Both the position numbers and the translations under genes were made by a program. The notes below the pieces were generated by a model. That model made no database searches and was not told the DNA's origin. It saw only the letters and a list, made by a program, of their open reading frames with translations. A DNA stretch of 64,000 nucleotides from Desulfobacteraceae bacterium (GTDB lineage Bacteria; Desulfobacterota; Desulfobacteria; Desulfobacterales; JAABRJ01): the NCBI GenBank assembly GCA_022340425.1, contig JAJDNY010000014.1, positions 1-64,000 of the forward strand. The letters are read 5' to 3'. Shown here piece after piece: positions 1-64,000 of this stretch. The number at the start of each line of letters is the position of its first letter. Positions within the stretch are counted from its first letter, which is position 1.

Positions 1-205
1 GTCAACTTCAACGTGAACTGGAAATTTTAATACCGGTCCGCTGAACCATATCGCCAGCGCGACGCTGCCGGTGGTGGCCAAGAGCCCCTCGGGCAAAGAC
101 GGACTGAAAGATCTGGTGCTCTCCGATCTGATCGTTTTCAACCAGAACCTTTATTCTTTCGCCGGAAGCGACCACAGTGAGGACGTCAATTTCAGCATGA
201 TCTAA
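1..205 (+). CDS. C-terminal end of an unrecognised protein, frame uncertain
   Basis: The window opens inside a gene. One forward frame reads a short tail ending at a TAA at 28-30 (last residues VNFNVNWKF). A second frame is open from 17 to a TAA at 203-205 and reads as a plausible protein end of about 60 residues finishing DVNFSMI. No ATG or well-placed start lies in that second frame. Either it is the true C-terminus, reached through a frame change near 14-30, or the short frame is the real end. No family is recognised. The next gene begins at 312, and 206-311 shows no other gene. Confidence 0.3.
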
Positions 206-311
206 CCAGTCGTGAGCTATTCTCTTCCCCTCCACGGATCAGCGGAACCTCGAAGATGATCGTTGTCCCCATCTGAACAAACGCTTCCCGCCCCGTCGAA
301 ACGGGCCTGTT

Positions 312-2759
312 ATGGAAGAAATCCTCGATATCAGCCGCCTCGATTCGCGGCGCGAGCAGTTCAAACGGCGCTTGCTGGCGATCGTGGTGCCCATCGCCTG
401 CGTAGCGCTGATGATCGGGTCAATCCTCGGGATCGCGCTTTACAGCTATGCCAACAACCGCAGGGACGCCCTGGCGCTTTCAGAGGATCTCCTGCAATCC
501 TTGGACAGCCGGATCGCGACCGAAGTCCGGTCATTCCTCTCCCCGGCCGCCGAGATGGTCACCATCATCAGCAGCACAATCCAAGCCTCGCCACATTCGG
601 AAAATCAGCGGCTGCTGGCCGAAAGCCTGGCCATCCAGATGCTGAAGAACATACCCCAGCTCGCGATTTTCAGCTTCGCCGACACCCAGGGCAACTACCT
701 GATGTTGAAGAAAATGCCCGATCAATCGATTCACACCAAGACGATTGCAAGAGGGGAGGGCGGCATCAAGGTCGCCTGGATTCGACGGGACCCGGATGGT
801 CGTGAAATCGGCAGGGAATACCCCTCCGATGATACCTATGACCCTCGCACCCGCCCCTGGTTCATCGGCGCCGCCAATACGGCGGGGGTCTATTGGACCG
901 ACGTGTATATTTTCTTTACCGATAAAAAACCGGGTATTACCGCTTCGAAAGCTTTCCGCGACGGCGAAGGCGAGTTGGTCGGTGTCGTTGGGGTGGACAT
1001 CGAGTTGGAAAATTTGAGCGCATTTTTGAGCGATCTGCAGATCGGCCGCAACGGCCGCGCCATGATCATCGACGACAGCGGCGGTCTGGTGGCCTTCCCG
1101 GAAGTCAGTCGGATGATGAAACAAAAGGATGGAGAACTTGTCGCCGCACAGATGAACGAGCTGGGCGACCCGGTCCTCGACCGGGCTTTCAACCGCTTCC
1201 TGATCGAGAAAGAGGGGCGTCGTGAACTGATCGTTGATGGAAAGAACTATATCAACACGGTTTCGTCTCTTCAGTCCGCCATCGGCAAGAAATGGTCGGT
1301 TCTGATTACCGTACCGGCCGACGACTTTGTCGGCTTCGTATCCCGCAACAATCGCAAAGCGTTGCTCATGTCCATGGGGATCCTGGTCCTGGCGTCAGCT
1401 TTGGCCGGGCTGTTGATCTGGCAGGGGCTGCGGGCCGACCGCAACGCCCGCTTGCTGCTCGCACGGCGAAAAGAAATGGAAGTCCAGAGCCGGGCGTTTT
1501 CCGATCTGGCCGCCAAACCGGCCATCTTCGACCCGGCCGATGCAGCCGCGCTTGAGGATTTGACCCGCATTACAGCCGAAGCAACAGGCGTTCGCCGGGT
1601 CAGCGTCTGGCAGTGGCTGTCCGGCGGGCGGCAGCTTGTCTGCAACGACTGCTATGACCGCGAAAGCGGCGGTCACACGCGCGGAACCGTTCTGCTGCAG
1701 GAAGACTTGCCCCAACTGTTCGAGGCCCTGCTCACGGAAGAGACCTTGCCCGTCCAGGATGCGGCCCGAGATCCGCGGACGGCCGAACTTCACCGCATTT
1801 ACCTCAATCCCTTCGGTTGCATCCGTCTTTTGGCCATCCCCATTGTCGACCAGGAGAAATTCCGTGGCGCGTTGTGGTTCGAACATAAGGGGTCGGCTCA
1901 TGGATGGCGGTCGGAAGAAGTATCCTTCGCCCAGGCCGTCGCCGGTCTTCTGGCACTCAGGCTGAGTGCGGCTCAGAGTCAGACCGCGTGTGCACCTGCG
2001 GTCGGTACCGCGGGCCCGTTTCAAACAGTGGGGCCGGACGAGGCCTTTCAAGCGGCTGCAAGTCACAGCAAGCAATTGGCCATCGACGGCGGAAAACCGG
2101 TGGAGCAGGCCGAACCCGCCATGCGCCTGGCTACCATCGTGGACTTGCGCATGGAGGCCTTTCGCAGGGAAATGGCGCAGCGCGGTTCGGCTCCTGAGGC
2201 GATCGGCGCGGATGTATTGGAAGACGTCACCGTTCTGGTTCTGCAATTCACCGATCCGATCGCTCTGACCGAACGGATCGGGGCCGAGAAGGCGACGACT
2301 GCGGTGGATCGCCTGATCGAGCATTTGGAAGAGATCACCTCGGCCAGCGGTGTCGGGTACATGAAATTCATGAGCGATCAATTGGTCTGCGCCGCCGGCC
2401 TCCGCAAAGACGACGCTCGCGACCACCCGCGGGTGATTGCCGAACTTGCCCTGGACATTCAGAACACCTGTCTCGGCATCTTCGAAAATTCCAGTTCGAT
2501 CCTCGATTTTCGGATCGGTATCGACACCGGTGTGGTTATCGGCAGCGCCGTGGGACGCGAGCACCAGACATACAACCTGTGGGGAGAGGCCGTCAGAACT
2601 GCCGGCATCATGGCCGAATCCGGGTCGATCGGTGAAATTCACGTCAGCGAAAGCACCTACCGGCGGCTGCAAACCGGATACCTCTTCAAAGTGCGCGGCC
2701 ACTATTTTCTGCCGAATGTCGGTGAACTGACCACCTACATTCTGACGGGGCACCTATGA
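312..2759 (+). CDS. membrane sensor: Cache, GAF and degenerate class III cyclase domain
   Basis: The 815-residue protein has a membrane helix at about 21-44, an extracytoplasmic double-Cache sensor (the DPRTRPW motif near 177 is typical), a second helix at about 349-372, a cytoplasmic GAF domain (about 400-550) and a C-terminal adenylate/guanylate cyclase fold (about 635-800). The cyclase fold is clear (RIGIDTG, YNLWGE), but key residues are changed. The first metal aspartate position reads VLVLQFTD with Gln, and the Asn and Arg of the transition-state motif are Arg and Ile (VRTAGIM). The second metal Asp survives in MSDQL. I infer a ligand-sensing regulator that probably no longer makes cAMP. 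The stop overlaps the permease start by 4 nt, so it is the first gene of the Mla-like operon. The ATG at 312 lacks a strong ribosome site. Confidence 0.85.
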   Translation: MEEILDISRLDSRREQFKRRLLAIVVPIACVALMIGSILGIALYSYANNRRDALALSEDLLQSLDSRIATEVRSFLSPAAEMVTIISSTIQASPHSENQRLLAESLAIQMLKNIPQLAIFSFADTQGNYLMLKKMPDQSIHTKTIARGEGGIKVAWIRRDPDGREIGREYPSDDTYDPRTRPWFIGAANTAGVYWTDVYIFFTDKKPGITASKAFRDGEGELVGVVGVDIELENLSAFLSDLQIGRNGRAMIIDDSGGLVAFPEVSRMMKQKDGELVAAQMNELGDPVLDRAFNRFLIEKEGRRELIVDGKNYINTVSSLQSAIGKKWSVLITVPADDFVGFVSRNNRKALLMSMGILVLASALAGLLIWQGLRADRNARLLLARRKEMEVQSRAFSDLAAKPAIFDPADAAALEDLTRITAEATGVRRVSVWQWLSGGRQLVCNDCYDRESGGHTRGTVLLQEDLPQLFEALLTEETLPVQDAARDPRTAELHRIYLNPFGCIRLLAIPIVDQEKFRGALWFEHKGSAHGWRSEEVSFAQAVAGLLALRLSAAQSQTACAPAVGTAGPFQTVGPDEAFQAAASHSKQLAIDGGKPVEQAEPAMRLATIVDLRMEAFRREMAQRGSAPEAIGADVLEDVTVLVLQFTDPIALTERIGAEKATTAVDRLIEHLEEITSASGVGYMKFMSDQLVCAAGLRKDDARDHPRVIAELALDIQNTCLGIFENSSSILDFRIGIDTGVVIGSAVGREHQTYNLWGEAVRTAGIMAESGSIGEIHVSESTYRRLQTGYLFKVRGHYFLPNVGELTTYILTGHL

Positions 2760-3598
2760 CAGCCGCAGCCGAAACCCCCATGGTCAACGGCGGCGCCCGG
2801 CGGCCGAACACGCTCCGGAAGGCTCTGGCCGCCATCGGTCGATGGGCCATCTCTTTGCTACGACCGTTCATCGAGTTGAGCAGTCTGGCGACGGCCGTGC
2901 TCTGGCAAAGTTGTCGGCCCCTGAACTGGCGGCGAACCTTGGTGAAAGAATTCTTGCGCCAGTGTTACCTGATCGGTATCGGTTCGCTGTCGTTTATCCT
3001 GTTAAGTGGTCTGCTGATCGGACTGGCGATGGTGGTTCAGTTCCTCTACTGGTTGGGTTTGGCGGGTCAGAGGGATCTTGTCGGCCAGGTCATCGTCCTG
3101 ATCCTGGTTCGCGAAATCGCCCCGCTGATGGTCGCCCTGATTCTTGTCGGGCGCAGCGGCTCGGTCAACATGGTCGAACTCGGGCACGTGCGCGCCACCG
3201 CACAGCTGCGCATGCTCGATGCCCAGGGGATAGACCCTTTTTTGTTTTTCATCTTACCCCGCGCGCTGGCGATGGCCGTCTCCATGTTTTCTCTGAACGT
3301 CGTCTTTATTCTGACGGCCTTAGCGACCGGCTACTTTGCGGGAAACCTCTTGAATCCATCCGACCGGACCCCGATTGAATTCCTGAACATGGTACTGGTG
3401 GAAATGGGCGGCCGGGAGTATGCGATTATCGCCCTTAAGCCGCTGATCACCGGACTGCTGGTCTCCCTGATCACCTGCACCACCGGGCTTTCCGCAGGCG
3501 AGCGGGCCGGGCAGGTGGCCGAGGTGCTGCCGGTCGGTTTTGTGAAATCCGTCCTGGCCGTTTTTCTGGTTTCGGGAGCGCTGACAGTACTTCTGTGA
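2756..3598 (+). CDS. mlaE: MlaE-like ABC permease
   Basis: This 280-residue polytopic inner-membrane protein belongs to the MlaE/TrnE permease family, the membrane part of MCE lipid transporters that move phospholipid between inner and outer membrane. The family core is visible from about residue 110 (LILVGRSGSV, then VELGHVRATAQLRMLDAQG and DPFLFFILPR). It is diverged: the usual EQIDAL helix that contacts the ATPase reads AQLRML, and the late GGAxGVG-like turn reads SAGERAGQ. The start overlaps the sensor stop by 4 nt (ATGA) and the ATPase-like gene follows after 14 nt. Drift at the ATPase contact helix fits the degenerate ATPase next door. Confidence 0.88.
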   Translation: MTAAAETPMVNGGARRPNTLRKALAAIGRWAISLLRPFIELSSLATAVLWQSCRPLNWRRTLVKEFLRQCYLIGIGSLSFILLSGLLIGLAMVVQFLYWLGLAGQRDLVGQVIVLILVREIAPLMVALILVGRSGSVNMVELGHVRATAQLRMLDAQGIDPFLFFILPRALAMAVSMFSLNVVFILTALATGYFAGNLLNPSDRTPIEFLNMVLVEMGGREYAIIALKPLITGLLVSLITCTTGLSAGERAGQVAEVLPVGFVKSVLAVFLVSGALTVLL

Positions 3599-3612
3599 GA
3601 AAGTAGGGATCG

Positions 3613-4323
3613 ATGGAAAGAATCGATTACCGCCGCGCGGTGTTGAATGTCACGCGCGTCACGCTTTTCACCGAGGGGGAGAGCGGTGAATACACCAATG
3701 CGCATTTCAGTCTTTACAGCGGCCAACTCGCCTTAGTCCACCTCCAGAATATGCGCCAGAGCGCTTCCCTGGCCGATGCGTTCTCGGGCCTCCTGCGCCC
3801 CGCCAAGGGGAGCGTTCTTTTTTTAGGTCGTGATTGGCAGCATGCCTCGGCCGATACGGCCAATGCGATGAGGGGGAAAATCGGCCGGGTTTTCTCCTCG
3901 AGCAACTGGTTGGATGGTCTCAGCCTGGCCGACAACATTCTGCTGTCCCAACGCCACCACACGCGAAGGCCAAAGGATGAGCTGCTTCAGGAAGCCGCCC
4001 ATTTGGCCAAAGAGTTCAACCTCCCGGGGCTTCCCACCGGGTACCCGAATGAATACACACCTCATGACCGCCGGCGGGCTGCCTGCGTCCGTGCCTTCCT
4101 GGGCAGATCGTCGCTGCTGCTTCTGGAAGAACCGACCCTCGGTGTTTACCCACGGATCATGGCTTCCCTGGTCAACGCCGTGCGCCGGGTCCGCAACAGG
4201 GGAGGGGCCGTCTTTTGGATGACGCTCTCGGAGGAAATCTGGCGCGACGATTCGATACCGGCCGACCGCCTTTTCCGCCTTTCCGGCCGTGAACTGCTGG
4301 AGGTCAGCGAAAAGCATGAGTGA
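3613..4323 (+). CDS. degenerate ABC ATPase-like subunit (pseudo-MlaF)
   Basis: The protein is 236 residues, the length and position of an MlaF ATPase, and the ABC fold can be followed end to end. Its nucleotide-binding motifs are gone. The P-loop region before SGLLRPAKGSVLFLG reads LQNMRQSAS instead of GxxGxGKST. The Q-loop Gln is Ser (VFSSSNW). The LSGGQ signature is replaced by TPHDR ahead of RAFLGRSSLLLLEEPT. Walker B keeps the catalytic Glu but has Glu for Asp. The D-loop and switch His (VFWMTLSEE) are absent. I infer that it cannot bind or hydrolyse ATP in the normal way and acts as a structural or regulatory subunit, unless another ATPase substitutes. Its 3' end overlaps the MCE gene by 8 nt. 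Confidence 0.8.
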   Translation: MERIDYRRAVLNVTRVTLFTEGESGEYTNAHFSLYSGQLALVHLQNMRQSASLADAFSGLLRPAKGSVLFLGRDWQHASADTANAMRGKIGRVFSSSNWLDGLSLADNILLSQRHHTRRPKDELLQEAAHLAKEFNLPGLPTGYPNEYTPHDRRRAACVRAFLGRSSLLLLEEPTLGVYPRIMASLVNAVRRVRNRGGAVFWMTLSEEIWRDDSIPADRLFRLSGRELLEVSEKHE

Positions 4324-5308
4324 CCGCAGACCATTTCGTTACACCAATGAAGCCGTTGGGGCGCTGGTTCTTTTGGCCTTGCTGATTTTCGCTGCCGCCG
4401 TAATGCAAACCGGGCGGCTGCGCAATTGGTTCGAGCCCGCAGCGCAGCTCAAGGTGATTCTGCCGGACAAGGGGTTGTTCGGGCTTTCCAGGGGTGCCAA
4501 AGTCGAAATACTCGGCACCCAGGCCGGCACCGTCAAACAGATCGTTGTTGTCCCGGGCCAGGAGATCCATGCAGTGGTCGAACTCAAAGAGAAGATGACC
4601 GGTTTCGTGCGGCGTGATTCCGGAGCCATCATCCGAAAAGAATTCGGCGTCGCCGGGGCCTCCTTGCTTGAAATCACCCGCGGCCAGGGAGAACCCCTCG
4701 ATTGGGATTACGCCGTCATCAATGCCGTCGCCGAACGCGCGCCCACCGAATCGATGGGTGAGCTGCTGTCGGAGGTGCGCGCCAAGGTGCTGCCAACCAT
4801 TGACGAGGCCCAGCGCCTGCTGGTCAGTCTGAACACCATCACCGGTATAATCGCCGCCGGAGAGGGGGCCATCGGCCGGCTTTTGAAAGAGGATCGCCTG
4901 GCCAGGGAAGTGGAGGCCCTTTTGTCCCAGGTGAACACGAATCTCGACAAATTGCCGCAGATATTGGCATCGTTGCAGACGACGGTCGGAAATCTTGCCA
5001 CCCTGTCAACCGAAATTGCCGAGCAATCCGGCGAGATTCCAGAGATTACCCGTGATGCCGCGAACGTGTTGAAATCGCTGGAAATGGTGATGCAGGATCT
5101 CAGCCGCACCACGCCGCAGCTGCCGAAAATGATCGAAAGTGTCAGCGCCGCCACCATCGATGCGCCCGTTCTGCTGGGCCAAACCCAACTGGTGCTTTAT
5201 GAACTCGAACTCCTTCTGCAGCAATTGCGCTCCAGTTGGCTGTTGGGCGGTGGGAGGCGCGCAACGCCCCGCAGTGGGCCCATACCCGCGCGTGAGGTGA
5301 CACCATGA
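4316..5308 (+). CDS. mlaD: MCE-domain (MlaD-like) periplasmic lipid-binding subunit
   Basis: The 330-residue protein has an N-terminal membrane anchor (about 12-34), one MCE domain (about 43-120, with GLSRGAKVEILG and GTVKQI typical of the fold) and a long helical C-terminal region predicted to form the hydrophobic channel. MCE proteins form hexameric rings that carry lipid across the periplasm. I chose the ATG at 4316, which overlaps the upstream gene by 8 nt, over the in-frame start at 4289 because MCE proteins begin just before the anchor. The stop overlaps the lipoprotein start by 4 nt. It is longer than E. coli MlaD (about 180 residues), closer to the Mce/LetB-like helical-tail forms. 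Confidence 0.9.
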   Translation: MSDRRPFRYTNEAVGALVLLALLIFAAAVMQTGRLRNWFEPAAQLKVILPDKGLFGLSRGAKVEILGTQAGTVKQIVVVPGQEIHAVVELKEKMTGFVRRDSGAIIRKEFGVAGASLLEITRGQGEPLDWDYAVINAVAERAPTESMGELLSEVRAKVLPTIDEAQRLLVSLNTITGIIAAGEGAIGRLLKEDRLAREVEALLSQVNTNLDKLPQILASLQTTVGNLATLSTEIAEQSGEIPEITRDAANVLKSLEMVMQDLSRTTPQLPKMIESVSAATIDAPVLLGQTQLVLYELELLLQQLRSSWLLGGGRRATPRSGPIPAREVTP

Positions 5309-6252
5309 CCGGTGCAATCCGGCATCGCAAAATCGGGTGGCTGCTCGGCGTGTTTACCCTGGTTTGCCTGTGCTTTTGGGCCGGCTGCGGGGGATCGCGA
5401 CAGGTCAGACCGGAGATTGTGGAAGGCGATCGAGAGTTTGACCAGTCGAGTCGAATGGCCCGTTTCGCCTTCGATAACGGGCAAATTCCGCAGGCAATCG
5501 CGGGGTATCAAAGGGCCCTTGGGCGGGCTTACCTGGCAGATGATCTGAAGGCGATCGCGGATACCCTCTATAACCTGGCGGTTTGTCATTTGCGGCAAGG
5601 AAATTACGCGGAGTCGATGGTGCATGCGGAAAAGGCGCAATTCGAATGGACGGCCGCCGGCCATTCCGTTCCGGCGGACCTGCTATTGGTGCAGGCCGTG
5701 GCCCTCTACCACCTTGGATTCCCCGACCGGTCGCGGCAAATCAGTGCCGATATTCTATCGATTCGGCCAGCGGCCTCACCCGAGACGCTCTCCCGGACCC
5801 ATTTCTTAAGGGGAATTCTAGCGGCCGACCAGGGTGATTCGGATCTGCTGCGGCTGGCGATAACCGCCCTGGGGGAACCGTCCTTGCCCGCTCTGCAGGC
5901 GGATCGTTTGGAATTGATCGGCCGCCTGGCCCTGCTCGACGGAAGATGGGACGATGCCGCGGCGGCGTTTGACCAGACCGCCCGCTTGCGGGCTGCCAAC
6001 CGCAATTACCGCCTGATGGCGACGGCCCTGGCAAACGCGGGGCATGCCTGTGAACGTGCCAAACGGTTGGAGGACGCCGCCTATCGCTACCTCAGGGCCG
6101 CGCGCAGTGCCGCCCTGAGCGGCGACACGACGCGGGCCGACGTCTGGATCCAGGAGAGCATGCGCCTGGCCGAACAGTCCGGTGCGCTATCCCTTCTCCA
6201 AGCGGCGCGCCATCTAAAGCCCTTGGCCGTGGACGAGTCGCAACCGCAGTGA
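5305..6252 (+). CDS. TPR-repeat lipoprotein
   Basis: The 315-residue protein has a lipoprotein signal with lipobox WAGC (acylated Cys28), then helical repeats resembling TPRs from about residue 45 to the end (alternating A/L/Y patterns such as YNLAVCHLRQGNYAESM). It should be anchored in a membrane leaflet facing the periplasm. It overlaps the MCE gene by 4 nt, so it is very likely part of the transporter, perhaps the ABC-type auxiliary or outer-membrane-side partner that MlaA or VacJ provides elsewhere. That role is inferred from position only. Confidence 0.75.
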   Translation: MTGAIRHRKIGWLLGVFTLVCLCFWAGCGGSRQVRPEIVEGDREFDQSSRMARFAFDNGQIPQAIAGYQRALGRAYLADDLKAIADTLYNLAVCHLRQGNYAESMVHAEKAQFEWTAAGHSVPADLLLVQAVALYHLGFPDRSRQISADILSIRPAASPETLSRTHFLRGILAADQGDSDLLRLAITALGEPSLPALQADRLELIGRLALLDGRWDDAAAAFDQTARLRAANRNYRLMATALANAGHACERAKRLEDAAYRYLRAARSAALSGDTTRADVWIQESMRLAEQSGALSLLQAARHLKPLAVDESQPQ

Positions 6253-6328
6253 TTCGATGGGTTCCGCTACGGCGGTGACAAAAAGAACGGCGGCGAGCTT
6301 GGCCGGGAATGTAAGAGGGGAGGCGCCC

Positions 6329-7618
6329 ATGGCCGAAAACGACAAAAACTTTCAGAAAACAGTAGACGAACACGTCAAGCGGCTCTTCGAGCGGTACAAG
6401 AGCAATTCCAAGGTCTTCACCGCGACCCACGTCGGTCACATATCCCTGTCGATCATTTTCGTTTTTTCGATCCTCTTCCCCTTTCTTTACCTGCAGATCG
6501 ATGCGCGTAAGACTCAATCCGAATTGGAACGGCTGTCCCAAGACATCACACAGCAGGATGCGCGGGCCGCTACCTACCACCAGGCCTTGACGGGTCTAAA
6601 AAAAATTTTTGAGGCGGTGGAAAACGCGCCCAAACCTTTGGAGGGTTACATTCAGGCCCTCGAAAGAGAGGCTGCCGGGGGTCCGCTGGCGCCCCTTCCG
6701 GAAGGCCTCGGCCCCGCGGCGGAGTCCTGTGGTTCCCCCGTCGACATGGACCCGTGGATGGTGTGCCGCATCCGGCAATACATGGCGGCGCGTGCCGCCC
6801 AATACCAGGAGATCCTGGCCGATGAGATTGCCGCCCCCCTCGAGAGACTCAACATCAAAGAGTTCGATCAATGGCAGGCGGACCTTCAAAACGGGATTAA
6901 AAAGAATACCGAACAGATCCGAAGCGAGATGGCGAAAAACCCTGGTTTTTGGCGCAATTTCAGTCAGAAATCCCCGATTTACCAGAACATGGTCGCAGGG
7001 GTTCAGCGCTTTTGGGTGGACCATCAGTTCGAGGAGATCGGGCGCCGGATGGAGCAGGCCGCTGAGGCGGGCCGGGTCAAGTTCGAGCAACTGAATGAGA
7101 AGAAAGCGCAGATCCAAAAAGGCAAAGAGGATCTCAACAACGCCCTGAAGAACATCAAGACGCGGTTCGGCAAAATCGGGTTGGAGATCGACGAGGCGAT
7201 CCTGCTGGCACCGGTGGCGTTTGCCGTCCTTTTCCTGATCGCCGCCTTGAACCTTTGTCAAAACATGCAGCTGCGGCAATCCTTCCACCGGCTGGTCCAG
7301 GCCAATGACCCGCAGCAGGTGGCCATCAACGACGGCGAGATCGCTTTGGTCATGCCACTCTGGGTTGACCCGCTGGACCCGCCCGTCAAACGCCGGCTCA
7401 AGCTTGGGGTGCTGATGACACCCGCGATCGCCTCCCTCTTGGCCTTGGTGGTCATTTTCTACTGCTGGACGATTCCCGATGCGTTTCCGGCTTTGAACGG
7501 AATGGGCTACGTAAAATACGTTCTTTACTACATGCTGAGCGTCGGCTTTTTCTTTCTCGGTTTTCAACGCATTCGGGGCGCCGTCAGGCGCTATAACGCA
7601 TCTCCAGCCGAAGAGTAA
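6329..7618 (+). CDS. four-TM protein with long extracytoplasmic helical domain, unrecognised
   Basis: The 429-residue protein has a membrane helix at about 36-55, a charged largely helical region of about 230 residues, then three helices (about 291-313, 358-382, 394-414). I prefer the ATG at 6329, which follows an AGGGGAGG ribosome site, over an upstream in-frame start at 6257. Two Cys occur in the helical domain (SCGSPV and MVCRIRQ). No family is recognised. It is the last gene of the run starting at 312, with 76 nt to the lipoprotein gene, and is probably in the same transcript. A scaffold or regulatory role in the MCE complex is possible. Confidence 0.7.
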   Translation: MAENDKNFQKTVDEHVKRLFERYKSNSKVFTATHVGHISLSIIFVFSILFPFLYLQIDARKTQSELERLSQDITQQDARAATYHQALTGLKKIFEAVENAPKPLEGYIQALEREAAGGPLAPLPEGLGPAAESCGSPVDMDPWMVCRIRQYMAARAAQYQEILADEIAAPLERLNIKEFDQWQADLQNGIKKNTEQIRSEMAKNPGFWRNFSQKSPIYQNMVAGVQRFWVDHQFEEIGRRMEQAAEAGRVKFEQLNEKKAQIQKGKEDLNNALKNIKTRFGKIGLEIDEAILLAPVAFAVLFLIAALNLCQNMQLRQSFHRLVQANDPQQVAINDGEIALVMPLWVDPLDPPVKRRLKLGVLMTPAIASLLALVVIFYCWTIPDAFPALNGMGYVKYVLYYMLSVGFFFLGFQRIRGAVRRYNASPAEE

Positions 7619-7885
7619 AACCGTGGTCGTACAGAAGACGGAAGCGCCCCGCTCGCTGACTGCCTGAACCGCTGGGCAGCGCCCGATATTGCCAAGGCTT
7701 TTTTAAACCTTAGTTTTACTTAGTTTGGTGAAATATAGGGCGGTGCGTTGGGGGTGTTCTTATCCCCACCGTGAGCCGGTTTTTGACCGCCACAACAAGA
7801 CCGCAGTATCCCACCGTGCAGTCGATGTCGGTTTGTCGTCAAACGCTAAGCAATACGCCAACTGTGATTCCGAAGGAGGTAGCCC

Positions 7886-8623
7886 ATGAGAATCCTATAC
7901 ACGTTGATGCTGGTAGCAATTCTTTCGACCACCGCCGCCGCCGCCGGCAAGGCGGTGTCCTACCAGGAGGACGGGAAATCCTACGAGGGGTATTTCATCA
8001 CCCCCGGCGCCGGTGCCCCGTTGGTCCTGATGGTCCACGACTGGGACGGACTGACGGACTACGAGATCAAACGGGCCGGGATGCTGGCGGAGATGGGGTA
8101 TGCGGTTTTTGCCGTCGATCTTTTCGGCGCCGGGGTCAGGCCAACGGAGGAGGCCGACAAACGCCGGCACACGGCCGAACTGTACGGGGACCGAGATAAG
8201 ATGCGCAGCCTGCTGAACGCGGCCCTGGAGGCGGCCAAGGCCCAGGGCGCCGACAGCGGCAACGCGGTGGCGATGGGATACTGCTTCGGCGGCGCGGCCG
8301 TGCTGGAGCTGGCCCGCTCAGGGGCGGATTTGAAAGGGTTCGTCAGCTTCCATGGGGGGTTGACGACGCCGGAGGGCCAGGACTACGCCCAAACCAGGGG
8401 CAAGCTGTTGGTCCTGCACGGCACGGCGGACACCAGCGTCACCATGGATCATTTCGCCACCCTGGCGGCGGCGCTGGAGGAGAAGGGGGTCGCCCACGAA
8501 ATGATCACCTACGGCGGTGCCCCCCATGCCTTTACCGTTTTCGGCACCGAACGCTACCGGGAGGACGCCGATAAAAAGTCGTGGCGGCGGTTTGGCGAAT
8601 TTCTCTCCGAAACCCTGAAATAG
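7886..8623 (+). CDS. dienelactone hydrolase family protein, exported
   Basis: The 245-residue alpha/beta-hydrolase has a cleavable signal peptide (about 1-20, ending TTAAAA), so it probably acts in the periplasm. The dienelactone hydrolase signature is present: nucleophile elbow GYCFGG with Cys, the Asp loop HGTADTSV and the His in GAPHAFTV. A very good ribosome site (AAGGAGGT) precedes the ATG by 6 nt. Members hydrolyse small esters or lactones; the substrate cannot be told from sequence. It converges on the minus-strand metallo-hydrolase with 41 nt between them. The 267 nt before it (7619-7885) hold no gene and no convincing terminator. Confidence 0.88.
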   Translation: MRILYTLMLVAILSTTAAAAGKAVSYQEDGKSYEGYFITPGAGAPLVLMVHDWDGLTDYEIKRAGMLAEMGYAVFAVDLFGAGVRPTEEADKRRHTAELYGDRDKMRSLLNAALEAAKAQGADSGNAVAMGYCFGGAAVLELARSGADLKGFVSFHGGLTTPEGQDYAQTRGKLLVLHGTADTSVTMDHFATLAAALEEKGVAHEMITYGGAPHAFTVFGTERYREDADKKSWRRFGEFLSETLK

Positions 8624-8664
8624 CGGTGGGGCGGGTTGGGGTGACCAGACGCCTGGCCAAGGCG

Positions 8665-9414
8665 CTATTCCCCCACCGTAGCCACATCCGCAAATCTCGG
8701 CTCATGCAGCGGGATCAGGACATCGGCCATGGATTTGATCTCCAGCAGGATGTCATAGGCGCGGTAGACATCCACCGGGGTCCCCGGCGGGATCACCTCC
8801 ATTTCCATTGCCCTGACTTCCACCGGCGGGTAGAAGTTCTCCTCGATCACGCAAAAGCCGGTGATGACCGCCAGTCCCTGGGCCGTGTCCACCAGGACCG
8901 AGAGCCCCCCGTCGGTGTGGGCCGGGGTGTGCATCACGCGGATACCCGGGAGAATTTCACGGTCGCCATCGATTAAGCGCAGCTGTCCGTTTTCTTCCAC
9001 CTCCTCGATGTAGTCCTCCAGGTAGCGAAAATCCAGCGGGTGCGGGTGGTGGATGCGCTGGACTTCGGCGCGGTGAACGTAAATTTCGGCATTCGGGCAC
9101 TTGTAGTCGTTTTCGCAGTGATCGTTGTGCAGATGGGTGTGGACAACGATGTCGATCTCTTCGGGTTTCAACCCCCAGTGTGCCAGGCCTTCTTCGAAGG
9201 TATAGATCTTGCCGCCGATGGCCGCCTCGCGCTCCGGTGACTGGATGGGGCTCATCTCACCGGTATCCACCAGCACCTTTCGGTCGCCGCCTTCGAGATA
9301 CCAGGCGTAGATCGGGATGACATACTGCTTGCCGTACCCATGCTGGTAGGTCATCATGCCCTTGTCAAAAACCTTTGTCCCCAGAACGATGGGATGGATC
9401 TTGTAGGTGCCCAT
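8665..9414 (-). CDS. metallo-beta-lactamase-fold hydrolase, N-acyl homoserine lactonase family-like
   Basis: The 249-residue protein shows the zinc-binding motif HLHNDH (residues 94-99), a further His in MHTPAHTDGG and the C-terminal His of PLHEPRF, as in AHL lactonases. The bridging Asp usually found after the fifth strand is not seen: the segment reads AVITGFCV. That suggests a mononuclear or altered site, or a different lactone or ester substrate. The start is supported by AAAGGGGG upstream on the minus strand. Quorum quenching is possible but unproven, and a general MBL-fold hydrolase is a fair alternative. Confidence 0.8.
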   Translation of the reverse strand: MGTYKIHPIVLGTKVFDKGMMTYQHGYGKQYVIPIYAWYLEGGDRKVLVDTGEMSPIQSPEREAAIGGKIYTFEEGLAHWGLKPEEIDIVVHTHLHNDHCENDYKCPNAEIYVHRAEVQRIHHPHPLDFRYLEDYIEEVEENGQLRLIDGDREILPGIRVMHTPAHTDGGLSVLVDTAQGLAVITGFCVIEENFYPPVEVRAMEMEVIPPGTPVDVYRAYDILLEIKSMADVLIPLHEPRFADVATVGE

Positions 9415-9721
9415 CTGCTTCCCCCTTTTTTTCGGATTGTTGGCTCAGGTCATCGCCCCCGGCGGCCCCATTTCGAAGCGGGCCCGAAAAGGGGAGGTTG
9501 AAAAGCCAGGCGTACTCCAGTCCCGGCCCCACGCAGCGCCAGCCGTCGCGGATCAGGGCGCTGCCCGAGGCCCTGAAGTCCAGATCGCACTGCCGGTCGA
9601 GGACAGTGATGCGCCCGTCGGCCTCGCGCCTGAAGACGACGCACAACCCCTTCCGGTTGAGGAGGATAAAACGCTCTGCTCCGTGTTGGAACAGACGCTG
9701 TGAGGACGGCGGCACCTGCAC
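9365..9721 (-). CDS. possible small hypothetical protein overlapping the lactonase start
   Basis: A minus-strand frame from a GTG at 9721 (preceded by AAAGGG) to a stop at 9365 would give about 118 residues. Its middle reads like real protein (FILLNRKGLCVVFRREADG, then LDRQCDLDFRASG), with no family recognised. It overlaps the first 50 nt of the lactonase gene, which is unusual, and the last 30 residues are low in character. The alternative is that this 340 nt upstream of the lactonase is non-coding. Confidence 0.3.
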   Translation of the reverse strand: MQVPPSSQRLFQHGAERFILLNRKGLCVVFRREADGRITVLDRQCDLDFRASGSALIRDGWRCVGPGLEYAWLFNLPFSGPLRNGAAGGDDLSQQSEKKGEADGHLQDPSHRSGDKGF

Positions 9722-9754
9722 GGACGGCCCTTTGACTTCAAGGAGAGATTCGCG

Positions 9755-9868
9755 ATGAAAAAATGGCGCTGTATGATCTGCGGCTACGTGCACTCCGGGC
9801 CCGAGCCCCCCTACCAATGTCCGTTTTGCGGCGCCCCCGGCAAGATGTTCGAGGAGCTGTTGGGCTGA
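9755..9868 (+). CDS. mini-rubredoxin (rubredoxin-like domain protein)
   Basis: A 37-residue protein starts at ATG 9755 behind an AAGGAGAG ribosome site. It has two CxxC knuckles, CMICGYV and CPFCGA, as in the rubredoxin-like domain at the end of rubrerythrin, with the short PEPPYQCP linker between them. It should bind one Fe (FeS4) or Zn and carry one electron or act as a small metal module. Full rubredoxins are about 52 residues, so this is the short form often seen in anaerobes. It stands alone between two minus-strand genes. Confidence 0.85.
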   Translation: MKKWRCMICGYVHSGPEPPYQCPFCGAPGKMFEELLG

Positions 9869-9959
9869 TCCCGGAATGCCGGTTTCGTTGGTAGCCAGGG
9901 CAGGCCGCCGGGCCGGGTGCCAGGCGTGCCTGAACCAGTTAAAATAGCCTTATATTCTG

Positions 9960-10748
9960 TCACTTTACAACCCGAAGTCTCATAGTCTGCTGCAACTTCA
10001 ACCACAGGGCCCGCAGAATCGCCAAACTCGCCTCATCCGGGGAGACGCTGGCTTTGCGAAGATAGAAGCGGCAGGCCGTCATCAGGTCGTCGTTTCCGAC
10101 ATACAGCCCGAAGGTTTCCTTGATGTAATCCCCGAGGGCGAGGTGCAGGCCGGGCAGTTCCTTCTCCGTCATATTGGCGATCAGCACCCGGTCCTTGAGG
10201 GGCAGGTGACGGTCCAGATGATCGACCGCCGCGGCCACGGTGGTCGGCAAATCCCGGCGCTCGGCGGCCTGCAGGCGCGGGGTGCGGGAAAAGCCCGACG
10301 GGCTTTCGGTCATCATCAACAGATAGGTGACGGCTTCCAGAACGTCGGCCACACTGCGCTGGAGGCTGCTGTTCTCGCTCTCGGCGCTGCCGGAAACATG
10401 CAGCACGCGGATTTTTTTGGCCGCAATCCAGCCGCTGATTTTCTCGGCAGCCCGGAAACCCGCGATCTGCTTTAAATCGATCTCCAGCCAGGCGTCCGCC
10501 GAGGCGACGATCTTGCGCTGGATTACACGAAAAAAATCCGGCAGCTTTGTGGTGCGAAACAGCAGGGTGCCGTCGGCGGCGAGGGCGTTGCCCTCCACCG
10601 CAGCGGCCCATTGATCGGCTGCCATCGGTCCCTTTTCTGCTTCCCAGCCCGCGGGCTGTCCGGCGCAGGGAAGCTCCAACCGCCCGGCGGCCTCGATCGC
10701 TGCCTGTTCAACACCCACCTGACCGCTGGTAACGATCCTTGCAATCAT
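9960..10748 (-). CDS. SLOG (YpsA-like / putative molybdenum carrier) domain fused to DUF6794-like domain
   Basis: The 262-residue protein has two parts. The N-terminal 145 residues match the Rossmann-like family annotated as putative molybdenum carrier or cYpsA-type SLOG (IVTSGQVGVEQAAIEAAG, then a TLLFRT strand). SLOG domains bind nucleotide-derived ligands. The last 95 residues resemble DUF6794 (TVAAAVDHL, LHLALGDYIKETFGLYVGN, DEASLAILRALW). The first domain has GQVGVEQAA where relatives usually have GQTGADRAA, so the acidic ligand-site residue is altered. No partner gene is obvious. The DUF name is from memory and should be confirmed by a profile search. Confidence 0.65.
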   Translation of the reverse strand: MIARIVTSGQVGVEQAAIEAAGRLELPCAGQPAGWEAEKGPMAADQWAAAVEGNALAADGTLLFRTTKLPDFFRVIQRKIVASADAWLEIDLKQIAGFRAAEKISGWIAAKKIRVLHVSGSAESENSSLQRSVADVLEAVTYLLMMTESPSGFSRTPRLQAAERRDLPTTVAAAVDHLDRHLPLKDRVLIANMTEKELPGLHLALGDYIKETFGLYVGNDDLMTACRFYLRKASVSPDEASLAILRALWLKLQQTMRLRVVK

Positions 10749-10794
10749 ACCCCGGCACCTCTCAGATTAGCGTATTCCGGCTTTCTGCGCGCCT

Positions 10795-10974
10795 TCACCG
10801 CAGTGAAAAGTGGATGACGATCCACAACCCCAAAAATCCCAGTATCCCAAAAACCAAAAACTCATTCACGATGATTTTACGCCAGGGCGCCCGGTTGCTG
10901 GTGTAGAGCACAATTCCCAAAATATAGAGGCCGATCAGAATCGATGAGAATATCAGGGTAAAGGTCGGGTTCAT
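10795..10974 (-). CDS. small two-TM membrane protein
   Basis: A 59-residue protein starts at a minus-strand ATG at 10974. It has two clear hydrophobic helices (about 5-24, FTLIFSSILIGLYILGIVLY, and about 38-56) separated by a basic loop SNRAPWRKI, and ends FSLR. A weak ACGGGAA ribosome site precedes it. It lies 46 nt upstream of the SLOG gene on the same strand and could be co-transcribed. Function unknown. Confidence 0.6.
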   Translation of the reverse strand: MNPTFTLIFSSILIGLYILGIVLYTSNRAPWRKIIVNEFLVFGILGFLGLWIVIHFSLR

Positions 10975-11245
10975 TTCCCGTTTCCCGCGCGCGAGTGAGA
11001 ATATCCCCTAAGAGCGGCTTTCGACCGTCGGGCCAATCTCCACAGCCTGGCCGATTTCCCGTTTTATTAGGTCGCCCGTTGCGCCCTGTCAGAGTGATCT
11101 TAAATTTCCATTTGAACCAACGGCACCAGATTTTAAGATGTACCGTCCCGGGTCACCCACGGCAGAATGCCAACACCGGCCCGGGACCCAGCCGTTTCAC
11201 ATTAACCCCTGCAATTGGCTCGTAAAAGAGCGAGAAGGAGTGCCG

Positions 11246-11770
11246 ATGAGGAACAATCCACAGACCTTTCGCGGCGGGGGCGCCTTTCTGGCGGCGATCG
11301 GGTGTTTGATCGTGCTGGCCGGTTGCGGGGCTGGAGTTTTCTCCTATGTGGGCACCACGGCCCGGCCCGAAAACCGGTTGGAACTGGTGCCGGACACCGA
11401 AAGCAGGGGCACCTGGCAAACACCGGATCTCGTGGTCAATTATATCTTCAAACCGACGCAGCAGACGCTGGCGCTCGAGGCAACGGTCAATCTGGCCGGG
11501 CATATGCAGAGAGGCTTCAGCTTCGCCAGCAACGTCTTTCTGGGCGTTCATTTTCTGGACTCCGAAAACCGGGTGCTCTCCAGCCGCAGTTTCGCGCTTT
11601 CAGGTAACCGTACCCCGATCCGGCAGTGGCGCATCGAACGTCAGCTGGAAATTCCGGCGGGGGCCGATGCCGTGGCTTTCAGCTACAGTGGACGGGTCGG
11701 CGAAGGCGGCCTCGCCTCCAATGATAACGGCCCAGGCGGGGTCTCCTGGAGCTTCTGGCAACGGCCCTGA
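11246..11770 (+). CDS. hypothetical lipoprotein
   Basis: The 174-residue protein starts at ATG 11246, chosen because GAGAAGGAG lies just upstream; the longer in-frame version lacks a signal at its N-terminus. The lipobox LAGC gives acylated Cys27. The remainder is beta-rich (LALEATVNLAGHMQRGF, VAFSYSGRVGEGG) without cysteines and reads like a small periplasmic beta-sandwich. No family recognised. Its stop lies 20 nt from the stop of the convergent DUF1232 gene. Confidence 0.75.
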   Translation: MRNNPQTFRGGGAFLAAIGCLIVLAGCGAGVFSYVGTTARPENRLELVPDTESRGTWQTPDLVVNYIFKPTQQTLALEATVNLAGHMQRGFSFASNVFLGVHFLDSENRVLSSRSFALSGNRTPIRQWRIERQLEIPAGADAVAFSYSGRVGEGGLASNDNGPGGVSWSFWQRP

Positions 11771-11790
11771 AAGAGGAAACAGTGAGCGCC

Positions 11791-12108
11791 TCAGCCGTTT
11801 TCCGGTCCCCGGCTGCGGGTTTTCCACGCCTGGTAGCGATGAAGATCCTTTTCGATGAAAAACAGGCACCCGGTGAGCAATAAGGCGTCGTCGATCTGGC
11901 CCAGTAAAGGTATCGTATCTGGCGTCAGGTCCAAGGGCATCAGGATATACACCAGGGTCAGCACCAGGGCGGTCATCGACAGCGCCGGGACCTGACGGTA
12001 GGTCCCGCTCCAGTAATCCCGCAACAAGGATCCCAATAGACGCAAATCGGTCCACAGGCGGCGCCATAGCCCCGCCGGCATGTTGGATTTTGGGGATTTA
12101 AGCGCCAT
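11791..12108 (-). CDS. DUF1232 (YkvA-like) membrane protein
   Basis: The 105-residue protein carries the DUF1232 signature: a hydrophobic helix ending in YILMPLDLTPDTIPLLGQID (family pattern DLIPDxIPxxGxxDD), followed by a second helix. These proteins are small inner-membrane proteins of unknown function. The minus-strand start at 12108 gives the usual length. Confidence 0.85.
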   Translation of the reverse strand: MALKSPKSNMPAGLWRRLWTDLRLLGSLLRDYWSGTYRQVPALSMTALVLTLVYILMPLDLTPDTIPLLGQIDDALLLTGCLFFIEKDLHRYQAWKTRSRGPENG

Positions 12109-12204
12109 CGTAACAATCCTATTCCGCAGCCCGCTCCCCCCGCCGGCAGCTCCCAGCAGCGCCCGACGCCAGCGGCTTTTTTCGTTTCCTGCACCAAATC
12201 CCTT

Positions 12205-12233
12205 TTGACATCGTCCGGGGCTTTGTTTATGGT
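12205..12233 (+). promoter_or_regulatory. sigma-70-type promoter for rarD
   Basis: TTGACA at 12205-12210 and TATGGT at 12228-12233 are separated by exactly 17 nt. The -35 is a perfect consensus and the -10 matches at four of six. It points at rarD, 88 nt before its start codon. Confidence 0.65.
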
Positions 12234-12320
12234 CTGGCTCGCTTTTCGCGCGGAGGTGGCGGCGAAGGGCTGCTATTTTCCGTTCCGGGGAACACCCGCT
12301 TCACAGGCTGACACAATAAC

Positions 12321-13283
12321 ATGAACCCCACCCGTTTTTCAAAGCCTGATCCGTCACCCGTCTCAGGGGTGGCCTTCGCCTTGACGGCCTTTTTGATCTG
12401 GGGTGCCAGCCCGGTCTACTGGAAAGTCCTGGGTGATGTCCCGGCCCTGGAGATCATCAGCCACCGGATGGTCTGGTCTTTTGTCTTTCTCCTGCCGCTG
12501 CTGTGGTGGCAGGGCCGCTGGCCGGAGTTTATCGGGGTTCTCAGAAAGCCCCGCGCGGTGGCGATCCTCCTGCTGACCGGCCTTCTGGTGGCCGCCAACT
12601 GGCTGATCTACATCTGGGCCGTCAACCACGACCTGGTCCTGCAGGCCAGTCTGGGCTACTATATCAACCCGCTGGTGAACGTCATCCTGGGGGCCCTCTT
12701 TCTCGGGGAACGCCTCAGGCGCTTCCAGTATGGCGCGGTGTTGCTGGCCGGCGCTGCGGTGGTCTATCTGACGATCAGTCTGGGGCGCTTCCCCTGGGTA
12801 TCACTGACCCTGGCCGTCACCTTCGGGATTTACGGGCTGATCCGCAAAACCGTTGCGGTCGGGGCCCTGGTGGGACTGCAAGTGGAGACCGCGCTGCTCT
12901 CGCTTCCGGCCCTGGCCTATCTCGGTGCCCTGCAGGCCGCCGGCACCGCAGCCTTTGCCGCTGGAGGCCCGCGGATCAGTTTTTTTCTAACCGGATCCGC
13001 CCTGGTCACAGCCCTGCCGCTGCTTTGTTTTTCGCTGGGGGCTCGCCGTCTGACCCTGGCGAGCCTGGGTTTTCTGCAGTACGTGGCCCCCAGCTGCATG
13101 TTCCTGCTGGGTGTCTTGGTCTATGAGGAGCCGTTTTCCGCGGCTCAGGTCAAAACCTTCCTGATGATCTGGACCGCCCTGGCCGTTTATTCGCTGGACT
13201 CGGCCCTGTTTTACCGCCGCCATGCCGCCGCATCCGGTTTAACGCGGCCTTCCCCAGCCCTGACTCACGGCGCGCGCAAATGA
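12321..13283 (+). CDS. rarD: RarD-type EamA family transporter
   Basis: The 320-residue protein has about ten membrane helices in two EamA-type halves and the RarD N-terminal signature (WGASPVYWKVLGDVPALEI, then SHRMVWSF). RarD proteins are inner-membrane drug/metabolite-superfamily permeases with unknown physiological substrate. A good promoter lies at 12205-12233. Its stop overlaps the start of the VanZ-fusion gene by 4 nt, so the two are co-transcribed. Confidence 0.92.
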   Translation: MNPTRFSKPDPSPVSGVAFALTAFLIWGASPVYWKVLGDVPALEIISHRMVWSFVFLLPLLWWQGRWPEFIGVLRKPRAVAILLLTGLLVAANWLIYIWAVNHDLVLQASLGYYINPLVNVILGALFLGERLRRFQYGAVLLAGAAVVYLTISLGRFPWVSLTLAVTFGIYGLIRKTVAVGALVGLQVETALLSLPALAYLGALQAAGTAAFAAGGPRISFFLTGSALVTALPLLCFSLGARRLTLASLGFLQYVAPSCMFLLGVLVYEEPFSAAQVKTFLMIWTALAVYSLDSALFYRRHAAASGLTRPSPALTHGARK

Positions 13284-14302
13284 CGCCCACCGGCGGTGAC
13301 GGCAATGGGTGCCGCCGCGGCTGGCGGTTCCCTTTCTCCCGCAGCCACCTGAAGATCGCGGTGGCGGTGCTGCTGGCCGTTTTGCTTTTCGTGGGCGGCC
13401 CGGGATATCATTCCCCCCGCAGTTTCGGCCGGTTCTGGAACCTCGGCCACATCGTGCTTTTTTTTCTTCTGACCGACCTTTTCCTGCAGACCCGCATTTA
13501 TCAAAAGCACGCGCATTCTGCCGGGGCAATCTGGGGCGCGCTGGCAGCGACGCTGGTTTTGGGCGCGCTGGTGGAGCTGCTGCAAGCCGGCATCGGGCGT
13601 TTGCCCGCTGCCAGCGATGTGGCCCGCGATCTCCTGGGCACGCTGCTCGCCTTGGCGTTTGGAATCAAGCCTGCGGGGGGAGCGGTCCGTTGGCCGCAGC
13701 GGATTCTGCAGGCCGCCGCGGTCCTGATGGTAGCGGCCGCCTGCGTTCCCCTGGCGGCCGCACTGCTGGACGAATACCGCGCCGCCGCCGCCTTCCCGCA
13801 GTTAGCGAGTTTCGAAACCACCACCGAACTGGACCGCTGGGAGGGGGATGCGGCCCGAACCCTTTCCGGCAAGGTGTTCCGCGACGGGCGGCGCTCCCTT
13901 AAAATCTCCCTGACGCGGGCCAAGTATTCGGGTGTCGCTTTGAAATATTTTCCGCGGGACTGGGGCGGCTACGACGCCCTGGAATTCAGCGTTTTCAACC
14001 CCGGCCCGGCGCCGCTTGCGCTCACCTGCCGGGTTCACGACCGGACACACCTCCTCACCGGCCAGCACTACAGCGACCGATTCAACCGCCGCTTTAGGAT
14101 CACGCCGGGCTGGAACGACATCGCCATCCCGCTGGAAGATATCCGTCTGGCACCCGCGATGCGGCCCCTGGATTTGTCCCGCATCGATGGGCTGGGGCTC
14201 TTCAGCGTTCGGCTGCCGGCTCCGGCCACGGTTTTCCTGGACCGCGTGCGCCTGGTGAAAGGGGCGGCCAATGGGGTCCCAGCGGTTTCCACGGGGAGCT
14301 GA
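13280..14302 (+). CDS. VanZ-like membrane domain fused to an extracytoplasmic carbohydrate-binding-like domain
   Basis: The 340-residue protein has an N-terminal VanZ-like four-helix membrane domain (about 22-125, with NLGHIVLFFLLTDL and the late ASDVARDLLGTLLA typical of VanZ), another helix at about 143-160, then a soluble beta-rich domain (about 175-335). The second part resembles CIA30 or carbohydrate-binding beta-sandwich domains (GVALKYFPRDWGGYDALEF, WNDIAIPLEDI, VFLDRVRLV). VanZ-type proteins are linked to glycopeptide tolerance or envelope functions; the fusion suggests a membrane-tethered sugar-binding protein. It overlaps rarD by 4 nt. Confidence 0.8.
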   Translation: MTPTGGDGNGCRRGWRFPFSRSHLKIAVAVLLAVLLFVGGPGYHSPRSFGRFWNLGHIVLFFLLTDLFLQTRIYQKHAHSAGAIWGALAATLVLGALVELLQAGIGRLPAASDVARDLLGTLLALAFGIKPAGGAVRWPQRILQAAAVLMVAAACVPLAAALLDEYRAAAAFPQLASFETTTELDRWEGDAARTLSGKVFRDGRRSLKISLTRAKYSGVALKYFPRDWGGYDALEFSVFNPGPAPLALTCRVHDRTHLLTGQHYSDRFNRRFRITPGWNDIAIPLEDIRLAPAMRPLDLSRIDGLGLFSVRLPAPATVFLDRVRLVKGAANGVPAVSTGS

Positions 14303-14381
14303 GCCCTGCGGCTTTACAAAATTTGGGGCCTCCTGTATGACCCCATCAGTGACCCGCCGGGAAGCCCAAAAGGAGAAAAAC

Positions 14382-15299
14382 ATGCCGATAACCATCGACC
14401 AGGTGATCTGGACCACCGATTTTTCCGAGGCGGCCAATCGCGGGCTCTCCTACGGCGTCCCGCTGGCCCGCCATTTCCAGGCGAACCTGTGTGCCTGTCA
14501 CGTCCTGTTTGTCCCGCGCTCGACCACCATGTTCGGTGATGTGCCGCTCTACTCCGATTCCCGCCGTGATCAGTTGCGGGGAGAGGCCCAGGGACAGCTT
14601 GAGAAGCTCGTCGCGGGGCTGCCGCTGCCCTGTGAGGCGCTGGTGGTGGAGGGCAATGTCGCCGATGAAATCGCCCGCCTGGCCGAAGAGCGCGGCGCGG
14701 GGCTGGTGATCGTCGCCACCCATGGTGCTTCCGGGGTTAAACGCCTGGTGTTGGGATCGGTCGCCGAGCGCTTGATCCGGATTGCGCCATGCCCGCTTCT
14801 GGTGCTCAGCGCGGCTGCAAGGCATGCGCCGCCGGGGCAGCCGCCCGCAGCGCTTTTCCGGCGCATCCTGGTAGGCTGTGATTTTTCTCCCGATGGCGAT
14901 CTGGCCGTGGCGTTCGGGTTTCAATTGGCCCAGGAGTTCCAGTCGGAGCTGCACCTGGTCCACGTCATCGAACCCGCCGGCTATGGCGCCGATATCATCG
15001 AAAGGGCCCTGGGAGAAAACCTGGGGGACCTGATCCGGCGCCGCGCCCGGGAAAATTTGGCCGAACGGATCCCCGGCAGCGCGGCCGACTGGTGCACGCC
15101 GCGCACGGCGTTACTGGAGGGCAGGGCCCACCAGGAGCTGACGGCCTACGCCCAAGGTAACCAGATGGACCTGGTGGTGCTGGGGGTGCGGGGCATGAAC
15201 CTGCTGGAGTCGCTCCTGGTGGGCTCCACCACGGACCGCGTAATTCGCTCGGCCTCCTGCCCGGTTCTGGCCGTGCGTTCGGCGACCACCGGCACGTAA
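14382..15299 (+). CDS. tandem universal stress protein
   Basis: The 305-residue protein holds two Usp domains (about 1-145 and 155-305). Each ends in the ATP-binding type motif: LVLGSVAERLIRIAPCPLLV in the first, and GVRG followed by VGSTTDRVIRS in the second. This indicates a nucleotide-binding UspFG type. I place the start at ATG 14382, behind AAAAGGAGA, rather than at the upstream in-frame start, because the protein then begins directly at the first strand. It lies 79 nt after the VanZ-fusion gene. Confidence 0.92.
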   Translation: MPITIDQVIWTTDFSEAANRGLSYGVPLARHFQANLCACHVLFVPRSTTMFGDVPLYSDSRRDQLRGEAQGQLEKLVAGLPLPCEALVVEGNVADEIARLAEERGAGLVIVATHGASGVKRLVLGSVAERLIRIAPCPLLVLSAAARHAPPGQPPAALFRRILVGCDFSPDGDLAVAFGFQLAQEFQSELHLVHVIEPAGYGADIIERALGENLGDLIRRRARENLAERIPGSAADWCTPRTALLEGRAHQELTAYAQGNQMDLVVLGVRGMNLLESLLVGSTTDRVIRSASCPVLAVRSATTGT

Positions 15300-15359
15300 A
15301 AGGGGAGGGGCGGCGCACCGTCTTCAGCCCGGCGGCAGGCACGGGAAGCAAGCGGACGG

Positions 15360-16343
15360 TCAGCGGCGCCGGTAGGCGGCGGCCATCTGCTCTGCTTCGG
15401 CCATGATTTCAGCGGCCAGGCGCTCGGGCGCCAGGACACGGGCAGCTGCACCCCAGCCCAGCACCCACGCCCGGGTCTCCGCGGTAAGCGCCGTTTCGGC
15501 CTCGTAAACGATGGAGCCGTCCCGGTTGCGCCGGATCCTCTGGCCGGGATGCCAGGTGCGCTCTTCGATGTAGCCGGCAATCTTCTCGGCAAACCAGATC
15601 CGAAGGGTAACCGGCCTTCCGGCAAACGCCCCAAAACCGCCGCCCATGAAGGCGGTGAGGTCGAAATCATCGGGGAGCTCGAAGGCCTCCTCGGTTTTCT
15701 CGACGGCGTGGATCCGGTTCAGGGCAAAAATGCGCACATCCTGCCGCAGATGGCAAAACCCCACCACGTAGATCGCGCCCCGGAAGTGCCAGATCTTGTA
15801 GGGGGCCACCACCCGCTGGGTCCGGGCCTTGCGTCCCATGGCCTTATAGTCCAGCTGTACGCAGCGCTTTCGGATCGCCGCCTCGGTGATAGTCTCCAGG
15901 GCGGCGTGGTGGGCGCCGTAGTCGCGGTAGGGCTCGAAGCCCGTCTGAAAGGTCCGGCTGATGGCCTCCAGGTGGGTCAGCTGGGATGGTTTCAGGGTGG
16001 CGCGGATTTTATTGAAAAAGGTTTCCAGCGCATCGTAGAAAAAGGTGGTTTTCAAAGGGGTTAACAGAGACTTGCTCAAGTAGAGGGCGAAGAGCTCGCG
16101 CGGGGTCAGAGGAATCGGGACCCCATCCTGGAAAGTCTCCATCAGGGCCCAGCGGTTGCGGCCGTCCCGCTGATCGTTGTAAATCGGGAACCCGCCCACC
16201 TGCAGGGCTTCCAGGTCGCGGTAGATGGTTCGCACGTGGCAGCCCAGCCGCCGGGCCAATTCCGCGGCTCCCACGCCGCGGCGCGCCCTGATCAGATGCT
16301 GGAGTATCTGCCACTGCCGACCGAGCTGATCGCCGCGGGCCAT
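15360..16343 (-). CDS. HTH and WYL domain transcriptional regulator
   Basis: The 327-residue protein has an N-terminal winged helix of the DeoR/HTH_11 kind (RQWQILQHLI, AAELARRLGCHVRTIYRDLE) and a central WYL domain (about 140-215, with YKIWHFRGAIYVVGFCH) followed by a C-terminal extension (WYL-C cap). WYL domains bind ligands, often nucleic acid or nucleotides, and such regulators commonly control DNA damage, defence or metabolic genes. It is divergent from the NifU-like gene, 71 nt away, which is a possible target. Confidence 0.9.
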   Translation of the reverse strand: MARGDQLGRQWQILQHLIRARRGVGAAELARRLGCHVRTIYRDLEALQVGGFPIYNDQRDGRNRWALMETFQDGVPIPLTPRELFALYLSKSLLTPLKTTFFYDALETFFNKIRATLKPSQLTHLEAISRTFQTGFEPYRDYGAHHAALETITEAAIRKRCVQLDYKAMGRKARTQRVVAPYKIWHFRGAIYVVGFCHLRQDVRIFALNRIHAVEKTEEAFELPDDFDLTAFMGGGFGAFAGRPVTLRIWFAEKIAGYIEERTWHPGQRIRRNRDGSIVYEAETALTAETRAWVLGWGAAARVLAPERLAAEIMAEAEQMAAAYRRR

Positions 16344-16414
16344 GACGCCTCCTTTTGCGCAAACGCCGGTGGGGGGCCGGCTTCAGACAAAAACGCCGTC
16401 AAAAGGGAGATTAT

Positions 16415-16846
16415 ATGTTGGCTCAGCTGGCCGCCGCCGCCGTTTTGATGCTGCTGGTGGGTGCCGGCTGCCTGGCGCTGCAGCGGCTTAAAAGTGGACG
16501 CCCGCGGCGCGCCGACGGTCAGGGGCGAATCACCGGCCGCTGTGGGGAAAGCGTGGCCATCGGTCTTACCTTCAGCGCTGAGCGGGTGGTTGACGCCGCC
16601 GCTCGCTCCGACGGCTGCGCATACAGCTGCACGTGTGCGCTGGCCGCCGCTCGTCTGGCCAGGGGACGAAACGCCACGGAAATTCTCGACATCAGCGCTG
16701 CGGCCATCGAACGGGCCGCCGGCGGGGTCCCCGCCGACCATCGCCACTGCGCAGCCCTTGCAGCCGCCGCCCTGCGGGCCGCCGTGGACGACTACATGCA
16801 GCGCAGACAGGGCACCGCTGCGCACCGGCGGGACCCGCCTCAGTAA
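16415..16846 (+). CDS. membrane-anchored NifU/IscU-like scaffold protein
   Basis: The 143-residue protein starts at ATG 16415 behind AAAGGGA. An N-terminal membrane helix (about 2-24) precedes a NifU-N/IscU-like domain. The three family cysteines are recognisable: GRCGES, SDGCAYS and HRHCAAL, and the rest matches (ARLARGRNATEIL, ALRAAVDDYM). Soluble scaffolds assemble Fe-S clusters; this one would hold its domain at the membrane, probably on the cytoplasmic face. No cysteine desulfurase is adjacent. The promoter region is shared with the divergent WYL regulator. Confidence 0.75.
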   Translation: MLAQLAAAAVLMLLVGAGCLALQRLKSGRPRRADGQGRITGRCGESVAIGLTFSAERVVDAAARSDGCAYSCTCALAAARLARGRNATEILDISAAAIERAAGGVPADHRHCAALAAAALRAAVDDYMQRRQGTAAHRRDPPQ

Positions 16847-16974
16847 GGTGGCAAAGGTTTCACATCGGATTTGCGGTCCGGCACGACCGGGAGGCGGGCC
16901 TGGCGCCTCAGGGTCGCGGCAATAAATAATTCAACAATACGGCGCCGGATTTTGGTTCGTCACCCAGGCACATT

Positions 16975-17004
16975 CGCCGGTGCATATCGGGATATGTGCC
17001 GGCG
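16975..17004 (+). other. hairpin downstream of the NifU-like gene
   Basis: An inverted repeat with arms of about 13 nt, CGCCGG...CCGGCG, closes on a four-base loop. The two imperfect positions become G-U pairs in the plus-strand RNA, so the hairpin is continuous only in that direction. No T-run follows, so it is not a standard intrinsic terminator. It could protect or end the upstream message. The rest of 16847-17067 shows no gene. Confidence 0.4.
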
Positions 17005-17067
17005 GATGTAACGCCGGTGACGGGCCAAAAGACAAGCCAGAGGTGGCATTATTTCTTGCCGAGGCCC

Positions 17068-17373
17068 TCAGTGCGAGGGAAAGATGATGGTGCGTTTTTC
17101 CGGTTCCGGATGGGGGCGGTAGAGGATCGCCGTGTGGCCGATGACTCCCACCAGCTCGCAGCCGGTCTCGGTGGCGATGGCTGAGAGAATGGCCTTTTTC
17201 GGCTCCTTTTCCTTGTGCTCGTTGAATTTGAGCTTGAAGAGCTCGTGTGCCAGGAGCGCTTCTTCCACCGACCGGCAAACCCCCGCGTTGAACCCTTTCT
17301 GCCCGATGGTGACGATCGGTTTGAGGCTGTGGGCCAATCCCTTCAAATATTTTTTCTGAGCGTTCTTCAGCAT
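17068..17373 (-). CDS. yhbY: YhbY-type ribosome assembly RNA-binding protein
   Basis: The 101-residue protein is a CRS1/YhbY (CRM) domain: LKGLAHSLKPIVTIGQKG, EALLAHELFKLKFNE and GCELVGVIGHTAILYRP. It binds precursor rRNA during large-subunit assembly. I start at the ATG at 17373, preceded by GGGAAAGG on the minus strand, since the family begins with about six residues before KNAQKKYLKG. An in-frame ATG 21 nt upstream is possible. Confidence 0.93.
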   Translation of the reverse strand: MLKNAQKKYLKGLAHSLKPIVTIGQKGFNAGVCRSVEEALLAHELFKLKFNEHKEKEPKKAILSAIATETGCELVGVIGHTAILYRPHPEPEKRTIIFPSH

Positions 17374-17532
17374 CCAAACCTTTCCCGGGCCCATCAGGGA
17401 ACCCCCGGCTTTCCGCTGTCCTTGGTTTGTCCGGCCGGGGAGGATTGGTGTTTGCAGCCGCCGAAGATTGGCAACCGCAGCGTGTTGCAAACAAACCCGG
17501 CGGGCAATTTGATGAAACGGCAAGACAAAATT

Positions 17533-17661
17533 CAGACGGTTTCGAAAAAAGGCCAAGTCCAAGGCGCGCAAATCTCAGCGGCGTGAGACGCACTAATGTA
17601 CGCCGCAGCGACTTCGAGATGCAGCGCAACGCAGGAATTGGCCTTTTTGCGGAACCGTCTG
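17533..17661. repeat. 129-bp palindromic element (MITE or REP-like)
   Basis: The ends are imperfect inverted repeats of about 24 nt: CAGACGGTTTCGAAAAAAGG at the left, and at the right the same sequence inverted with a few changes (GGCCTTTTTGCGGAACCGTC). Inside lies a second stem with perfect arms GCGGCGT and ACGCCGC. It has no protein-coding potential and sits between yhbY and the PilZ gene. The nested palindrome is what a small non-autonomous element or an extragenic palindromic repeat looks like. The rest of 17374-17733 shows no gene. Confidence 0.65.
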
Positions 17662-17733
17662 CTTCATACCCGAGACGGCGGCCATTGGCAAGGGATAAGC
17701 GGCGGATATAAGGGCTGGACCCGGCAAGGGGAA

Positions 17734-18126
17734 CTATTGGAGCGCCATTTCGGTGGCATACTCCCGGCCGTCGAGAATGCGGTCCACCAGCGGACGGTTG
17801 TGCTCCAGCAGGTCGATGAAATTGACCCCCACTTCAAACAGGTTTTTCTCGCAGGACCAGGTGTACCAGCGGATTTCAACCTTGGACTCGATTTCACCGT
17901 CGGGCGTGTGGATCGTCAGCCGCAGATCCGGTCTGTGACGGCTGATCATCAGGTGTTGGTTCAGCACCGACAGGTTGTCGGTATACAGCAGCACCCCTTT
18001 GAGGCAGAAATTGCTCACCGTGACCGTCATCACCTCCTCGTAACCCAAAAAGGTCGCTTTCAGGACAGCATTCCAGGATACTGTCAAACGCTTGTCCAGC
18101 CGGCGATCCTTTCGCCAGAAATGCAT
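17734..18126 (-). CDS. PilZ-domain protein
   Basis: The 130-residue single-domain protein has the PilZ arrangement: an arginine-rich start (RKDRRLDKRL), then VSNFCLKGVLLYTD, and later FEVGVNFIDL. In c-di-GMP binders the second motif is (D/N)xSxxG; here it is NxCxxG, so binding may be weakened. An AGGAGGGG ribosome site precedes the minus-strand ATG at 18126. It may read c-di-GMP levels for motility or envelope control, with no partner nearby to say which. Confidence 0.8.
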   Translation of the reverse strand: MHFWRKDRRLDKRLTVSWNAVLKATFLGYEEVMTVTVSNFCLKGVLLYTDNLSVLNQHLMISRHRPDLRLTIHTPDGEIESKVEIRWYTWSCEKNLFEVGVNFIDLLEHNRPLVDRILDGREYATEMALQ

Positions 18127-18636
18127 TTTTCCCCTCCTCCGAGCGGTTTTGACGGATCATGCGGTGCACCCCGGAGCGGGTAGGCGGTCGCAGCCGAAAT
18201 TTCCCCCACCCAACCGGGCTTTCCCTATTATCGTCTGAAACCCCCTTTAACTTTACCTCAACAGCCTGTTTTTTTTGATTATTGGGATTCAATCCGGGCC
18301 GCCCTCGGGACAGGAACAGGAGGACCGGACGAAAAATCGTTTTTCCCGATCCGGCGCCACCATCCGATGGCGATTTGCCGCTTTCAAGCGGCCTGGTAAG
18401 CGATTTTTTCTTTGAAATCAGATTGATTTTCTCTTAGATTGAACTTTCCCACCGGACGGTGGCTGGCAAAAAATTTTTGATGGGCCGCCGAAAATCGCCG
18501 AACAATGATGCGCCATGCCAGAGCGAAAGACTCCGCCAGGGCGGGGCGCAGGCAACGGACACCGGGGGCGAGCGTCCATTTCGCAGGACATCTTAATTTT
18601 CGCCAGGCAGCTGACAGGCTGCCGGAAGGAGGCCAC
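18127..18636. other. 510-bp intergenic region between PilZ gene and elbB
   Basis: No protein gene was found. Two hairpins stand out: an imperfect one around 18334-18360 (CCGGAC...ATCCGG flanking an A-run and T-run) and a short one at 18377-18392 (GCCGCT/AGCGGC, loop TTCA) followed shortly by a T-rich stretch, which looks like a weak plus-strand intrinsic terminator with no known gene before it. The region also holds the AT-rich stretch 18393-18480. It should contain the divergent promoters of both flanking genes. Confidence 0.4.
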
Positions 18637-19299
18637 ATGACCGCAACCGTTGGGGTTTTGCTATCGGGCTGTGGGGTATTTGACGGCACTGAAATTCACG
18701 AGGCGGTTTTGACCCTGCTGTTTCTGGACAGAGCCGGCGCCACCATCCGCTGCATGGCGCCGGACACGGCGCAGATGCACGTCATCAACCACCTGACCCA
18801 GGAAGCGACCGATGAGCGCCGCAACGTTCTGGTGGAGTCGGCGCGCATCGCACGGGGGGCGATCCAGGACGTGGCCGCAGTCAAAGCCGCCGACCTCGAT
18901 GCCCTGATCATACCGGGGGGGTTCGGCGCCGCTAAAAACCTGAGCGATTTCGCGGTCAAGGGGCCGGCGGCCGAAGTGCATCCCGAAGTCCAGCGCCTGT
19001 TGCACGAGATGGTCGCGGCCGGCAAACCCATCGGCGCGATCTGCATCGCACCCGCCACCCTGACCCGCGCCTTGGCGGACAGGCACCCCGAGGTGACCAT
19101 CGGCAGCGATGCGGCAACGGCCGGGGCCATCGAATCCATGGGTGGCCGCCACCACACCTGTACGGTGGACATGATCCAGGTGGACGAGCGCAACCGGCTG
19201 GTGACCACCCCGGCCTATATGCTGGGACCGGGCATCAAGGATGTGGCGACCGGCATCGAAAAGCTGGTGGCCCGGATCATGGCCATGATTTCCGCGTAA
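18637..19299 (+). CDS. elbB: ElbB-type glyoxalase (DJ-1/PfpI superfamily)
   Basis: The 220-residue protein matches ElbB: N-terminal VLLSGCGVFDGTEIHEAV, IIPGGFGAAKNLSDFA, the nucleophile-elbow Cys in GAICIAPA and the end motif VTTPAYMLG. In E. coli it is linked to isoprenoid metabolism and shows glyoxalase III-like activity. The start at 18637 follows GGAAGGAGG with ideal spacing; the longer in-frame version upstream has no domain. The DXP pathway genes ispA and dxs lie 19 kb downstream in this window. Confidence 0.93.
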   Translation: MTATVGVLLSGCGVFDGTEIHEAVLTLLFLDRAGATIRCMAPDTAQMHVINHLTQEATDERRNVLVESARIARGAIQDVAAVKAADLDALIIPGGFGAAKNLSDFAVKGPAAEVHPEVQRLLHEMVAAGKPIGAICIAPATLTRALADRHPEVTIGSDAATAGAIESMGGRHHTCTVDMIQVDERNRLVTTPAYMLGPGIKDVATGIEKLVARIMAMISA

Positions 19300-19458
19300 A
19301 AGGATCCCGGCACCCCACCGTTTGCGGGGCGCCTGGGTGGAGAGAGCCGAGCGGGCTGGCGCCGCCGCGCGGCGGTATTCACCCCGGTGCGCGGCGCCGG
19401 GGGCCGGGCTTCCGGAGACCCCCTTCAAACGCCCCCCCGCCGGCTCGAAGACGCCCAG

Positions 19459-22400
19459 ATGGCCCCAGGACTTCACATTTTTGTCAGCAACCGCCTGGAA
19501 GTTCTCGTGCGGCAACTTGCCTGGGAGATCAGCCAGCCGAGCAGCAACGCCGCCAGCGCGGTGCTCCGCCCCGAGACCATCGTCATTCAGAGCCGGGGAA
19601 TGGAGCGCTGGCTGGCCCTCGAGCTGGCCCGGCAGCTGGGAATCTGCGCCCATTGTGTTTTCCCGTTTCCCAATGCATTCCTCCAGGAGCTCTTAGACCG
19701 CCTGCTACCCCACAAGCCAGCGGAGCGCATTTTCGAGCGCGAGGCCATGGCCCTCGGGATCATGCAGCGCCTGCCGGAGTTTTCCAGCCGCCCGGGGTGC
19801 GACCATCTGCGGCGCTATCTGGCCGAGGACCCCACCCACCTCAAACGCTATCAACTGGCCGTTAAAATTGCCGACACCTTCGACCAGTACCTGGTATTTC
19901 GCCCGGATCTGATCTTCGCGTGGGAGGCGGGCCGCGACGACCACTGGCAGGCGGCTTTGTGGCGCGATCTTGCCGCCGGCCGTGAAGACCGCCACCGGGC
20001 GGGTCTGCAGCGCAAACTTCTGGAAAAAATCCACCGTGCCGACGCCGTCACCACCGGCGAGCTGCCCGAGCGCGTCTCGGTTTTCGGCCTTTCCCACCTG
20101 CCGCCGGCCTTCCTGGAGACTTTCGCGGCCCTGGGTGCTTTGATGCGGGTCAACCTTTTTTTGATGAACCCTTGCCGCGAGTTCTGGGCGGACATTCGCT
20201 CCCCCCGCGAACAGGTGCGGATCACCCGGCGGACTGCCGCCGAGCTGCCGCCGGAAGCTCTCTACCTGGAATCCGGCAATCGCCTCCTGGCCGCCATGGG
20301 GTCCATGGGGCGGGCTTTCTTTTCCATGATCCAGGGCTTCGAGGCCCACTGGCACGAGCATTTCCAGGCGCCTCACGGGGACAGCCTGCTCGCCCGGGTC
20401 CAGGACGACATTCTCTCCCTGACCGAGGGCAGTCGAGCGGCCGACAGCCACCCCAAAGGCGCTGCGGACGGTTCCATCGAAATTCACGCCTGCCACAGCC
20501 CCATGCGCGAGGTCGAGGTTCTGCACGACAATCTCTTGAAACTGCTCGACGCCGACCGCACTCTTGGACCGGGCGACATCCTCGTGATGGCCCCCGACAT
20601 CGAAGCCTATGCCCCGCTGGTGCAGGCGGTTTTTGACGGGCAGACCGATCCTGCCCTGCGAATTCCCTTCAGCATCGCCGATCGCAGCCTGCGGCGTGAA
20701 AGCCGAGTGATCGACGGCTTTCTGGCCTTGCTGGATCTGACCGGCAGCCGTTTTGGAATCAACCGGGTCCTGGGGCTCCTGGCCTGCGAACCCATCCGCC
20801 GACGCTTCGGGCTTGAGGAGGGCGACCTGGCGCTGATCGGCCGCTGGGGGCGTGAAGCGGCCGTCCGCTGGGGGCGTGACGCCCGGGACCGCACCCGCCA
20901 CGGCCTGCCCGGGATCGCCGCCAACTCCTGGGAAGCCGGGCTGCAGAGACTTCTGCTGGGCTACGCGCTGCCGGGAAGGGGCCGCCGGCTGTTCCAGGGG
21001 ATACTGCCCTACGACCTGGTTGAGGGCAGCACCGCCGGAGTCTTGGGCAAGTTCGTGGCCTTCGCCGAGACCCTCTTCGAAGTTATCCAACGACTGGAAA
21101 AACCTCGCAGCCTGACCGCCTGGGCTGCGGACCTGGGGGAGGTCTTCGAGACTTTTTTCGTCCTGGACGACCCGCTGGCCAGTGAATCCCAGCAGTTGCG
21201 GCTGGCCCTCGCTGCCCTGGCCCGTCATGCAAGCGAAGCCGGATGCCGTGAGGCCCTGCCCTTGACGGTGGTGCGGGCCGCCCTGGAAGGCCAGGTGGAC
21301 AGCACGGTTTTCGGCGGTGGGTTTATCGCCGGCGGTGTCACTTTCTGTGCCATGCTGCCCATGCGCAGTATTCCACTTAAAATCATCTGCCTCCTGGGGA
21401 TGAACGCCGATGCCTTTCCGCGCGACAGCCGGCAGCCGGGCTTTGACCTGATGGTGCGCGAGCCCAGAGCCGGGGACCGTTGTCGACGGGACGATGACCG
21501 CTACCTTTTCCTGGAGGCCCTCCTGTCGGCCCGCCAAAAACTCATCATCAGCTACCTGGGGCAGAGTCTGCAGGACAACAGCCCCCAGCCGCCCTCGGTG
21601 CTGGTGGCCGAGCTTCAGGACTACCTGGCCGATGTCTACGGTATCGAAAGCGGGGCGCTGGAAACCCGCCACCGCCTGCAGGCCTTTGCAGGGGACTATT
21701 TCAGGCCGGGTTCGGGTCTGTCCAGCTATTCCCGGGAGGATTTCGAAGCGGTGCGGATGCGGGACCGGGCCGCCCCCCCGGCCCCCTTCTGGAATGACGA
21801 CCTGCCGGCCGCCGGATTGGATGGTGGCCGGCTGGCGATAGAGGATCTCTGCGCTTTCTGGTCGCACCCCGCACGCTTTCTGCTGCAGCGCCGACTGGGG
21901 GTTTTCTTCGACGCCGACCCGGAGCTGCCCGAGGAGCGCGAACCTTTCGTTCTCAACGCGCTTGAAAAATACCTGATCCTTCAGGAGCTGATCCAGGACC
22001 GACTGGCCGGGGGCCAACCCGCAGACCTGCTGACGGCCCTCTCGGCAGCCGGCCGACTGCCTCACGGCAACGTCGGCCAGGTGGTGTTCCACGAATTGCA
22101 GGCCGAGGCCGAGGTCTTTTGCCATCGCCTTCAGCGGGCCGGCAGCGGCGCGCCGCTGCCCCCCGCGATGGTGGAACTTGAGCTGGCGGGCGTGCACCTG
22201 CACGGTCAAATCGGCGAGATCTTCGAACGCGGCCAGGTGCGCCTGCGCTTTGGACGCATCAAGGCGCGCGACCTGATGGTCTCCTGGCTGCAGCACCTGC
22301 TGCTATGCCACCCCAAAGTGGTCTTTCGCAATCGAGAGGGGCTTCTGGTGGGCCGGGACAGCGCCATGCGGTTCGGGGTGCCCGCGGCGGCCGAGGATCT

Positions 22401-22695
22401 GTTGGAAGAACTGCTGCAGCTCTTCTTCCAGGGGGTTTCAGCGCCGCTGGTCTTTTTTCCGGAATCGGCCCTGGCCTATGCCCGGGCGCGCCTGGTCCGC
22501 GGCAAAAGCCATGCGATTGCCTGCGCGGCCGCAGAAAGGGTGTGGTGCGGCAACGATTTTTCTCCCGGCGAGTCAGCCGACCCCTATCTGGCGCGGATTT
22601 TCGGGGATGTACGGCGGTTTGAGGCCGATTTCTTCAAACTCGCGGAAACCGTTCTGACTCCCTTGATGGCGCATGCCCGGGAGGTGGCGCTGTAG
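19459..22695 (+). CDS. recC: RecBCD enzyme subunit RecC
   Basis: The 1078-residue protein is full length for RecC (E. coli 1122). It opens with LHIFVSNRLEVLVRQLAWEI and carries the RecC core (IVIQSRGMERWLALELARQL, FPFPNAFL, RIPFSIADRSLRRES). RecC is the chi-recognising subunit of exonuclease V with an inactive helicase and nuclease fold. I start at ATG 19459 because RecC proteins begin just before this strand, but no clear ribosome site is visible and an in-frame start at 19387 exists. recB follows after a small antisense gene and recD after that. Confidence 0.93.
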   Translation: MAPGLHIFVSNRLEVLVRQLAWEISQPSSNAASAVLRPETIVIQSRGMERWLALELARQLGICAHCVFPFPNAFLQELLDRLLPHKPAERIFEREAMALGIMQRLPEFSSRPGCDHLRRYLAEDPTHLKRYQLAVKIADTFDQYLVFRPDLIFAWEAGRDDHWQAALWRDLAAGREDRHRAGLQRKLLEKIHRADAVTTGELPERVSVFGLSHLPPAFLETFAALGALMRVNLFLMNPCREFWADIRSPREQVRITRRTAAELPPEALYLESGNRLLAAMGSMGRAFFSMIQGFEAHWHEHFQAPHGDSLLARVQDDILSLTEGSRAADSHPKGAADGSIEIHACHSPMREVEVLHDNLLKLLDADRTLGPGDILVMAPDIEAYAPLVQAVFDGQTDPALRIPFSIADRSLRRESRVIDGFLALLDLTGSRFGINRVLGLLACEPIRRRFGLEEGDLALIGRWGREAAVRWGRDARDRTRHGLPGIAANSWEAGLQRLLLGYALPGRGRRLFQGILPYDLVEGSTAGVLGKFVAFAETLFEVIQRLEKPRSLTAWAADLGEVFETFFVLDDPLASESQQLRLALAALARHASEAGCREALPLTVVRAALEGQVDSTVFGGGFIAGGVTFCAMLPMRSIPLKIICLLGMNADAFPRDSRQPGFDLMVREPRAGDRCRRDDDRYLFLEALLSARQKLIISYLGQSLQDNSPQPPSVLVAELQDYLADVYGIESGALETRHRLQAFAGDYFRPGSGLSSYSREDFEAVRMRDRAAPPAPFWNDDLPAAGLDGGRLAIEDLCAFWSHPARFLLQRRLGVFFDADPELPEEREPFVLNALEKYLILQELIQDRLAGGQPADLLTALSAAGRLPHGNVGQVVFHELQAEAEVFCHRLQRAGSGAPLPPAMVELELAGVHLHGQIGEIFERGQVRLRFGRIKARDLMVSWLQHLLLCHPKVVFRNREGLLVGRDSAMRFGVPAAAEDLLEELLQLFFQGVSAPLVFFPESALAYARARLVRGKSHAIACAAAERVWCGNDFSPGESADPYLARIFGDVRRFEADFFKLAETVLTPLMAHAREVAL

Positions 22696-22744
22696 ATCAG
22701 TCGGCGGGGAGGGGTGGGGCGGCGGCCCCAAAAATGACGGGCGC

Positions 22745-23056
22745 CTAACGGCGTTTATGGCGGAACCCGGCCGTCACCCAGAGGATCCCCCAGAGGGCGG
22801 CCACCGGCAGCAGGCCGGCCAGGAGAAAAGCGCGCGGGCCGTTTTGCCAGGGCTCCAGGTAAACGGCGGCCCCCAGCGGCCAGAGCAGGGAGGCGCTCAC
22901 AGCTATGCGCATGCCGCCGGAAAGGCCGGCCAGGGGGCTGGACAACCGGCGGCGGACGGGCTCAGGCGGGCGGCTGCGGCCAGCTATGCGCGGCAGCAGG
23001 AAAATCGCCCCGACGATCCCGGCAAGGACCAGAATTTCCTGAATTCCTGAAAACAT
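22745..23056 (-). CDS. small membrane protein, unrecognised
   Basis: The 103-residue protein has three likely membrane helices (about 5-23, 50-66, 76-95), a basic loop (GRSRPPEPVRRRLS) and a basic end (FRHKRR). No family is recognised. It lies on the minus strand between recC and recB, which are both on the plus strand, so it interrupts what is usually a continuous locus. Confidence 0.6.
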   Translation of the reverse strand: MFSGIQEILVLAGIVGAIFLLPRIAGRSRPPEPVRRRLSSPLAGLSGGMRIAVSASLLWPLGAAVYLEPWQNGPRAFLLAGLLPVAALWGILWVTAGFRHKRR

Positions 23057-23219
23057 CGTGGGATTTGACAGTCTGAATTTGGTGAAAGGGCACCCGCGAT
23101 CCTGCGCGTTGCGCTAAATGCGCGCCTTTTTCGAAGTTTCTAACACAGCCGCCCAAAATCCGCAAACGGGCCGTGGCAGCCGCAAGCGGCCCTCTGAACG
23201 CCTTTTGGTGGAGATCTCC

Positions 23220-26200
23220 ATGCAAGCTTTCGACCTGCTCCGGGCACCGCTGACCGGTGTCAACCTGATCGAAGCCGGCGCAGGAACAGGGAAAACCTAC
23301 GCGATCGCCGCCCTTTATCTGCGGCTGATTCTGGAACAGGGCCTTGTGCCCGAGGAAATCCTGGTGGTGACCTTCACCAAGGCCGCCACCGAGGAGCTGC
23401 AGAGCCGGATCCGGGCCCGGCTGCTGGAGGCGGAGGGCGGGTTTGGGCGCGGTGGCGGCCAGGACGGCCTGATCCAGGACCTGGTGGCCCGCACGGCCGA
23501 CCGCGCGCAGGCCCTTGGCCGTTTGCGCCAGGCGCTGCTGGGATTCGACCGCGCCGCCATTTTCACCATCCACGGTTTCTGTCAGCGGATCCTTTTGGAA
23601 AACGCCTTCGAAACCGGCAGCGGCTTTCAAACCGAGCTCAAAACCGACCCGCGCCCGCTGCTGCAAGAGGTCGCCGATGATTTCTGGCGGCGCCAGGTTT
23701 ACGGGGCGCCGCCCGAATTTGTCGCCTATCTCCGCAGCCGGGCCGGTGGTCCGACCTATTTCCTGGGGCTGTTGCAGCAGTTGAAGACCCCGGGGATCCG
23801 CATCATCCCCGAGGCGCCGGAAGCCGCCCTGGAAACCCTGGCCCCCTATCGCCGGTCGCTGACCGCCCTTCGGCGACAGTGGCCGCACGCAAAAGAGGCG
23901 GTGGCGCGCCTGCTGCGCGATCCGGCCCTCAGCGGCACGGTCTACGGGAGCCTGAAGCCCATAGCGGCGGGGGGTGCGTTAAGCCGCCGTGATCTCCAGA
24001 TCGCGGCCCTCTGCCGGGAAATGGATCTCTTGGCCGCCCCCCACGGGACGGGTTTTCCGCTCTTTGAAAAATTCTCGCTCTTCACCACCCCCAAGCTGTC
24101 CGCGGCTGTCCGCAAAAACCAGGCCGCGCCCGATCACCCTTTCTTCGCCCTCTGCGCCGAGGTTGAGGAGCGGGCGGCGGCCCTTGAAGAGGAGATGGCG
24201 CGCCGGTTTCTGTTTTTGCGCCGGCAGGTCTTCCGATATGCCGAAACCGAGCTGGGCCGGCGCAAGCAGGTGCAGAACATCCAGTTTTTCGACGACCTGC
24301 TGACCACGGTCGCCAAAGCCCTCGTGGGGCCCGACGGCGGCCGCTTGCTGGCCGATGCGGTGCGGGCCAAGTTCAAGGCCGCGCTGGTGGACGAGTTTCA
24401 GGACACAGACGCCGTCCAGTACGATATTTTTTCGCGCCTCTTCGGCGGCGGCGATCGGACCCTTTTTCTGATCGGCGACCCGAAACAGGCGATCTACAGC
24501 TTTCGCGGCGCCGATGTCTTCTCCTACATGGCGGCCGCGCGCCAGTGCGACCGGCGCTATACCCTGACCCGCAACTGGCGCTCTGCGCCGGCGCTGATCA
24601 CGGCGGTCAACACCCTCTTTGAAAACGTGGCGGCGCCTTTCGTGTTCGAGGAAATCACCTTTGCGGCGGGGCAGCCGGGATGCGCGCCCCGCGAGGATGC
24701 ACCGCCGTCCCAGGCGCCGTTTGTGGTCTGGTGGCTGGACGCGGCCGAGGAAAAACCCCTTGCCAAGGAAACCGCGGTGGCCCGGATCGCGGAAGCGGTG
24801 GCCGGGGAGATTTTAGGTCTCACCCGCCCCGGCCCGGCTCGGACCGAACCGGGCGATATCGCCGTCCTGGTGCGCACCAACCGACAGGCCAGACAAATCC
24901 AGCGGGAGCTGGCCGCCCTGGCGCTACCGGCGGTTCTGATCGGCGAGGACAATATCTTTGACACGCCGGAAGCCGCCGAAATCCAGCAGGTGCTGGCGGC
25001 GATCCTGGAGCCGGCGGCCGAGCGGCGGCTGCGGGCCGCCCTGGCCAGCGACATGCTGGGCGCCAAAGCCAGCGAGCTGGATACCGCCGTCCCCGCCGGC
25101 GCCTGGTGGGCGGATCGCCTGGCCGCCTTCTGCGACTATCTGGAGATCTGGCAGCGCAGCGGTTTCTATCGCATGTTCCGGCTGCTGTTGGGCCGCGAAC
25201 GGGTCAAGGGCCGGCTGCTGGCCTATCCCGACGGCGAGCGGCGCCTGACCAACCTGCTGCAGCTGGGCGAGATCCTTCAGCGCGCGGCGGTGGAGAACGC
25301 CCTGCCGCCGGCGGGCCTGGTGAAATGGCTGTCCCAGCAGCGCGACCCCGCCAGCCAGCGGCTGGAGGAGCATCAGCTGCGGCTTGAAAGCGACGCGCAG
25401 GCAGTGCGCATCATCACCATGCACAAGAGCAAGGGGCTTGAATTCCCGGTGGTTTTCTGCCCGTTTACCTGGGAGGGGGCGCTGTCACGGGAACCGCTGC
25501 TGCGCTTCCACGACCCGGATGCCGACGGCCGCCTGACCCTGGATCTCGGCGACGAGCACTTCGAGGCCCACCGTATCCAGGCTCGGACCGAGGGGCTGGC
25601 CGAAAACCTCCGGCTGCTCTATGTGGCCGTGACCCGCGCCAAGCAGCGCTGCTACCTGGCCTGGGGGCGGATCAGCACCGCCGAAACCTCGGCCCCGGCC
25701 TACCTGCTGCATGGCGCATCACCGAGCGGGTCGCATGACCCGGTGGGCGCGCTGCAGGATCTTTTCAAGCGCAAAAGCGGGAGCACCCTTTTTGAGGAGC
25801 TGAAAACCCGTGCCGCCCTCTCGAGGGGCGCCATCGAGCTTTTGCCGCTGCCCGCAGGGTCCGCCGACGGGCGTTTCAAACCGCCGGCGGCACCGCCGGC
25901 GAAGCTGGTCCTTCCGGCCTTTCAGGGCTCGGTGACGCCCAGCTGGCGCATCACCAGCTACACGGCCCTGGTCTCCGGCGCCCATTTCCCCGCGGAATGG
26001 CCCGATCACGACGCGCTGCCGGCGGTTCCCGCGGCGCAGAGCCCACCCGCCGTCGAGGCGCCCGCCGGACAAACGGATATCGCCGCTTTCCCCAGGGGTG
26101 CACGCGCCGGCACCTTTCTACACGACCTTTTAGAACACCTGGATTTCAGCGCCGATGATCCGGACCATCGCGCCGGTCTGGTGGAAAGACTGCTGGCGGC

Positions 26201-26828
26201 CTACGGGTTTGACCCCGCCTGGCAGCCCGCCCTGTTGACCATGCTGGCGCGCGTGCTCGCCAGCCCGCTGGCGGCCGGTCAGGAAACCCTTCGCCTGGAG
26301 CGGATCACCGCCGGCCAGCGGGTAAATGAAATGGCGTTCTATTTTCCCCTGAACACCTTTGCGCTCGCCGAGTTGGAGGACATTTTGCGCCCGGAGGGCA
26401 GCGCGGCGGACTTCCCTGACCTTGGAAGGCGCTTCAAGGCCCTGAGTTTCCGCCCGGAGAGGGGATTTATGAAAGGCTACATCGATCTGGTCTTTCACCA
26501 CGCCGGTCGCTATTACCTGGTGGACTGGAAGTCCAACTACCTCGGCCCCGCTGTCGCGCACTACGCCCAGGCGAATCTGCGATCCGAGATGGCGGCCTCT
26601 TTGTACGTCCTTCAGTACCACCTCTACGCCCTGGCCCTGCACCAACTGCTGCGCCTGAGGCTGCCGGATTACCGTTACGACACACATTTCGGCGGCGTTT
26701 TCTATCTGTTTCTACGAGGCATCGACCCGGCCTGCGGGCCGGATTTCGGCATTTTCCACGATCGCCCCGCGGCGGGGCGGATCGCGGCCCTGGGAAAGCT
26801 GTTGATCCCGGGATTCAATCCCCTTTAA
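23220..26828 (+). CDS. recB: RecBCD enzyme subunit RecB
   Basis: The 1202-residue UvrD-like helicase-nuclease has Walker A EAGAGTGKTY (about 18-27), VVTFTKAATEEL, the DEFQDTD Walker B, IGDPKQAIYSFRGAD, MHKSKGLEFPVVF and LYVAVTRAK. The C-terminal RecB nuclease core is intact (GYIDLVF near 1086, YYLVDWKSNY near 1100). It is the 3'-5' helicase and only nuclease of the complex. The ATG at 23220 is chosen because the protein then begins at FDLLRAPLTG as in the family; the upstream in-frame extension is non-homologous. Confidence 0.96.
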   Translation: MQAFDLLRAPLTGVNLIEAGAGTGKTYAIAALYLRLILEQGLVPEEILVVTFTKAATEELQSRIRARLLEAEGGFGRGGGQDGLIQDLVARTADRAQALGRLRQALLGFDRAAIFTIHGFCQRILLENAFETGSGFQTELKTDPRPLLQEVADDFWRRQVYGAPPEFVAYLRSRAGGPTYFLGLLQQLKTPGIRIIPEAPEAALETLAPYRRSLTALRRQWPHAKEAVARLLRDPALSGTVYGSLKPIAAGGALSRRDLQIAALCREMDLLAAPHGTGFPLFEKFSLFTTPKLSAAVRKNQAAPDHPFFALCAEVEERAAALEEEMARRFLFLRRQVFRYAETELGRRKQVQNIQFFDDLLTTVAKALVGPDGGRLLADAVRAKFKAALVDEFQDTDAVQYDIFSRLFGGGDRTLFLIGDPKQAIYSFRGADVFSYMAAARQCDRRYTLTRNWRSAPALITAVNTLFENVAAPFVFEEITFAAGQPGCAPREDAPPSQAPFVVWWLDAAEEKPLAKETAVARIAEAVAGEILGLTRPGPARTEPGDIAVLVRTNRQARQIQRELAALALPAVLIGEDNIFDTPEAAEIQQVLAAILEPAAERRLRAALASDMLGAKASELDTAVPAGAWWADRLAAFCDYLEIWQRSGFYRMFRLLLGRERVKGRLLAYPDGERRLTNLLQLGEILQRAAVENALPPAGLVKWLSQQRDPASQRLEEHQLRLESDAQAVRIITMHKSKGLEFPVVFCPFTWEGALSREPLLRFHDPDADGRLTLDLGDEHFEAHRIQARTEGLAENLRLLYVAVTRAKQRCYLAWGRISTAETSAPAYLLHGASPSGSHDPVGALQDLFKRKSGSTLFEELKTRAALSRGAIELLPLPAGSADGRFKPPAAPPAKLVLPAFQGSVTPSWRITSYTALVSGAHFPAEWPDHDALPAVPAAQSPPAVEAPAGQTDIAAFPRGARAGTFLHDLLEHLDFSADDPDHRAGLVERLLAAYGFDPAWQPALLTMLARVLASPLAAGQETLRLERITAGQRVNEMAFYFPLNTFALAELEDILRPEGSAADFPDLGRRFKALSFRPERGFMKGYIDLVFHHAGRYYLVDWKSNYLGPAVAHYAQANLRSEMAASLYVLQYHLYALALHQLLRLRLPDYRYDTHFGGVFYLFLRGIDPACGPDFGIFHDRPAAGRIAALGKLLIPGFNPL

Positions 26829-26865
26829 ACCCGCTGCCGGACGGTCTCTTGAATTAAAGTAAAAT

Positions 26866-28728
26866 ATGAGCAAAAAACTTTTAAGTAATTTAAAAAAAAG
26901 CGGAATTATATCTGAAATAGATTTCCATTTTGCCTGTTTGATCACCCGCCTGGCCAGCACTTCGGAGATCGCCGCCGGGTTGGCCGCCGCATTGGTCAGC
27001 CGTGCCACCGGCGAGGGGGCGGTCTGCCTGGACCTGCAGGCCCAGGGGGGTCGGGCCCTGCCCATGGGGGCCGGGGCAAAGGCGGAGGCCGCGTGCCCGG
27101 AGCCTGGCTGCTGGCGCCGGATGCTGCTTGAGAGCGGGGTTGTCGGGGAGCCGGGAGAATTTCGGCCACTGGTGCTGGACGCGGACAACCGGCTCTACCT
27201 CTATCGCTACTGGGAATACGAACAGATCCTGGCGGCGGCGGTTGCCGCCAAGGCATCCACCGTGTTTCCCGAATTCGACCCGCCACGGTTGCGGGCAAGC
27301 CTCGATCGGCTTTTCCCGCACCGGGTCGAATCCCCGGTGGACTGGCAGCGGGTGGCGGCCGTGGTGGCGGTGCTGAAGGCGCTGTGCATCATTTCAGGCG
27401 GGCCCGGCAGCGGCAAAACCACCACCGTCGCCCGGCTGCTGGCGATCTTGCTGGAGCAGGGGCCCACCCCGAATCTGCGCATCCAGCTGGCCGCCCCCAC
27501 CGGCAAGGCGGCCGCCCGGATCAGCGCCTCCATTCGCACCGCCCGCCAGGAACTGGACTGCCCCGCCGCGGTCAAAGAAGCCATTCCGGCCCAGGCCACC
27601 ACCCTCCACCGGCTGCTGGGCACCCTTCCCGGATCGCCCTATTTCCGGCACGATGCCCAAAACCCGCTGGCGGTGGACGTGGTCGTGGTGGACGAAGCCT
27701 CCATGGTGGACCTGGCCCTGATGGCCAAGCTGGTGCAGGCGATGCCGCCGGCGGCGCGCCTGATTCTGGTTGGTGACAAAGACCAGCTGGCGTCGGTGGA
27801 AGCCGGCGCGGTCCTCGCGGATCTCTGCGGGCGAACGGCCGAACACCGCTTTTCACGGGAATTTGGCGCGACGCTTTCGGCCGCATGCAGCGAAAACCTG
27901 CAACGGTGGTGCGACCCGAACCAGCAGCGCTCCGGGCTGGCGGACTGTATTGTTGCCCTGCGCCACAACTACCGCTTTGCCGAGGGCAGCGCAATCGGGC
28001 GTCTCAGCCGCGCGGTCAACGCCGGCGACGTGGCGGCGGCGGCCGGTCTTTTGCGGACGCCGCCGGATGCCAGCGTCTGCTGGCAGCCGCTGCCTGCGCC
28101 CGGGGAATTTGAGCAGCGACTCTCCGAACGGTTTCGCGAGGGCTACCGGGACTATCTGAGCGCCGAAAGCCCGGCCGAGGCCTTGAAAGCCCTCGGGCGC
28201 TTCACCGTCCTAACGCCCTTCAACCGGGGCCCGTACGGCGTCAATGCGCTCAACCGGCTGGCCGAGTCCAGCCTGAAACGCAGCGGCTGGATCGACCCGT
28301 CCGAACGCTGGTACACCCGGCGTCCGCTGCTGATTACGCGCAACGACCACGAGATGGGCCTTTTCAACGGCGATCTGGGGGTTATTCTGCCCGCCGAGGG
28401 ACACGCGGACCGGCAGGATGCCTGCTTCGCCGGACCGGACGGAGACGTCCGGCGCTTGCCGCCCCAGCGCCTGCCAGCCCACGAGACCGTTTTTGCCATG
28501 ACCGTCCACAAAAGTCAGGGATCGGAGTTCGATTCGGTATTGGTCATTTTACCGGAAAACGATTCCCCCCTCCTCACCCGGGAACTCCTGTACACCGCGG
28601 TAACTCGGGCCCGAGAAAAAGTATTGATCTGGGGACCCGAAGGTGGTTTAACCGCTGCCGTGTCCAAAAAAATTGAACGGGCTTCAGGACTGCACGATGC
28701 CCTCTGGAACGGAACCCACGAAAAATAA
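26866..28728 (+). CDS. recD: RecBCD enzyme subunit RecD
   Basis: The 620-residue SF1B helicase has an N-terminal domain, Walker A IISGGPGSGKTTTVARLL (about 174-192), LAAPTGKAAARI, VVVDEASMVDLALM, LVGDKDQLASVEAG and the C-terminal TVHKSQGSEFDSV and LLYTAVTRAREKV. It is the 5'-3' motor of exonuclease V. It starts 37 nt after recB. The first 25 codons are strikingly AT-rich (many AAA and TTT codons), unlike the rest of the gene, and no strong ribosome site is seen. Confidence 0.95.
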   Translation: MSKKLLSNLKKSGIISEIDFHFACLITRLASTSEIAAGLAAALVSRATGEGAVCLDLQAQGGRALPMGAGAKAEAACPEPGCWRRMLLESGVVGEPGEFRPLVLDADNRLYLYRYWEYEQILAAAVAAKASTVFPEFDPPRLRASLDRLFPHRVESPVDWQRVAAVVAVLKALCIISGGPGSGKTTTVARLLAILLEQGPTPNLRIQLAAPTGKAAARISASIRTARQELDCPAAVKEAIPAQATTLHRLLGTLPGSPYFRHDAQNPLAVDVVVVDEASMVDLALMAKLVQAMPPAARLILVGDKDQLASVEAGAVLADLCGRTAEHRFSREFGATLSAACSENLQRWCDPNQQRSGLADCIVALRHNYRFAEGSAIGRLSRAVNAGDVAAAAGLLRTPPDASVCWQPLPAPGEFEQRLSERFREGYRDYLSAESPAEALKALGRFTVLTPFNRGPYGVNALNRLAESSLKRSGWIDPSERWYTRRPLLITRNDHEMGLFNGDLGVILPAEGHADRQDACFAGPDGDVRRLPPQRLPAHETVFAMTVHKSQGSEFDSVLVILPENDSPLLTRELLYTAVTRAREKVLIWGPEGGLTAAVSKKIERASGLHDALWNGTHEK

Positions 28729-28787
28729 AAGCGTGTGCCAAAGTGCCTGGGGCGGCCCGCCCCCGCAGGCGAGGAGATTTCTGCCCC

Positions 28788-29807
28788 ATGAACCAACCCG
28801 TTAAAACCATCATAAAAGGTACCGGACGCTACGTCCCTCCCCGGGTGGTCACCAACCAGGACCTCACCCGCTGGATGGACACCACGGATGAATGGATCCG
28901 GCAGCGAACCGGCATCGAGCAGCGCCACTGGATTCCGGAAGAGGGCGGGGTGGGGGCCTCCGACCTGGGTTTGGAGGCCGCCAAGATTGCTCTGGAACGG
29001 GCCGGCTGGCGCCCTACGGATATCGACCTGATCATTTTCGGGACCCTCAGCCCGGATATCTTCTTTCCCGGCCCCGGGTGCCTGCTGCAGCGCAAACTGG
29101 GGCTTTCCGAAACCCCGGCGCTGGATATCCGCCAGCAATGTTCCGCCTTTCTGTACGGCCTCGCCATGGCCGATGCCTTCATCCGCAGCGGCCTTTACCG
29201 GCGGATTCTTTTCGTCGGCGGTGAGGTCCACAGCACTTGCCTGGACATTTCCACCCGTGGCCGGGACATCGCTGTTCTTTTCGGCGATGCGGCCGGTGCG
29301 GTCTGCCTGGAGGCCGTTGCAACCGAAGCGCCTGCCGGGGTGCTGGCCTCGGTACTGCACGCCCAGGGGGAATTCGCCGATATCCTGATGATGGAAGCGC
29401 CCGCTTTCCGCGAAAAACCGGGCATCTCCGAGGCGATGATCCGCGAGGGGCGCCATTGGCCCAAAATGGAAGGCAAGTCCGTTTTCAAGCACGCGGTCCG
29501 GCGGCTTCCCGAAGCGGCCCGGGAAGTCCTGGACAAGGCCGGTCTGACGGTGGAGGACATCGATATGGTGATCCCCCACCAGGCCAACCTGCGCATCAAC
29601 CAGGCATTTATGAAATCTCTGGGGCTTCCGGAGGAAAAACTGTTCAGCAACATCAACCGCTACGGCAACACCACCGCCGCCAGCATTCCCATGGCGTGCG
29701 ACGACGCCCTGGAACAAAAGAAGATCGGGCCGGGCAGCACCGTTCTTTTCATCGGCCTGGGGGCGGGGCTGACCTGGGGGGCTGTGCTGTATCGATTTCC
29801 GAAGTGA
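28788..29807 (+). CDS. fabH: beta-ketoacyl-ACP synthase III family protein
   Basis: The 339-residue thiolase-fold enzyme has the FabH catalytic triad: Cys118 in DIRQQCSAF, His in PHQANLRI (near 264) and Asn in NRYGNTTAAS (near 290). The N-terminal TDEWIRQRTGI motif is also typical. It condenses an acyl-CoA with malonyl-ACP to start fatty acid or related chains. The QQCSAF context differs from the AACSGF of classic FabH, so priming specificity may differ. The ATG at 28788 follows a GAGGAG site. A strong terminator follows the gene. Confidence 0.88.
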   Translation: MNQPVKTIIKGTGRYVPPRVVTNQDLTRWMDTTDEWIRQRTGIEQRHWIPEEGGVGASDLGLEAAKIALERAGWRPTDIDLIIFGTLSPDIFFPGPGCLLQRKLGLSETPALDIRQQCSAFLYGLAMADAFIRSGLYRRILFVGGEVHSTCLDISTRGRDIAVLFGDAAGAVCLEAVATEAPAGVLASVLHAQGEFADILMMEAPAFREKPGISEAMIREGRHWPKMEGKSVFKHAVRRLPEAAREVLDKAGLTVEDIDMVIPHQANLRINQAFMKSLGLPEEKLFSNINRYGNTTAASIPMACDDALEQKKIGPGSTVLFIGLGAGLTWGAVLYRFPK

Positions 29808-29841
29808 ACGCGAAGGCTCACACGCTTTCCGCCGCAGCGGC

Positions 29842-29880
29842 AAAAACGGGATGGTGATCATCGGCCACCATCCCGTTTTT
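29842..29880. terminator. bidirectional intrinsic terminator
   Basis: A perfect 15-bp stem, AAAAACGGGATGGTG and its complement, closes on a nine-base loop. The A-run on one side and T-run on the other let it work in both directions. It separates the convergent ketosynthase gene (ends 29807) and the minus-strand lipoprotein gene (ends 29948). Confidence 0.93.
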
Positions 29881-29947
29881 GTTTTGCCCCGCGGGGCTCA
29901 GAACTTTGATGAACCAGAGACAGAGAGGACCTGTTTTTCGAGCGCCT

Positions 29948-30691
29948 TCACGGCTGCGGGAGGGGACCACCGGCGATCTCAAGCGCCATGCGGGCGGCCA
30001 AGCGCTCAGCAAGCGCCTGTGCGCTCTCGCCCGCCGCGGGCAGCGCTGCGATTGGCAGCGGGCTGTCGCCACCGTATTTTTCGGTGCTGGCAACCGTCGC
30101 GCTGCTTTCGAAAGACATCCCGGCTTGCCTGAGGTGATCCAGCCGGAAATCGGCCGTGAGGGTCGCCTGCCGGACGACAAACGGAACCCGTCGCAGTCGC
30201 GTGCGCATGATCTCGACGGAAACCCAGTCGCCGTCGACGTTGCGGATTTGTCTGAATTGCCCCGTGCCCTCGCGTACCTCCACCCGGTCGGCGCCCGGGC
30301 TGTCGACCAGGGTGGCGCTGGTGCGGGCGCTCACGACCGCATCGGCAAGGGGCTGCCAGGTTTTCAGCTGCGCACGCCGGCCTTCGGAGTCCCCAAGGTT
30401 TTCGGGCATCCCCAAATGCCGGTTCTCCAGGTAGACGGCCTTTAAGCCGCCTTTTTTCGTCAGACGATCGAAAAGGGCGCGCTGCAGGCTATCGCCGTAC
30501 GCGCCGGTGAAGGGGGCCAAGACCAGGCGCTCGACCCCGCGCCGGTCGCCCGGTTCTTTTGTTGGTCGGGCGCCAGGGGTCAAGGCGCAGCCCCAGAGGA
30601 GCCCGGCGATCAGGCAGAGCAGCCACAGCGGCGCCGTACGGCAAAAGATCTCCCGCCTCAGGCGGCGGGATTGGGGCCGAAAGGGGATCAA
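29948..30691 (-). CDS. hypothetical lipoprotein
   Basis: The 247-residue protein has a basic N-terminus, a hydrophobic signal and lipobox LLWGC (acylated Cys about 35). The mature part reads ERLVLAPFTGAYGDSLQRAL, then LKAVYLENR, and FRLDHLRQAGMSFESSATVA, a pattern like periplasmic lipoproteins of the CsgG or TolB-N fold; I do not assign a family. Its start overlaps the end of the nuclease gene by 4 nt, so both are translated from one minus-strand message. Confidence 0.7.
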   Translation of the reverse strand: MIPFRPQSRRLRREIFCRTAPLWLLCLIAGLLWGCALTPGARPTKEPGDRRGVERLVLAPFTGAYGDSLQRALFDRLTKKGGLKAVYLENRHLGMPENLGDSEGRRAQLKTWQPLADAVVSARTSATLVDSPGADRVEVREGTGQFRQIRNVDGDWVSVEIMRTRLRRVPFVVRQATLTADFRLDHLRQAGMSFESSATVASTEKYGGDSPLPIAALPAAGESAQALAERLAARMALEIAGGPLPQP

Positions 30692-31470
30692 TGGAGCGCG
30701 GGGAGGGCCGGCGGTTTCCGGGGCCGCCCTGGGGGCTGGGTCACCTCGAAATCCCAGATCAGCGGCACGTGGTCGGAAAACTTGACCTGGGGCACCTGAA
30801 AATCACGGGTGCGGATCTCGGGGCTGTAGAGGATAAAATCCAGCTGGCGCCGCGGGGAGCGGCTTGGATGGGACGGCATGCCGCTGTCGTTGGCACTTTT
30901 CAATCCGGTTGCGGCGATAAACTCCCCCAACTCGCGCGCGCCGCGCAGGGGATTGAAATCGCCGGCGACCACAAAGGGTTTCCTCTCATTTTGAAGGACC
31001 CCGTTGAGATCGCGCAGCTGCTGCTGGCGATGGCGGAATTTCAACGAGAGGTGCACCAGAAAAAGTTTGATTTCTTTCAGCTCCAGTTCGATCACCAGCC
31101 GCTTGATGCCCTCGTTGAAATAATGGTAGCGGATGGACTGGATTTCCTGATTGGTCAAAAAGGCGTTGCCTTGCTTGTTGAGAACCGGAATTTTCTGGAT
31201 CAGGGAGTTTTGGGCATATTTCGACCGGTAGATGGCGTAGTGCTGCATTTCACGGGCGATGGTGTCGGCCTGGTTGGATTTTTCGCAACGAAAAGACCCG
31301 CTGTCGACTTCGATCAACCCGGCGATGTCCGGCGCGACGTCCCTGATGAAGGCGGCGATCTGTTCCAGGTTGCGACCGGTTTTTTTAAGGTAGCCGGCGT
31401 AAGGCACCGGCAGGTGGATCCTGCGGCCAATGCCGGCGGCGTAACGGATGTTGTAGAGTAGCATTCGCAT
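30688..31470 (-). CDS. endonuclease/exonuclease/phosphatase family protein
   Basis: The 260-residue protein has the EEP fold: N-terminal LLYNIRY (metal Asn), GLIEVD (metal Glu), LFLVHLSLKFRHRQQQL, VVAGDFNPLRG (catalytic Asp/Asn), RRQLDFILYS and FSDHVPLIW (catalytic His). There is no signal peptide. Substrates of this superfamily include DNA, phosphoinositides and lipids, so the substrate is open. It is coupled to the lipoprotein gene downstream. Confidence 0.88.
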   Translation of the reverse strand: MRMLLYNIRYAAGIGRRIHLPVPYAGYLKKTGRNLEQIAAFIRDVAPDIAGLIEVDSGSFRCEKSNQADTIAREMQHYAIYRSKYAQNSLIQKIPVLNKQGNAFLTNQEIQSIRYHYFNEGIKRLVIELELKEIKLFLVHLSLKFRHRQQQLRDLNGVLQNERKPFVVAGDFNPLRGARELGEFIAATGLKSANDSGMPSHPSRSPRRQLDFILYSPEIRTRDFQVPQVKFSDHVPLIWDFEVTQPPGRPRKPPALPALH

Positions 31471-31544
31471 TTTGCGAGGATCGTCCTTTCATCACATACC
31501 ACATGAAGCGCCACAGCCGCTGGCGGGCAAGCCCACGCGGCCTC

Positions 31545-31826
31545 TTACCGCAGCTGGAAACGGGGCACCTCGATGTGCGTGCCGCGGCAACGCGGGCATT
31601 TCCCCGGCCGGGTGAAGCGTTTGCGGTCACGGAATACAAAGCCACAGTCCAGACAGGCGAAGGGCAGGGTCAGGAGCTTTTGGCGGCGCGCCCCGGCTGT
31701 GCGGCCGATGTGGACCAGATGCTCGCAGACCTCTTTCTCCCGGATACCCAATATCCGGGAAAGCTCTCGGGCACTCAAGGGCTCACCGGAGAGAAGCTCG
31801 ACCAGGGCTTGACGAATGGTTTGCAT
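31545..31826 (-). CDS. HTH domain and zinc-ribbon transcriptional regulator (COG3357-like)
   Basis: The 93-residue protein joins a short winged helix (TIRQALVELL, SARELSRILGIREKEV) to a zinc ribbon with CLDC and CPRC knuckles. This is the architecture of COG3357, a family best known from archaea and some anaerobic bacteria. It is divergent from the GlmU-like gene over 62 nt, which contain an ACTACTTATAGT inverted repeat that could be an operator. Confidence 0.75.
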   Translation of the reverse strand: MQTIRQALVELLSGEPLSARELSRILGIREKEVCEHLVHIGRTAGARRQKLLTLPFACLDCGFVFRDRKRFTRPGKCPRCRGTHIEVPRFQLR

Positions 31827-31888
31827 CGCTCAAACTACTTATAGTATAGAACAAACCCTGCTTCAACCCCGACCGCGAGAGGTGTTGG

Positions 31889-33148
31889 ATGGCGTCATCG
31901 GCTCCGGATCCCATCGGGATCCTGCTAAACAAGGGGGTCCGCATCCCGGCCCCGGCCAGCGTGGAAATCGGCCCGGAGGTCGACCCCGCCCGGATCTCGG
32001 CGGAAGGCGTGGTGCTTCATGCCGGCACCAAGATCTTCGGCCGCCGCACCCTGATCCTGCAGGGGGCTAAGATCGGCTACGAAGGCCCCGCGACCCTCGA
32101 AAACTGCCATGTCGGCCCCGCGGTTCGGCTGAGCGGGGGTTTTTTTCGAGGGGCGGTATTTCTCGCAAAGGCCGCCATGGGGTCGGGGGCCCACGTCCGC
32201 GAATGCACCATCCTGGAGGAGGGGGCCAGCGGCGCCCACACGGTGGGGCTCAAACAGACTATCCTCTTTCCGTTCGTGACCCTCGGCAGCCTGATAAATT
32301 TTTGCGACTGCCTGATGTCGGGCGGCACCAGCCCGGAGGACCACAGCGAGGTGGGCAGCTCCTACATCCACTTCAATTACACCCCCAATCAGGACAAGGC
32401 CACACCGTCGCTTCTGGGGGATGTGCCCTCGGGTGTGATGCTCAACCAGCGGCCTATTTTTCTGGGCGGGCAGGGCGGTTTGGTGGGGCCGTGCCGATTG
32501 GCCTTCGGCACCATTATCGCCGCCGGATCGGTCTACCGCAAGGATGTGCCCCAACCCGGGCGGCTGGTGTTCGATGGCGGCCTGAAGAGCGGCAGCATCC
32601 CGTTTAGCCCCGGACTTTACCGCGGGATTCGCCGCATCGTGGCCAACAATCTCACCTACCTGGCCAACCTGGCCGCTCTGAAACAGTGGTATGCCCACGT
32701 GCGCGCCCAGTTCGTCTCGCCGGATTTTCCCCAGGCGCTTCTTGAAGGCCTCCTCGCGGCGGTGGACGCGGCCATCGACGAGCGGCTGCGCCAGTTCGGG
32801 CGCTTCTGCGCCAAACTCCCCGAATCGGCCCGGCGCTACCGCGAAAGTGCGCGTGAGAGCACCTCGGATGCCCTGCTCCAGGAGAAGGCGGAACTGGCCG
32901 CCGGCTGGCCCGAGATGAAGGCCATCATGAGCCAGCAAAAAGAGGACGCCGGTCCCGAGAGCCTGCGGGATGCCTTTCTGGAGAAAATCCAGGAGCCCCT
33001 CCGCAGCGCCGGCAGAGACTATCTCGCCACCATCCGGGGCCTGGAGCCCGCCGCTGCGGCCGCTGGCACCCGCTGGCTGCAGGCGATTGTGGGCCGTTTC
33101 AGCGCGGCGGCCCTGGCGCCGCTGCCCTTGCTGTCTCTCCGCGATTGA
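31889..33148 (+). CDS. GlmU-like left-handed beta-helix protein without nucleotidyltransferase domain
   Basis: The 419-residue protein has a hexapeptide beta-helix in its first 240 residues (ARISAEGVVLHAGTKIFG, AKIGYEGPATLENCHVGPAV, GSGAHVRECTIL, FGTIIAAGSVYR) like the acyltransferase half of GlmU and its relatives. A helical C-terminal 170 residues is of unknown type. There is no N-terminal nucleotidyltransferase. It lies 16 nt before glmM, so a role in UDP-GlcNAc or related sugar synthesis is likely. The GAGAGGTG before the ATG supports this start. Confidence 0.75.
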   Translation: MASSAPDPIGILLNKGVRIPAPASVEIGPEVDPARISAEGVVLHAGTKIFGRRTLILQGAKIGYEGPATLENCHVGPAVRLSGGFFRGAVFLAKAAMGSGAHVRECTILEEGASGAHTVGLKQTILFPFVTLGSLINFCDCLMSGGTSPEDHSEVGSSYIHFNYTPNQDKATPSLLGDVPSGVMLNQRPIFLGGQGGLVGPCRLAFGTIIAAGSVYRKDVPQPGRLVFDGGLKSGSIPFSPGLYRGIRRIVANNLTYLANLAALKQWYAHVRAQFVSPDFPQALLEGLLAAVDAAIDERLRQFGRFCAKLPESARRYRESARESTSDALLQEKAELAAGWPEMKAIMSQQKEDAGPESLRDAFLEKIQEPLRSAGRDYLATIRGLEPAAAAAGTRWLQAIVGRFSAAALAPLPLLSLRD

Positions 33149-33164
33149 GGAAAGGAACCTTTTA

Positions 33165-34514
33165 ATGGGCATTTTGTTCGGCACCGACGGCATTCGCGGG
33201 GTGGCCAACACCTACCCGATGACCGCCGAGATGGCCATGACTGTGGGGCGGGCGCTGGCGGTCCTGTTTGCACCCTCGGACGGCGCCCCGTTTGTGGTCG
33301 GCCGCGACACCCGCATCTCCGGGCACATGCTGGCCCACGCGATGGCGGCCGGCATCTGTTCCATGGGGGGCAACGTCGCCATGGCGGGGGTGCTGCCCAC
33401 ACCCGGGGTGGCGCACCTCACGCGAGCCGCAAAGGGGGCCGCCGGAATCGTCATCTCCGCCTCCCACAACCCGTTCCAGGACAACGGAATCAAGGTCTTC
33501 AAAGGGGACGGATACAAACTCTCGGATGCATACGAGGCCGAAATCGAGGCGCTGGTGTTAAACGTCGATCTTGCCGCGAGGGCCGAAAGCATCCAGGCGA
33601 CCGGTCGGGTGCGCTGGCTGCCCGATGCCGGGCAGCGTTATGTCAACTTTTTGATTGCGACCGCCCCGTCCGGCGATTTCCTGTCCGGGCGCCGAATCGT
33701 TCTGGACTGCGCCAACGGTGCTACCTCGGAGGTCGCGCCGCGTCTTTTCAGCGCCCTGGGTGCGGCGGTAACCACGCTGTTCAACGAACCCGACGGCCGC
33801 AACATCAATGCCGGCTGCGGCTCCCAGCATCCGGAAACACTGGCGCGGCAGGTGGTGGCGCAGGCTGCCGATATCGGCCTGGCCTTCGACGGCGACGGCG
33901 ACCGCCTGATCGCGGTCGACGAAAAAGGGGAACCCCTCACGGGCGATCAGGTGCTGGCCGTCTGCGCCAAGGGGTTGCAGGCCGCGGGACGCCTGAAGGG
34001 CAGCGCGGTGGTGTCCACCGTCATGAGCAACATGGGGCTTGAAAAGGCCCTATCCAAGTTGGGTATCGCGCACCACAGGGCCGCCGTGGGCGACCGCCAT
34101 GTCCTTGAAAAGATGCTGGCCTGCGGGGCCGTGGTGGGCGGCGAAAACTCAGGCCACATGATCTTTCTGGAAAACCACACCACCGGCGACGGCCTGCTGG
34201 CCGGCCTGAAACTGTTGGCCGCCGTCCAAAGCGAGGAGAAGCCCTTGTCGCAGCTGCGCCGGGTGATGACCGTCTTCCCGCAGCTGACCCTCAATGTGGC
34301 GGTTACCGACAAGCCCCCGATAGATTCCGAGCCGGCCATTTCCAAAGCAGTCCGGGCGGCCGAAGGGGTGTTGGCCGGCAGGGGGCGGGTCCTGGTGCGC
34401 TACTCGGGCACCCAGGCGCTTTGCCGGGTGATGGTGGAGGCCCCCACCCGGGAGGAAACCGAGCGCCTCTGCCGGCAGATCGCCGATGTGGTCCGCAGGC
34501 GGCTGGGGGCCTGA
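33165..34514 (+). CDS. glmM: phosphoglucosamine mutase
   Basis: The 449-residue protein is the expected length for GlmM. It has the N-terminal FGTDGIRGVAN, the phosphoserine loop SASHNPFQDNGIK (Ser100), the metal loop DGDGDR (near 242), the sugar loop GGENSGH and the phosphate-binding RYSGTQ. It converts glucosamine-6-phosphate to glucosamine-1-phosphate for peptidoglycan and LPS. The ATG at 33165 follows GAGGAAAGG. It is probably in one operon with the beta-helix gene upstream. Confidence 0.95.
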   Translation: MGILFGTDGIRGVANTYPMTAEMAMTVGRALAVLFAPSDGAPFVVGRDTRISGHMLAHAMAAGICSMGGNVAMAGVLPTPGVAHLTRAAKGAAGIVISASHNPFQDNGIKVFKGDGYKLSDAYEAEIEALVLNVDLAARAESIQATGRVRWLPDAGQRYVNFLIATAPSGDFLSGRRIVLDCANGATSEVAPRLFSALGAAVTTLFNEPDGRNINAGCGSQHPETLARQVVAQAADIGLAFDGDGDRLIAVDEKGEPLTGDQVLAVCAKGLQAAGRLKGSAVVSTVMSNMGLEKALSKLGIAHHRAAVGDRHVLEKMLACGAVVGGENSGHMIFLENHTTGDGLLAGLKLLAAVQSEEKPLSQLRRVMTVFPQLTLNVAVTDKPPIDSEPAISKAVRAAEGVLAGRGRVLVRYSGTQALCRVMVEAPTREETERLCRQIADVVRRRLGA

Positions 34515-34528
34515 CGGCCGCATTATTC

Positions 34529-34562
34529 GAAAAAACACCCCCCGCGGATTGACCGCGGAGGG
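34529..34562 (-). terminator. intrinsic terminator of the Bax-inhibitor family gene
   Basis: On the minus strand a GC-rich hairpin (CCGCGG arms, loop TCAAT, extended by three more pairs across one mismatch) is followed by TGTTTTTTCG. It lies 25 nt after the stop of the 34587-35297 gene. The hairpin may also help end glmM transcription, though no T-run exists on that side. Confidence 0.8.
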
Positions 34563-34586
34563 AGCAAAAATCGGGCGAAAAAACCG

Positions 34587-35297
34587 TTATTCCCGGCTGC
34601 CGCCGAAAATGTGCAGCAGCATGATGAAGAGGTTGATAAAGTCGAGATAAAGGGATAGGGCGCCCATGATGGCGCCTTTGCGGACCACCCCGGCCTCGAG
34701 TCCCGCGGGTTGGGACAGGGCCATATTTTTTATTTTCTGGGTGTCATAGGCGGTCAGCCCGACGAACACCAGAACGCCGATGTAGCTGATGATGGCCTGC
34801 AGTCCGGAGCTCCTGAAGAACAGGTTGGCCAGGCTGGCGATGATGATCCCGATCAAGCCCATGAACATGAAATTGCCCATCGAAGTCAGGTCCCGGCGGG
34901 TGAACCAGCCGTAGACGCTGCAGGCCAGAAACGTGGCCGCGCAAACGAAGAAAACCGACACGATGGAGGTTCTGGCATACACCAGAAAGATCGAGGACAG
35001 GGTCACCCCGTTTAGGGCCGAATAGACCACGAAAACCGCCGTCGCGCTGGAGGCCTCCATCTTGTGGACCCGCGCGGCCAGGGAAAACACCAACCCCAGC
35101 TGGGCGATCACAAGTATTATCAGCACCATGGGGGAGCCGAAGACCACCCGCAGGATGGCTTCGCTGGTGGAGACATAGTATGCCACAAACCCGGTCAGGG
35201 CAAGACCGACCGCCATCCAGTTGTAGACGCTGCGCACAAACGCGTTGACCTGTACCTGGGTTTGGGTTTGGGTGCGCTCAAGTGGTAACGACTGCAT
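34587..35297 (-). CDS. Bax inhibitor-1 / YccA family membrane protein
   Basis: The 236-residue protein has seven membrane helices and BI-1 family motifs (RSVYNWMAVGLALTGFVAYY, ALNGVTLSSIF, FVGLTAYDTQKIK, ALSLYLDFINLF). Bacterial members are inner-membrane proteins related to YccA/YbhL, with Ca2+ leak or FtsH-modulating roles proposed. It is monocistronic, with promoter 35339-35366 and a terminator at 34529-34562. A GGAGGTCAG site precedes the start. Confidence 0.93.
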   Translation of the reverse strand: MQSLPLERTQTQTQVQVNAFVRSVYNWMAVGLALTGFVAYYVSTSEAILRVVFGSPMVLIILVIAQLGLVFSLAARVHKMEASSATAVFVVYSALNGVTLSSIFLVYARTSIVSVFFVCAATFLACSVYGWFTRRDLTSMGNFMFMGLIGIIIASLANLFFRSSGLQAIISYIGVLVFVGLTAYDTQKIKNMALSQPAGLEAGVVRKGAIMGALSLYLDFINLFIMLLHIFGGSRE

Positions 35298-35338
35298 TCT
35301 GACCTCCTTGATTTTTTAAAAAGGTTTAATTTAGGCTG

Positions 35339-35366
35339 AAGATAACACAATACCGGGGGTTTTCAA
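35339..35366 (-). promoter_or_regulatory. sigma-70-type promoter for the Bax-inhibitor family gene
   Basis: Read on the minus strand, TTGAAA (35366-35361) and TATCTT (35344-35339) are 16 nt apart. This is about 42 nt upstream of the start codon of the 34587-35297 gene. Confidence 0.6.
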
Positions 35367-35408
35367 GGGTAATCGGATCCATTCATCCCCAAATGCCGAC
35401 AATCCGAG

Positions 35409-35711
35409 ATGAAAGCCGAAGAACTCTACCAGCACCTCAAAGATCTGGCCGAAAAGCTCGGCATCAGCGTCCGGGAGCAGAACCTTCGGCACGCGGGCCT
35501 GCGGGTGCGCAGCGGCTTTTGCATGGTCAAGGGCCATCCGATGTATATCATGAGCAAGCACTTGAACATCCACCGCAAAAACGAAAAGCTGGCGGAGTGC
35601 CTCAATCGTTTTCCCCACGAGGGGATCTACCTGGTGCCGACGGTGCGGGAGTTTCTCCAGCACCACGGCCCGGCTGCCGAGGCCCCCAACCAGATAACAG
35701 ACGGGGCATAG
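35409..35711 (+). CDS. conserved-looking hypothetical protein
   Basis: A 100-residue soluble protein with mixed helix and strand (EELYQHLKDLAEKLGI, GLRVRSGFCMVKGHPMYIM, LNRFPHEGIYLVPTVREFL). No family is recognised. Composition and codon pattern are like the neighbours, and no other frame competes here. It has one Cys and several His but no metal motif. The start lacks a strong ribosome site. It is divergent from the Bax-inhibitor family gene. Confidence 0.65.
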   Translation: MKAEELYQHLKDLAEKLGISVREQNLRHAGLRVRSGFCMVKGHPMYIMSKHLNIHRKNEKLAECLNRFPHEGIYLVPTVREFLQHHGPAAEAPNQITDGA

Positions 35712-35968
35712 GGGAAAGGGCCGGCCCGCTTGGTCGAAATTAAAAGTTTACATAATATTCATTATCGGACAAATTGAATCGGTGCGATTTCCGGGCTCGG
35801 CCCCGGACAGACCCAAGCGTTATAATACAAAAGGATTGAATTTTTCCCACAAACTATGCTAGTGAGTCCCATATTCTGGTCAGTGGTACATCGCCCACGC
35901 GCAATCTCAGCCCATATTTCCACCCGCAGTCGGTCAGGCGGCCGATCCAGCGGAAACCCCAGGTCGCC
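35712..35968 (+). promoter_or_regulatory. leader region of the xseA operon
   Basis: This 257-nt stretch has no gene. It is AT-richer than its surroundings and contains a perfect TATAAT at 35821-35826, 143 nt before the xseA start, but I see no matching -35 box. The real promoter may lie in this stretch; the position is tentative. Confidence 0.3.
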
Positions 35969-37336
35969 GTGAAGGACGTTCAAGCCGACACCCCCAGCCA
36001 GATCTACACGGTCTCCCGACTCACCGCCGAGATAAAAACCCTTCTGGAAGACCGCTATCCCTTCATCTGGGTTTCCGGTGAGGTCACCAATTTCGTGCGT
36101 GCCGGTTCGGGCCATTTCTATTTCGCACTCAAGGACGACAAGGCCCAGATCAAGGCGGTGATGTTTCGCGGTCAGACCCGCGGCGTCAAATTTCTCCCCG
36201 AAAACGGCATGCACCTCTGCGGTCTGGGCCGCATCAGCGTCTACGAGCCCCGGGGTGTGTATCAGATCATTTTCGAATTCTTGGAACCCCAGGGGGTCGG
36301 TGCGCTTCAGGTGGCGTTCGAACAGCTCAAAAATCGGCTGGCCGCCGAGGGCCTCTTCGACGCCCGGCACAAAAAACCCCTGCCTCCGGTTCCCCGCTGC
36401 GTTGGGTTGATCACCTCTCCGGCCGGCGCCGCGCTACAGGACCTGCTTCAAATCATGGGGCGCCGTTTTCCCAACCTGGCGGTCGAAATCCTGCCGGTGC
36501 GGGTCCAGGGGCAAGGGGCCGCCGAGGAAATCGCCGCCGCCCTGGTGATTGCCAACCTGCGCGCAGCCGCGGATGTGATCATCGTGGCCCGCGGCGGCGG
36601 CTCGCTGGAGGATCTCAGCGCCTTCAATACCGAGGCCGTGGCGCGGGCCATTTTCACCTCCCGCATTCCCGTGGTTTCGGCGGTGGGCCATGAAACCGAT
36701 TTCACCATTGCCGACTTTGTGGCCGATCTGCGGGCGCCAACCCCTTCGGCCGCGGCCGAGCTGGTGGTGCCGCTGAAATCCGAGCTGAACGCCCGCTGCC
36801 GGGGTGTGTACGCCCTTCTGCTGCAAGCCATGTTGCGCCTTCTGGCCGCGCGGCGCGATGCCCTGGGACAGACCCGGCGCGCCCTGGTCGACCCCCGCAA
36901 GCGGCTCCAAGACCTGCGGCTGCGACTGGACGATCACCTCGGTCGGCTTCAACGCGCGGGCATCCGCGACCTGCAGATGCGCCGCGAGCGCCTCTCATGG
37001 CGGGTCAAGAAACTCTTTGCCCATTCCCCCCTGGAAAGGGTTCAGCACCATAAAGCGACGATTGAATTAATAAACTCCAAGATTCTGAGTTTTATGAATA
37101 AAAATTATATCATAAAAAAATCACGACTGAACACTGCGGCTGGCAAATTGAGCGCCCTCGGTCCGCCGGCGGTCTTGGCCCGGGGCTACAGCATTACCCG
37201 CTCGCTTCCCGATGGCAGGGTCGTTCGGGACAGCCGTCAGGTGGACATCGGCCAGGTTCTCCGGGTAATCGTGGCAAAAGGAAGTTTAACCTGCAAGATT
37301 GAGGATAGAAGCGACCATGGCCTCCCCCAACTTTGA
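35969..37336 (+). CDS. xseA: exodeoxyribonuclease VII large subunit
   Basis: The 455-residue protein has an N-terminal OB fold (YPFIWVSGEVTNFVRAGSGH, FYFALKDDKAQIKAVMFRG), the catalytic region (ITSPAGAALQDL, VARGGGSLEDLSAFN, SAVGHETDFTIADFVADLRA, PTPSAAAELVVP) and a helical C-terminal part. With XseB it degrades single-stranded DNA in the cytoplasm. A patch around 37060-37130 is very AT-rich and encodes a Lys/Ile/Asn-rich coiled stretch inside the helical part. xseB starts 20 nt before the xseA stop, so the pair is coupled. Confidence 0.95.
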   Translation: MKDVQADTPSQIYTVSRLTAEIKTLLEDRYPFIWVSGEVTNFVRAGSGHFYFALKDDKAQIKAVMFRGQTRGVKFLPENGMHLCGLGRISVYEPRGVYQIIFEFLEPQGVGALQVAFEQLKNRLAAEGLFDARHKKPLPPVPRCVGLITSPAGAALQDLLQIMGRRFPNLAVEILPVRVQGQGAAEEIAAALVIANLRAAADVIIVARGGGSLEDLSAFNTEAVARAIFTSRIPVVSAVGHETDFTIADFVADLRAPTPSAAAELVVPLKSELNARCRGVYALLLQAMLRLLAARRDALGQTRRALVDPRKRLQDLRLRLDDHLGRLQRAGIRDLQMRRERLSWRVKKLFAHSPLERVQHHKATIELINSKILSFMNKNYIIKKSRLNTAAGKLSALGPPAVLARGYSITRSLPDGRVVRDSRQVDIGQVLRVIVAKGSLTCKIEDRSDHGLPQL

Positions 37337-37559
37337 AAAAGCCCTGCAGCAGCTCGAGGAGATTGTCCAAGAACTGGAAGCCGGTGATCTGCCGCTTGAA
37401 AAAGCCCTGAAAAGATTTGAAGACGGCATCCGGCTCTCCAAGCTGTGCGCCCAGAAGCTCGATGAAACCGAAAAACGGGTCACCCTGCTGATGCGGGATT
37501 CGGCCGGCAATCTGAGCGAAACCCCTTTTGCCGATAAGCGCGGCGAAAACGATGTTTGA
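37317..37559 (+). CDS. xseB: exodeoxyribonuclease VII small subunit
   Basis: The 80-residue protein shows the XseB signature (FEKALQQLEEIVQELEAGDL, LEKALKRFEDGIRLSKLC). I take the ATG at 37317, preceded by GAGGATAG, since an alternative TTG at 37299 sits on that ribosome site. It overlaps xseA by 20 nt and ispA by 8 nt, in the usual order seen in many bacteria. Confidence 0.94.
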   Translation: MASPNFEKALQQLEEIVQELEAGDLPLEKALKRFEDGIRLSKLCAQKLDETEKRVTLLMRDSAGNLSETPFADKRGENDV

Positions 37560-38442
37560 GCTGGCGTCCTATCTGGACGCGCGCCGGCGTCAGGTCGAGG
37601 CCGCGCTGGCCCGTGTTTTTGAGGAACTCGGCAGTCCCGGGCGGCTGATCGATGCCATGCGCTATTCGCTCATGGCCGGCGGCAAACGCCTGCGCCCGGT
37701 GCTCTGCATGGCCGCCTGCGAGGCCGTCGGTGCAAAACCTGAAGTAGCCCTCAAACCAGCCTGCGCCCTGGAATTGATTCACACCTACTCGCTGATCCAT
37801 GACGATCTGCCGGCCATGGACGACGATGCCCTGCGCCGGGGTCAGCCGACCTGCCACGTGGCCTTCGACGAAGCCACCGCCATTCTCGCCGGAGACGCCC
37901 TGCTGACCCTTGCCTTCCAGGTCCTGGCCCAACCCAGTGCCGACGGCCAACCGGCAACTGAAACCCAGATCGCCGTGATTGCCCGGATCTCCCGCGCCGC
38001 CGGCTGCCGGGGGATGGTCGAGGGCCAGATGCGGGATATCGCCGCCGAAGGTCGACCCATGGCGTTGGACCGGCTGGCCGAGCTGCACGGCCTCAAAACC
38101 GGCGCTCTGATCACGGCCGCGGTTGGCAGCGGGGCCCTCTGGGCCGGGGGCAGCGAAGCGCAGGTGCGCGCTTTGGAGCATTACGGCGCCAAAATCGGCC
38201 TGGCCTTTCAGGTGACCGACGACAATCTCAATGTCGAGGGAGACCCTGCGGAGCTGGGCAAAGCGGTTGGCACCGATGCCGCCCGCAGCAAAACCACCTA
38301 CCCCGCCCTGCTGGGTCTGGAGCGTTCCAAAGCCCTGGCGCGGGAGCTGGTCGGGGAAGGCTTGCAGGCAATCGCCGCATTTGATACGAAAGCAGACCCG
38401 CTTCGGGCGATCGCAAACTACATCGTCAAGCGCCGGCGGTAG
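37552..38442 (+). CDS. ispA: farnesyl/geranylgeranyl diphosphate synthase family
   Basis: The 296-residue trans-prenyltransferase has the first Asp-rich motif DDLPAMDDD and the second as DDNLNVEGD, with Asn replacing the last Asp (as in many bacterial IspA proteins), plus GGKRLRPVL and [10 protein letters not shown]. It condenses IPP with allylic diphosphates to C15 or C20 products for quinone and undecaprenyl synthesis. The start at 37552 overlaps xseB by 8 nt. dxs, the first enzyme of the same pathway, follows 29 nt after it. Confidence 0.94.
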
Positions 38443-38471
38443 CCTTGCGTTTAAAAAGAGAGGGTCCAGCC

Positions 38472-40373
38472 TTGCCTTTATTGACCCAAATCGACTCACC
38501 GGAAGACCTGAAAAACCTGCGCCGCAAACAGCTGCCGGCCCTTGCAGCCGAAATCCGGCAGCAGATCGTCGAGGTCGTCTCCCACACCGGCGGGCATCTG
38601 GCGCCCAGTCTGGGCGTGGTTGAGCTGGCGATCGCCATCCACTACGTTTTTGACGCACCGGGGGATAAGATCATCTGGGACGTGGGGCATCAGGCCTATG
38701 CCCACAAACTGCTGACCGGCCGCCGCGACCGCTTCGCGACCCTGCGCCAGTTCGGGGGCCTGTGCGGCTTTACGCGCCGCTCGGAAAGCCCCTACGACGC
38801 CTTTTCCACCGGCCACAGCAGCACCTCGATTTCCGCCGGTCTGGGGATGTCGTGCGCCAAACGCCTCAAAAACGACCCCGGCAAGGTGATCGCCGTGATC
38901 GGCGACGGCTCCATGACCGCCGGCATCGCCTACGAGGGGCTCAACCAAGCCGGCGACATCAACAAGGACCTGATCGTGATCCTCAACGACAACGACATGT
39001 CCATCGCCCGCAACGTCGGCGCCCTCTCCTCTTTTCTCAGCCGCACCTTCTCCACCAAGTACCTCCAGGACCTACGCAAGGAGTTCGGCGAGTTTCTCAA
39101 ATCGCTGCCCAAAATCGGCGACGACGTTTATCAGTTCGCCAAACGCTCGGAGGAGTCCTTCAAAAGCTTCATCACCCCCGGCATGCTGTTTGAGGCCTTC
39201 GGCTTCACCTACTTCGGCCCCATCAACGGCCACAATCTGACCCACCTGATCGACATTCTCAACAACGTCAAGGCCCTGCGGGAGCCCGTGCTGCTGCACG
39301 TCACCACCAAGAAAGGCAAAGGCTACCCGCCCGCCGAGGAAAACCCGGTCTATTTCCACGGCTGCGGCTGCTTCGAAGTCAACACCGGCAACTGCATCCA
39401 GCATCCCGGCGACCCCCCCAGCTACACCCAGGTCTTCGGTCAGAGCCTGGTGGAACTGGCCGAAAAAAATTCCGCCATCGTCGCCGTCACCGCTGCCATG
39501 CCCGAGGGGACCGGCCTGCGCCAGTTTTCGGAGGCCTTCCCCGAGCGCTTTTTCGATGTGGGCATTGCCGAGCAGCACGGCGTCACCTTCGCGGCCGGGC
39601 TGGCCGCCGAAGGGATGCGGCCGGTGGTGGCGATCTACTCGACCTTCCTGCAGCGGGCCTACGACCAGATACTGCACGACGTCTGCATCGATTCGCTGCC
39701 GGTGATTTTCGCACTGGACCGCGGCGGCATCGTCGGCGAGGACGGCGCCACCCACCACGGCCTGTTCGATTTGTCCTTCCTGCGCAGTCTGCCCAACATG
39801 GTGGTCATGGCCCCCAAGGACGAAAACGAACTGCGCCGGATGCTGGTGACGGCCCTTTCCCACGACGGACCGGTGGCCTTCCGCTATCCCCGGGGAATCG
39901 GCGTGGGAGTGCCGGTGGAAAAAGACGACACCCCGCTTGCGATCGGCAAGGGGGAGATCCTGACCGACGGCGATGACCTGCTTCTGCTGGCCATCGGCCG
40001 CGGCGTGCAGGAGGCCCTCCAGGCGCGCGAGTTACTGGCCCAGGACGGCATCGCGGCCACCGTGGTCAACTGCCGCTTTGTCAAACCCCTCGACATCGAT
40101 TTGATTTGCCCCTTGGCGGCAAAGGTCTCCAGAATCGTGACCGTCGAGGAAAACATGCGTCAGGGTGGGTTCGGCAGCGCCGTCCTGGAGGCCCTCGCCG
40201 ACAGCGAGTTGACCGGTTTTACGCTTCGGCGGGTGGGCGTGGCGGACACCTTCGTGGAGCACGGGACTCAGAAGATTCTGCGCTCGCGCTACGGCGTCGA
40301 TGCCGCCGCCATTGTCGCCGCGGCCCGTCAAATGCTGGAAAGCAGCCCCCGCCCGCGAAATGCCGCCAGCTAG
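38472..40373 (+). CDS. dxs: 1-deoxy-D-xylulose-5-phosphate synthase
   Basis: The 633-residue thiamine-diphosphate enzyme has the Dxs motifs: [32 protein letters not shown], the TPP motif [19 protein letters not shown] with NDN, and the transketolase half ([35 protein letters not shown]). It makes DXP from pyruvate and glyceraldehyde-3-phosphate for the MEP pathway. No ATG is available near the N-terminus. The TTG at 38472 is 7 nt after AGAGAGGG and is preferred over a TTG at 38445. The 3' end overlaps tlyA by 14 nt. Confidence 0.95.
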
Positions 40374-41100
40374 AAGGCGCGCCGATCTTCTGCTGGTGGC
40401 CCGCGGACTTGCCGCCACCCGCCAGCGCGCCCGGGAGTTGATCCTTGCGGGCAAGGTTACGGCTGACGGCTTTCCGCTGACCAAGCCCGGCTCTCTGCTG
40501 GCGGAATCCGCCGTGCTGAAGCTCAAGGGCGAGGGGCTGGCCTATGTCAGCCGGGGCGGCCTGAAACTGGAAGCCGCCTTGGAGGCCCTCGACTTCCAGG
40601 TCGCCGGCAAGTGCTGCCTGGATGTCGGCGCCTCCACCGGCGGCTTTTGCGACTGCCTGCTGCAGCGCGGGGCCCGCAGGGTCTATGCGGTGGATGTGGG
40701 CTACGGCCAGCTGGCGTGGAAACTGCGCGAGGACCCGCGGGTGGTGGTCATCGAGCGCACCAACATCCGCCACCTGACGCCGGAGCGCATTCCCGAGGCG
40801 GTGGATCTCGTCACCATCGACACCTCCTTTATCTCCCTTCGGATCGTGGTGCCGGCCGCACTGCCGTTTCTCGCCAGCCGGGGAGACATCCTGGCCCTGA
40901 TCAAACCCCAGTTCGAGGTTGGCAAGGGGCGTGTCGGCAAGGGCGGCGTGGTTCGCGATGCCGGCTTGCACCAAGAAGTGATCGCATCACTCACCCGCTT
41001 TTTCCAGGGCCTGGGCCTCAGCGCAGCCGCCGTCATCCCCTCCCCCATCCTCGGCCCCAAGGGCAACCGGGAGTTTATCATCCACCTCGTCGCACCGTGA
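40360..41100 (+). CDS. tlyA: TlyA family rRNA 2'-O-methyltransferase
   Basis: The 246-residue protein has an N-terminal S4 RNA-binding domain ([34 protein letters not shown]) and an FtsJ-like methyltransferase domain ([41 protein letters not shown]). It methylates cytidines in 16S and/or 23S rRNA, known from other bacteria to affect capreomycin sensitivity. The start at 40360 overlaps dxs and is the last before the S4 domain. It closes the xseA-xseB-ispA-dxs-tlyA run. Confidence 0.93.
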
Positions 41101-41255
41101 CGCGGCGGTCGTCTCAGGCCCGCAAAGCCGCTTGTCCTGTGGCGTCTTGTCCAAAAGTCGGGGTTGATTTTTTCAGGTCAACCGGATAGGAGTTGGCGAA
41201 TTGGGGCTACCCCGGCCTTTTCCAACCAAAATTTCGGAAGTAGAGAGGAGCTTAG

Positions 41256-43331
41256 ATGAGTGAAATGGCGGACAAACTGAGAAACGTTGCCCTTGTGGGC
41301 CATAGCGGTTCCGGAAAAACCTCGCTTGCCGAAGTGCTGCTTTTCAACAGCGGGGTCATCAACCGCCTGGGACGGGTGGAAGACGGCAATACCGCCATGG
41401 ACTTCGAACCCGAAGAGTTGAAGCGCGGTTCGAGCATCAGCAGCGGGTTCCATTCATTCCTCTGGAAAAAGCGCTCCGTGTGCCTGATCGACACGCCGGG
41501 CGACATGAATTTCTTCACCGACACCAAGTTTTGTCTCCAGGGGGCGGACGCCGCCCTGGTGGTGATCGACGCTGTCGACGGGGTCAAGGTCCAGGGCGAG
41601 CAGGCCTGGGAACTGGCGCGCCAGTTCGGCATGCCGGTGGCGATTTTCGTCAACAAGCTCGACCGGGAGCGCGCCGATTTCGCCCGAGCGCTGGAGGACG
41701 CCCACAAAAGCTTCGAAGACCCCAAACCCATCGTCATCCAACTGCCCATCGGCTCCGAGGCCGATTTTCGTGGGGTGGTGGACCTCATCGGCATGAAGGC
41801 CTATCTCTATGACGATCAGGGCAAGGCCACGGCGGCCGACATACCCGCCGAAATGCAGGATCAGGTGGAAACCGAACGCGAGGCCCTGATCGAAAACGTC
41901 GCCGAGGCCGACGACGAACTGATCGAACGCTACCTCGAGGGTGAAACCATCTCCGATGATGAGATCCGCGCGGCTCTCCACAAGGGTCTGATCAGCCGCA
42001 CCTTCAGCCCGGTGCTCTGCGGCTCCGCCACCCGCTGCATGGGAATCGACCTGTTGCTGGATTTCATCGCCGCCAGCATGCCCTCCCCTCTCGCCCGCGG
42101 CCCCCGCAAGGGCCTGGATCCCGTAAGCGGTGAAAGCGTGGAGCGCGCACCGGAGCCGGATGCGCCCTTTTCGGGGTTCGTCTTCAAAACCATCGCCGAC
42201 CCCTATGCCGGGCGCCTGTCGATCTTTCGGGTGGTTTCCGGCAAGCTCTCGGGCGACGGGACCCTGTATAACGCCACCAAGGAGTGCCGTGAGCGCTACA
42301 ACCAGCTGCTGACCATCGCCGGCAAAGAACAGAAGCCCATCGGCGAGGCGTGCCCCGGGGCCATCGTCGCCTTTGCCAAGCTCAAGGAAACCACCACCGG
42401 CGACACCCTCTGCGACGAAAGCGCCAAGATCCAGTTTGAATGCGTCAAGCCCCTGCCCACCCTGATCTCCTTTGCGCTGGTGCCCAAATCCAAGGGGGAT
42501 GAGGACAAGATTTTCAGCTCCCTGACCAAACTCCTGGAAGAAGACCCCGGCCTCAAGGTCGAACGCAATGCCGAGACCAGCGAGATCCTGCTCTCCGGTA
42601 TGGGGCAGGTGCACATCGAGGCCACCATCGAAAAATTGAAACGCAAGTACAACGTGGAGGTCAACCTCAACACCCCCAGAATCCCCTACCGCGAAACCAT
42701 CAAGAAAAAGGTGCGGGTGCAGGGCCGCCACAAAAAGCAAACCGGCGGCCACGGTCAGTTCGGCGACTGCTGGATCCAGATGGAGCCCCTGCCCCGCGGC
42801 GAAGGGTTCCAGTTCGTGGACGCCATCGTCGGCGGCGCGATACCCAAAACCTATATCCCCGCCGTTGAAAAAGGCGTTCAGGAGTCGGCCCGCAGGGGGG
42901 TTTTGGCGGGGTTTCCGTGCGTGGACTTCAAAGTGACCCTGGACGACGGGTCCTTCCACGCGGTGGACTCCTCCGAGATGGCCTTCAAGATCGCCGGCTC
43001 TCTGGCCTTCAAGAAAGCCGCCGAGGAAGCCAAGCCCGTCTTGCTGGAACCCATCATGAGCGTGACCATCACGACCCCCGACGAATTCATGGGGGACATC
43101 ATGGGGGACCTCAACGGGCGGCGCGGACGGGTGCTGGGCATGGACAGCGAGGGCAAATATCAGGTCATCAAGGCCCAGGTTCCCATGGCGGAGTTTCTCA
43201 CCTACGCCCCCGATTTGAACTCCATGACCGGCGGCCGGGGCCTCTACACCATGGAATTCTCGCACTACGACGAGATGCCGGCGCAACTTGCCGAAAAGGT
43301 CATCGAGGCGGCCCTCAAGGAAAAGGGTTAA
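41256..43331 (+). CDS. EF-G2-type translation factor GTPase
   Basis: The 691-residue protein has all five EF-G domains. The GTPase domain carries G1 GHSGSGKT (15-22), G3 DTPGD and G4 NKLD; later parts match domains II-V (GQVHIEATIEKLKRKYNVEV, TGGHGQFGDCWIQMEP, MGDIMGDLNGRRGRVLGMD). The GHSGSGKT form of G1, instead of AHIDAGKT, is that of the EF-G2 or EF-G-like paralogues rather than the main elongation factor. The usual S7/S12/EF-Tu neighbours are missing, which agrees. GAGAGGAG precedes the start. A strong terminator follows. Confidence 0.9.
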   Translation: MSEMADKLRNVALVGHSGSGKTSLAEVLLFNSGVINRLGRVEDGNTAMDFEPEELKRGSSISSGFHSFLWKKRSVCLIDTPGDMNFFTDTKFCLQGADAALVVIDAVDGVKVQGEQAWELARQFGMPVAIFVNKLDRERADFARALEDAHKSFEDPKPIVIQLPIGSEADFRGVVDLIGMKAYLYDDQGKATAADIPAEMQDQVETEREALIENVAEADDELIERYLEGETISDDEIRAALHKGLISRTFSPVLCGSATRCMGIDLLLDFIAASMPSPLARGPRKGLDPVSGESVERAPEPDAPFSGFVFKTIADPYAGRLSIFRVVSGKLSGDGTLYNATKECRERYNQLLTIAGKEQKPIGEACPGAIVAFAKLKETTTGDTLCDESAKIQFECVKPLPTLISFALVPKSKGDEDKIFSSLTKLLEEDPGLKVERNAETSEILLSGMGQVHIEATIEKLKRKYNVEVNLNTPRIPYRETIKKKVRVQGRHKKQTGGHGQFGDCWIQMEPLPRGEGFQFVDAIVGGAIPKTYIPAVEKGVQESARRGVLAGFPCVDFKVTLDDGSFHAVDSSEMAFKIAGSLAFKKAAEEAKPVLLEPIMSVTITTPDEFMGDIMGDLNGRRGRVLGMDSEGKYQVIKAQVPMAEFLTYAPDLNSMTGGRGLYTMEFSHYDEMPAQLAEKVIEAALKEKG

Positions 43332-43346
43332 CCCCCCTTATCCGTC

Positions 43347-43407
43347 AAAAACTATGGAGGCCGCCGTCGGCGTGGGATTTTGACACACCGGCGGCGGCCT
43401 AGTTTTT
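43347..43407 (+). terminator. intrinsic terminator of the EF-G2-type gene
   Basis: A long hairpin whose arms begin CAAAAACTA and end TAGTTTTTG contains a GC-rich core (GGCCGCCG against CGGCGGCC with two G-U pairs). A T-run closes the plus side and an A-run the other, so it can serve both the factor gene (ends 43331) and the minus-strand nuclease gene (ends 43433). Confidence 0.88.
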
Positions 43408-43432
43408 GCGGCCCTTCTCCCCTGCCCCGTGC

Positions 43433-44110
43433 TCAGGGTGCCAGCCCGTGCGGAAAGCAGCAGCGCCCCGGCGCGAACCCTTCCCAGAACGCCTCCCGCA
43501 GCGAATCGAACAGCACGCGGTGGCCGCGCCCGGTGGCTTCGCCGGAGGGGCAGCCGGGGCGGTGGAAGCGGCGGGAGCGGCTGTTGCCCACATAGGGCTG
43601 CCCCGTTTTCTCCGGCAAGACCCGCCAGATGCCGCGGCCGGCCTGCAGCGCCTCCCGCTGGGCCTCCAGCAGGCGCTGCCGGTAGCGGTCGTTGGGGCTT
43701 CGGTAAAGGCAGAATGCGAGGCCCGCATGCAGCAGGGCCTCGTTGACCATGATTCCGTCCTCCAAAAAAACGTAGGCCAGGTGACGGTTGTAGCGGTCCT
43801 GCCGCTCACGGTCATACTCCAGGCGCACTTTCTGGTGCAGGACGAGTCGCCGATTGAACCTGCGCGCCGCCTGGGCAAAAGGCTCCGAGGGCTCGCGGGC
43901 GCCGCCGATTTCCGGGGCGTCGATTCCGATGTAGCGCACCCGGGTCCCGCTCTCCAGCACCACCGTATCGCCGTCGTTGACCTGCCGCACCCGTTCCCAG
44001 GCGCCGGCGGCCGCAGCACCGGCGGCCGGCACGAGAAGCACCAGTGCGCACAGCAGGCCGAGAAGCCCCCGGGAGCAAGCCCGCAGGCGCTCAGGAAAGC
44101 AGGCCGGCAT
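43433..44110 (-). CDS. thermonuclease (SNase) family protein
   Basis: The protein (225 residues from the ATG at 44110) has a signal or anchor helix (LLGLLCALVLLVPAAGAAAA) and an SNase domain with NDGDTV, YIGIDAPE, and the active-site region YDRERQDRYNRHLAYVFLED followed by VNEALLHAGLAF. It should hydrolyse DNA or RNA outside the cytoplasm. A C-terminal extension (RFHRPGCPSGEATGRGHRVL, PGRCCFPHG) resembles the small Cys-rich tail seen in some nuclease relatives. It overlaps the radical SAM gene by 20 nt. Confidence 0.87.
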   Translation of the reverse strand: MPACFPERLRACSRGLLGLLCALVLLVPAAGAAAAGAWERVRQVNDGDTVVLESGTRVRYIGIDAPEIGGAREPSEPFAQAARRFNRRLVLHQKVRLEYDRERQDRYNRHLAYVFLEDGIMVNEALLHAGLAFCLYRSPNDRYRQRLLEAQREALQAGRGIWRVLPEKTGQPYVGNSRSRRFHRPGCPSGEATGRGHRVLFDSLREAFWEGFAPGRCCFPHGLAP

Positions 44111-45200
44111 CCAGCTCACAGTGCGAAACGGCGCTGCGGTCCAGCATCCGCGGAAGGCCGCCGCGGGCCGCCGGCACAAACCCCAAACTCTGCTGCCAGA
44201 CCTCGTCGTCTTCCATGCAGAAATAAACGCACACGTCGGGTGCGGCCTCGCGGATGGCCCGGATCACAGCCTGGTAGAGGCGAATCCGCAGCGGTTTGAA
44301 GTAGCGCAGCTTGCCGTCCAGGCCGGGGATGAATTCGCCGGTCAGAATGCGCGAATCGGGGAAGCGCTGGCGCAAGATGGGTTTCAGCTCCGGCATGAAG
44401 CGGAACGTGCCGATGCTGATCCAGACGATGTGGTGACTGGCGACATGGGCAAAAATCTCCGCCACCACGGTCTGGTACTCAGCTTCACAGCCCGCATAGA
44501 TCACCATCGGATCGAAATGGAAGGCAACGGGGTAGCCGTGCGCCGCCGCCCGGGCGGCCGCCTGCAGCCGGGCCTTGAGGCTGGCTGTGCGGCGCTCTTC
44601 GGTGGCGATCACCCGCGGCGTGTTGACCGACCAGGCGAGGATGCTTTTTTTGTTGTGCGGCAGCTGAAGCAGATCGGAGATGGCCGCGGTTTTGGTTTTC
44701 AGTTCCAAAACGGCACGGTTCTGGCCGGCAAACCGCATCACCAGGCCCTGGGAGAGGCCCGTCCAGGGCTCCCAGATCAGGCTGTCGGTGAACTCGCCGG
44801 TGCCGATCCGGCTGATGCCGGGTCGTGCGAAGGTCTGCGCCAATTCCCGCAGCATGTCGTCGTGGTTGAGGAAAAACTGCAACAGCGGCGGGTGAAAATA
44901 GGATTGCAGAATGCAATACGAACAGTCCATCACACAAAAGGTGGCGACGTGCAGAATTTGGTAGCCGCAGCAGGTATAGCAGCGCGTGCCGGGGCATTTG
45001 CGTATGAACGGCCCGCGGTTGCGGGTCAGCAGGAGCACCTCTTTGGCGGCCTGAACCGGATCGGCGGCGGCGGCCACCTGCCCGAAAACCGGTCCGGGGT
45101 CGCTCACCGTGCGGGCGGGAATCCCCAGGTGGCGCTGGATGCGCCCGACCAGGGGGTGGCCGGCGACCGCAGCGTCGATGAAGAGTTGGGAAATGGGCAA
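44091..45200 (-). CDS. spore photoproduct lyase-like radical SAM protein
   Basis: The 369-residue protein matches the SPL / DNA-repair-photolyase-like radical SAM family: KCPGTRCYTCCGY, the 4Fe-4S motif CVMDCSYC (Cys89, 93, 96), AVLELKTKTAAI, SVNTPRVIATEE and FHFDPMVIYAGCE. In true SPL a Cys shortly after the cluster donates hydrogen to the thymine radical. Here that segment reads GISRIGTGEFTDSL with no Cys, so the reaction may differ. No sporulation genes are seen in the window. It may repair DNA or act on another substrate. Confidence 0.82.
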   Translation of the reverse strand: MPISQLFIDAAVAGHPLVGRIQRHLGIPARTVSDPGPVFGQVAAAADPVQAAKEVLLLTRNRGPFIRKCPGTRCYTCCGYQILHVATFCVMDCSYCILQSYFHPPLLQFFLNHDDMLRELAQTFARPGISRIGTGEFTDSLIWEPWTGLSQGLVMRFAGQNRAVLELKTKTAAISDLLQLPHNKKSILAWSVNTPRVIATEERRTASLKARLQAAARAAAHGYPVAFHFDPMVIYAGCEAEYQTVVAEIFAHVASHHIVWISIGTFRFMPELKPILRQRFPDSRILTGEFIPGLDGKLRYFKPLRIRLYQAVIRAIREAAPDVCVYFCMEDDEVWQQSLGFVPAARGGLPRMLDRSAVSHCELDAGLLS

Positions 45201-45210
45201 GCGGGAACCT

Positions 45211-45822
45211 TCAGGGCACCAGCAGATCGCAGACCAGGGCCTCGGCGAGGTCCATGTCGATTTTACTCATGTTCAGCACCAGATCGTAGTGCTCGGGGCG
45301 ATTGTAATCCACCGCGTTAAAGAGCCGCAAGAGCTTGCGGCGACGGAGGTCCTCCTTGGTGACCGCTTTCCGGGCGGCTTCCTCGGAGAGCTGGTAGCGG
45401 CGCTTCATGAAGTCGATCCGGTAGGCCAGGTCGGCGATCAGCAGCACATGGTGCGTGTCGGGATAATCCTTGAGAATGAATTGGCCGCCCCGGCCGACGA
45501 TCACCAGGTTGTCGCGCTGGGCAATCTGAGGGACGATCTGGTAGAGGAGCTTGATGTAGGCCTTTTCATCCATGTACTGCCGTTGGGTGTCGAAAATATG
45601 GTCGATCAGCTTCGACGGCACGAATCCGGCCATGAAATTGGACAGGCTGCCGCCGCCGTCCTTGACCAGGGAATTGACCCAATCCTTGGAAACCGCAGCC
45701 TTTTCGGCCACCTTTTCGATGATCTCCTCGTAAATGAAGTCGTAACCCAGCTTTTTGGCCAGTCGTTGGCCCAAGGTGATACCGCCGGCACCAAACTGCC
45801 GAGAGATGGTGATGACCGCCAT
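45211..45822 (-). CDS. cytidylate kinase-like family protein
   Basis: The 203-residue P-loop protein of the cytidylate kinase-like family starts with ITISRQFGAGGITLGQRLAK (P-loop variant GAGGI in place of GxxGSGK) and has LVIVGRGGQFIL, RYQLSEEAARKA, and YDLVLNMSKID. It is shorter than canonical Cmk and lacks the standard P-loop lysine, so true CMP phosphorylation is unproven. It starts 10 nt upstream of the radical SAM gene on the same strand. The ATG at 45822 has an AAAGGAGT site. The 264 nt beyond (45823-46086) hold no gene. Confidence 0.8.
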   Translation of the reverse strand: MAVITISRQFGAGGITLGQRLAKKLGYDFIYEEIIEKVAEKAAVSKDWVNSLVKDGGGSLSNFMAGFVPSKLIDHIFDTQRQYMDEKAYIKLLYQIVPQIAQRDNLVIVGRGGQFILKDYPDTHHVLLIADLAYRIDFMKRRYQLSEEAARKAVTKEDLRRRKLLRLFNAVDYNRPEHYDLVLNMSKIDMDLAEALVCDLLVP

Positions 45823-46086
45823 TTTGTACTCCTTTCACGGCAAGAAGATCGTTTTTGACGATCATAGTCAAAAAGGCCCGGCCAGGTCAAGCCGGAATGC
45901 GGAGTAAAGACCCGACCACAGTCTGCCGTGCCTTTAATTCGTATTGTTCGTGATTATGATGAGGGTATTTTGGCACCTCTATCGGAATGGTAACTGTCTT
46001 TGAGAGTGCTGTCCGCTGAGGGGAAAAAGGGGGAGTCAAATCGTTCCCGATTGCCAGACGCGACCTGAGAGGAGGACCACACCCGG

Positions 46087-46581
46087 ATGACCGACATGCT
46101 GGTCAAACTCTATGACCTGCCCCCGCTGGCGCCCGTTGCGGCTGAACTGTCGGAAGATGGGATGGCGCTGCGCAGGCCGCTGGCTTGCGAGAAACACCTT
46201 GTAACCGTTTGGTTCGCAAACCTCTTTGGCGCCGGCTGGGCCGGCGAGTGCGAGACGGCATTCAGTCGGCTGCCGGTGGCGTGTTTTATCGCCTCCTGCA
46301 AGGGCCGTATCCTGGGCGCCGCCTGTTACGACTGCACCTGCCGCAATTTTTTCGGTCCCATCGGGGTGGCCCCCGCCTGGCGCGGCCGCCGGATCGGCGG
46401 CGGCCTGCTCCTGAGCTGTCTGCACGCCATGGCCGCCGACGGCTACGCCTATGCCATTATCGGGGGCGCCGGGCCCCAGGCCTTTTTCGCCCGCTGGGTG
46501 GGCGCGGTCCCCATCAACGGCTCAACCCCGGGGATTTACCCCGAGCCGCTGACACCGGGCCCTAAGAATCATCCGGCTTGA
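46087..46581 (+). CDS. GNAT family acetyltransferase
   Basis: The 164-residue protein ends in a GNAT domain, with the acetyl-CoA loop as VAPAWRGRRIGGGLLLSCLH and a preceding NFFGPIG strand. Its N-terminal half (LAPVAAELSEDGMALRRPLA) is specific and unassigned. It acetylates an unknown amine. A GAGAGGAGG site lies about 10 nt before the ATG. The Cys-rich gene follows after 17 nt. Confidence 0.8.
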   Translation: MTDMLVKLYDLPPLAPVAAELSEDGMALRRPLACEKHLVTVWFANLFGAGWAGECETAFSRLPVACFIASCKGRILGAACYDCTCRNFFGPIGVAPAWRGRRIGGGLLLSCLHAMAADGYAYAIIGGAGPQAFFARWVGAVPINGSTPGIYPEPLTPGPKNHPA

Positions 46582-46598
46582 AACGCGAGGATTCTTTT

Positions 46599-46805
46599 AT
46601 GCCCTTTATCAAACTGCCGGGACTGCCGGGAAAAGTCTATGTCCCCAAGCCTTCTGCCGCTCCCCGCCAAAAGCATCCCTGCCCGGACTGCTTCGCCTGT
46701 CAGGAATGCTCTGAGGACCGTTGTCGGGTCTGCCGCTGCGACGCGGCCCGCAAGAAAAAGGGCCTGCCGTCCGACGCCCCTGCCCATCCCAACCACGAGA
46801 GATAA
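46599..46805 (+). CDS. small cysteine-rich protein
   Basis: A 68-residue protein with a run of metal-type cysteines, CPDCFACQECSEDRCRVCRC (eight Cys in 20 residues), between a hydrophobic start (FIKLPGLPGKVYVPK) and a basic tail. It could bind zinc or a small cluster, but no family is recognised. The ATG at 46599 is preferred to an upstream in-frame TTG because GAGGA sits before it. It probably shares a transcript with the GNAT gene. Confidence 0.7.
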   Translation: MPFIKLPGLPGKVYVPKPSAAPRQKHPCPDCFACQECSEDRCRVCRCDAARKKKGLPSDAPAHPNHER

Positions 46806-46979
46806 ATTCAACCGCAGCCCCGATTGAGCTTTTTGGCTGTTGTTCTAAAAGGTTGGCGCCGGTCGCCTGGCATGCTATGAAAAGCACTGGCCCAAGCGGT
46901 TGTCCGGATTCGGGGTTCGCCCCACCCGCACTCCCGGTCCGCACCGTTTTGATCAACCACCAAGGACAGCCCCTCCACC

Positions 46980-48218
46980 ATGGCCTCTTTTCACTTATCC
47001 GATCCGTTGTTGCGCCGCCTGCTTTACGCCCTTGCCGTCATGGCGGTGATCGCTTTCGGTTTCTACACTTTCAGCCTTCTCAAGACTGTTTTGGCGGTGG
47101 CCGCCGAGGTGCTGGCGCCGTTTCTGGCCGGCCTGCTCATGGCCTATATCCTGGCGCCGGCGGTGGTTGCCCTCCAGAAACGCCTGGGCCTGGGCAGAAT
47201 CATGGGGACGCTGGTCCTTTTTCTGCTGGTGGCCTCAGCCGCGGGTCTGCTGCTGGGAATCCTGATCCCGGCGGTTGCCACAGAACTGATCGCCCTGTTC
47301 AAGCTCTTGAAAACGACCCTGCCGGATCTGCTCAAGAGGCTCTCCCAGCGGGCGCCCTTCCAGGTCGATGATGTGCTGGTGCGATCGATCCAAAACTATA
47401 TTCTCTCCCTTGAAATCAGCTTTGAAAAACTTGCGGGTCTGTTGCTGCCGGGGCTCAAAACGATGGCCACTGAGGGCTTTGAAACCGTCGGCCAGGCCAC
47501 CCGGGGGCTTTTCAGCGGAATCGGCTCGGTGGTCGGATTCTTCTCTTTCGTGATTTTCGTGGGCATCATCAACTTTTATCTGATCGTGGATTGGGAAAAG
47601 ATCGGCCCGCTGATCCGCAAAATGGTCCCACCCCACCGCCGGGAGCGTTTTTTCGAGGTCCTTCAAAAGATCGACCTGGCCATGGGGGGGTTTTTGCGGG
47701 GTCAGCTGACCGTCTCGGCCCTGGTGGGTTCCATGTTCGCCGCAGGTCTTTTCGGGATAAGCCTGATGGGGTTTCCGGCCCTGCGCAACTACTGCCTCCT
47801 GATCGGCACCGCCGCGGCCATCGGGGGCTTCATCCCCTATCTCGGACCCATCATCGGGTTGACTCCGGCCGTGCTGATCCTGCTGCTGACCATGGGCGTC
47901 GACTGGAGCACCAAACTGTTGACCTTGGCGTTGCTGCTGGCGCTCTTCTCCCTGATCCAGGCCATCGAAGGCTTTGTCCTGCAACCGCGGATCGTCGGCA
48001 AGGGCGCCGGCCTGCATCCCCTGGTGGTGTTGTTCGCCCTGATACTCGGTGCGCAGTTTGGCATCGGGGGGATGATTGCGGCCGTCCCCCTGGCCAGCGT
48101 TGTGCGGGTCTTGATCCTGGAATTCTACTGGCTGCCGGTGGAGCGGCGGGAGGCCATGCTGGCAACCGAAGCGGCCGGGAACCGGGATGTGCCCGCCACC
48201 CGGTCAAAGGAGGTGTAA
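46980..48218 (+). CDS. AI-2E family transporter
   Basis: The 412-residue protein has about eight membrane helices, the family's central hydrophilic region (MVPPHRRERFFEVLQKIDLA) and the late signature of the family (IGGFIPYLGPIIGLTPAVLI, LQPRIVGKGAGLHPLVVLFA). Members include the TqsA-like exporters and Na+/H+ antiporter types; AI-2 itself is not implied. Its stop overlaps the start of the small RHH-like gene (TAATG). The start at 46980 has only a distant AAGGA site. Confidence 0.93.
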   Translation: MASFHLSDPLLRRLLYALAVMAVIAFGFYTFSLLKTVLAVAAEVLAPFLAGLLMAYILAPAVVALQKRLGLGRIMGTLVLFLLVASAAGLLLGILIPAVATELIALFKLLKTTLPDLLKRLSQRAPFQVDDVLVRSIQNYILSLEISFEKLAGLLLPGLKTMATEGFETVGQATRGLFSGIGSVVGFFSFVIFVGIINFYLIVDWEKIGPLIRKMVPPHRRERFFEVLQKIDLAMGGFLRGQLTVSALVGSMFAAGLFGISLMGFPALRNYCLLIGTAAAIGGFIPYLGPIIGLTPAVLILLLTMGVDWSTKLLTLALLLALFSLIQAIEGFVLQPRIVGKGAGLHPLVVLFALILGAQFGIGGMIAAVPLASVVRVLILEFYWLPVERREAMLATEAAGNRDVPATRSKEV

Positions 48219-48433
48219 TGGACTCTCAGGCGTGTGTCACGGTCAACCTCAGACGCGGCATCTGGCAGGCATTTGAAGCCATTGCCGCCCAGCAGGGCAG
48301 CGACCCCGTCGACTTGATCGACAACGTGTTGATCGACTACATTGTCGATCACGTGCCGGACTGCCGCCGCTATGCGGATCTGATCGACGAAAACGACTTT
48401 ATCAAGCCCCTGCCCGAGTGCTGCCGCAGGTGA
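48218..48433 (+). CDS. small ribbon-helix-helix-like protein
   Basis: A 71-residue protein begins in the TAATG overlap with the transporter, with AAAGGAGGTG as its ribosome site. Its start CVTVNLRRGIWQAFEAIAA, then DLIDNVLIDYIVD, fits a short strand followed by two helices, as in RHH/CopG DNA-binding proteins, but I cannot confirm the fold. It may regulate the transporter or be structural. It ends PECCRR with a Cys pair. Confidence 0.6.
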   Translation: MDSQACVTVNLRRGIWQAFEAIAAQQGSDPVDLIDNVLIDYIVDHVPDCRRYADLIDENDFIKPLPECCRR

Positions 48434-48464
48434 AGGGCGCGCCGGAAAATCGAGGAGTTGTGAG

Positions 48465-49046
48465 ATGCAGCTGCGAATCGACCACGTTGCCCTGGCCGTT
48501 CGGGACTATGCCGCGGCCAAAGCGTTTTTTGAACGAGTGTTCGGCGTCCTCCCGGGCGCCGGCGCACCCGACCAACGCCTGGGCTTCAGCTGGCGGGTGT
48601 TTTCTCTGGGGGATCTCTCCCGCCTGGAAATCCTCGCCCCGCTGGGGGCCGAAAGTTTTCTGAAAGAATTTTTGCGGACGCGCGCAGGCGGCCTTCACCA
48701 CATCACCCTGCAGACCGACGACATCCATGCCGCGCGGGCCCACCTGGACCGCTGCGGCGTGCCCTATTTCGGATTCAGCGATGAAGACCCCGACTGGCAG
48801 GAGCTCTTTATCCACCCACGGGATGCTTTCGGGGTGCTGATCCAGGTGGCGGCGTTTGAACCCGATGCTTTTCTCGGGCCCGAGGCCAAACTCCCCCGGG
48901 GGAAACGGTGGTCTCTGACCCTCACCGCCACCGGCTGCCGCCTGGAGGTGGCCCATCCCGGCGGCGGCAGCGTCGCACTGGAACTCGACCCGGCGGAAAT
49001 CGACGCACTGATCGCGGACCTGCAGCGGCACCGCAACGGGGGATGA
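48465..49046 (+). CDS. VOC family protein (methylmalonyl-CoA epimerase/glyoxalase-like)
   Basis: The 193-residue protein has two beta-alpha-beta-beta-beta units of the VOC fold. Putative metal ligands are His in IDHVALAVRD, Glu in RLEILAPL, His in GGLHHITLQTD and Gln at the end of the fold in FGVLIQVAA. The layout resembles methylmalonyl-CoA epimerase more than glyoxalase I, but the last position is Gln rather than Glu. A C-terminal extension of about 45 residues follows. The real substrate is not known. Confidence 0.8.
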   Translation: MQLRIDHVALAVRDYAAAKAFFERVFGVLPGAGAPDQRLGFSWRVFSLGDLSRLEILAPLGAESFLKEFLRTRAGGLHHITLQTDDIHAARAHLDRCGVPYFGFSDEDPDWQELFIHPRDAFGVLIQVAAFEPDAFLGPEAKLPRGKRWSLTLTATGCRLEVAHPGGGSVALELDPAEIDALIADLQRHRNGG

Positions 49047-49214
49047 GCGTTTAGAGTGGCCTGCTGGGGGCGCAGTTCCACCTTTTCACGAGTTGGCGGG
49101 ACGGGGGACATAGCTGTTTTCTTTTGCGCGCCGATTTGATATGAAAACTCGTCTTCGCCATATTTACGCAGCGCGCTGCGGTCAAACCGGAATCGGTTCG
49201 AAGAAGGGGGTGGC

Positions 49215-49670
49215 ATGAAGGACGGTTTGGACGTGATTATCGTCGATGATGATCCGGATGTCTGTGAAGTGCTGGCGGATATCATCAACCGTTTTTACAA
49301 GTGGGGCAATGTCTTCGTTTTCACGGATGTCAATGAGGCGGCCATTTACTGCATCAACCGGGACATCGGGATCGCCATCCTGGTGGTGGATGTCTACCTC
49401 GGCGAAAAAACCGGTTTCCAGTTTCTCGACACCATCTCCACGCGGTTTGCCACCGCCCACGAAGACACCATCATGATCACCGGCCACGCCAGCGACGATG
49501 TGGTCGACATGTGCGTCGCTTCAAACGTCAACCATCTGCTGGAAAAGCCGGTCCGCCCCTTTGCCCTTCAACTGGCGGTGCGCGCCATCACCTCAAAATA
49601 TCTGCGATTCGCCAAAAAACTGCTGGAAGACGAGTGCTATTCGCAGGAGTGCGTCAAAATTATCCAGTAG
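49215..49670 (+). CDS. single-domain response regulator
   Basis: The 151-residue protein is a REC domain: acidic pocket VIIVDDDPD, phospho-acceptor in LVVDVYLGEKTGF (Asp), switch Thr in IMITGHASDD and Lys in HLLEKPVRPF. A short helical tail follows; no output domain is present. GAAGAAGG precedes the ATG. A possible promoter (TTGATA 49136-49141, CATATT 49159-49164, 17 nt apart) lies 50 nt upstream. No kinase is next to it. Confidence 0.9.
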   Translation: MKDGLDVIIVDDDPDVCEVLADIINRFYKWGNVFVFTDVNEAAIYCINRDIGIAILVVDVYLGEKTGFQFLDTISTRFATAHEDTIMITGHASDDVVDMCVASNVNHLLEKPVRPFALQLAVRAITSKYLRFAKKLLEDECYSQECVKIIQ

Positions 49671-49680
49671 CCGCGGCCTC

Positions 49681-50124
49681 TCATGGCGGGGCCGCGCGGT
49701 AGAGCACCACGGCGGAGCGCCCGATTTTCTTCAGCCGGTAGCCCTCATTGGCGATCCGAAAACCTTTCCGGGCCTGCTCCCGGGGGATGCTGTGGGCATA
49801 CACCCTTTGGGGATCGAGTTCGGGCAGCACGGCGTCGATGCGCAGATTGCCCCCCTCATCCAGACCCCGGAAGGTCACGCGGCTGCGGCCGATGGTAACC
49901 GGACGGTCCCGGTGCAGCACCCAGACCTCCAACTGCCCAGCTGCGGGGGATCGCGGCGGGGAGACGTCGGTATTGTTTCGAAAAAGCCGCTGCGACATCT
50001 GACGGGGGTTTGGTTCAGAAACCCCCAAAAGCGTCGCCAGCCCGTAGAGGCCCGCAAAGGCCAGGATCCCGGCGACCGTAAAGGCGACGAGTTGAAGCCA
50101 GGCTGATGATCGCATCTCCCGCAT
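49681..50124 (-). CDS. hypothetical membrane-anchored protein
   Basis: The 147-residue protein has an N-terminal helix (about 9-33, LQLVAFTVAGILAFAGLYGL) and an extracytoplasmic domain rich in beta strands (LEVWVLHRDRPVTIGRSRVT, GYRLKKIGRSAVVLYRAAPP). No family is recognised. A well-formed promoter faces it at 50190-50218. It converges on the response-regulator gene, with 10 nt between stops. Confidence 0.7.
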   Translation of the reverse strand: MREMRSSAWLQLVAFTVAGILAFAGLYGLATLLGVSEPNPRQMSQRLFRNNTDVSPPRSPAAGQLEVWVLHRDRPVTIGRSRVTFRGLDEGGNLRIDAVLPELDPQRVYAHSIPREQARKGFRIANEGYRLKKIGRSAVVLYRAAPP

Positions 50125-50189
50125 GGCTGCCGGTTCCTCCGCTATACACCTTTCCGATTGAACGTTCCCTGTTGCAACCCGCTGTAGAA

Positions 50190-50218
50190 ACTATAACGGC
50201 CTGCCAGAGCGCCGTCAA
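50190..50218 (-). promoter_or_regulatory. sigma-70-type promoter for the 49681-50124 gene
   Basis: On the minus strand, TTGACG (50218-50213) and TATAGT (50195-50190) are 17 nt apart. Five of six bases match consensus in each box. It lies 66 nt before the start codon. Confidence 0.75.
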
Positions 50219-50254
50219 CAGGCGCTCCCGAGGGCTGCCGCCCCTTCATCGTGG

Positions 50255-50284
50255 TTTACCCTCTGCCGCGGCTTGTGGTATGGT
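50255..50284 (+). promoter_or_regulatory. possible promoter for the CoA-transferase/GNAT gene
   Basis: TTTACC at 50255-50260 and TATGGT at 50279-50284 are 18 nt apart, about 97 nt before the start of the gene at 50381. Both boxes match consensus at four of six positions, so support is moderate. Confidence 0.4.
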
Positions 50285-50380
50285 TTGAAAATCCTGCGCC
50301 GACGGGGGGCGGCGGCGGGGCCGGAATCGGTTACCGCAGCGCCTCGCCTATCACCACAGTTTTGACCCAGAGGGGGGCTC

Positions 50381-52264
50381 ATGGCCAGAAGATCGCTCTA
50401 TTGGGCGGACGCCTATGTTGAAAAAAAATTGTCGGCCAAGGAGGCCATCGGCCGGATCCGGCCGGGAACGCGGGTCTTTATCGGTTCCTCCTGCGGTGAA
50501 CCCCAGCATTTGGTCAAGGCCCTGGCGGAAGCCTCGAACTTTTTCCTGGATATTGAAATCATGCGGCTCCTCACCCTGGAAACCGTGCCGCTTTCCATCA
50601 TTGCGGACGATTCCAGCGGGCGCAACCTCAACATCCGCTCCTTTTACCTGGGCTCAGCGGCGGCAGCCAATATCAGCGAAAGACGCCGCTTCATCACGCC
50701 GCTGAACCTTTCGGCCATCCCGCGGCTTTTCAAGAGCCGGGGCCTGCCCATCCACACGGCCCTGATTCAGGTATCCCCCCCCGACGATTTCGGCTGGATG
50801 AGCCTGGGCGTGGCCGTGGATATCACCCTGGCGGCAGCCCAGTCCGCCGATTGGGTGATCGCCCAGGTCAACCCCCGCATGCCGCGGGTTCTCGGTCAAA
50901 GCTTCATCCACGTCAACGACGTTGACGTGGTGGTCGAGCACGAGGAGGAACTGCTCACCATCGGTGAGCTCCCCGAACTGGACACCGCCGGCCAAATCGG
51001 TCGGCTGGTGGCCAGCCTGATCGAGGACGGCTCCACCATCGACATTTGTTTGGGCGCCACCCCCCACGCGACGCTGATGGCGCTTTCCGAAAAAAACGAC
51101 CTGGGAATCCACTCCCAGTATCTCACCGACGGCATGATGACCCTGGTTTCCAAAGGCATCATCACCAACCGCCGCAAGGGCTTCAACGACGGGCAGATCG
51201 TGGCCAGCAGCGCGGTGGGGACCACCAATTTCTACGAGTTCCTCGACGACAACCCGTCCATCAATTTCTACCCCTCGGATTACGTCAACAATCCCGGCAT
51301 CATCGCCCGCCACAACCGCATGGTTTCGATCAATATGGCCATGGCCATCGACCTGACCGGCCAGGTGGCGGCGGACGCCCTGCCCTACAACCACTTTTCG
51401 GGGGTCACCGGCATGGTCGATTTCATGCGCGGCGCGGTGGCCTCCAAGGGCGGCAAATCCATCCTGATGATGCCGTCGCGGCACTTCGCCACCCACCAGA
51501 GCCGCATCGTCCCTCAGTTGCAGGATATGGCCGTGGTGGTGCCCCGCGGCGACGTGCATCACGTCGTCACTGAGTATGGCGCGGTCAACCTCTTCGGTAA
51601 AAGCCTGCAGGAAAGGGCCATGGCGATGATCAGCATCGCCCATCCGGATGATCGTGAGGCACTTTTCCGGGAGGCCCAAAGGCAGGGTCTGCTCGGGCCG
51701 GAGCGCACCCTGCGGGAAACCCTGCAGGGCATTTACCCGGTCCAGCTGGAGGAAAAAATCGAAGTCGGCGGGGAAATCGTCACCATCCGGCCGGTCAAAC
51801 GGGTGGACGAAAGAAGGCTCCAGGAACATTTCTACAACCTGGCGGAAGAGGATATCATCTCGCGTTTTTTTCATCTCAAGAAGCGTTTCGGCCGCAGCGA
51901 AATGGAAAAAATTTTCGAGATCGACTACGTCAAAAACCTGAGCGTCGTGGCGCTGGTGGGAGAGTTCGGCTTCGGGCGGATTATCGGGGTGGGGGAATAC
52001 CTGCTGGACCCCTCCAGCAACATGACCGAGGTGGCCTTTACGGTCCAGCGCGCCTACCAGGGCAAGGGGATCGGCCGGCTGATTATCAAGAAGTTGGCCG
52101 AAGCGGCGCGGGAAAACGGCATTTCCGGGTTCGTGGCCTACACCGCGCCGGAGAACAAAAAGATGATCAACCTCTTTCACAGCCTGCCCTACGCGGTCAA
52201 AAGCACCTTCGAGGAAGGCTTCCTGGTTCTCACCAGCCGGTTCGACAGCCCCAAGAAGGCCTGA
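50381..52264 (+). CDS. acetyl-CoA hydrolase/transferase fused to a GNAT domain
   Basis: The 627-residue fusion has an acetyl-CoA hydrolase/CoA-transferase part (about 1-440, with PGTRVFIGSSCGEPQHLV, FGWMSLGVAVDITLAAAQ, SHYL-type loops, and GAVASKGGKSILMMPS) and a C-terminal GNAT acetyltransferase (about 455-620, EVAFTVQRAYQGKGIGRLII). This bifunctional architecture recurs in anaerobes. It may move CoA between acyl groups while acetylating a protein or small-molecule target; that link is inferred. GAGGGG precedes the ATG. The transglutaminase-like gene follows 36 nt later. Confidence 0.9.
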   Translation: MARRSLYWADAYVEKKLSAKEAIGRIRPGTRVFIGSSCGEPQHLVKALAEASNFFLDIEIMRLLTLETVPLSIIADDSSGRNLNIRSFYLGSAAAANISERRRFITPLNLSAIPRLFKSRGLPIHTALIQVSPPDDFGWMSLGVAVDITLAAAQSADWVIAQVNPRMPRVLGQSFIHVNDVDVVVEHEEELLTIGELPELDTAGQIGRLVASLIEDGSTIDICLGATPHATLMALSEKNDLGIHSQYLTDGMMTLVSKGIITNRRKGFNDGQIVASSAVGTTNFYEFLDDNPSINFYPSDYVNNPGIIARHNRMVSINMAMAIDLTGQVAADALPYNHFSGVTGMVDFMRGAVASKGGKSILMMPSRHFATHQSRIVPQLQDMAVVVPRGDVHHVVTEYGAVNLFGKSLQERAMAMISIAHPDDREALFREAQRQGLLGPERTLRETLQGIYPVQLEEKIEVGGEIVTIRPVKRVDERRLQEHFYNLAEEDIISRFFHLKKRFGRSEMEKIFEIDYVKNLSVVALVGEFGFGRIIGVGEYLLDPSSNMTEVAFTVQRAYQGKGIGRLIIKKLAEAARENGISGFVAYTAPENKKMINLFHSLPYAVKSTFEEGFLVLTSRFDSPKKA

Positions 52265-52300
52265 TGCCGGCAGGCCCTGCCCTCCGGGAGGAATTTCAGC

Positions 52301-53017
52301 ATGCCGATGGCACCCGAATACCTGCAACCGACGGCCATCCTTGACAGCGGTCACCCCGAGGTGCGTCGCTACGCCCTGGCGGCCGTAGGAGATGCGCGAG
52401 ACGATGCCGCCGTGGCGGCGGTAAGGCTTTTCTACGCCGTCCGGGACGACATCTGGTACGATCCCTACGTTGCCTTTTACCGCGCCGAACACTATCGCGC
52501 CAGCAGTGTGCTCAAAAGCCGCCGCGGCTTCTGCATCAGCAAAGCCGGTCTGCTGTGCGCCCTGGGGCGGGCCTGCGGAATCCCCTCGCGCTTGGGTTTT
52601 GCCGATGTTCGGAACCATCTCGCCACCCGTGAGTTGATCGCGCGCATGGGCGGCGACCTGTTCGTCTACCACGGCTTCACCGAATTTTACCTGGGCGGCA
52701 GGTGGATCAAGGCCACCCCCACTTTCAACAAGGAACTCTGCCGCAAGCACCGCGTGGCGCCGCTGGAGTTCGACGGCCGCACGGATGCCGTCTTTCAGCC
52801 TTTCAACCTGGAGGCGGCCCAGTACATGACCTATGTGCGCTACCACGCGCCCCAGGCCGACATCCCGCTGGAGGCCATTTTGGCGGCCTGGCGAGCGGCG
52901 TACGGCGAACAGCGGGTGGAGAGTTGGATCGCGGCCATCGAGGCCGCAGGCGGGCGCTCGGCCCAGGACTTCAGCCGCGAGACGGTCTGGCGAGGTCCCC
53001 AAAACAGTCACGGCTAA
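52301..53017 (+). CDS. transglutaminase-like domain protein
   Basis: The 238-residue cytosolic protein has the papain-like transglutaminase core: Cys in SRRGFCISKAGLL, His in FVYHGFTEFYL and a third position in WIKATPTFNK that holds Thr or Asn where Asp is usual. Relatives with this WIKATPTFNK form are common as small bacterial proteins, and function is unknown. A GGGAGGAA site precedes the ATG. It follows the CoA-transferase/GNAT gene and is probably co-transcribed. Confidence 0.85.
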   Translation: MPMAPEYLQPTAILDSGHPEVRRYALAAVGDARDDAAVAAVRLFYAVRDDIWYDPYVAFYRAEHYRASSVLKSRRGFCISKAGLLCALGRACGIPSRLGFADVRNHLATRELIARMGGDLFVYHGFTEFYLGGRWIKATPTFNKELCRKHRVAPLEFDGRTDAVFQPFNLEAAQYMTYVRYHAPQADIPLEAILAAWRAAYGEQRVESWIAAIEAAGGRSAQDFSRETVWRGPQNSHG

Positions 53018-53052
53018 ACCGGGCCGGGCTGCGCGCGGCCGGAAAGGGGTAG

Positions 53053-53457
53053 ATGCTCTCGGGGGGATGGACCCAAAAAATTGCGCTGATGCTGATGGCC
53101 TGCGGGTTTCTGGTCTTCGGGATTGGGCTGCTGATCGCAGCCTACGATCTTGAAAACCCCCTGCACTTCCTGATGACCTTTTTTTCAGCCAATTTGATCA
53201 TTCTGATCAGCGCAGCACTTCTGGTGGGGTTTGGCTTCCAGATCCGGGCTGGTCTGCTGGCCGTCCGCCGCGATCGGAAGGCGGGATCACATCAAGGGCC
53301 GGCCGCGATGCGGCGGGTGGCCGTCGAATCGCCCATGCTCGTTGATGAAGGTATTGAGAATCCAGCTGATGATGCTGATCAGAAGGCTCCCCAGGAGGGC
53401 GGCCCAGAAGCCGGCCACCGCAAAGCCGCCGATCACCCCGGAGGCCATCATCAGTAA
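53053..53457 (+). CDS. small two-TM membrane protein with antisense-overlapping tail
   Basis: The first 75 residues form a clear two-helix membrane protein (helices about 8-31 and 39-62) behind an AAAGGGG site. From about residue 78 the frame continues antisense through the end of the minus-strand holin-like gene (53287-53676), giving a low-complexity acidic tail (DDADQKAPQEGG, then GHRKAADHPGGHH). The real protein probably ends nearer to residue 75-80 or has lost its stop by mutation. Confidence 0.5.
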   Translation: MLSGGWTQKIALMLMACGFLVFGIGLLIAAYDLENPLHFLMTFFSANLIILISAALLVGFGFQIRAGLLAVRRDRKAGSHQGPAAMRRVAVESPMLVDEGIENPADDADQKAPQEGGPEAGHRKAADHPGGHHQ

Positions 53458-53676
53458 GATCGCGTTGATGACAAAGGTGAAAAGCCCGAAAGTGACCACG
53501 TTGATGGGAAGCGTCAGCAGAAACAGAAAGGGCCGCAAGAAGATATTGAGAACACCCAGGATCGCCGCAGCGAAAAAGGCCGAGAAAAAGCCCGTGACGT
53601 GAATGCCGTCCAGCAGATAAGCGGTCAGCAAAATGGCCGCCGTCAGAACCAGCCATCGCACCAGTACACCGATCAT
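53287..53676 (-). CDS. phage holin family 4-like membrane protein (YvlD-like)
   Basis: The 129-residue protein has four membrane helices and the family pattern (VLVRWLVLTAAILLTAYLLDG, AILGVLNIFLRPFLFLLTLP, FGLFTFVINAILLMMAS). These YvlD-like proteins are common in bacterial chromosomes; despite the holin name they are not evidence for a phage. Its 3' end overlaps the convergent small membrane gene by 171 nt. Confidence 0.85.
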   Translation of the reverse strand: MIGVLVRWLVLTAAILLTAYLLDGIHVTGFFSAFFAAAILGVLNIFLRPFLFLLTLPINVVTFGLFTFVINAILLMMASGVIGGFAVAGFWAALLGSLLISIISWILNTFINEHGRFDGHPPHRGRPLM

Positions 53677-53731
53677 GATCGATCCCCTCCAGACGGGATG
53701 GCGCCCCGGGCATGCCTGCCGTGGGGTGGGA

Positions 53732-54352
53732 TCACCCCGCCTGACCGTAGCGTTTCACACTCTTGAGCGTTTCAGCGACCCATACCGCGGCGGCTAGAGC
53801 CAGGGCGGTCCCCTTGGGCGGCCAACCACTGCCGCGGGGGACCGCCGCCTGCAGCGATGCGATCGCGGCAGCCGTTTCCCACTCCCCCACCGGCACGTGC
53901 AATCGGTTCTCGGCCGCCACGGCCGCCAGGCAGTCGGCCAGCGCGCCGGGGCTCACCAGGTAGTTGTGCCCCAGGCAGATCCGGTGGTAGTCCAGCTTTT
54001 GCCAGTGCGCCACTTCACGACAGATCACACAGGTCACCGGCAGGTTTCGGGCCCGCAGGTAATCGGCGGCCGCGGTGGCGTCGGCTGCGGGCGCCAGCAC
54101 AATTCGGGGCAACACCTGGACGTGTTTGGCCGGGCGGCGGTCCTGGCTGAAAACCCGTTTGATAAAGGTGTAGCGGCGGTTCTCGAAAATTTCGCGCACC
54201 CGCGCGGCCAGCGCCTCGAGCTGCAGTTCCGGCAAGATCTCGACAATCGTTTCGATGCGGTAGTGCCGGCGCAGGTTTTTATAGGTCTGCTCCAACAGGA
54301 CCAGGGCGTTGGGGGCGTCCGCGGCGGCCCAGAATACCCCCAGGACAAACAT
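53732..54352 (-). CDS. hypothetical protein
   Basis: The 206-residue soluble protein has a mixed alpha/beta look (PNALVLLEQTYKNLRRHYRI, RIVLAPAADATAAADYLRAR, VTCVICREVAHWQKLDYHRI). No family is recognised. The central CVICREVAH has a CxxC with a nearby His that might bind metal. Its start abuts the thioesterase stop exactly, so they are translated together. Confidence 0.6.
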   Translation of the reverse strand: MFVLGVFWAAADAPNALVLLEQTYKNLRRHYRIETIVEILPELQLEALAARVREIFENRRYTFIKRVFSQDRRPAKHVQVLPRIVLAPAADATAAADYLRARNLPVTCVICREVAHWQKLDYHRICLGHNYLVSPGALADCLAAVAAENRLHVPVGEWETAAAIASLQAAVPRGSGWPPKGTALALAAAVWVAETLKSVKRYGQAG

Positions 54353-54931
54353 TTAGCGGCCTCTTCGGTTTTCGGCCGCTGGGGCCTGCCCATCGACGAT
54401 TCCCAGAAGCCCCGCAAACTCCTGGAGCCTGCGCTGGTCCATGATCCCCAGACGACCGGCGACACGCGGGGCCATGATGGCGAAGGTGCCCTGGGAGCGG
54501 GCGCAGGGGCGACCCTCGGGGTCACAAATAACCCCTGCCACGCTGGCCTCCCGGCCGTCGGCGACGCTCTGGACCGACCCTTCGGCCCTGAGCCGCTGGC
54601 CGACGCAAAGCGGCTTGAGAAAATCGACGCGGATCGACTTGGTCAGGATGAAGCGTTTGAGGAGGTAGATGGCCGACCAGCTCATGATCTCGTCGAGAAT
54701 GGTGGTGATCACCCCGCCGTGAACCAGGTTGTCCCAGCCGCAGAGGTGCTCGGGAACCGTCACCCAGGAAACCACCACCTTTTTGTCGGAGTAAAACTTC
54801 ATTTTCAGGCCGTAGGGGTTGCGCGGCCCGCAGCCAAAGCACAGGTGGTCGCTGCGATTGGGGACGGGTTTCATGCCGGAAGGTATGTTGTCCATGGGCT
54901 TTTCTTTCGGGGCGGTGGTTTTCGTCTCCAT
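54353..54931 (-). CDS. PaaI-like hotdog-fold thioesterase
   Basis: The 192-residue protein has the hotdog core: GYCGxx-type start as LCFGCGPRNPYGLKM, then LVHGGVITTILDEIMSW (the HGG and helix with catalytic Asp/Glu of the PaaI class), and SIRVDFLKPLCVGQRLRAEG. A CxGC pair at the front is typical of one subclass. It should hydrolyse acyl-CoA thioesters. I start at the ATG at 54931 behind GAGGAAAC. It lies upstream of, and abuts, the hypothetical gene. Confidence 0.85.
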   Translation of the reverse strand: METKTTAPKEKPMDNIPSGMKPVPNRSDHLCFGCGPRNPYGLKMKFYSDKKVVVSWVTVPEHLCGWDNLVHGGVITTILDEIMSWSAIYLLKRFILTKSIRVDFLKPLCVGQRLRAEGSVQSVADGREASVAGVICDPEGRPCARSQGTFAIMAPRVAGRLGIMDQRRLQEFAGLLGIVDGQAPAAENRRGR

Positions 54932-55179
54932 GTTTCCTCTACTAATAAAAATTTCAGGGATGGGCAAGTCCTACGACCGATCTGCTTGCAATACCGGCCT
55001 GGTGGGATCGGCCTTTTCGTTGCCCGGGGCCTGTTGAGACGCCGTTTGCGGTCCTTTGCGCTTGACTTCGGCAAAGAGATCGCACAGATTGCCGCCATCA
55101 TGGCCGTCAAAGCAAGCCAAGCGCCCCGATCACCCCATCCGCGCCGTCAGGCGCGTGCCCACCAGGAGCCCTTCGTACG

Positions 55180-58100
55180 TTGAAGTCCAGTTCTCCCAAA
55201 CGGCGCCGCGTCCTGCGACGGTTGGTGTTGACAGCCGCTATCCTGGCTGCGGGAATCGGCCTGATCGCCACCGGCGGGCTGCTGTGGCTGCAGAGCGGCG
55301 CCGGCCAGGGCTGGCTTCAGGCGCGCATTGAACGGGTCATTGGGGGCAGCCTGGGCTGGGAGCGCCTGCGTATTTCCCTTCTCGGCGGCCGACTGGAACT
55401 CTCGGGGCTTCAGCTGCACGACCCCGCCGGAGCGCCTGTGGCCGGTTTGCGCCACCTGCTGCTGGTGCTCTCCTGGCCGGCGCTGCTGCAGGGCACGCTG
55501 CAGATCAACAGCTTCGACCTGGAAGCCCCGTGGGCGGACCTGGAGGTCGACAGGGACGGCCGCCTCAACCTGGCGCACGCCCTGCGGCCCACGGAAACCG
55601 ACGATGCCGCCTCCCAGGCCGAGACCGGCGGCGACCTGCCCCTGGACATCGCAATCCGGTTGCTTCGTTTGACCGGCGGCCGGGTTTCGTTCACCTCCGC
55701 TGCGGACAAATCGAGCGCCACCCTCGCCGACCTGAACCTTACCGCCGAAGGGCGCTGGTCGACCCAGAGCGCCGCCCTGAGCGTGACCGCCGGCGCCCTG
55801 CGCATCCAAAGGCCCGACATGAAAACCGGCCTGGACCGCTTGACGCTTGAGGCCAGCCTCGAAAACGGCGCCCTGGCCCCCCTGCAACTGACAGCCGCCG
55901 CGGGCGCCTCGCGCCTGGCCCTGAAGGGAAGCCTGCAAAACGTGTTTTCCGCCCCGCGGATGGATCTGCGCCTGGACCTCGATCTCCTGCTGACGGAATT
56001 GCTGGCGGGCTGGGCGTCGGTGCCATCTCTGGCCGGCCGCCTGGCCGGCCGCCTGACCGCCCGGGGGGATCTGCAGGACCCGGATCTGAATCTGAATCTG
56101 GTCTGGAAAGACGCTCTTTTGGCCTCGTGCCGGGCGGATGCCGTGCGCCTCGGGGCGAAGCTGCAAGACCGGCGGATCTTCCTGCAAGAGCTTGCGCTCG
56201 CGGCCGGCGAGGGCAGCCTTAGGATTCAAGGCGAGGCGGATCTCCAGCAGGCCTTTCCCCGCGGCAAATGGCGCGCGCCCGGGGCTTTGGAGGCCGTCAT
56301 CTACGACCTGACCCTGGAAAGTCTGGGCCTCGAGTTGGAAAAAGTCTGCCCCTTGCCGGGAATGGCGGGTGGCCGTATCGACGCCACCCTCGCCTTGAGC
56401 GGGCGGGGCCTGGTGGGCAAGGATCTTTCGGCGACTGCAAGCCTGCAGGCCGAAGTCCGGGACCTTAAAGCGGCACCCGACACGGCCCAGCCGGGTGCCG
56501 ATCTCTCCCTGGAGGCAGCCGCCCGCCTGGAAGGCAGCCGCATCACCCTCAGCAGCCTGACGGCGACCGCGGATGACGTGCAGCTTCAAAGCGACGGCAG
56601 CTTGGATTTGGACAGCCGGGCCGTTGCAGGCAATCTCAGCCTGCTGGCGCCGGATTTGGGTCCCGTGCTGGCGGCCTTCGGTCGGACGGGGGCCGGGGGG
56701 GCGCTCAACATCGACGGCCGGTTAACGGGCACCCTCCAACGGCCGGCGTTCACTTTCCGCGCCGAAGGCGAAGCGCTGGCCTTCAGTCCCTTGCGAATAG
56801 GGCGGCTTGGGCTGGCGGCCGAGCTGGCCCCCAGCGGGATGCTGACCATCCGCGAACTCTCCCTGAAAAACAGGGGAACACGCCTGCGGGGCGCCGGCAC
56901 GGCGGGCGTTTTCGACCCCGAACGCGGTTTCTCCCCCGACCTGCCCCTGGACCTGACGCTGACCTTCGAGAATTTGGCGCCCGAGGATTTTTGGGATCGC
57001 CCCGGCACCAGCGGGCGCCTGCAGGGGTCTCTACGTCTGGACGGGCGCCTGGGAAACCCGCGGGCCGCGTTGTCGCTGGCGGGCACGGATGTCGCTGTTG
57101 AAAACATCCGGCTGGGCGACCTGGACGCCGCGCTGCGGTTTGAAGCGGGCCGCCTGCAAATCGAACGCCTCGCGGTCCGCAACGGGCGCTCGGCCGCGTC
57201 GGCCAGCGGCAGCATCGACCTCCTGGAGGTGGCCTCGGGCCGCTGGCGGGAGAATCCACCGCTGCAGTTGGCGCTCACCGCAGACCGCCTCCAGTTGGAG
57301 GATTTTATCCCGCCGCTCACCGGCCGCCTCTCGCTCGAGGCGCGGTTAGAGGGCAGCCTGCGCCGCCCGCTGGGCACCGTGATCCTTACGGGTGCCGATA
57401 TCGACAGCGGCTACCAGAAATTGCCGGAGCTTTACGTCGATCTCCTGTTGGAAAGCGAGCGGGCCCAGCTGAAACAGCTGGAGGCCGCCGTCGCGGAGGG
57501 GCAAAACCTGTTTGCCCGGGGATGGCTTGGATACGACCGGTCGTATGCGCTGGAAATTGACAGCGACCGGATCGCCCTGAAGCACATCGACTTGCTGCAG
57601 CGGCATTTTCCCGCAACCGAAGGCCTTGCAGCCCTCAAACTCAATGGCGCCGGCACCTTGAAGGCACCCCGCCTGGACGGAGAGCTGGCCGTGACCGACC
57701 TTCGCATCGGGGGCAACCCCGTGCAGGACCTGCGTCTGAAACTCGGGCTGGCAGAGGGTCTGGCCCGGGTCTCGGGCCGTCTCAACTTTGATCTGGCCGC
57801 CAGCTACGATTTGAATAGCCAACAGTTTGAGCTGGACGCATTCTTTCAGGACACGGCCCTTGCACCCTATACCCGCATCGCCGGCTGGCCCGATATCGCG
57901 GGCCGCCTCAGCGGCACGCTGGCGGCTCGCGGCAACCCCCGGCGGATCGCGGGGATCACCGCGGCGGCGGACATTTCGGATCTTTCCCTGGCCTACCGGG
58001 GCATCCGGCTGGTGAGCGCCGAACAACTGCTCTTTTCCATGGCCGACGGCCGCGTGCGGGTTCCCCGCAACCGGTTGAGGCTGCTGGAGAACGGCTGGCT

Positions 58101-59436
58101 GGAATTTTGGGGGCAGGCGGACATCCGGGGCCCGCTGGACTTTGAAGGGTCCGGGTTTCTGCCGCTCCAGGACCTGACGCCGCTGGCGCTGGATCTCGGC
58201 GCTCCCCAAGGGAGCCTGCGGGTCCAAAGCCGCCTGGGCGGAAGCCCGGCGGCGCCGGAGCTCCGTCTGGAGACGGTCCTCAGCGATATCGGCTGCGACC
58301 TGCCGGGGCTCGCCACCCGCCTCCACAACCTCAACGGCACGCTGCTGTTGACGCCCGCGAGTCTGCGCATCGATGGTCTCAAGGGGATGCTGGACAGCGG
58401 AAGTTTCGAGCTGGCCGGGGGGTTCGATCTGGACGCCTTCACGCCCCGCCGGGCGGACCTGCGACTGACCGCCAAGGCCCTGCCGCTGGCGGTGCCCGAC
58501 ACCCTGGACCTGCTCTTAAACGGCGACCTGCGGCTTTCCGGGACCCCTGAGGATTCCAGCCTGCGCGGGACCCTGACCCTGATCGAGGGCCTCTACTACC
58601 GCGACGTCAACCTCAACCCCCTTCAACGATTGGAGCGCCGGCCGGCCCCGGCCCCGGCCCCTGCCCCGACGCACCGCTTTCCCTACCCTTTTCTGAAGAA
58701 CCTGGGGCTGGACGTTGCAGTGACCTACCGCAGCCCCTTCGTGGTGGACAACAACCTCGCCTCCCTGGAGGTCACCCCGGACCTGAGGATTCGAGGCACC
58801 CTGGAGCGGCCCCTGATGGACGGCCGCATTCAGGTGCCCTCCGGCACGATCACCTACTACCATCGGAGCTTCACGGTGGAAAAAGGGGTTGTGGATTTCG
58901 TCAGCCCCTACCGCATCGAACCGCTGGTGGCGCTGGAAGGCGAAACCCAGGTGCGCACCTGGCGGATTCGTCTGGCGGTTTCCGGTCCCCTCGACAACCT
59001 CCAGTTCACCCTGACCTCCGATCCCCAGGAATCCGATCAGGACATCCTCTCGCTGCTGCTGGTGGGCAAAACCACCGGCGAGCTGGTCTCCGGCGAAGGC
59101 GGCCCCAGCGCGTCTCCCGAACAGCTGCTGGCGCAGCTGGTGGCCGGGAGGCTGGTGGAGGAGGTCAAGGAAACCACCGGCCTCGATCAGCTGGAAGTCG
59201 AAGCCAAAAGCGAGGGCGAGAGCGGCGCGAATGCCGAGACCAGCATCAAGGTCACCGTGGGCAAGGAACTCTCACGCCGTCTGATGGTCCGCTATGCCAC
59301 CCAATCCCGGGGAGGTGAGGTCGTTCAGCGCGCCGAGGCCGAATACCGGCTGCTGGAATATTTCCTGTTGACGGCCTTTCAGGACAACCTGGGCGTTTTC
59401 GGGGGCGCCCTGTCATACCGCCTGGAGTTTCGCTGA
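55180..59436 (+). CDS. tamB: TamB-like translocation and assembly module protein
   Basis: The 1418-residue protein has an N-terminal membrane anchor (about 13-39), a long repetitive beta-rich region typical of the AsmA-like bridge proteins, and the C-terminal TamB (DUF490) domain (about 1150-1418; LTSDPQESDQDILSLLLVGK, YRLLEYFLLTAFQDNL). These span the periplasm and help insert outer-membrane proteins or carry lipid. The start is TTG at 55180 with GGAG upstream; no ATG gives a signal anchor. A frame of about 50 codons ends in the TTGA overlap. The downstream Omp85 gene overlaps by one nucleotide. Confidence 0.92.
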   Translation: MKSSSPKRRRVLRRLVLTAAILAAGIGLIATGGLLWLQSGAGQGWLQARIERVIGGSLGWERLRISLLGGRLELSGLQLHDPAGAPVAGLRHLLLVLSWPALLQGTLQINSFDLEAPWADLEVDRDGRLNLAHALRPTETDDAASQAETGGDLPLDIAIRLLRLTGGRVSFTSAADKSSATLADLNLTAEGRWSTQSAALSVTAGALRIQRPDMKTGLDRLTLEASLENGALAPLQLTAAAGASRLALKGSLQNVFSAPRMDLRLDLDLLLTELLAGWASVPSLAGRLAGRLTARGDLQDPDLNLNLVWKDALLASCRADAVRLGAKLQDRRIFLQELALAAGEGSLRIQGEADLQQAFPRGKWRAPGALEAVIYDLTLESLGLELEKVCPLPGMAGGRIDATLALSGRGLVGKDLSATASLQAEVRDLKAAPDTAQPGADLSLEAAARLEGSRITLSSLTATADDVQLQSDGSLDLDSRAVAGNLSLLAPDLGPVLAAFGRTGAGGALNIDGRLTGTLQRPAFTFRAEGEALAFSPLRIGRLGLAAELAPSGMLTIRELSLKNRGTRLRGAGTAGVFDPERGFSPDLPLDLTLTFENLAPEDFWDRPGTSGRLQGSLRLDGRLGNPRAALSLAGTDVAVENIRLGDLDAALRFEAGRLQIERLAVRNGRSAASASGSIDLLEVASGRWRENPPLQLALTADRLQLEDFIPPLTGRLSLEARLEGSLRRPLGTVILTGADIDSGYQKLPELYVDLLLESERAQLKQLEAAVAEGQNLFARGWLGYDRSYALEIDSDRIALKHIDLLQRHFPATEGLAALKLNGAGTLKAPRLDGELAVTDLRIGGNPVQDLRLKLGLAEGLARVSGRLNFDLAASYDLNSQQFELDAFFQDTALAPYTRIAGWPDIAGRLSGTLAARGNPRRIAGITAAADISDLSLAYRGIRLVSAEQLLFSMADGRVRVPRNRLRLLENGWLEFWGQADIRGPLDFEGSGFLPLQDLTPLALDLGAPQGSLRVQSRLGGSPAAPELRLETVLSDIGCDLPGLATRLHNLNGTLLLTPASLRIDGLKGMLDSGSFELAGGFDLDAFTPRRADLRLTAKALPLAVPDTLDLLLNGDLRLSGTPEDSSLRGTLTLIEGLYYRDVNLNPLQRLERRPAPAPAPAPTHRFPYPFLKNLGLDVAVTYRSPFVVDNNLASLEVTPDLRIRGTLERPLMDGRIQVPSGTITYYHRSFTVEKGVVDFVSPYRIEPLVALEGETQVRTWRIRLAVSGPLDNLQFTLTSDPQESDQDILSLLLVGKTTGELVSGEGGPSASPEQLLAQLVAGRLVEEVKETTGLDQLEVEAKSEGESGANAETSIKVTVGKELSRRLMVRYATQSRGGEVVQRAEAEYRLLEYFLLTAFQDNLGVFGGALSYRLEFR

Positions 59437-62264
59437 TGCCCCGGCCCGCACCGATCAAACCGTGCCCGGCGCGCGCCCGCGGTCCCCTCGCCCCCGCCTG
59501 GCGGCTGCTGGGATCGCTTGCGCTCTGGGCGCTCTGCTCGCTGGCGGCCTCTGCGCCGATGGCAGCCGGGCCCCCGGATGAGGCCGGTGCGACGATAGCC
59601 GATGTGGTGCTCGACATCCGCACGCACCCCGGCGACCGGACGGACTGGCAGGACATCAGCCGCAGCCTGGTGCGTTTGAAAGCCGGGGACCGCCTGAGCG
59701 CCGCCGTACTCGAGAAGACCCTGGCGGCGCTGGCAGCCAGCAACCGTTTTGAAAACATTCACGCCGACACCGTCGAAACCCCGGCCGGACCGGTGCTGAC
59801 CTTCACCCTGACCCCCTTCCGGCGCATCAAGGTCATCCACATTCAAAACGCCGCGCCCCTGTTTGCGCGCGACATCCGCAACCGCCTGAGCCTCCGCGCC
59901 GGCGGCCCATTTCCCGAGGGCAGCCTGGCGGCCCAAGCGGCAACGATCGAGGCGCTTTACCGGGAGGAGGGGTTTGTGGCGCCGCGGGTGGAGGCGGAAG
60001 CGAGCCTCGATCCGGCTGACGGCCTCTACGAGATCCGCTTTGTGGTCCACAAAGGGGCCTGGCAGCGTTTGGGGGAGCTTTCTTTCGAGGGCAACCGCGC
60101 CTTTTCCGCAGACCGGTTGAAACTTCAGATGCGCGTCTGGCGGGCCAGCCTGCTCGTGGGCAGTGCGGCGCGTTTCATCGAAAAAGACCTGACCGCCGAC
60201 GTCAAGCGACTGACCGCCCGCTACCGCGCCCGCGGCTTCGCCGACTGCCGGATCACCCCGCTGCTCACCCGGGACGCAGCCGGCGGCGTGGTGGATGTTC
60301 TCCTGAAGGTTGACGAGGGACCCCGCTACCGGGTGGAATTCGACGGCAACCAGGCCTTCGGGGATCGGACACTCAGAAAAGACCTGGTCCTCTTCGAGGA
60401 GGGAAACCGCAACAATCGCGGGGTCCGCAAAACCGTCCGCAACATCCGGCAGCGCTACCAACAGGCCGGATACGCCGATGTGCGGGTCAAAACCGAACAG
60501 ACCACCGGCAGCCGCGAGGGGCGGTCGGAAGTCCACCTGGTGTTTCAGATCCTCGAGGGGCCCCGCACGCTGGTGGGCGACATCACCATAAAGGGCAGCC
60601 AAGCCCTGACGGCGGAGGCGATTCGTCGCCAGATGGCTACCCGGCTGAAAAAGCCGTTCGTGCCCGCCAACCTGGAAAACGACATTGCCACGCTGACGGA
60701 GCGCTTTCTGCGCCTGGGCTTTGGCCAGGTCGCAGTTTCACCCCAGCTGACCTTCAGCCCCGAACGCCGCTCGGTGGCCATCACGCTGGAGGTGGTCCAA
60801 GGGCCCCTGCAGCGGGTGAGCGAAGTCGAAATCACGGGTATTGACGCCCCCTTGGTTGCCCAAGCCCGCGATGTAATCGCCCTGCATCCGGGGGAGCCGT
60901 TTCGGCGCTACATGCTTCAAAGCGACGAGAATACACTGGCCGCGCTGATTTCGGAAAAAGGGTTTCCCCACGTGACGGTTGCCGGCAGCGCCACCCCGGA
61001 CCCCGATGCCACCGATCTCAAGCTGCGCTACGCCGTCGACCCGGGGCCGGCAGTGGTGAACGGTCGAATCCATTACGCCGGGAATCTGCGAACCCGCCCA
61101 AAGATTCTCGACCGTGAGGCCGGACTACGGCCCGGCGCGCCGTTTTCTCTGAAACAGGCCACCACGGCCCAGCGCAACCTGAGAAATTTGGACGTCTTCA
61201 ACTCGGTCCAGTTCACCACCGTGGGGCTTCGCGAAAAATGGGAAGAGGTCGAATTTTTTGCGGATCTGGAAGAAAAAAGGCCCTATTTTTTCGAATTGCG
61301 GGGGGGCTACCAAAGCGACTTCGGCTTGTTCGCCGACACCCGGGTGGGAGACCATAACCTTTTCGGCATGAACCGTCGGCTCAGCCTGGGCGGCCAGATC
61401 AATCAGACCGGCTACCGGGCTGAGTTGGAACTTCAAGACCCCAACCTCTGGGGCACCGGCACGGCCGCCGCCCTGGGCCTGTACACCGAGCGCATCGAGG
61501 AGTTCAATCAAAACTTTGAGACCCGCGCCTACGGGGCCGTTTTGGGTTTAAACCGCAAATGGTTCGAAAACTGGCGCACCGGGGTCGGCACCCGGCTCGA
61601 GCGCCGGGAGCAAATCGCCACCGGTGACGGTGAAATTACCGACACCTCCGTTATTTTGGGCCGGCGCACCCTGATCGTCACCACCCCTTCACTGCAGTAT
61701 GACAGCCGGGATTCCTTCATCCGCCCCCGCAAGGGCCTTTTCGCGAACCTCGCAGTGGATATTTCCAAAGGGGTTGAAAAGCCTGAAGACGACTTTCTCA
61801 AGTACCGCTTCGAAGGCCGCGGTTTCTGGAGCCCGTTGACCCGCCTGACCCTGGCCGGCACAACCCGCCTGGGCTACATCGCACCCTACGGGGACAGCCG
61901 CGACGTGCCCGAGGACCAGCTCTTTTTCCTCGGCGGCATCCGCGACGTGCGCGGCTTTGAGGAGAACCTGCTGCTTTTTGACGCCAACGGCGATGCCGTT
62001 GGGGGGCGCGAAGCGCTTTCCGGCAGCCTTGAGGGGCGCATCGACCTGGGTCTGAACTTTGAATTGACCCTCTTCTATGACATCGGTCGGCTGAGCGACA
62101 GCAAGGGCGCCGTGGGCGAAGGCGGCTGGCGCGACAGTATCGGCGCGGGGTTGCGCTACATCACCCCCATCGGCCCGATCGGCTTCCTGTATGGCCACAA
62201 ACTCGATCAGCGCCCGGGGGAAAGCTCCGGCCAGTTTCATTTTGCCATCGGCTACTCGTTCTGA
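59436..62264 (+). CDS. Omp85 family outer-membrane assembly protein with seven POTRA domains
   Basis: The 942-residue protein has a signal peptide (about 30-46), about seven POTRA-like repeats to residue 590 (each ending in a stretch such as VVHKGAWQRLGELSFEGN, VDEGPRYRVEFDGN, LEGPRTLVGDITIKG) and a C-terminal barrel with the conserved VRGF in GIRDVRGFEENLL and an aromatic end GYSF. TamA has three POTRAs and BamA five, so this is a long form. The start overlaps tamB (TGATG), so the two form a TAM-like or fused BAM/TAM system. Confidence 0.92.
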   Translation: MPRPAPIKPCPARARGPLAPAWRLLGSLALWALCSLAASAPMAAGPPDEAGATIADVVLDIRTHPGDRTDWQDISRSLVRLKAGDRLSAAVLEKTLAALAASNRFENIHADTVETPAGPVLTFTLTPFRRIKVIHIQNAAPLFARDIRNRLSLRAGGPFPEGSLAAQAATIEALYREEGFVAPRVEAEASLDPADGLYEIRFVVHKGAWQRLGELSFEGNRAFSADRLKLQMRVWRASLLVGSAARFIEKDLTADVKRLTARYRARGFADCRITPLLTRDAAGGVVDVLLKVDEGPRYRVEFDGNQAFGDRTLRKDLVLFEEGNRNNRGVRKTVRNIRQRYQQAGYADVRVKTEQTTGSREGRSEVHLVFQILEGPRTLVGDITIKGSQALTAEAIRRQMATRLKKPFVPANLENDIATLTERFLRLGFGQVAVSPQLTFSPERRSVAITLEVVQGPLQRVSEVEITGIDAPLVAQARDVIALHPGEPFRRYMLQSDENTLAALISEKGFPHVTVAGSATPDPDATDLKLRYAVDPGPAVVNGRIHYAGNLRTRPKILDREAGLRPGAPFSLKQATTAQRNLRNLDVFNSVQFTTVGLREKWEEVEFFADLEEKRPYFFELRGGYQSDFGLFADTRVGDHNLFGMNRRLSLGGQINQTGYRAELELQDPNLWGTGTAAALGLYTERIEEFNQNFETRAYGAVLGLNRKWFENWRTGVGTRLERREQIATGDGEITDTSVILGRRTLIVTTPSLQYDSRDSFIRPRKGLFANLAVDISKGVEKPEDDFLKYRFEGRGFWSPLTRLTLAGTTRLGYIAPYGDSRDVPEDQLFFLGGIRDVRGFEENLLLFDANGDAVGGREALSGSLEGRIDLGLNFELTLFYDIGRLSDSKGAVGEGGWRDSIGAGLRYITPIGPIGFLYGHKLDQRPGESSGQFHFAIGYSF

Positions 62265-62501
62265 CAAACGCCTCGCAGAGACGCCTTCAGCCGTGCGGGC
62301 GACGATAGCGCGGCTGCCCGGGGTTTTGGCCCCTCGGAGCCGAAAAAAGGGCGACCGCCGTTGGAATTCTTGAAAAACAAACCGGTCCGTGTCAGAATCT
62401 CAATCAGGCGTCCGATGCCGCGTCCGCCAAACACGCCGAAGACCGGGTGCCCTGGCGGCGAGGCGCACCTGCTTTGGGAGCGAAGCGCGAGGGGGGGAAA
62501 G

Positions 62502-63152
62502 ATGGCGCCCTACCGGATCATTCTGGCCGATGACCATGCCATGCTGCGGGAGGGCATCGCCAAGCTCATCAACGCGGCCAAAGGCCTGCAGATCGTCGGA
62601 GAGGCCTCCGACGGTTTGATGCTCCTGAAGCTGATGCACCACACGACGCCCGATATGGTCATCCTGGACGTGTCGATGCCCGGTTTGCGGGGCATCGAGG
62701 CGGCCCAGGAAATCCGCAGAACCTATCCGGCGGTGGCCATTTTGTTTCTGAGCATGCACAAGAAAAAGGAATACCTGCACCTGGCGTTGGCCACGGGCGC
62801 CAAAGGCTATATCCTCAAGGAGGATTCCGGCAGCGAGCTGATTCAGGCCATCGCCGAAATCCGCAGGGGAAAAACCTATCTGTCACCGCTTTTCATGAAG
62901 GACGTGCCCGCGGATTTCATCCCCATTGAAGGCGGCGCCCCCCCCTCCCCCCAAGAGCCGCTGACGGCCCGCGAAAAGCAGGTCCTGCAGCTGATCGCCG
63001 AGGGCAAAACCAGCAAAGAGATCGGCGCGCTTCTTTTCATCAGCATCCACACCGTCCACAGCCATCGGAAAAACATCAAAAACAAATTGGATCTGAGAAA
63101 AAATGCCGACCTGGTTCGATACGCCATGGAGAAAGGGTACGCCGATGAATGA
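62502..63152 (+). CDS. NarL/FixJ-type response regulator
   Basis: The 216-residue protein has a receiver domain (IILADDHAMLREGI, VILDVSMPGLRG with the phospho-Asp, switch Ser in LFLSMHKKKEYL, Lys in GYILKEDSG) and a LuxR-type HTH (EPLTAREKQVLQLIAEGK, SKEIGALLFISIHTVHSHR). It binds DNA when phosphorylated. The ATG at 62502 follows a GGGGGGAAAG site; upstream frame sequence is non-coding. No histidine kinase is seen in the window. Confidence 0.94.
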   Translation: MAPYRIILADDHAMLREGIAKLINAAKGLQIVGEASDGLMLLKLMHHTTPDMVILDVSMPGLRGIEAAQEIRRTYPAVAILFLSMHKKKEYLHLALATGAKGYILKEDSGSELIQAIAEIRRGKTYLSPLFMKDVPADFIPIEGGAPPSPQEPLTAREKQVLQLIAEGKTSKEIGALLFISIHTVHSHRKNIKNKLDLRKNADLVRYAMEKGYADE

Positions 63153-63226
63153 CAGGGGCCGCGCCGTCAAACAATGACCATTTACATTCGGGCCGTCAGG
63201 ACCCAGGAAACCTACGGTGCCTCTTT

Positions 63227-64000
63227 TCATGCCACATTGTGCTGCTTCTGGGTGCGGTCGAAAAACTGTTTGAGCTTTTTCTGCGCGCGGCCGTAGACCG
63301 TGGTGGCCGGGTAGTTGCCAAAGCGGTTGGGCTCCCCTGCGGACATGCCGGTCAAAATCGCAATCCCCTCGGCGGCGGTCTGGATCGGGTAGATGTGGAA
63401 GCGCCCCTCGCGCACCGCCTCCACGACGGCGCGCTTGAGCATCAGGTTCTGAACGTTGCCTGCGGGAATGACCACCCCCTGGTCGCCGGTGAATCCCTTG
63501 AACTGGCACACCTCGAAAAAACCTTCGATTTTCTGGTTGACCCCGCCGATGGACTGGATGCGCCCCTTCTGGTTGACCGACCCTGTGACCGCAACCCCTT
63601 GTTTCAAAGGCACCCCCGAGAGACTTGAAATAATAGCAAAAAGTTCCGCCGAGGAGGCGCTGTCGCCGTCCACCCCGGCGTAACTCTGTTCAAAGGCGAT
63701 GCTGATGGTGAGGCTCAACGGATAGCGCTGGGCGAAGGTGCGGCCGAGGTAGCCGGTCAGGATCAACACCCCCTTGTCGTGGGTCCGCCCGCTGAGGTCG
63801 GCCTCGCGTTCGATATTGATCACGTTGGGGGGGCCCAAATAGGTTTCGGCGGTGATGCGCGCCGGGCGGCCAAAGGAAATTTCGCCGATCTGGTGAACCG
63901 CCAGGCCGTTGACCTGCCCGACCGCGGCGCCGCTCACGTCGATCAGAATGCTGCCGTCGGCGTAAGCCTCGTGAATCTTTTCCTCGTAGAGATTGTAGCG
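63227..64000 (-). CDS. Lon-type (S16) ATP-dependent protease, C-terminal part
   Basis: The gene runs off the right edge; the 258 residues seen are the C-terminal proteolytic domain. The catalytic Ser is in GDSASSAELFA and the Lys in GSVNQKGRIQSIGGVNQK. The last helices (EGIAILTGMSAGE) and a short tail (LKQFFDRTQKQHNVA) follow. It resembles LonB/YcbZ-like proteases rather than LonA, because the region before the active site reads LGPPNVINIEREA. The ATPase domain, if present, lies outside the window. Confidence 0.9.
   Translation of the reverse strand, partial: RYNLYEEKIHEAYADGSILIDVSGAAVGQVNGLAVHQIGEISFGRPARITAETYLGPPNVINIEREADLSGRTHDKGVLILTGYLGRTFAQRYPLSLTISIAFEQSYAGVDGDSASSAELFAIISSLSGVPLKQGVAVTGSVNQKGRIQSIGGVNQKIEGFFEVCQFKGFTGDQGVVIPAGNVQNLMLKRAVVEAVREGRFHIYPIQTAAEGIAILTGMSAGEPNRFGNYPATTVYGRAQKKLKQFFDRTQKQHNVA

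Follow-up and report, generated by a model that had tools for sequence, protein, structure and literature searches.

A conserved five-gene MCE-type operon, putatively for envelope lipid transfer, whose ABC ATPase appears to have become a pseudoenzyme

The window analyzed here is the whole 64,000-nucleotide (nt) stretch of DNA from a Desulfobacteraceae bacterium (GenBank assembly GCA_022340425.1, contig JAJDNY010000014.1, positions 1 to 64,000), and ORF calling revealed a run of six open reading frames (ORFs) on its plus strand (Table 1). The first five encode a sensor, an MlaE-family permease, an ABC ATPase-like protein (hereafter pseudo-MlaF), an MCE protein, and a TPR lipoprotein. With an MlaE-family permease gene near an MCE-domain gene, as recognized by Pfam and by the MCE fold, the locus falls within the MCE/MlaE-type lipid transporter superfamily; Pfam/NCBIfam searches of the five genes found neither an MlaB STAS domain nor MlaC. 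The junctions are, in gene order, a 4-nt overlap, a 14-nt gap, an 8-nt overlap, a 4-nt overlap, and a 4-nt gap, so that the overlaps of 4-8 nt that an earlier note on this DNA had placed at most junctions occur at three of five. The same note had assigned all six genes to one Mla/MCE-type operon. The operon type held, but the unit comprises five genes: ORF6 has no Pfam/NCBIfam match above cut-off and is missing beside the operon both in the three relatives examined first and in all 80 scanned loci, and a six-gene unit was thus rejected.

Table 1. Genes and sequence features of the operon region (positions in the window)
Feature	Position	Strand	Basis
Sensor: N-terminal TM, periplasmic dCache, TM, GAF, degenerate class III cyclase domain	312..2759	+	Pfam
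Sensor, dCache	about 789-1256	+	
Sensor, GAF	about 1548-1964	+	
Sensor, cyclase	about 2217-2747	+	
MlaE-family permease, subfamily F1	2756..3598	+	Pfam MlaE 1.9e-41; tree
MlaE coupling-helix region ELGHVRATAQLRMLDAQGIDPFLFFILPR, canonical MlaE/YrbE E-x-D motif altered	3176..3262	+	alignment
Pseudo-MlaF, with an ABC nucleotide-binding-domain fold but no nucleotide motifs	3613..4323	+	alignment, census, AF2, Foldseek
Walker A position, LQNMRQSA vs GxSGxGKS	3742..3765	+	census, DSSP of model
ABC signature position, TPHDR vs SGGxx	4057..4071	+	census
Walker B Asp to Glu172	4126..4128	+	census
MCE protein with an N-terminal TM and a single MCE domain; C-terminal part predicted to be long, helical, and needle-like	4316..5308	+	Pfam/NCBIfam, AF2, Foldseek
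TPR lipoprotein, lipobox-like CFWAGC, 4-nt overlap with MCE gene	5305..6252	+	Pfam TPR, lipobox pattern
ORF6, predicted four-TM protein without family, outside conserved unit	6257..7618	+	Pfam, relatives

A genome scan yielded 80 loci, whose gene content was scored by profile search on all ORFs. All five genes were present in identical order in 74 loci, and five of the remaining six loci are cut by contig ends; at locus L142, neither an MCE nor a TPR gene was detectable by this search. The sensor and MlaE genes share an identical 4-nt overlap (ATGA here) in 60 of the 74 full loci. The distribution reaches far beyond Desulfobacterota, to Alpha-, Beta-, and Gammaproteobacteria and Verrucomicrobia/Kiritimatiellales metagenome-assembled genomes, and the cultured carriers include Gluconobacter, Acetobacter, and Komagataeibacter. 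The permeases of these loci form a clade of their own, F1 (SH-aLRT 99), and among 379 genomes of the order F1 MlaE is confined to the 13 that have pseudo-MlaF. Pseudo-MlaF is likewise a discrete family, whose members score at least 271 bits vs at most 75 bits for other ABC proteins across 389 genomes. Flanking genes differ between taxa and give no hint of the substrate, and a search for plasmid carriage found no plasmid relative at E<1e-15.

Pseudo-MlaF matches Pfam ABC_tran (3.6e-9) and NCBIfam MlaF (2e-10, far under the NCBIfam cut-off), and its motif positions were read by comparison with solved MlaF and followed in a census of 88 homologues. Walker A, GPSGTGKT in solved MlaF, is LQNMRQSA here, and its Lys occurs in 0/88 relatives; in the AF2 model, DSSP assigns this site to a short turn leading into a helix. 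The signature SGGM is replaced by TPHD (first Gly retained in 4/88, second in 10/88), with D152 of this stretch near-invariant (87/88). The Walker B position is Glu in 87/88 homologues vs Asp in 24/24 canonical MlaF proteins, the H-loop His and Q-loop Gln are Leu and Ser in this protein, and the H-loop His is retained in about 3/88. The motifs of an active ABC transporter nucleotide-binding domain (NBD) are thus lost family-wide; the one exception is the catalytic Glu position, where the residue varies and is often acidic. The fold itself is predicted to be intact (pLDDT 94.6), as an ABC transporter NBD would have it, with E. coli MlaF (6xgz) as the best Foldseek match in the PDB (TM 0.79, 22% identity). 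These data substantiate the claim that the ATPase has lost its key residues, and extend it to the relatives. In Gluconobacter, pseudo-MlaF matched no Pfam family at E <= 0.01, and annotation is therefore likely to miss this protein.

Motif losses of this kind, together with the missing operon in a sampled genus mate (84% complete), could suggest that the genes are decaying remnants. That is hardly conceivable here: identical losses recur in 88 homologues across phyla in open frames, no intact ATPase in the same operon and no frameshifts were seen among these homologues, and Gluconobacter-family genomes of about 2 Mb retain the operon. The dN/dS of pseudo-MlaF is 0.083 in Gluconobacter and 0.130 in Acetobacter, values that point to purifying selection. 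Because the fold is intact, dN/dS is low, and the losses are universal, we regard the degeneration as something other than decay, and decay was rejected to the extent that sequence allows. A further reading is that pseudo-MlaF binds a nucleotide or other ligand in an altered way, with unconventional cycling; the near-invariant E172, D152, W99, HHT, and R87 could form a new site, and an acidic residue after E172 is retained in some members. We consider this improbable, since Walker A has given way to a turn and helix in the model, the H-loop, Q-loop, and signature are lost as well, and the K47R substitution alone destroys the ATPase activity and function of E. coli MlaF (PMC5016091).

The permease has changed as well. 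In the coupling helix, the Glu of the canonical E-x-D motif (24/30 canonical proteins) is Gly in 85/87 F1 MlaE proteins, and the Asp (26/30) is Arg or His in 79/87; the drift of the ATPase-contact helix described in the earlier note is therefore real, as a conserved change across the whole F1 family that sets F1 MlaE apart from the permease of the Mla (MlaFEDB) system. This bears on whether the permease is energized in trans by the canonical MlaF of another Mla locus, with pseudo-MlaF as an assembly factor, placeholder, or inhibitor. All F1 genomes whose MlaE families were surveyed (the genome studied here and five others) contain two to three further MlaE copies, and in the genome studied here canonical MlaF with Walker A adjoins these copies. 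Ordinary Mla systems thus accompany F1, which makes a canonical ATPase available in trans. There is precedent in MceG, which is common to Mce1 and Mce4 and so serves several mycobacterial Mce systems (PMC9947336). However, the E-x-D motif, proposed as the common MceG-binding site of YrbE proteins (PMC9947336), is retained by canonical MlaE and lost in F1 MlaE, so that a borrowed ATPase is less favored. In every carrier genome, moreover, pseudo-MlaF is linked to F1 MlaE and keeps its own conserved stretch on the coupling side (NILLxQLHHTR). No complete ATP site would form in a mixed dimer because pseudo-MlaF lacks both Walker A and the signature; a working-site heterodimer with canonical MlaF was rejected by this reasoning, both half-sites on the pseudo subunit being missing. 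Energization in trans is, on balance, unlikely.

A second pseudo-MlaF family (F2) was found in Desulfobacterota, with the order MlaE, pseudo-MlaF, MCE and neither a sensor nor a TPR gene detected alongside. Walker A was lost in 20/20 F2 proteins examined, and the Walker B region reads E-R-P in most. F2 MlaE forms a clade separate from F1 MlaE and largely retains the coupling E-x-D/E motif. The ATPase tree has long branches, and a single loss of ATP use in F1 and F2 or two losses both fit.

The sensor matches Pfam dCache_1 (1.5e-18), GAF (5.6e-14), and Guanylate_cyc (7.7e-25), and a homologue lies upstream of the permease in the 80 scanned loci except L088, L104, and L136, which are on short contigs. 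In one clade, a response regulator-cyclase protein takes the place of the Cache-GAF sensor, and the input to the system therefore varies. Class III nucleotide cyclases use two metal Asp residues and a transition-state Asn and Arg. Aligned with solved cyclases, the domain studied here has Gln in place of the first metal Asp, Asn in place of the adenine Asp, Arg in place of the Asn, and Ile in place of the Arg, and it retains the second metal Asp; among 85 homologues, the first metal Asp is kept in 1, the Arg in 4, and the Asn and Arg together in 0. Catalytic residues are missing from 81-84 of the 85, which bears out the degenerate cyclase and is the one observation suggesting that the sensor would act via ligand binding rather than cAMP. 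The operon might also be mainly a signaling device, in which MlaE, MCE, and TPR proteins sample envelope lipid and report via pseudo-MlaF to the pseudocyclase, or in which signals run the opposite way, and little lipid is transported on balance. In its favor, two nucleotide-type domains without catalysis are retained side by side, the sensor and permease genes commonly overlap, and ABC systems of the BceAB type act as signaling partners. Yet the conserved unit has no output domain (kinase or DNA binding), and MCE and MlaE together have the build of a lipid conduit; we find such a device quite unlikely.

The MCE protein matches Pfam MlaD/MCE (1.1e-5) and TIGR00996 (3e-11), and its best Foldseek matches are Mce1 subunits (8fed/8fef) and MlaD. 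In the AF2 monomer model, the MCE domain is mostly above pLDDT 90, and the helical needle part is of low to modest confidence. A lipobox-like Cys was found by strict pattern in 67/83 TPR homologues. For the assembly of the complex, its lipid substrate, the direction of transfer, and gating by the sensor, we infer the following arrangement. An MlaE dimer in the inner membrane would lie beneath a homohexameric MCE ring, whose helical needle would extend towards the outer membrane and may be docked there by the TPR lipoprotein. On the cytoplasmic face of MlaE, two pseudo-MlaF subunits would serve as a gate or scaffold that does not hydrolyze ATP. The Cache-GAF-pseudocyclase protein, which is co-translated, would sense a periplasmic ligand and may relay the signal via its pseudocyclase domain to the pseudo-NBD. 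This would open or close a conduit in which lipid moves down a gradient, or is moved by a driving force that is not ATP hydrolysis at the conduit's own NBD. The sequences themselves show the conserved operon, the loss of all nucleotide motifs, a predicted intact NBD fold, purifying selection, and the altered coupling helix. The reading as a whole, in which F1 is an MCE-type system of five conserved genes for lipid transfer in the envelope, with an ABC ATPase turned pseudoenzyme and the mechanism above, is one that we regard as evenly balanced. More tentatively, F1 may represent widespread MlaE-MCE conduits without ATP hydrolysis at their own NBD, in which the ABC domain is a gate driven by a periplasmic sensor via the pseudocyclase; if so, lipid flow would be under gradient or signal control rather than ATP-pumped. 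A lipid transporter with unusual powering or gating, as the earlier note proposed, would remain the best reading.

In the field, neither the direction nor the energetics of MCE lipid transport is settled. A natural, cross-phylum branch that has kept the permease, the MCE tunnel, and the NBD fold and has dropped ATP use offers a direct test of the role of the ATPase, and the culturable Gluconobacter, Acetobacter, and Komagataeibacter carriers make deletion and lipid assays feasible. F1 is also a further example of an ABC NBD maintained as a pseudoenzyme, here paired with a pseudocyclase. Although its transporter family is well known, this branch is probably driven or switched by means other than ATP.

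No description of pseudo-MlaF or of this operon was found in the open-access literature searched, in line with the claim that no MCE system with such a gene set has been described. E. coli MlaFEDB, the ABC transporter of outer membrane lipid asymmetry, resembles F1 in its MlaE permease, MlaF-like NBD fold, and MCE protein, whereas F1 lacks functional ATPase motifs, an MlaB STAS gene, and MlaC, and adds the Cache-GAF-pseudocyclase, the TPR lipoprotein, and the predicted long helical MCE tail. Mycobacterial Mce1/Mce4 resemble F1, as far as its MCE model goes, in having MCE proteins with a helical needle, and also in their YrbE/MlaE permeases and in an operon that holds no functional ATPase. Their MceG is an active ATPase (PMC9947336), and they combine six distinct MCE proteins with two permeases, in contrast to one MCE protein, one permease, and one dead ATPase in F1. 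The PqiA and LetA systems are described without an ATPase domain, with the PqiC lipoprotein at the outer membrane end (PMC12436622). LetAB/PqiABC thus resemble F1 in having an MCE tunnel with no ATPase at the inner membrane protein, but LetA/PqiA are not MlaE proteins, as the F1 membrane protein is, and these systems have multi-MCE tunnels and neither a pseudo-ATPase nor a sensor. The trans-envelope systems Brucella Mpc (MpcEFDA) and Veillonella MlaEFD combine MlaE, MlaF, and a long single-MCE needle, as is predicted for F1 with its MlaF-like protein, and Mpc also includes a lipoprotein, PqiC-like rather than TPR as in F1; descriptions of MpcF and Veillonella MlaF present both as conserved ABC ATPases, and both systems are without a sensor.

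We recovered six ORFs at the positions assigned to them by an earlier note, with junctions comprising, in order, a 4-nt overlap, a 14-nt gap, an 8-nt overlap, a 4-nt overlap, and a 4-nt gap. Domain searches confirmed the gene identities proposed for the first five (dCache-GAF-Guanylate_cyc sensor, MlaE, ABC-like protein, MCE protein, and TPR lipoprotein), and the operon belongs to the MlaE/MCE superfamily. ORF6 had also been counted as a member, a claim that failed in relatives, where it is absent beside the operon. This adjoining ORF encodes a predicted four-TM protein of 453 aa, and domain searches assigned it to no family (no Pfam match above the cut-off).

Alignment with solved MlaF proteins bore out the proposed pseudo-ATPase: Walker A, the signature, the Walker B Asp, and the H-loop are missing, and on these residues the subunit falls outside the active ABC transporters. 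The Walker A Lys occurs in 0 of 88 pseudo-MlaF proteins versus 24 of 24 canonical ones; among the same 88, the Walker B Asp has become Glu in 87, the H-loop His is retained in about 3 and the signature Gly residues in 4 and 10, and the Q-loop Gln is found in 6. Family-specific residues W75, R87, G91, R92, W99, H116, and T117 are near-invariant, as are L137-P-G-x-P141, D152, R155, R160, E172, and W202. Structure prediction gave an ordinary NBD fold (pLDDT 94.6; best solved match, E. coli MlaF), with a short turn leading into a helix at the P-loop position. Pairwise dN/dS was 0.083 in Gluconobacter and 0.130 in Acetobacter.

An initial search showed that three further families of the order have this operon too, with the sensor-MlaE-pseudo-MlaF-MCE-TPR order unchanged and MlaE identity down to 32%. 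When a pseudo-MlaF profile was run against 389 genomes of the order, 13 of them gave a total of 14 copies, scoring 271 bits or more (all other ABC proteins, 75 bits or less). When 379 genomes were searched in reverse with a profile of the permease, the hits fell in these 13 and no others, so no such operon with an intact ATPase was seen there. One genome, G115, holds two copies of the operon (L044 and L067).

A one-genome-per-species scan yielded 133 relatives and 80 loci, from Desulfobacterota MAGs, Acetobacteraceae isolates (Gluconobacter, Acetobacter, Komagataeibacter, Asaia, Gluconacetobacter, Elioraea, and Plastoroseomonas), other Rhodospirillales, gammaproteobacterial MAGs (including Chromatiaceae), Candidatus Accumulibacter, and Verrucomicrobiales and Kiritimatiellales MAGs. 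Because much of the Desulfobacterota, gammaproteobacterial, and verrucomicrobial material consists of MAGs, single records may be mis-binned; the Acetobacteraceae include isolates. All five genes occur in the same order at 74 of the 80 loci, and five others are cut by contig ends; at the sole remaining incomplete locus (L142), no MCE or TPR gene was detectable downstream. The 4-nt sensor/permease overlap recurs in 60 of the 74 full loci, which suggests translational coupling of the two genes, and flanking genes differ between loci, so the five-gene unit is self-contained. Of 150 genomes sampled from the family of Gluconobacter oxydans, at least 46 encode pseudo-MlaF, some of them about 2 Mb in size; not all candidates were scored, so the true count may be higher. 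Among 395 genomes sampled from the window's phylum, it occurred only in the window's own; the distribution is thus patchy, and horizontal transfer is likely.

The sensor's C-terminal domain was confirmed as a degenerate cyclase by alignment with solved adenylate cyclases, lacking the first metal Asp, the adenine Asp, and the transition-state Asn and Arg. Among 85 sensors, the first metal Asp is retained in 1, Arg in 4, and Asn and Arg together in none. In the most distant of the three other families, the Cache-GAF part gives way to a response regulator joined to the cyclase-like domain, and the sensory input seems exchangeable. At the corresponding locus, L037, this gene lies beside a small ORF and also adjoins a 1412-aa ORF resembling a large hybrid sensor kinase.

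Coordinates of the operon and related loci
Locus	Coordinates	Feature
Window	312-6252 (+)	Five-gene operon
Window	6257-7618	ORF6
L037 (G029 type)	8955-14594	Response regulator-cyclase in place of sensor
L037	10027-10359	Small ORF
L142 (Rhodopila MAG)	9929-13000	Sensor, MlaE, pseudo-MlaF
L016	2225-2884	Second pseudo-MlaF family (F2), in a trio with MlaE and MCE
L021	695-1366	F2, in a trio
L033	572-1243	F2, in a trio
L173-L192		F2 trios

A second pseudo-MlaF family (F2) lies near other MlaE genes of the order: 53 of 194 genomes have it, together with MlaE and MCE genes but without a sensor. Walker A is missing in 20 of 20 F2 proteins examined, and the Walker B region usually reads E-R-P. No F2 was found in G000, G008, or G029, genomes that all carry the operon's own subfamily (F1). 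The MlaE tree sets F1 (SH-aLRT 99) apart from F2 (100, grouped with a single row labelled canonical) and from the rest of the canonical rows (98).

The canonical MlaE coupling helix holds E-x-x-D (E in 24/30, D in 26/30). In F1 permeases, Gly takes the place of the Glu in 85/87, and in 79/87 the Asp has given way to Arg or His. In YrbE proteins, the equivalent motif, EExDA, was proposed as the shared MceG-binding site (PMC9947336), and with this motif lost, F1 permeases look specialised for their own pseudo-ATPase. Such specialisation weighs against their borrowing a canonical ATPase but falls short of proof, since F1-bearing genomes have ordinary Mla systems as well.

In E. coli MlaF, the Walker A substitution K47R abolished ATPase activity and function (PMC5016091). 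Since this change alone disables MlaF, a family in which every one of the motifs is missing probably does not work as an ordinary pump. The most economical reading is an MlaE-type lipid conduit in which the NBD pair would have turned into a scaffold or gate, with the sensor's pseudocyclase as a candidate partner. The MCE protein is predicted to have one TM helix, one MCE domain modelled with confidence, and a long helical tail of lower confidence; in structure it comes closest to Mce1 needle subunits and MlaD. Most TPR homologues carry a lipoprotein signal, and by analogy with PqiC and MpcA (PMC12436622), the lipoprotein may anchor the MCE needle at the outer membrane. We found no description of pseudo-MlaF or the five-gene set in the open-access literature searched. 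LetAB and PqiABC are MCE systems without any ATPase, but their membrane protein differs from MlaE.
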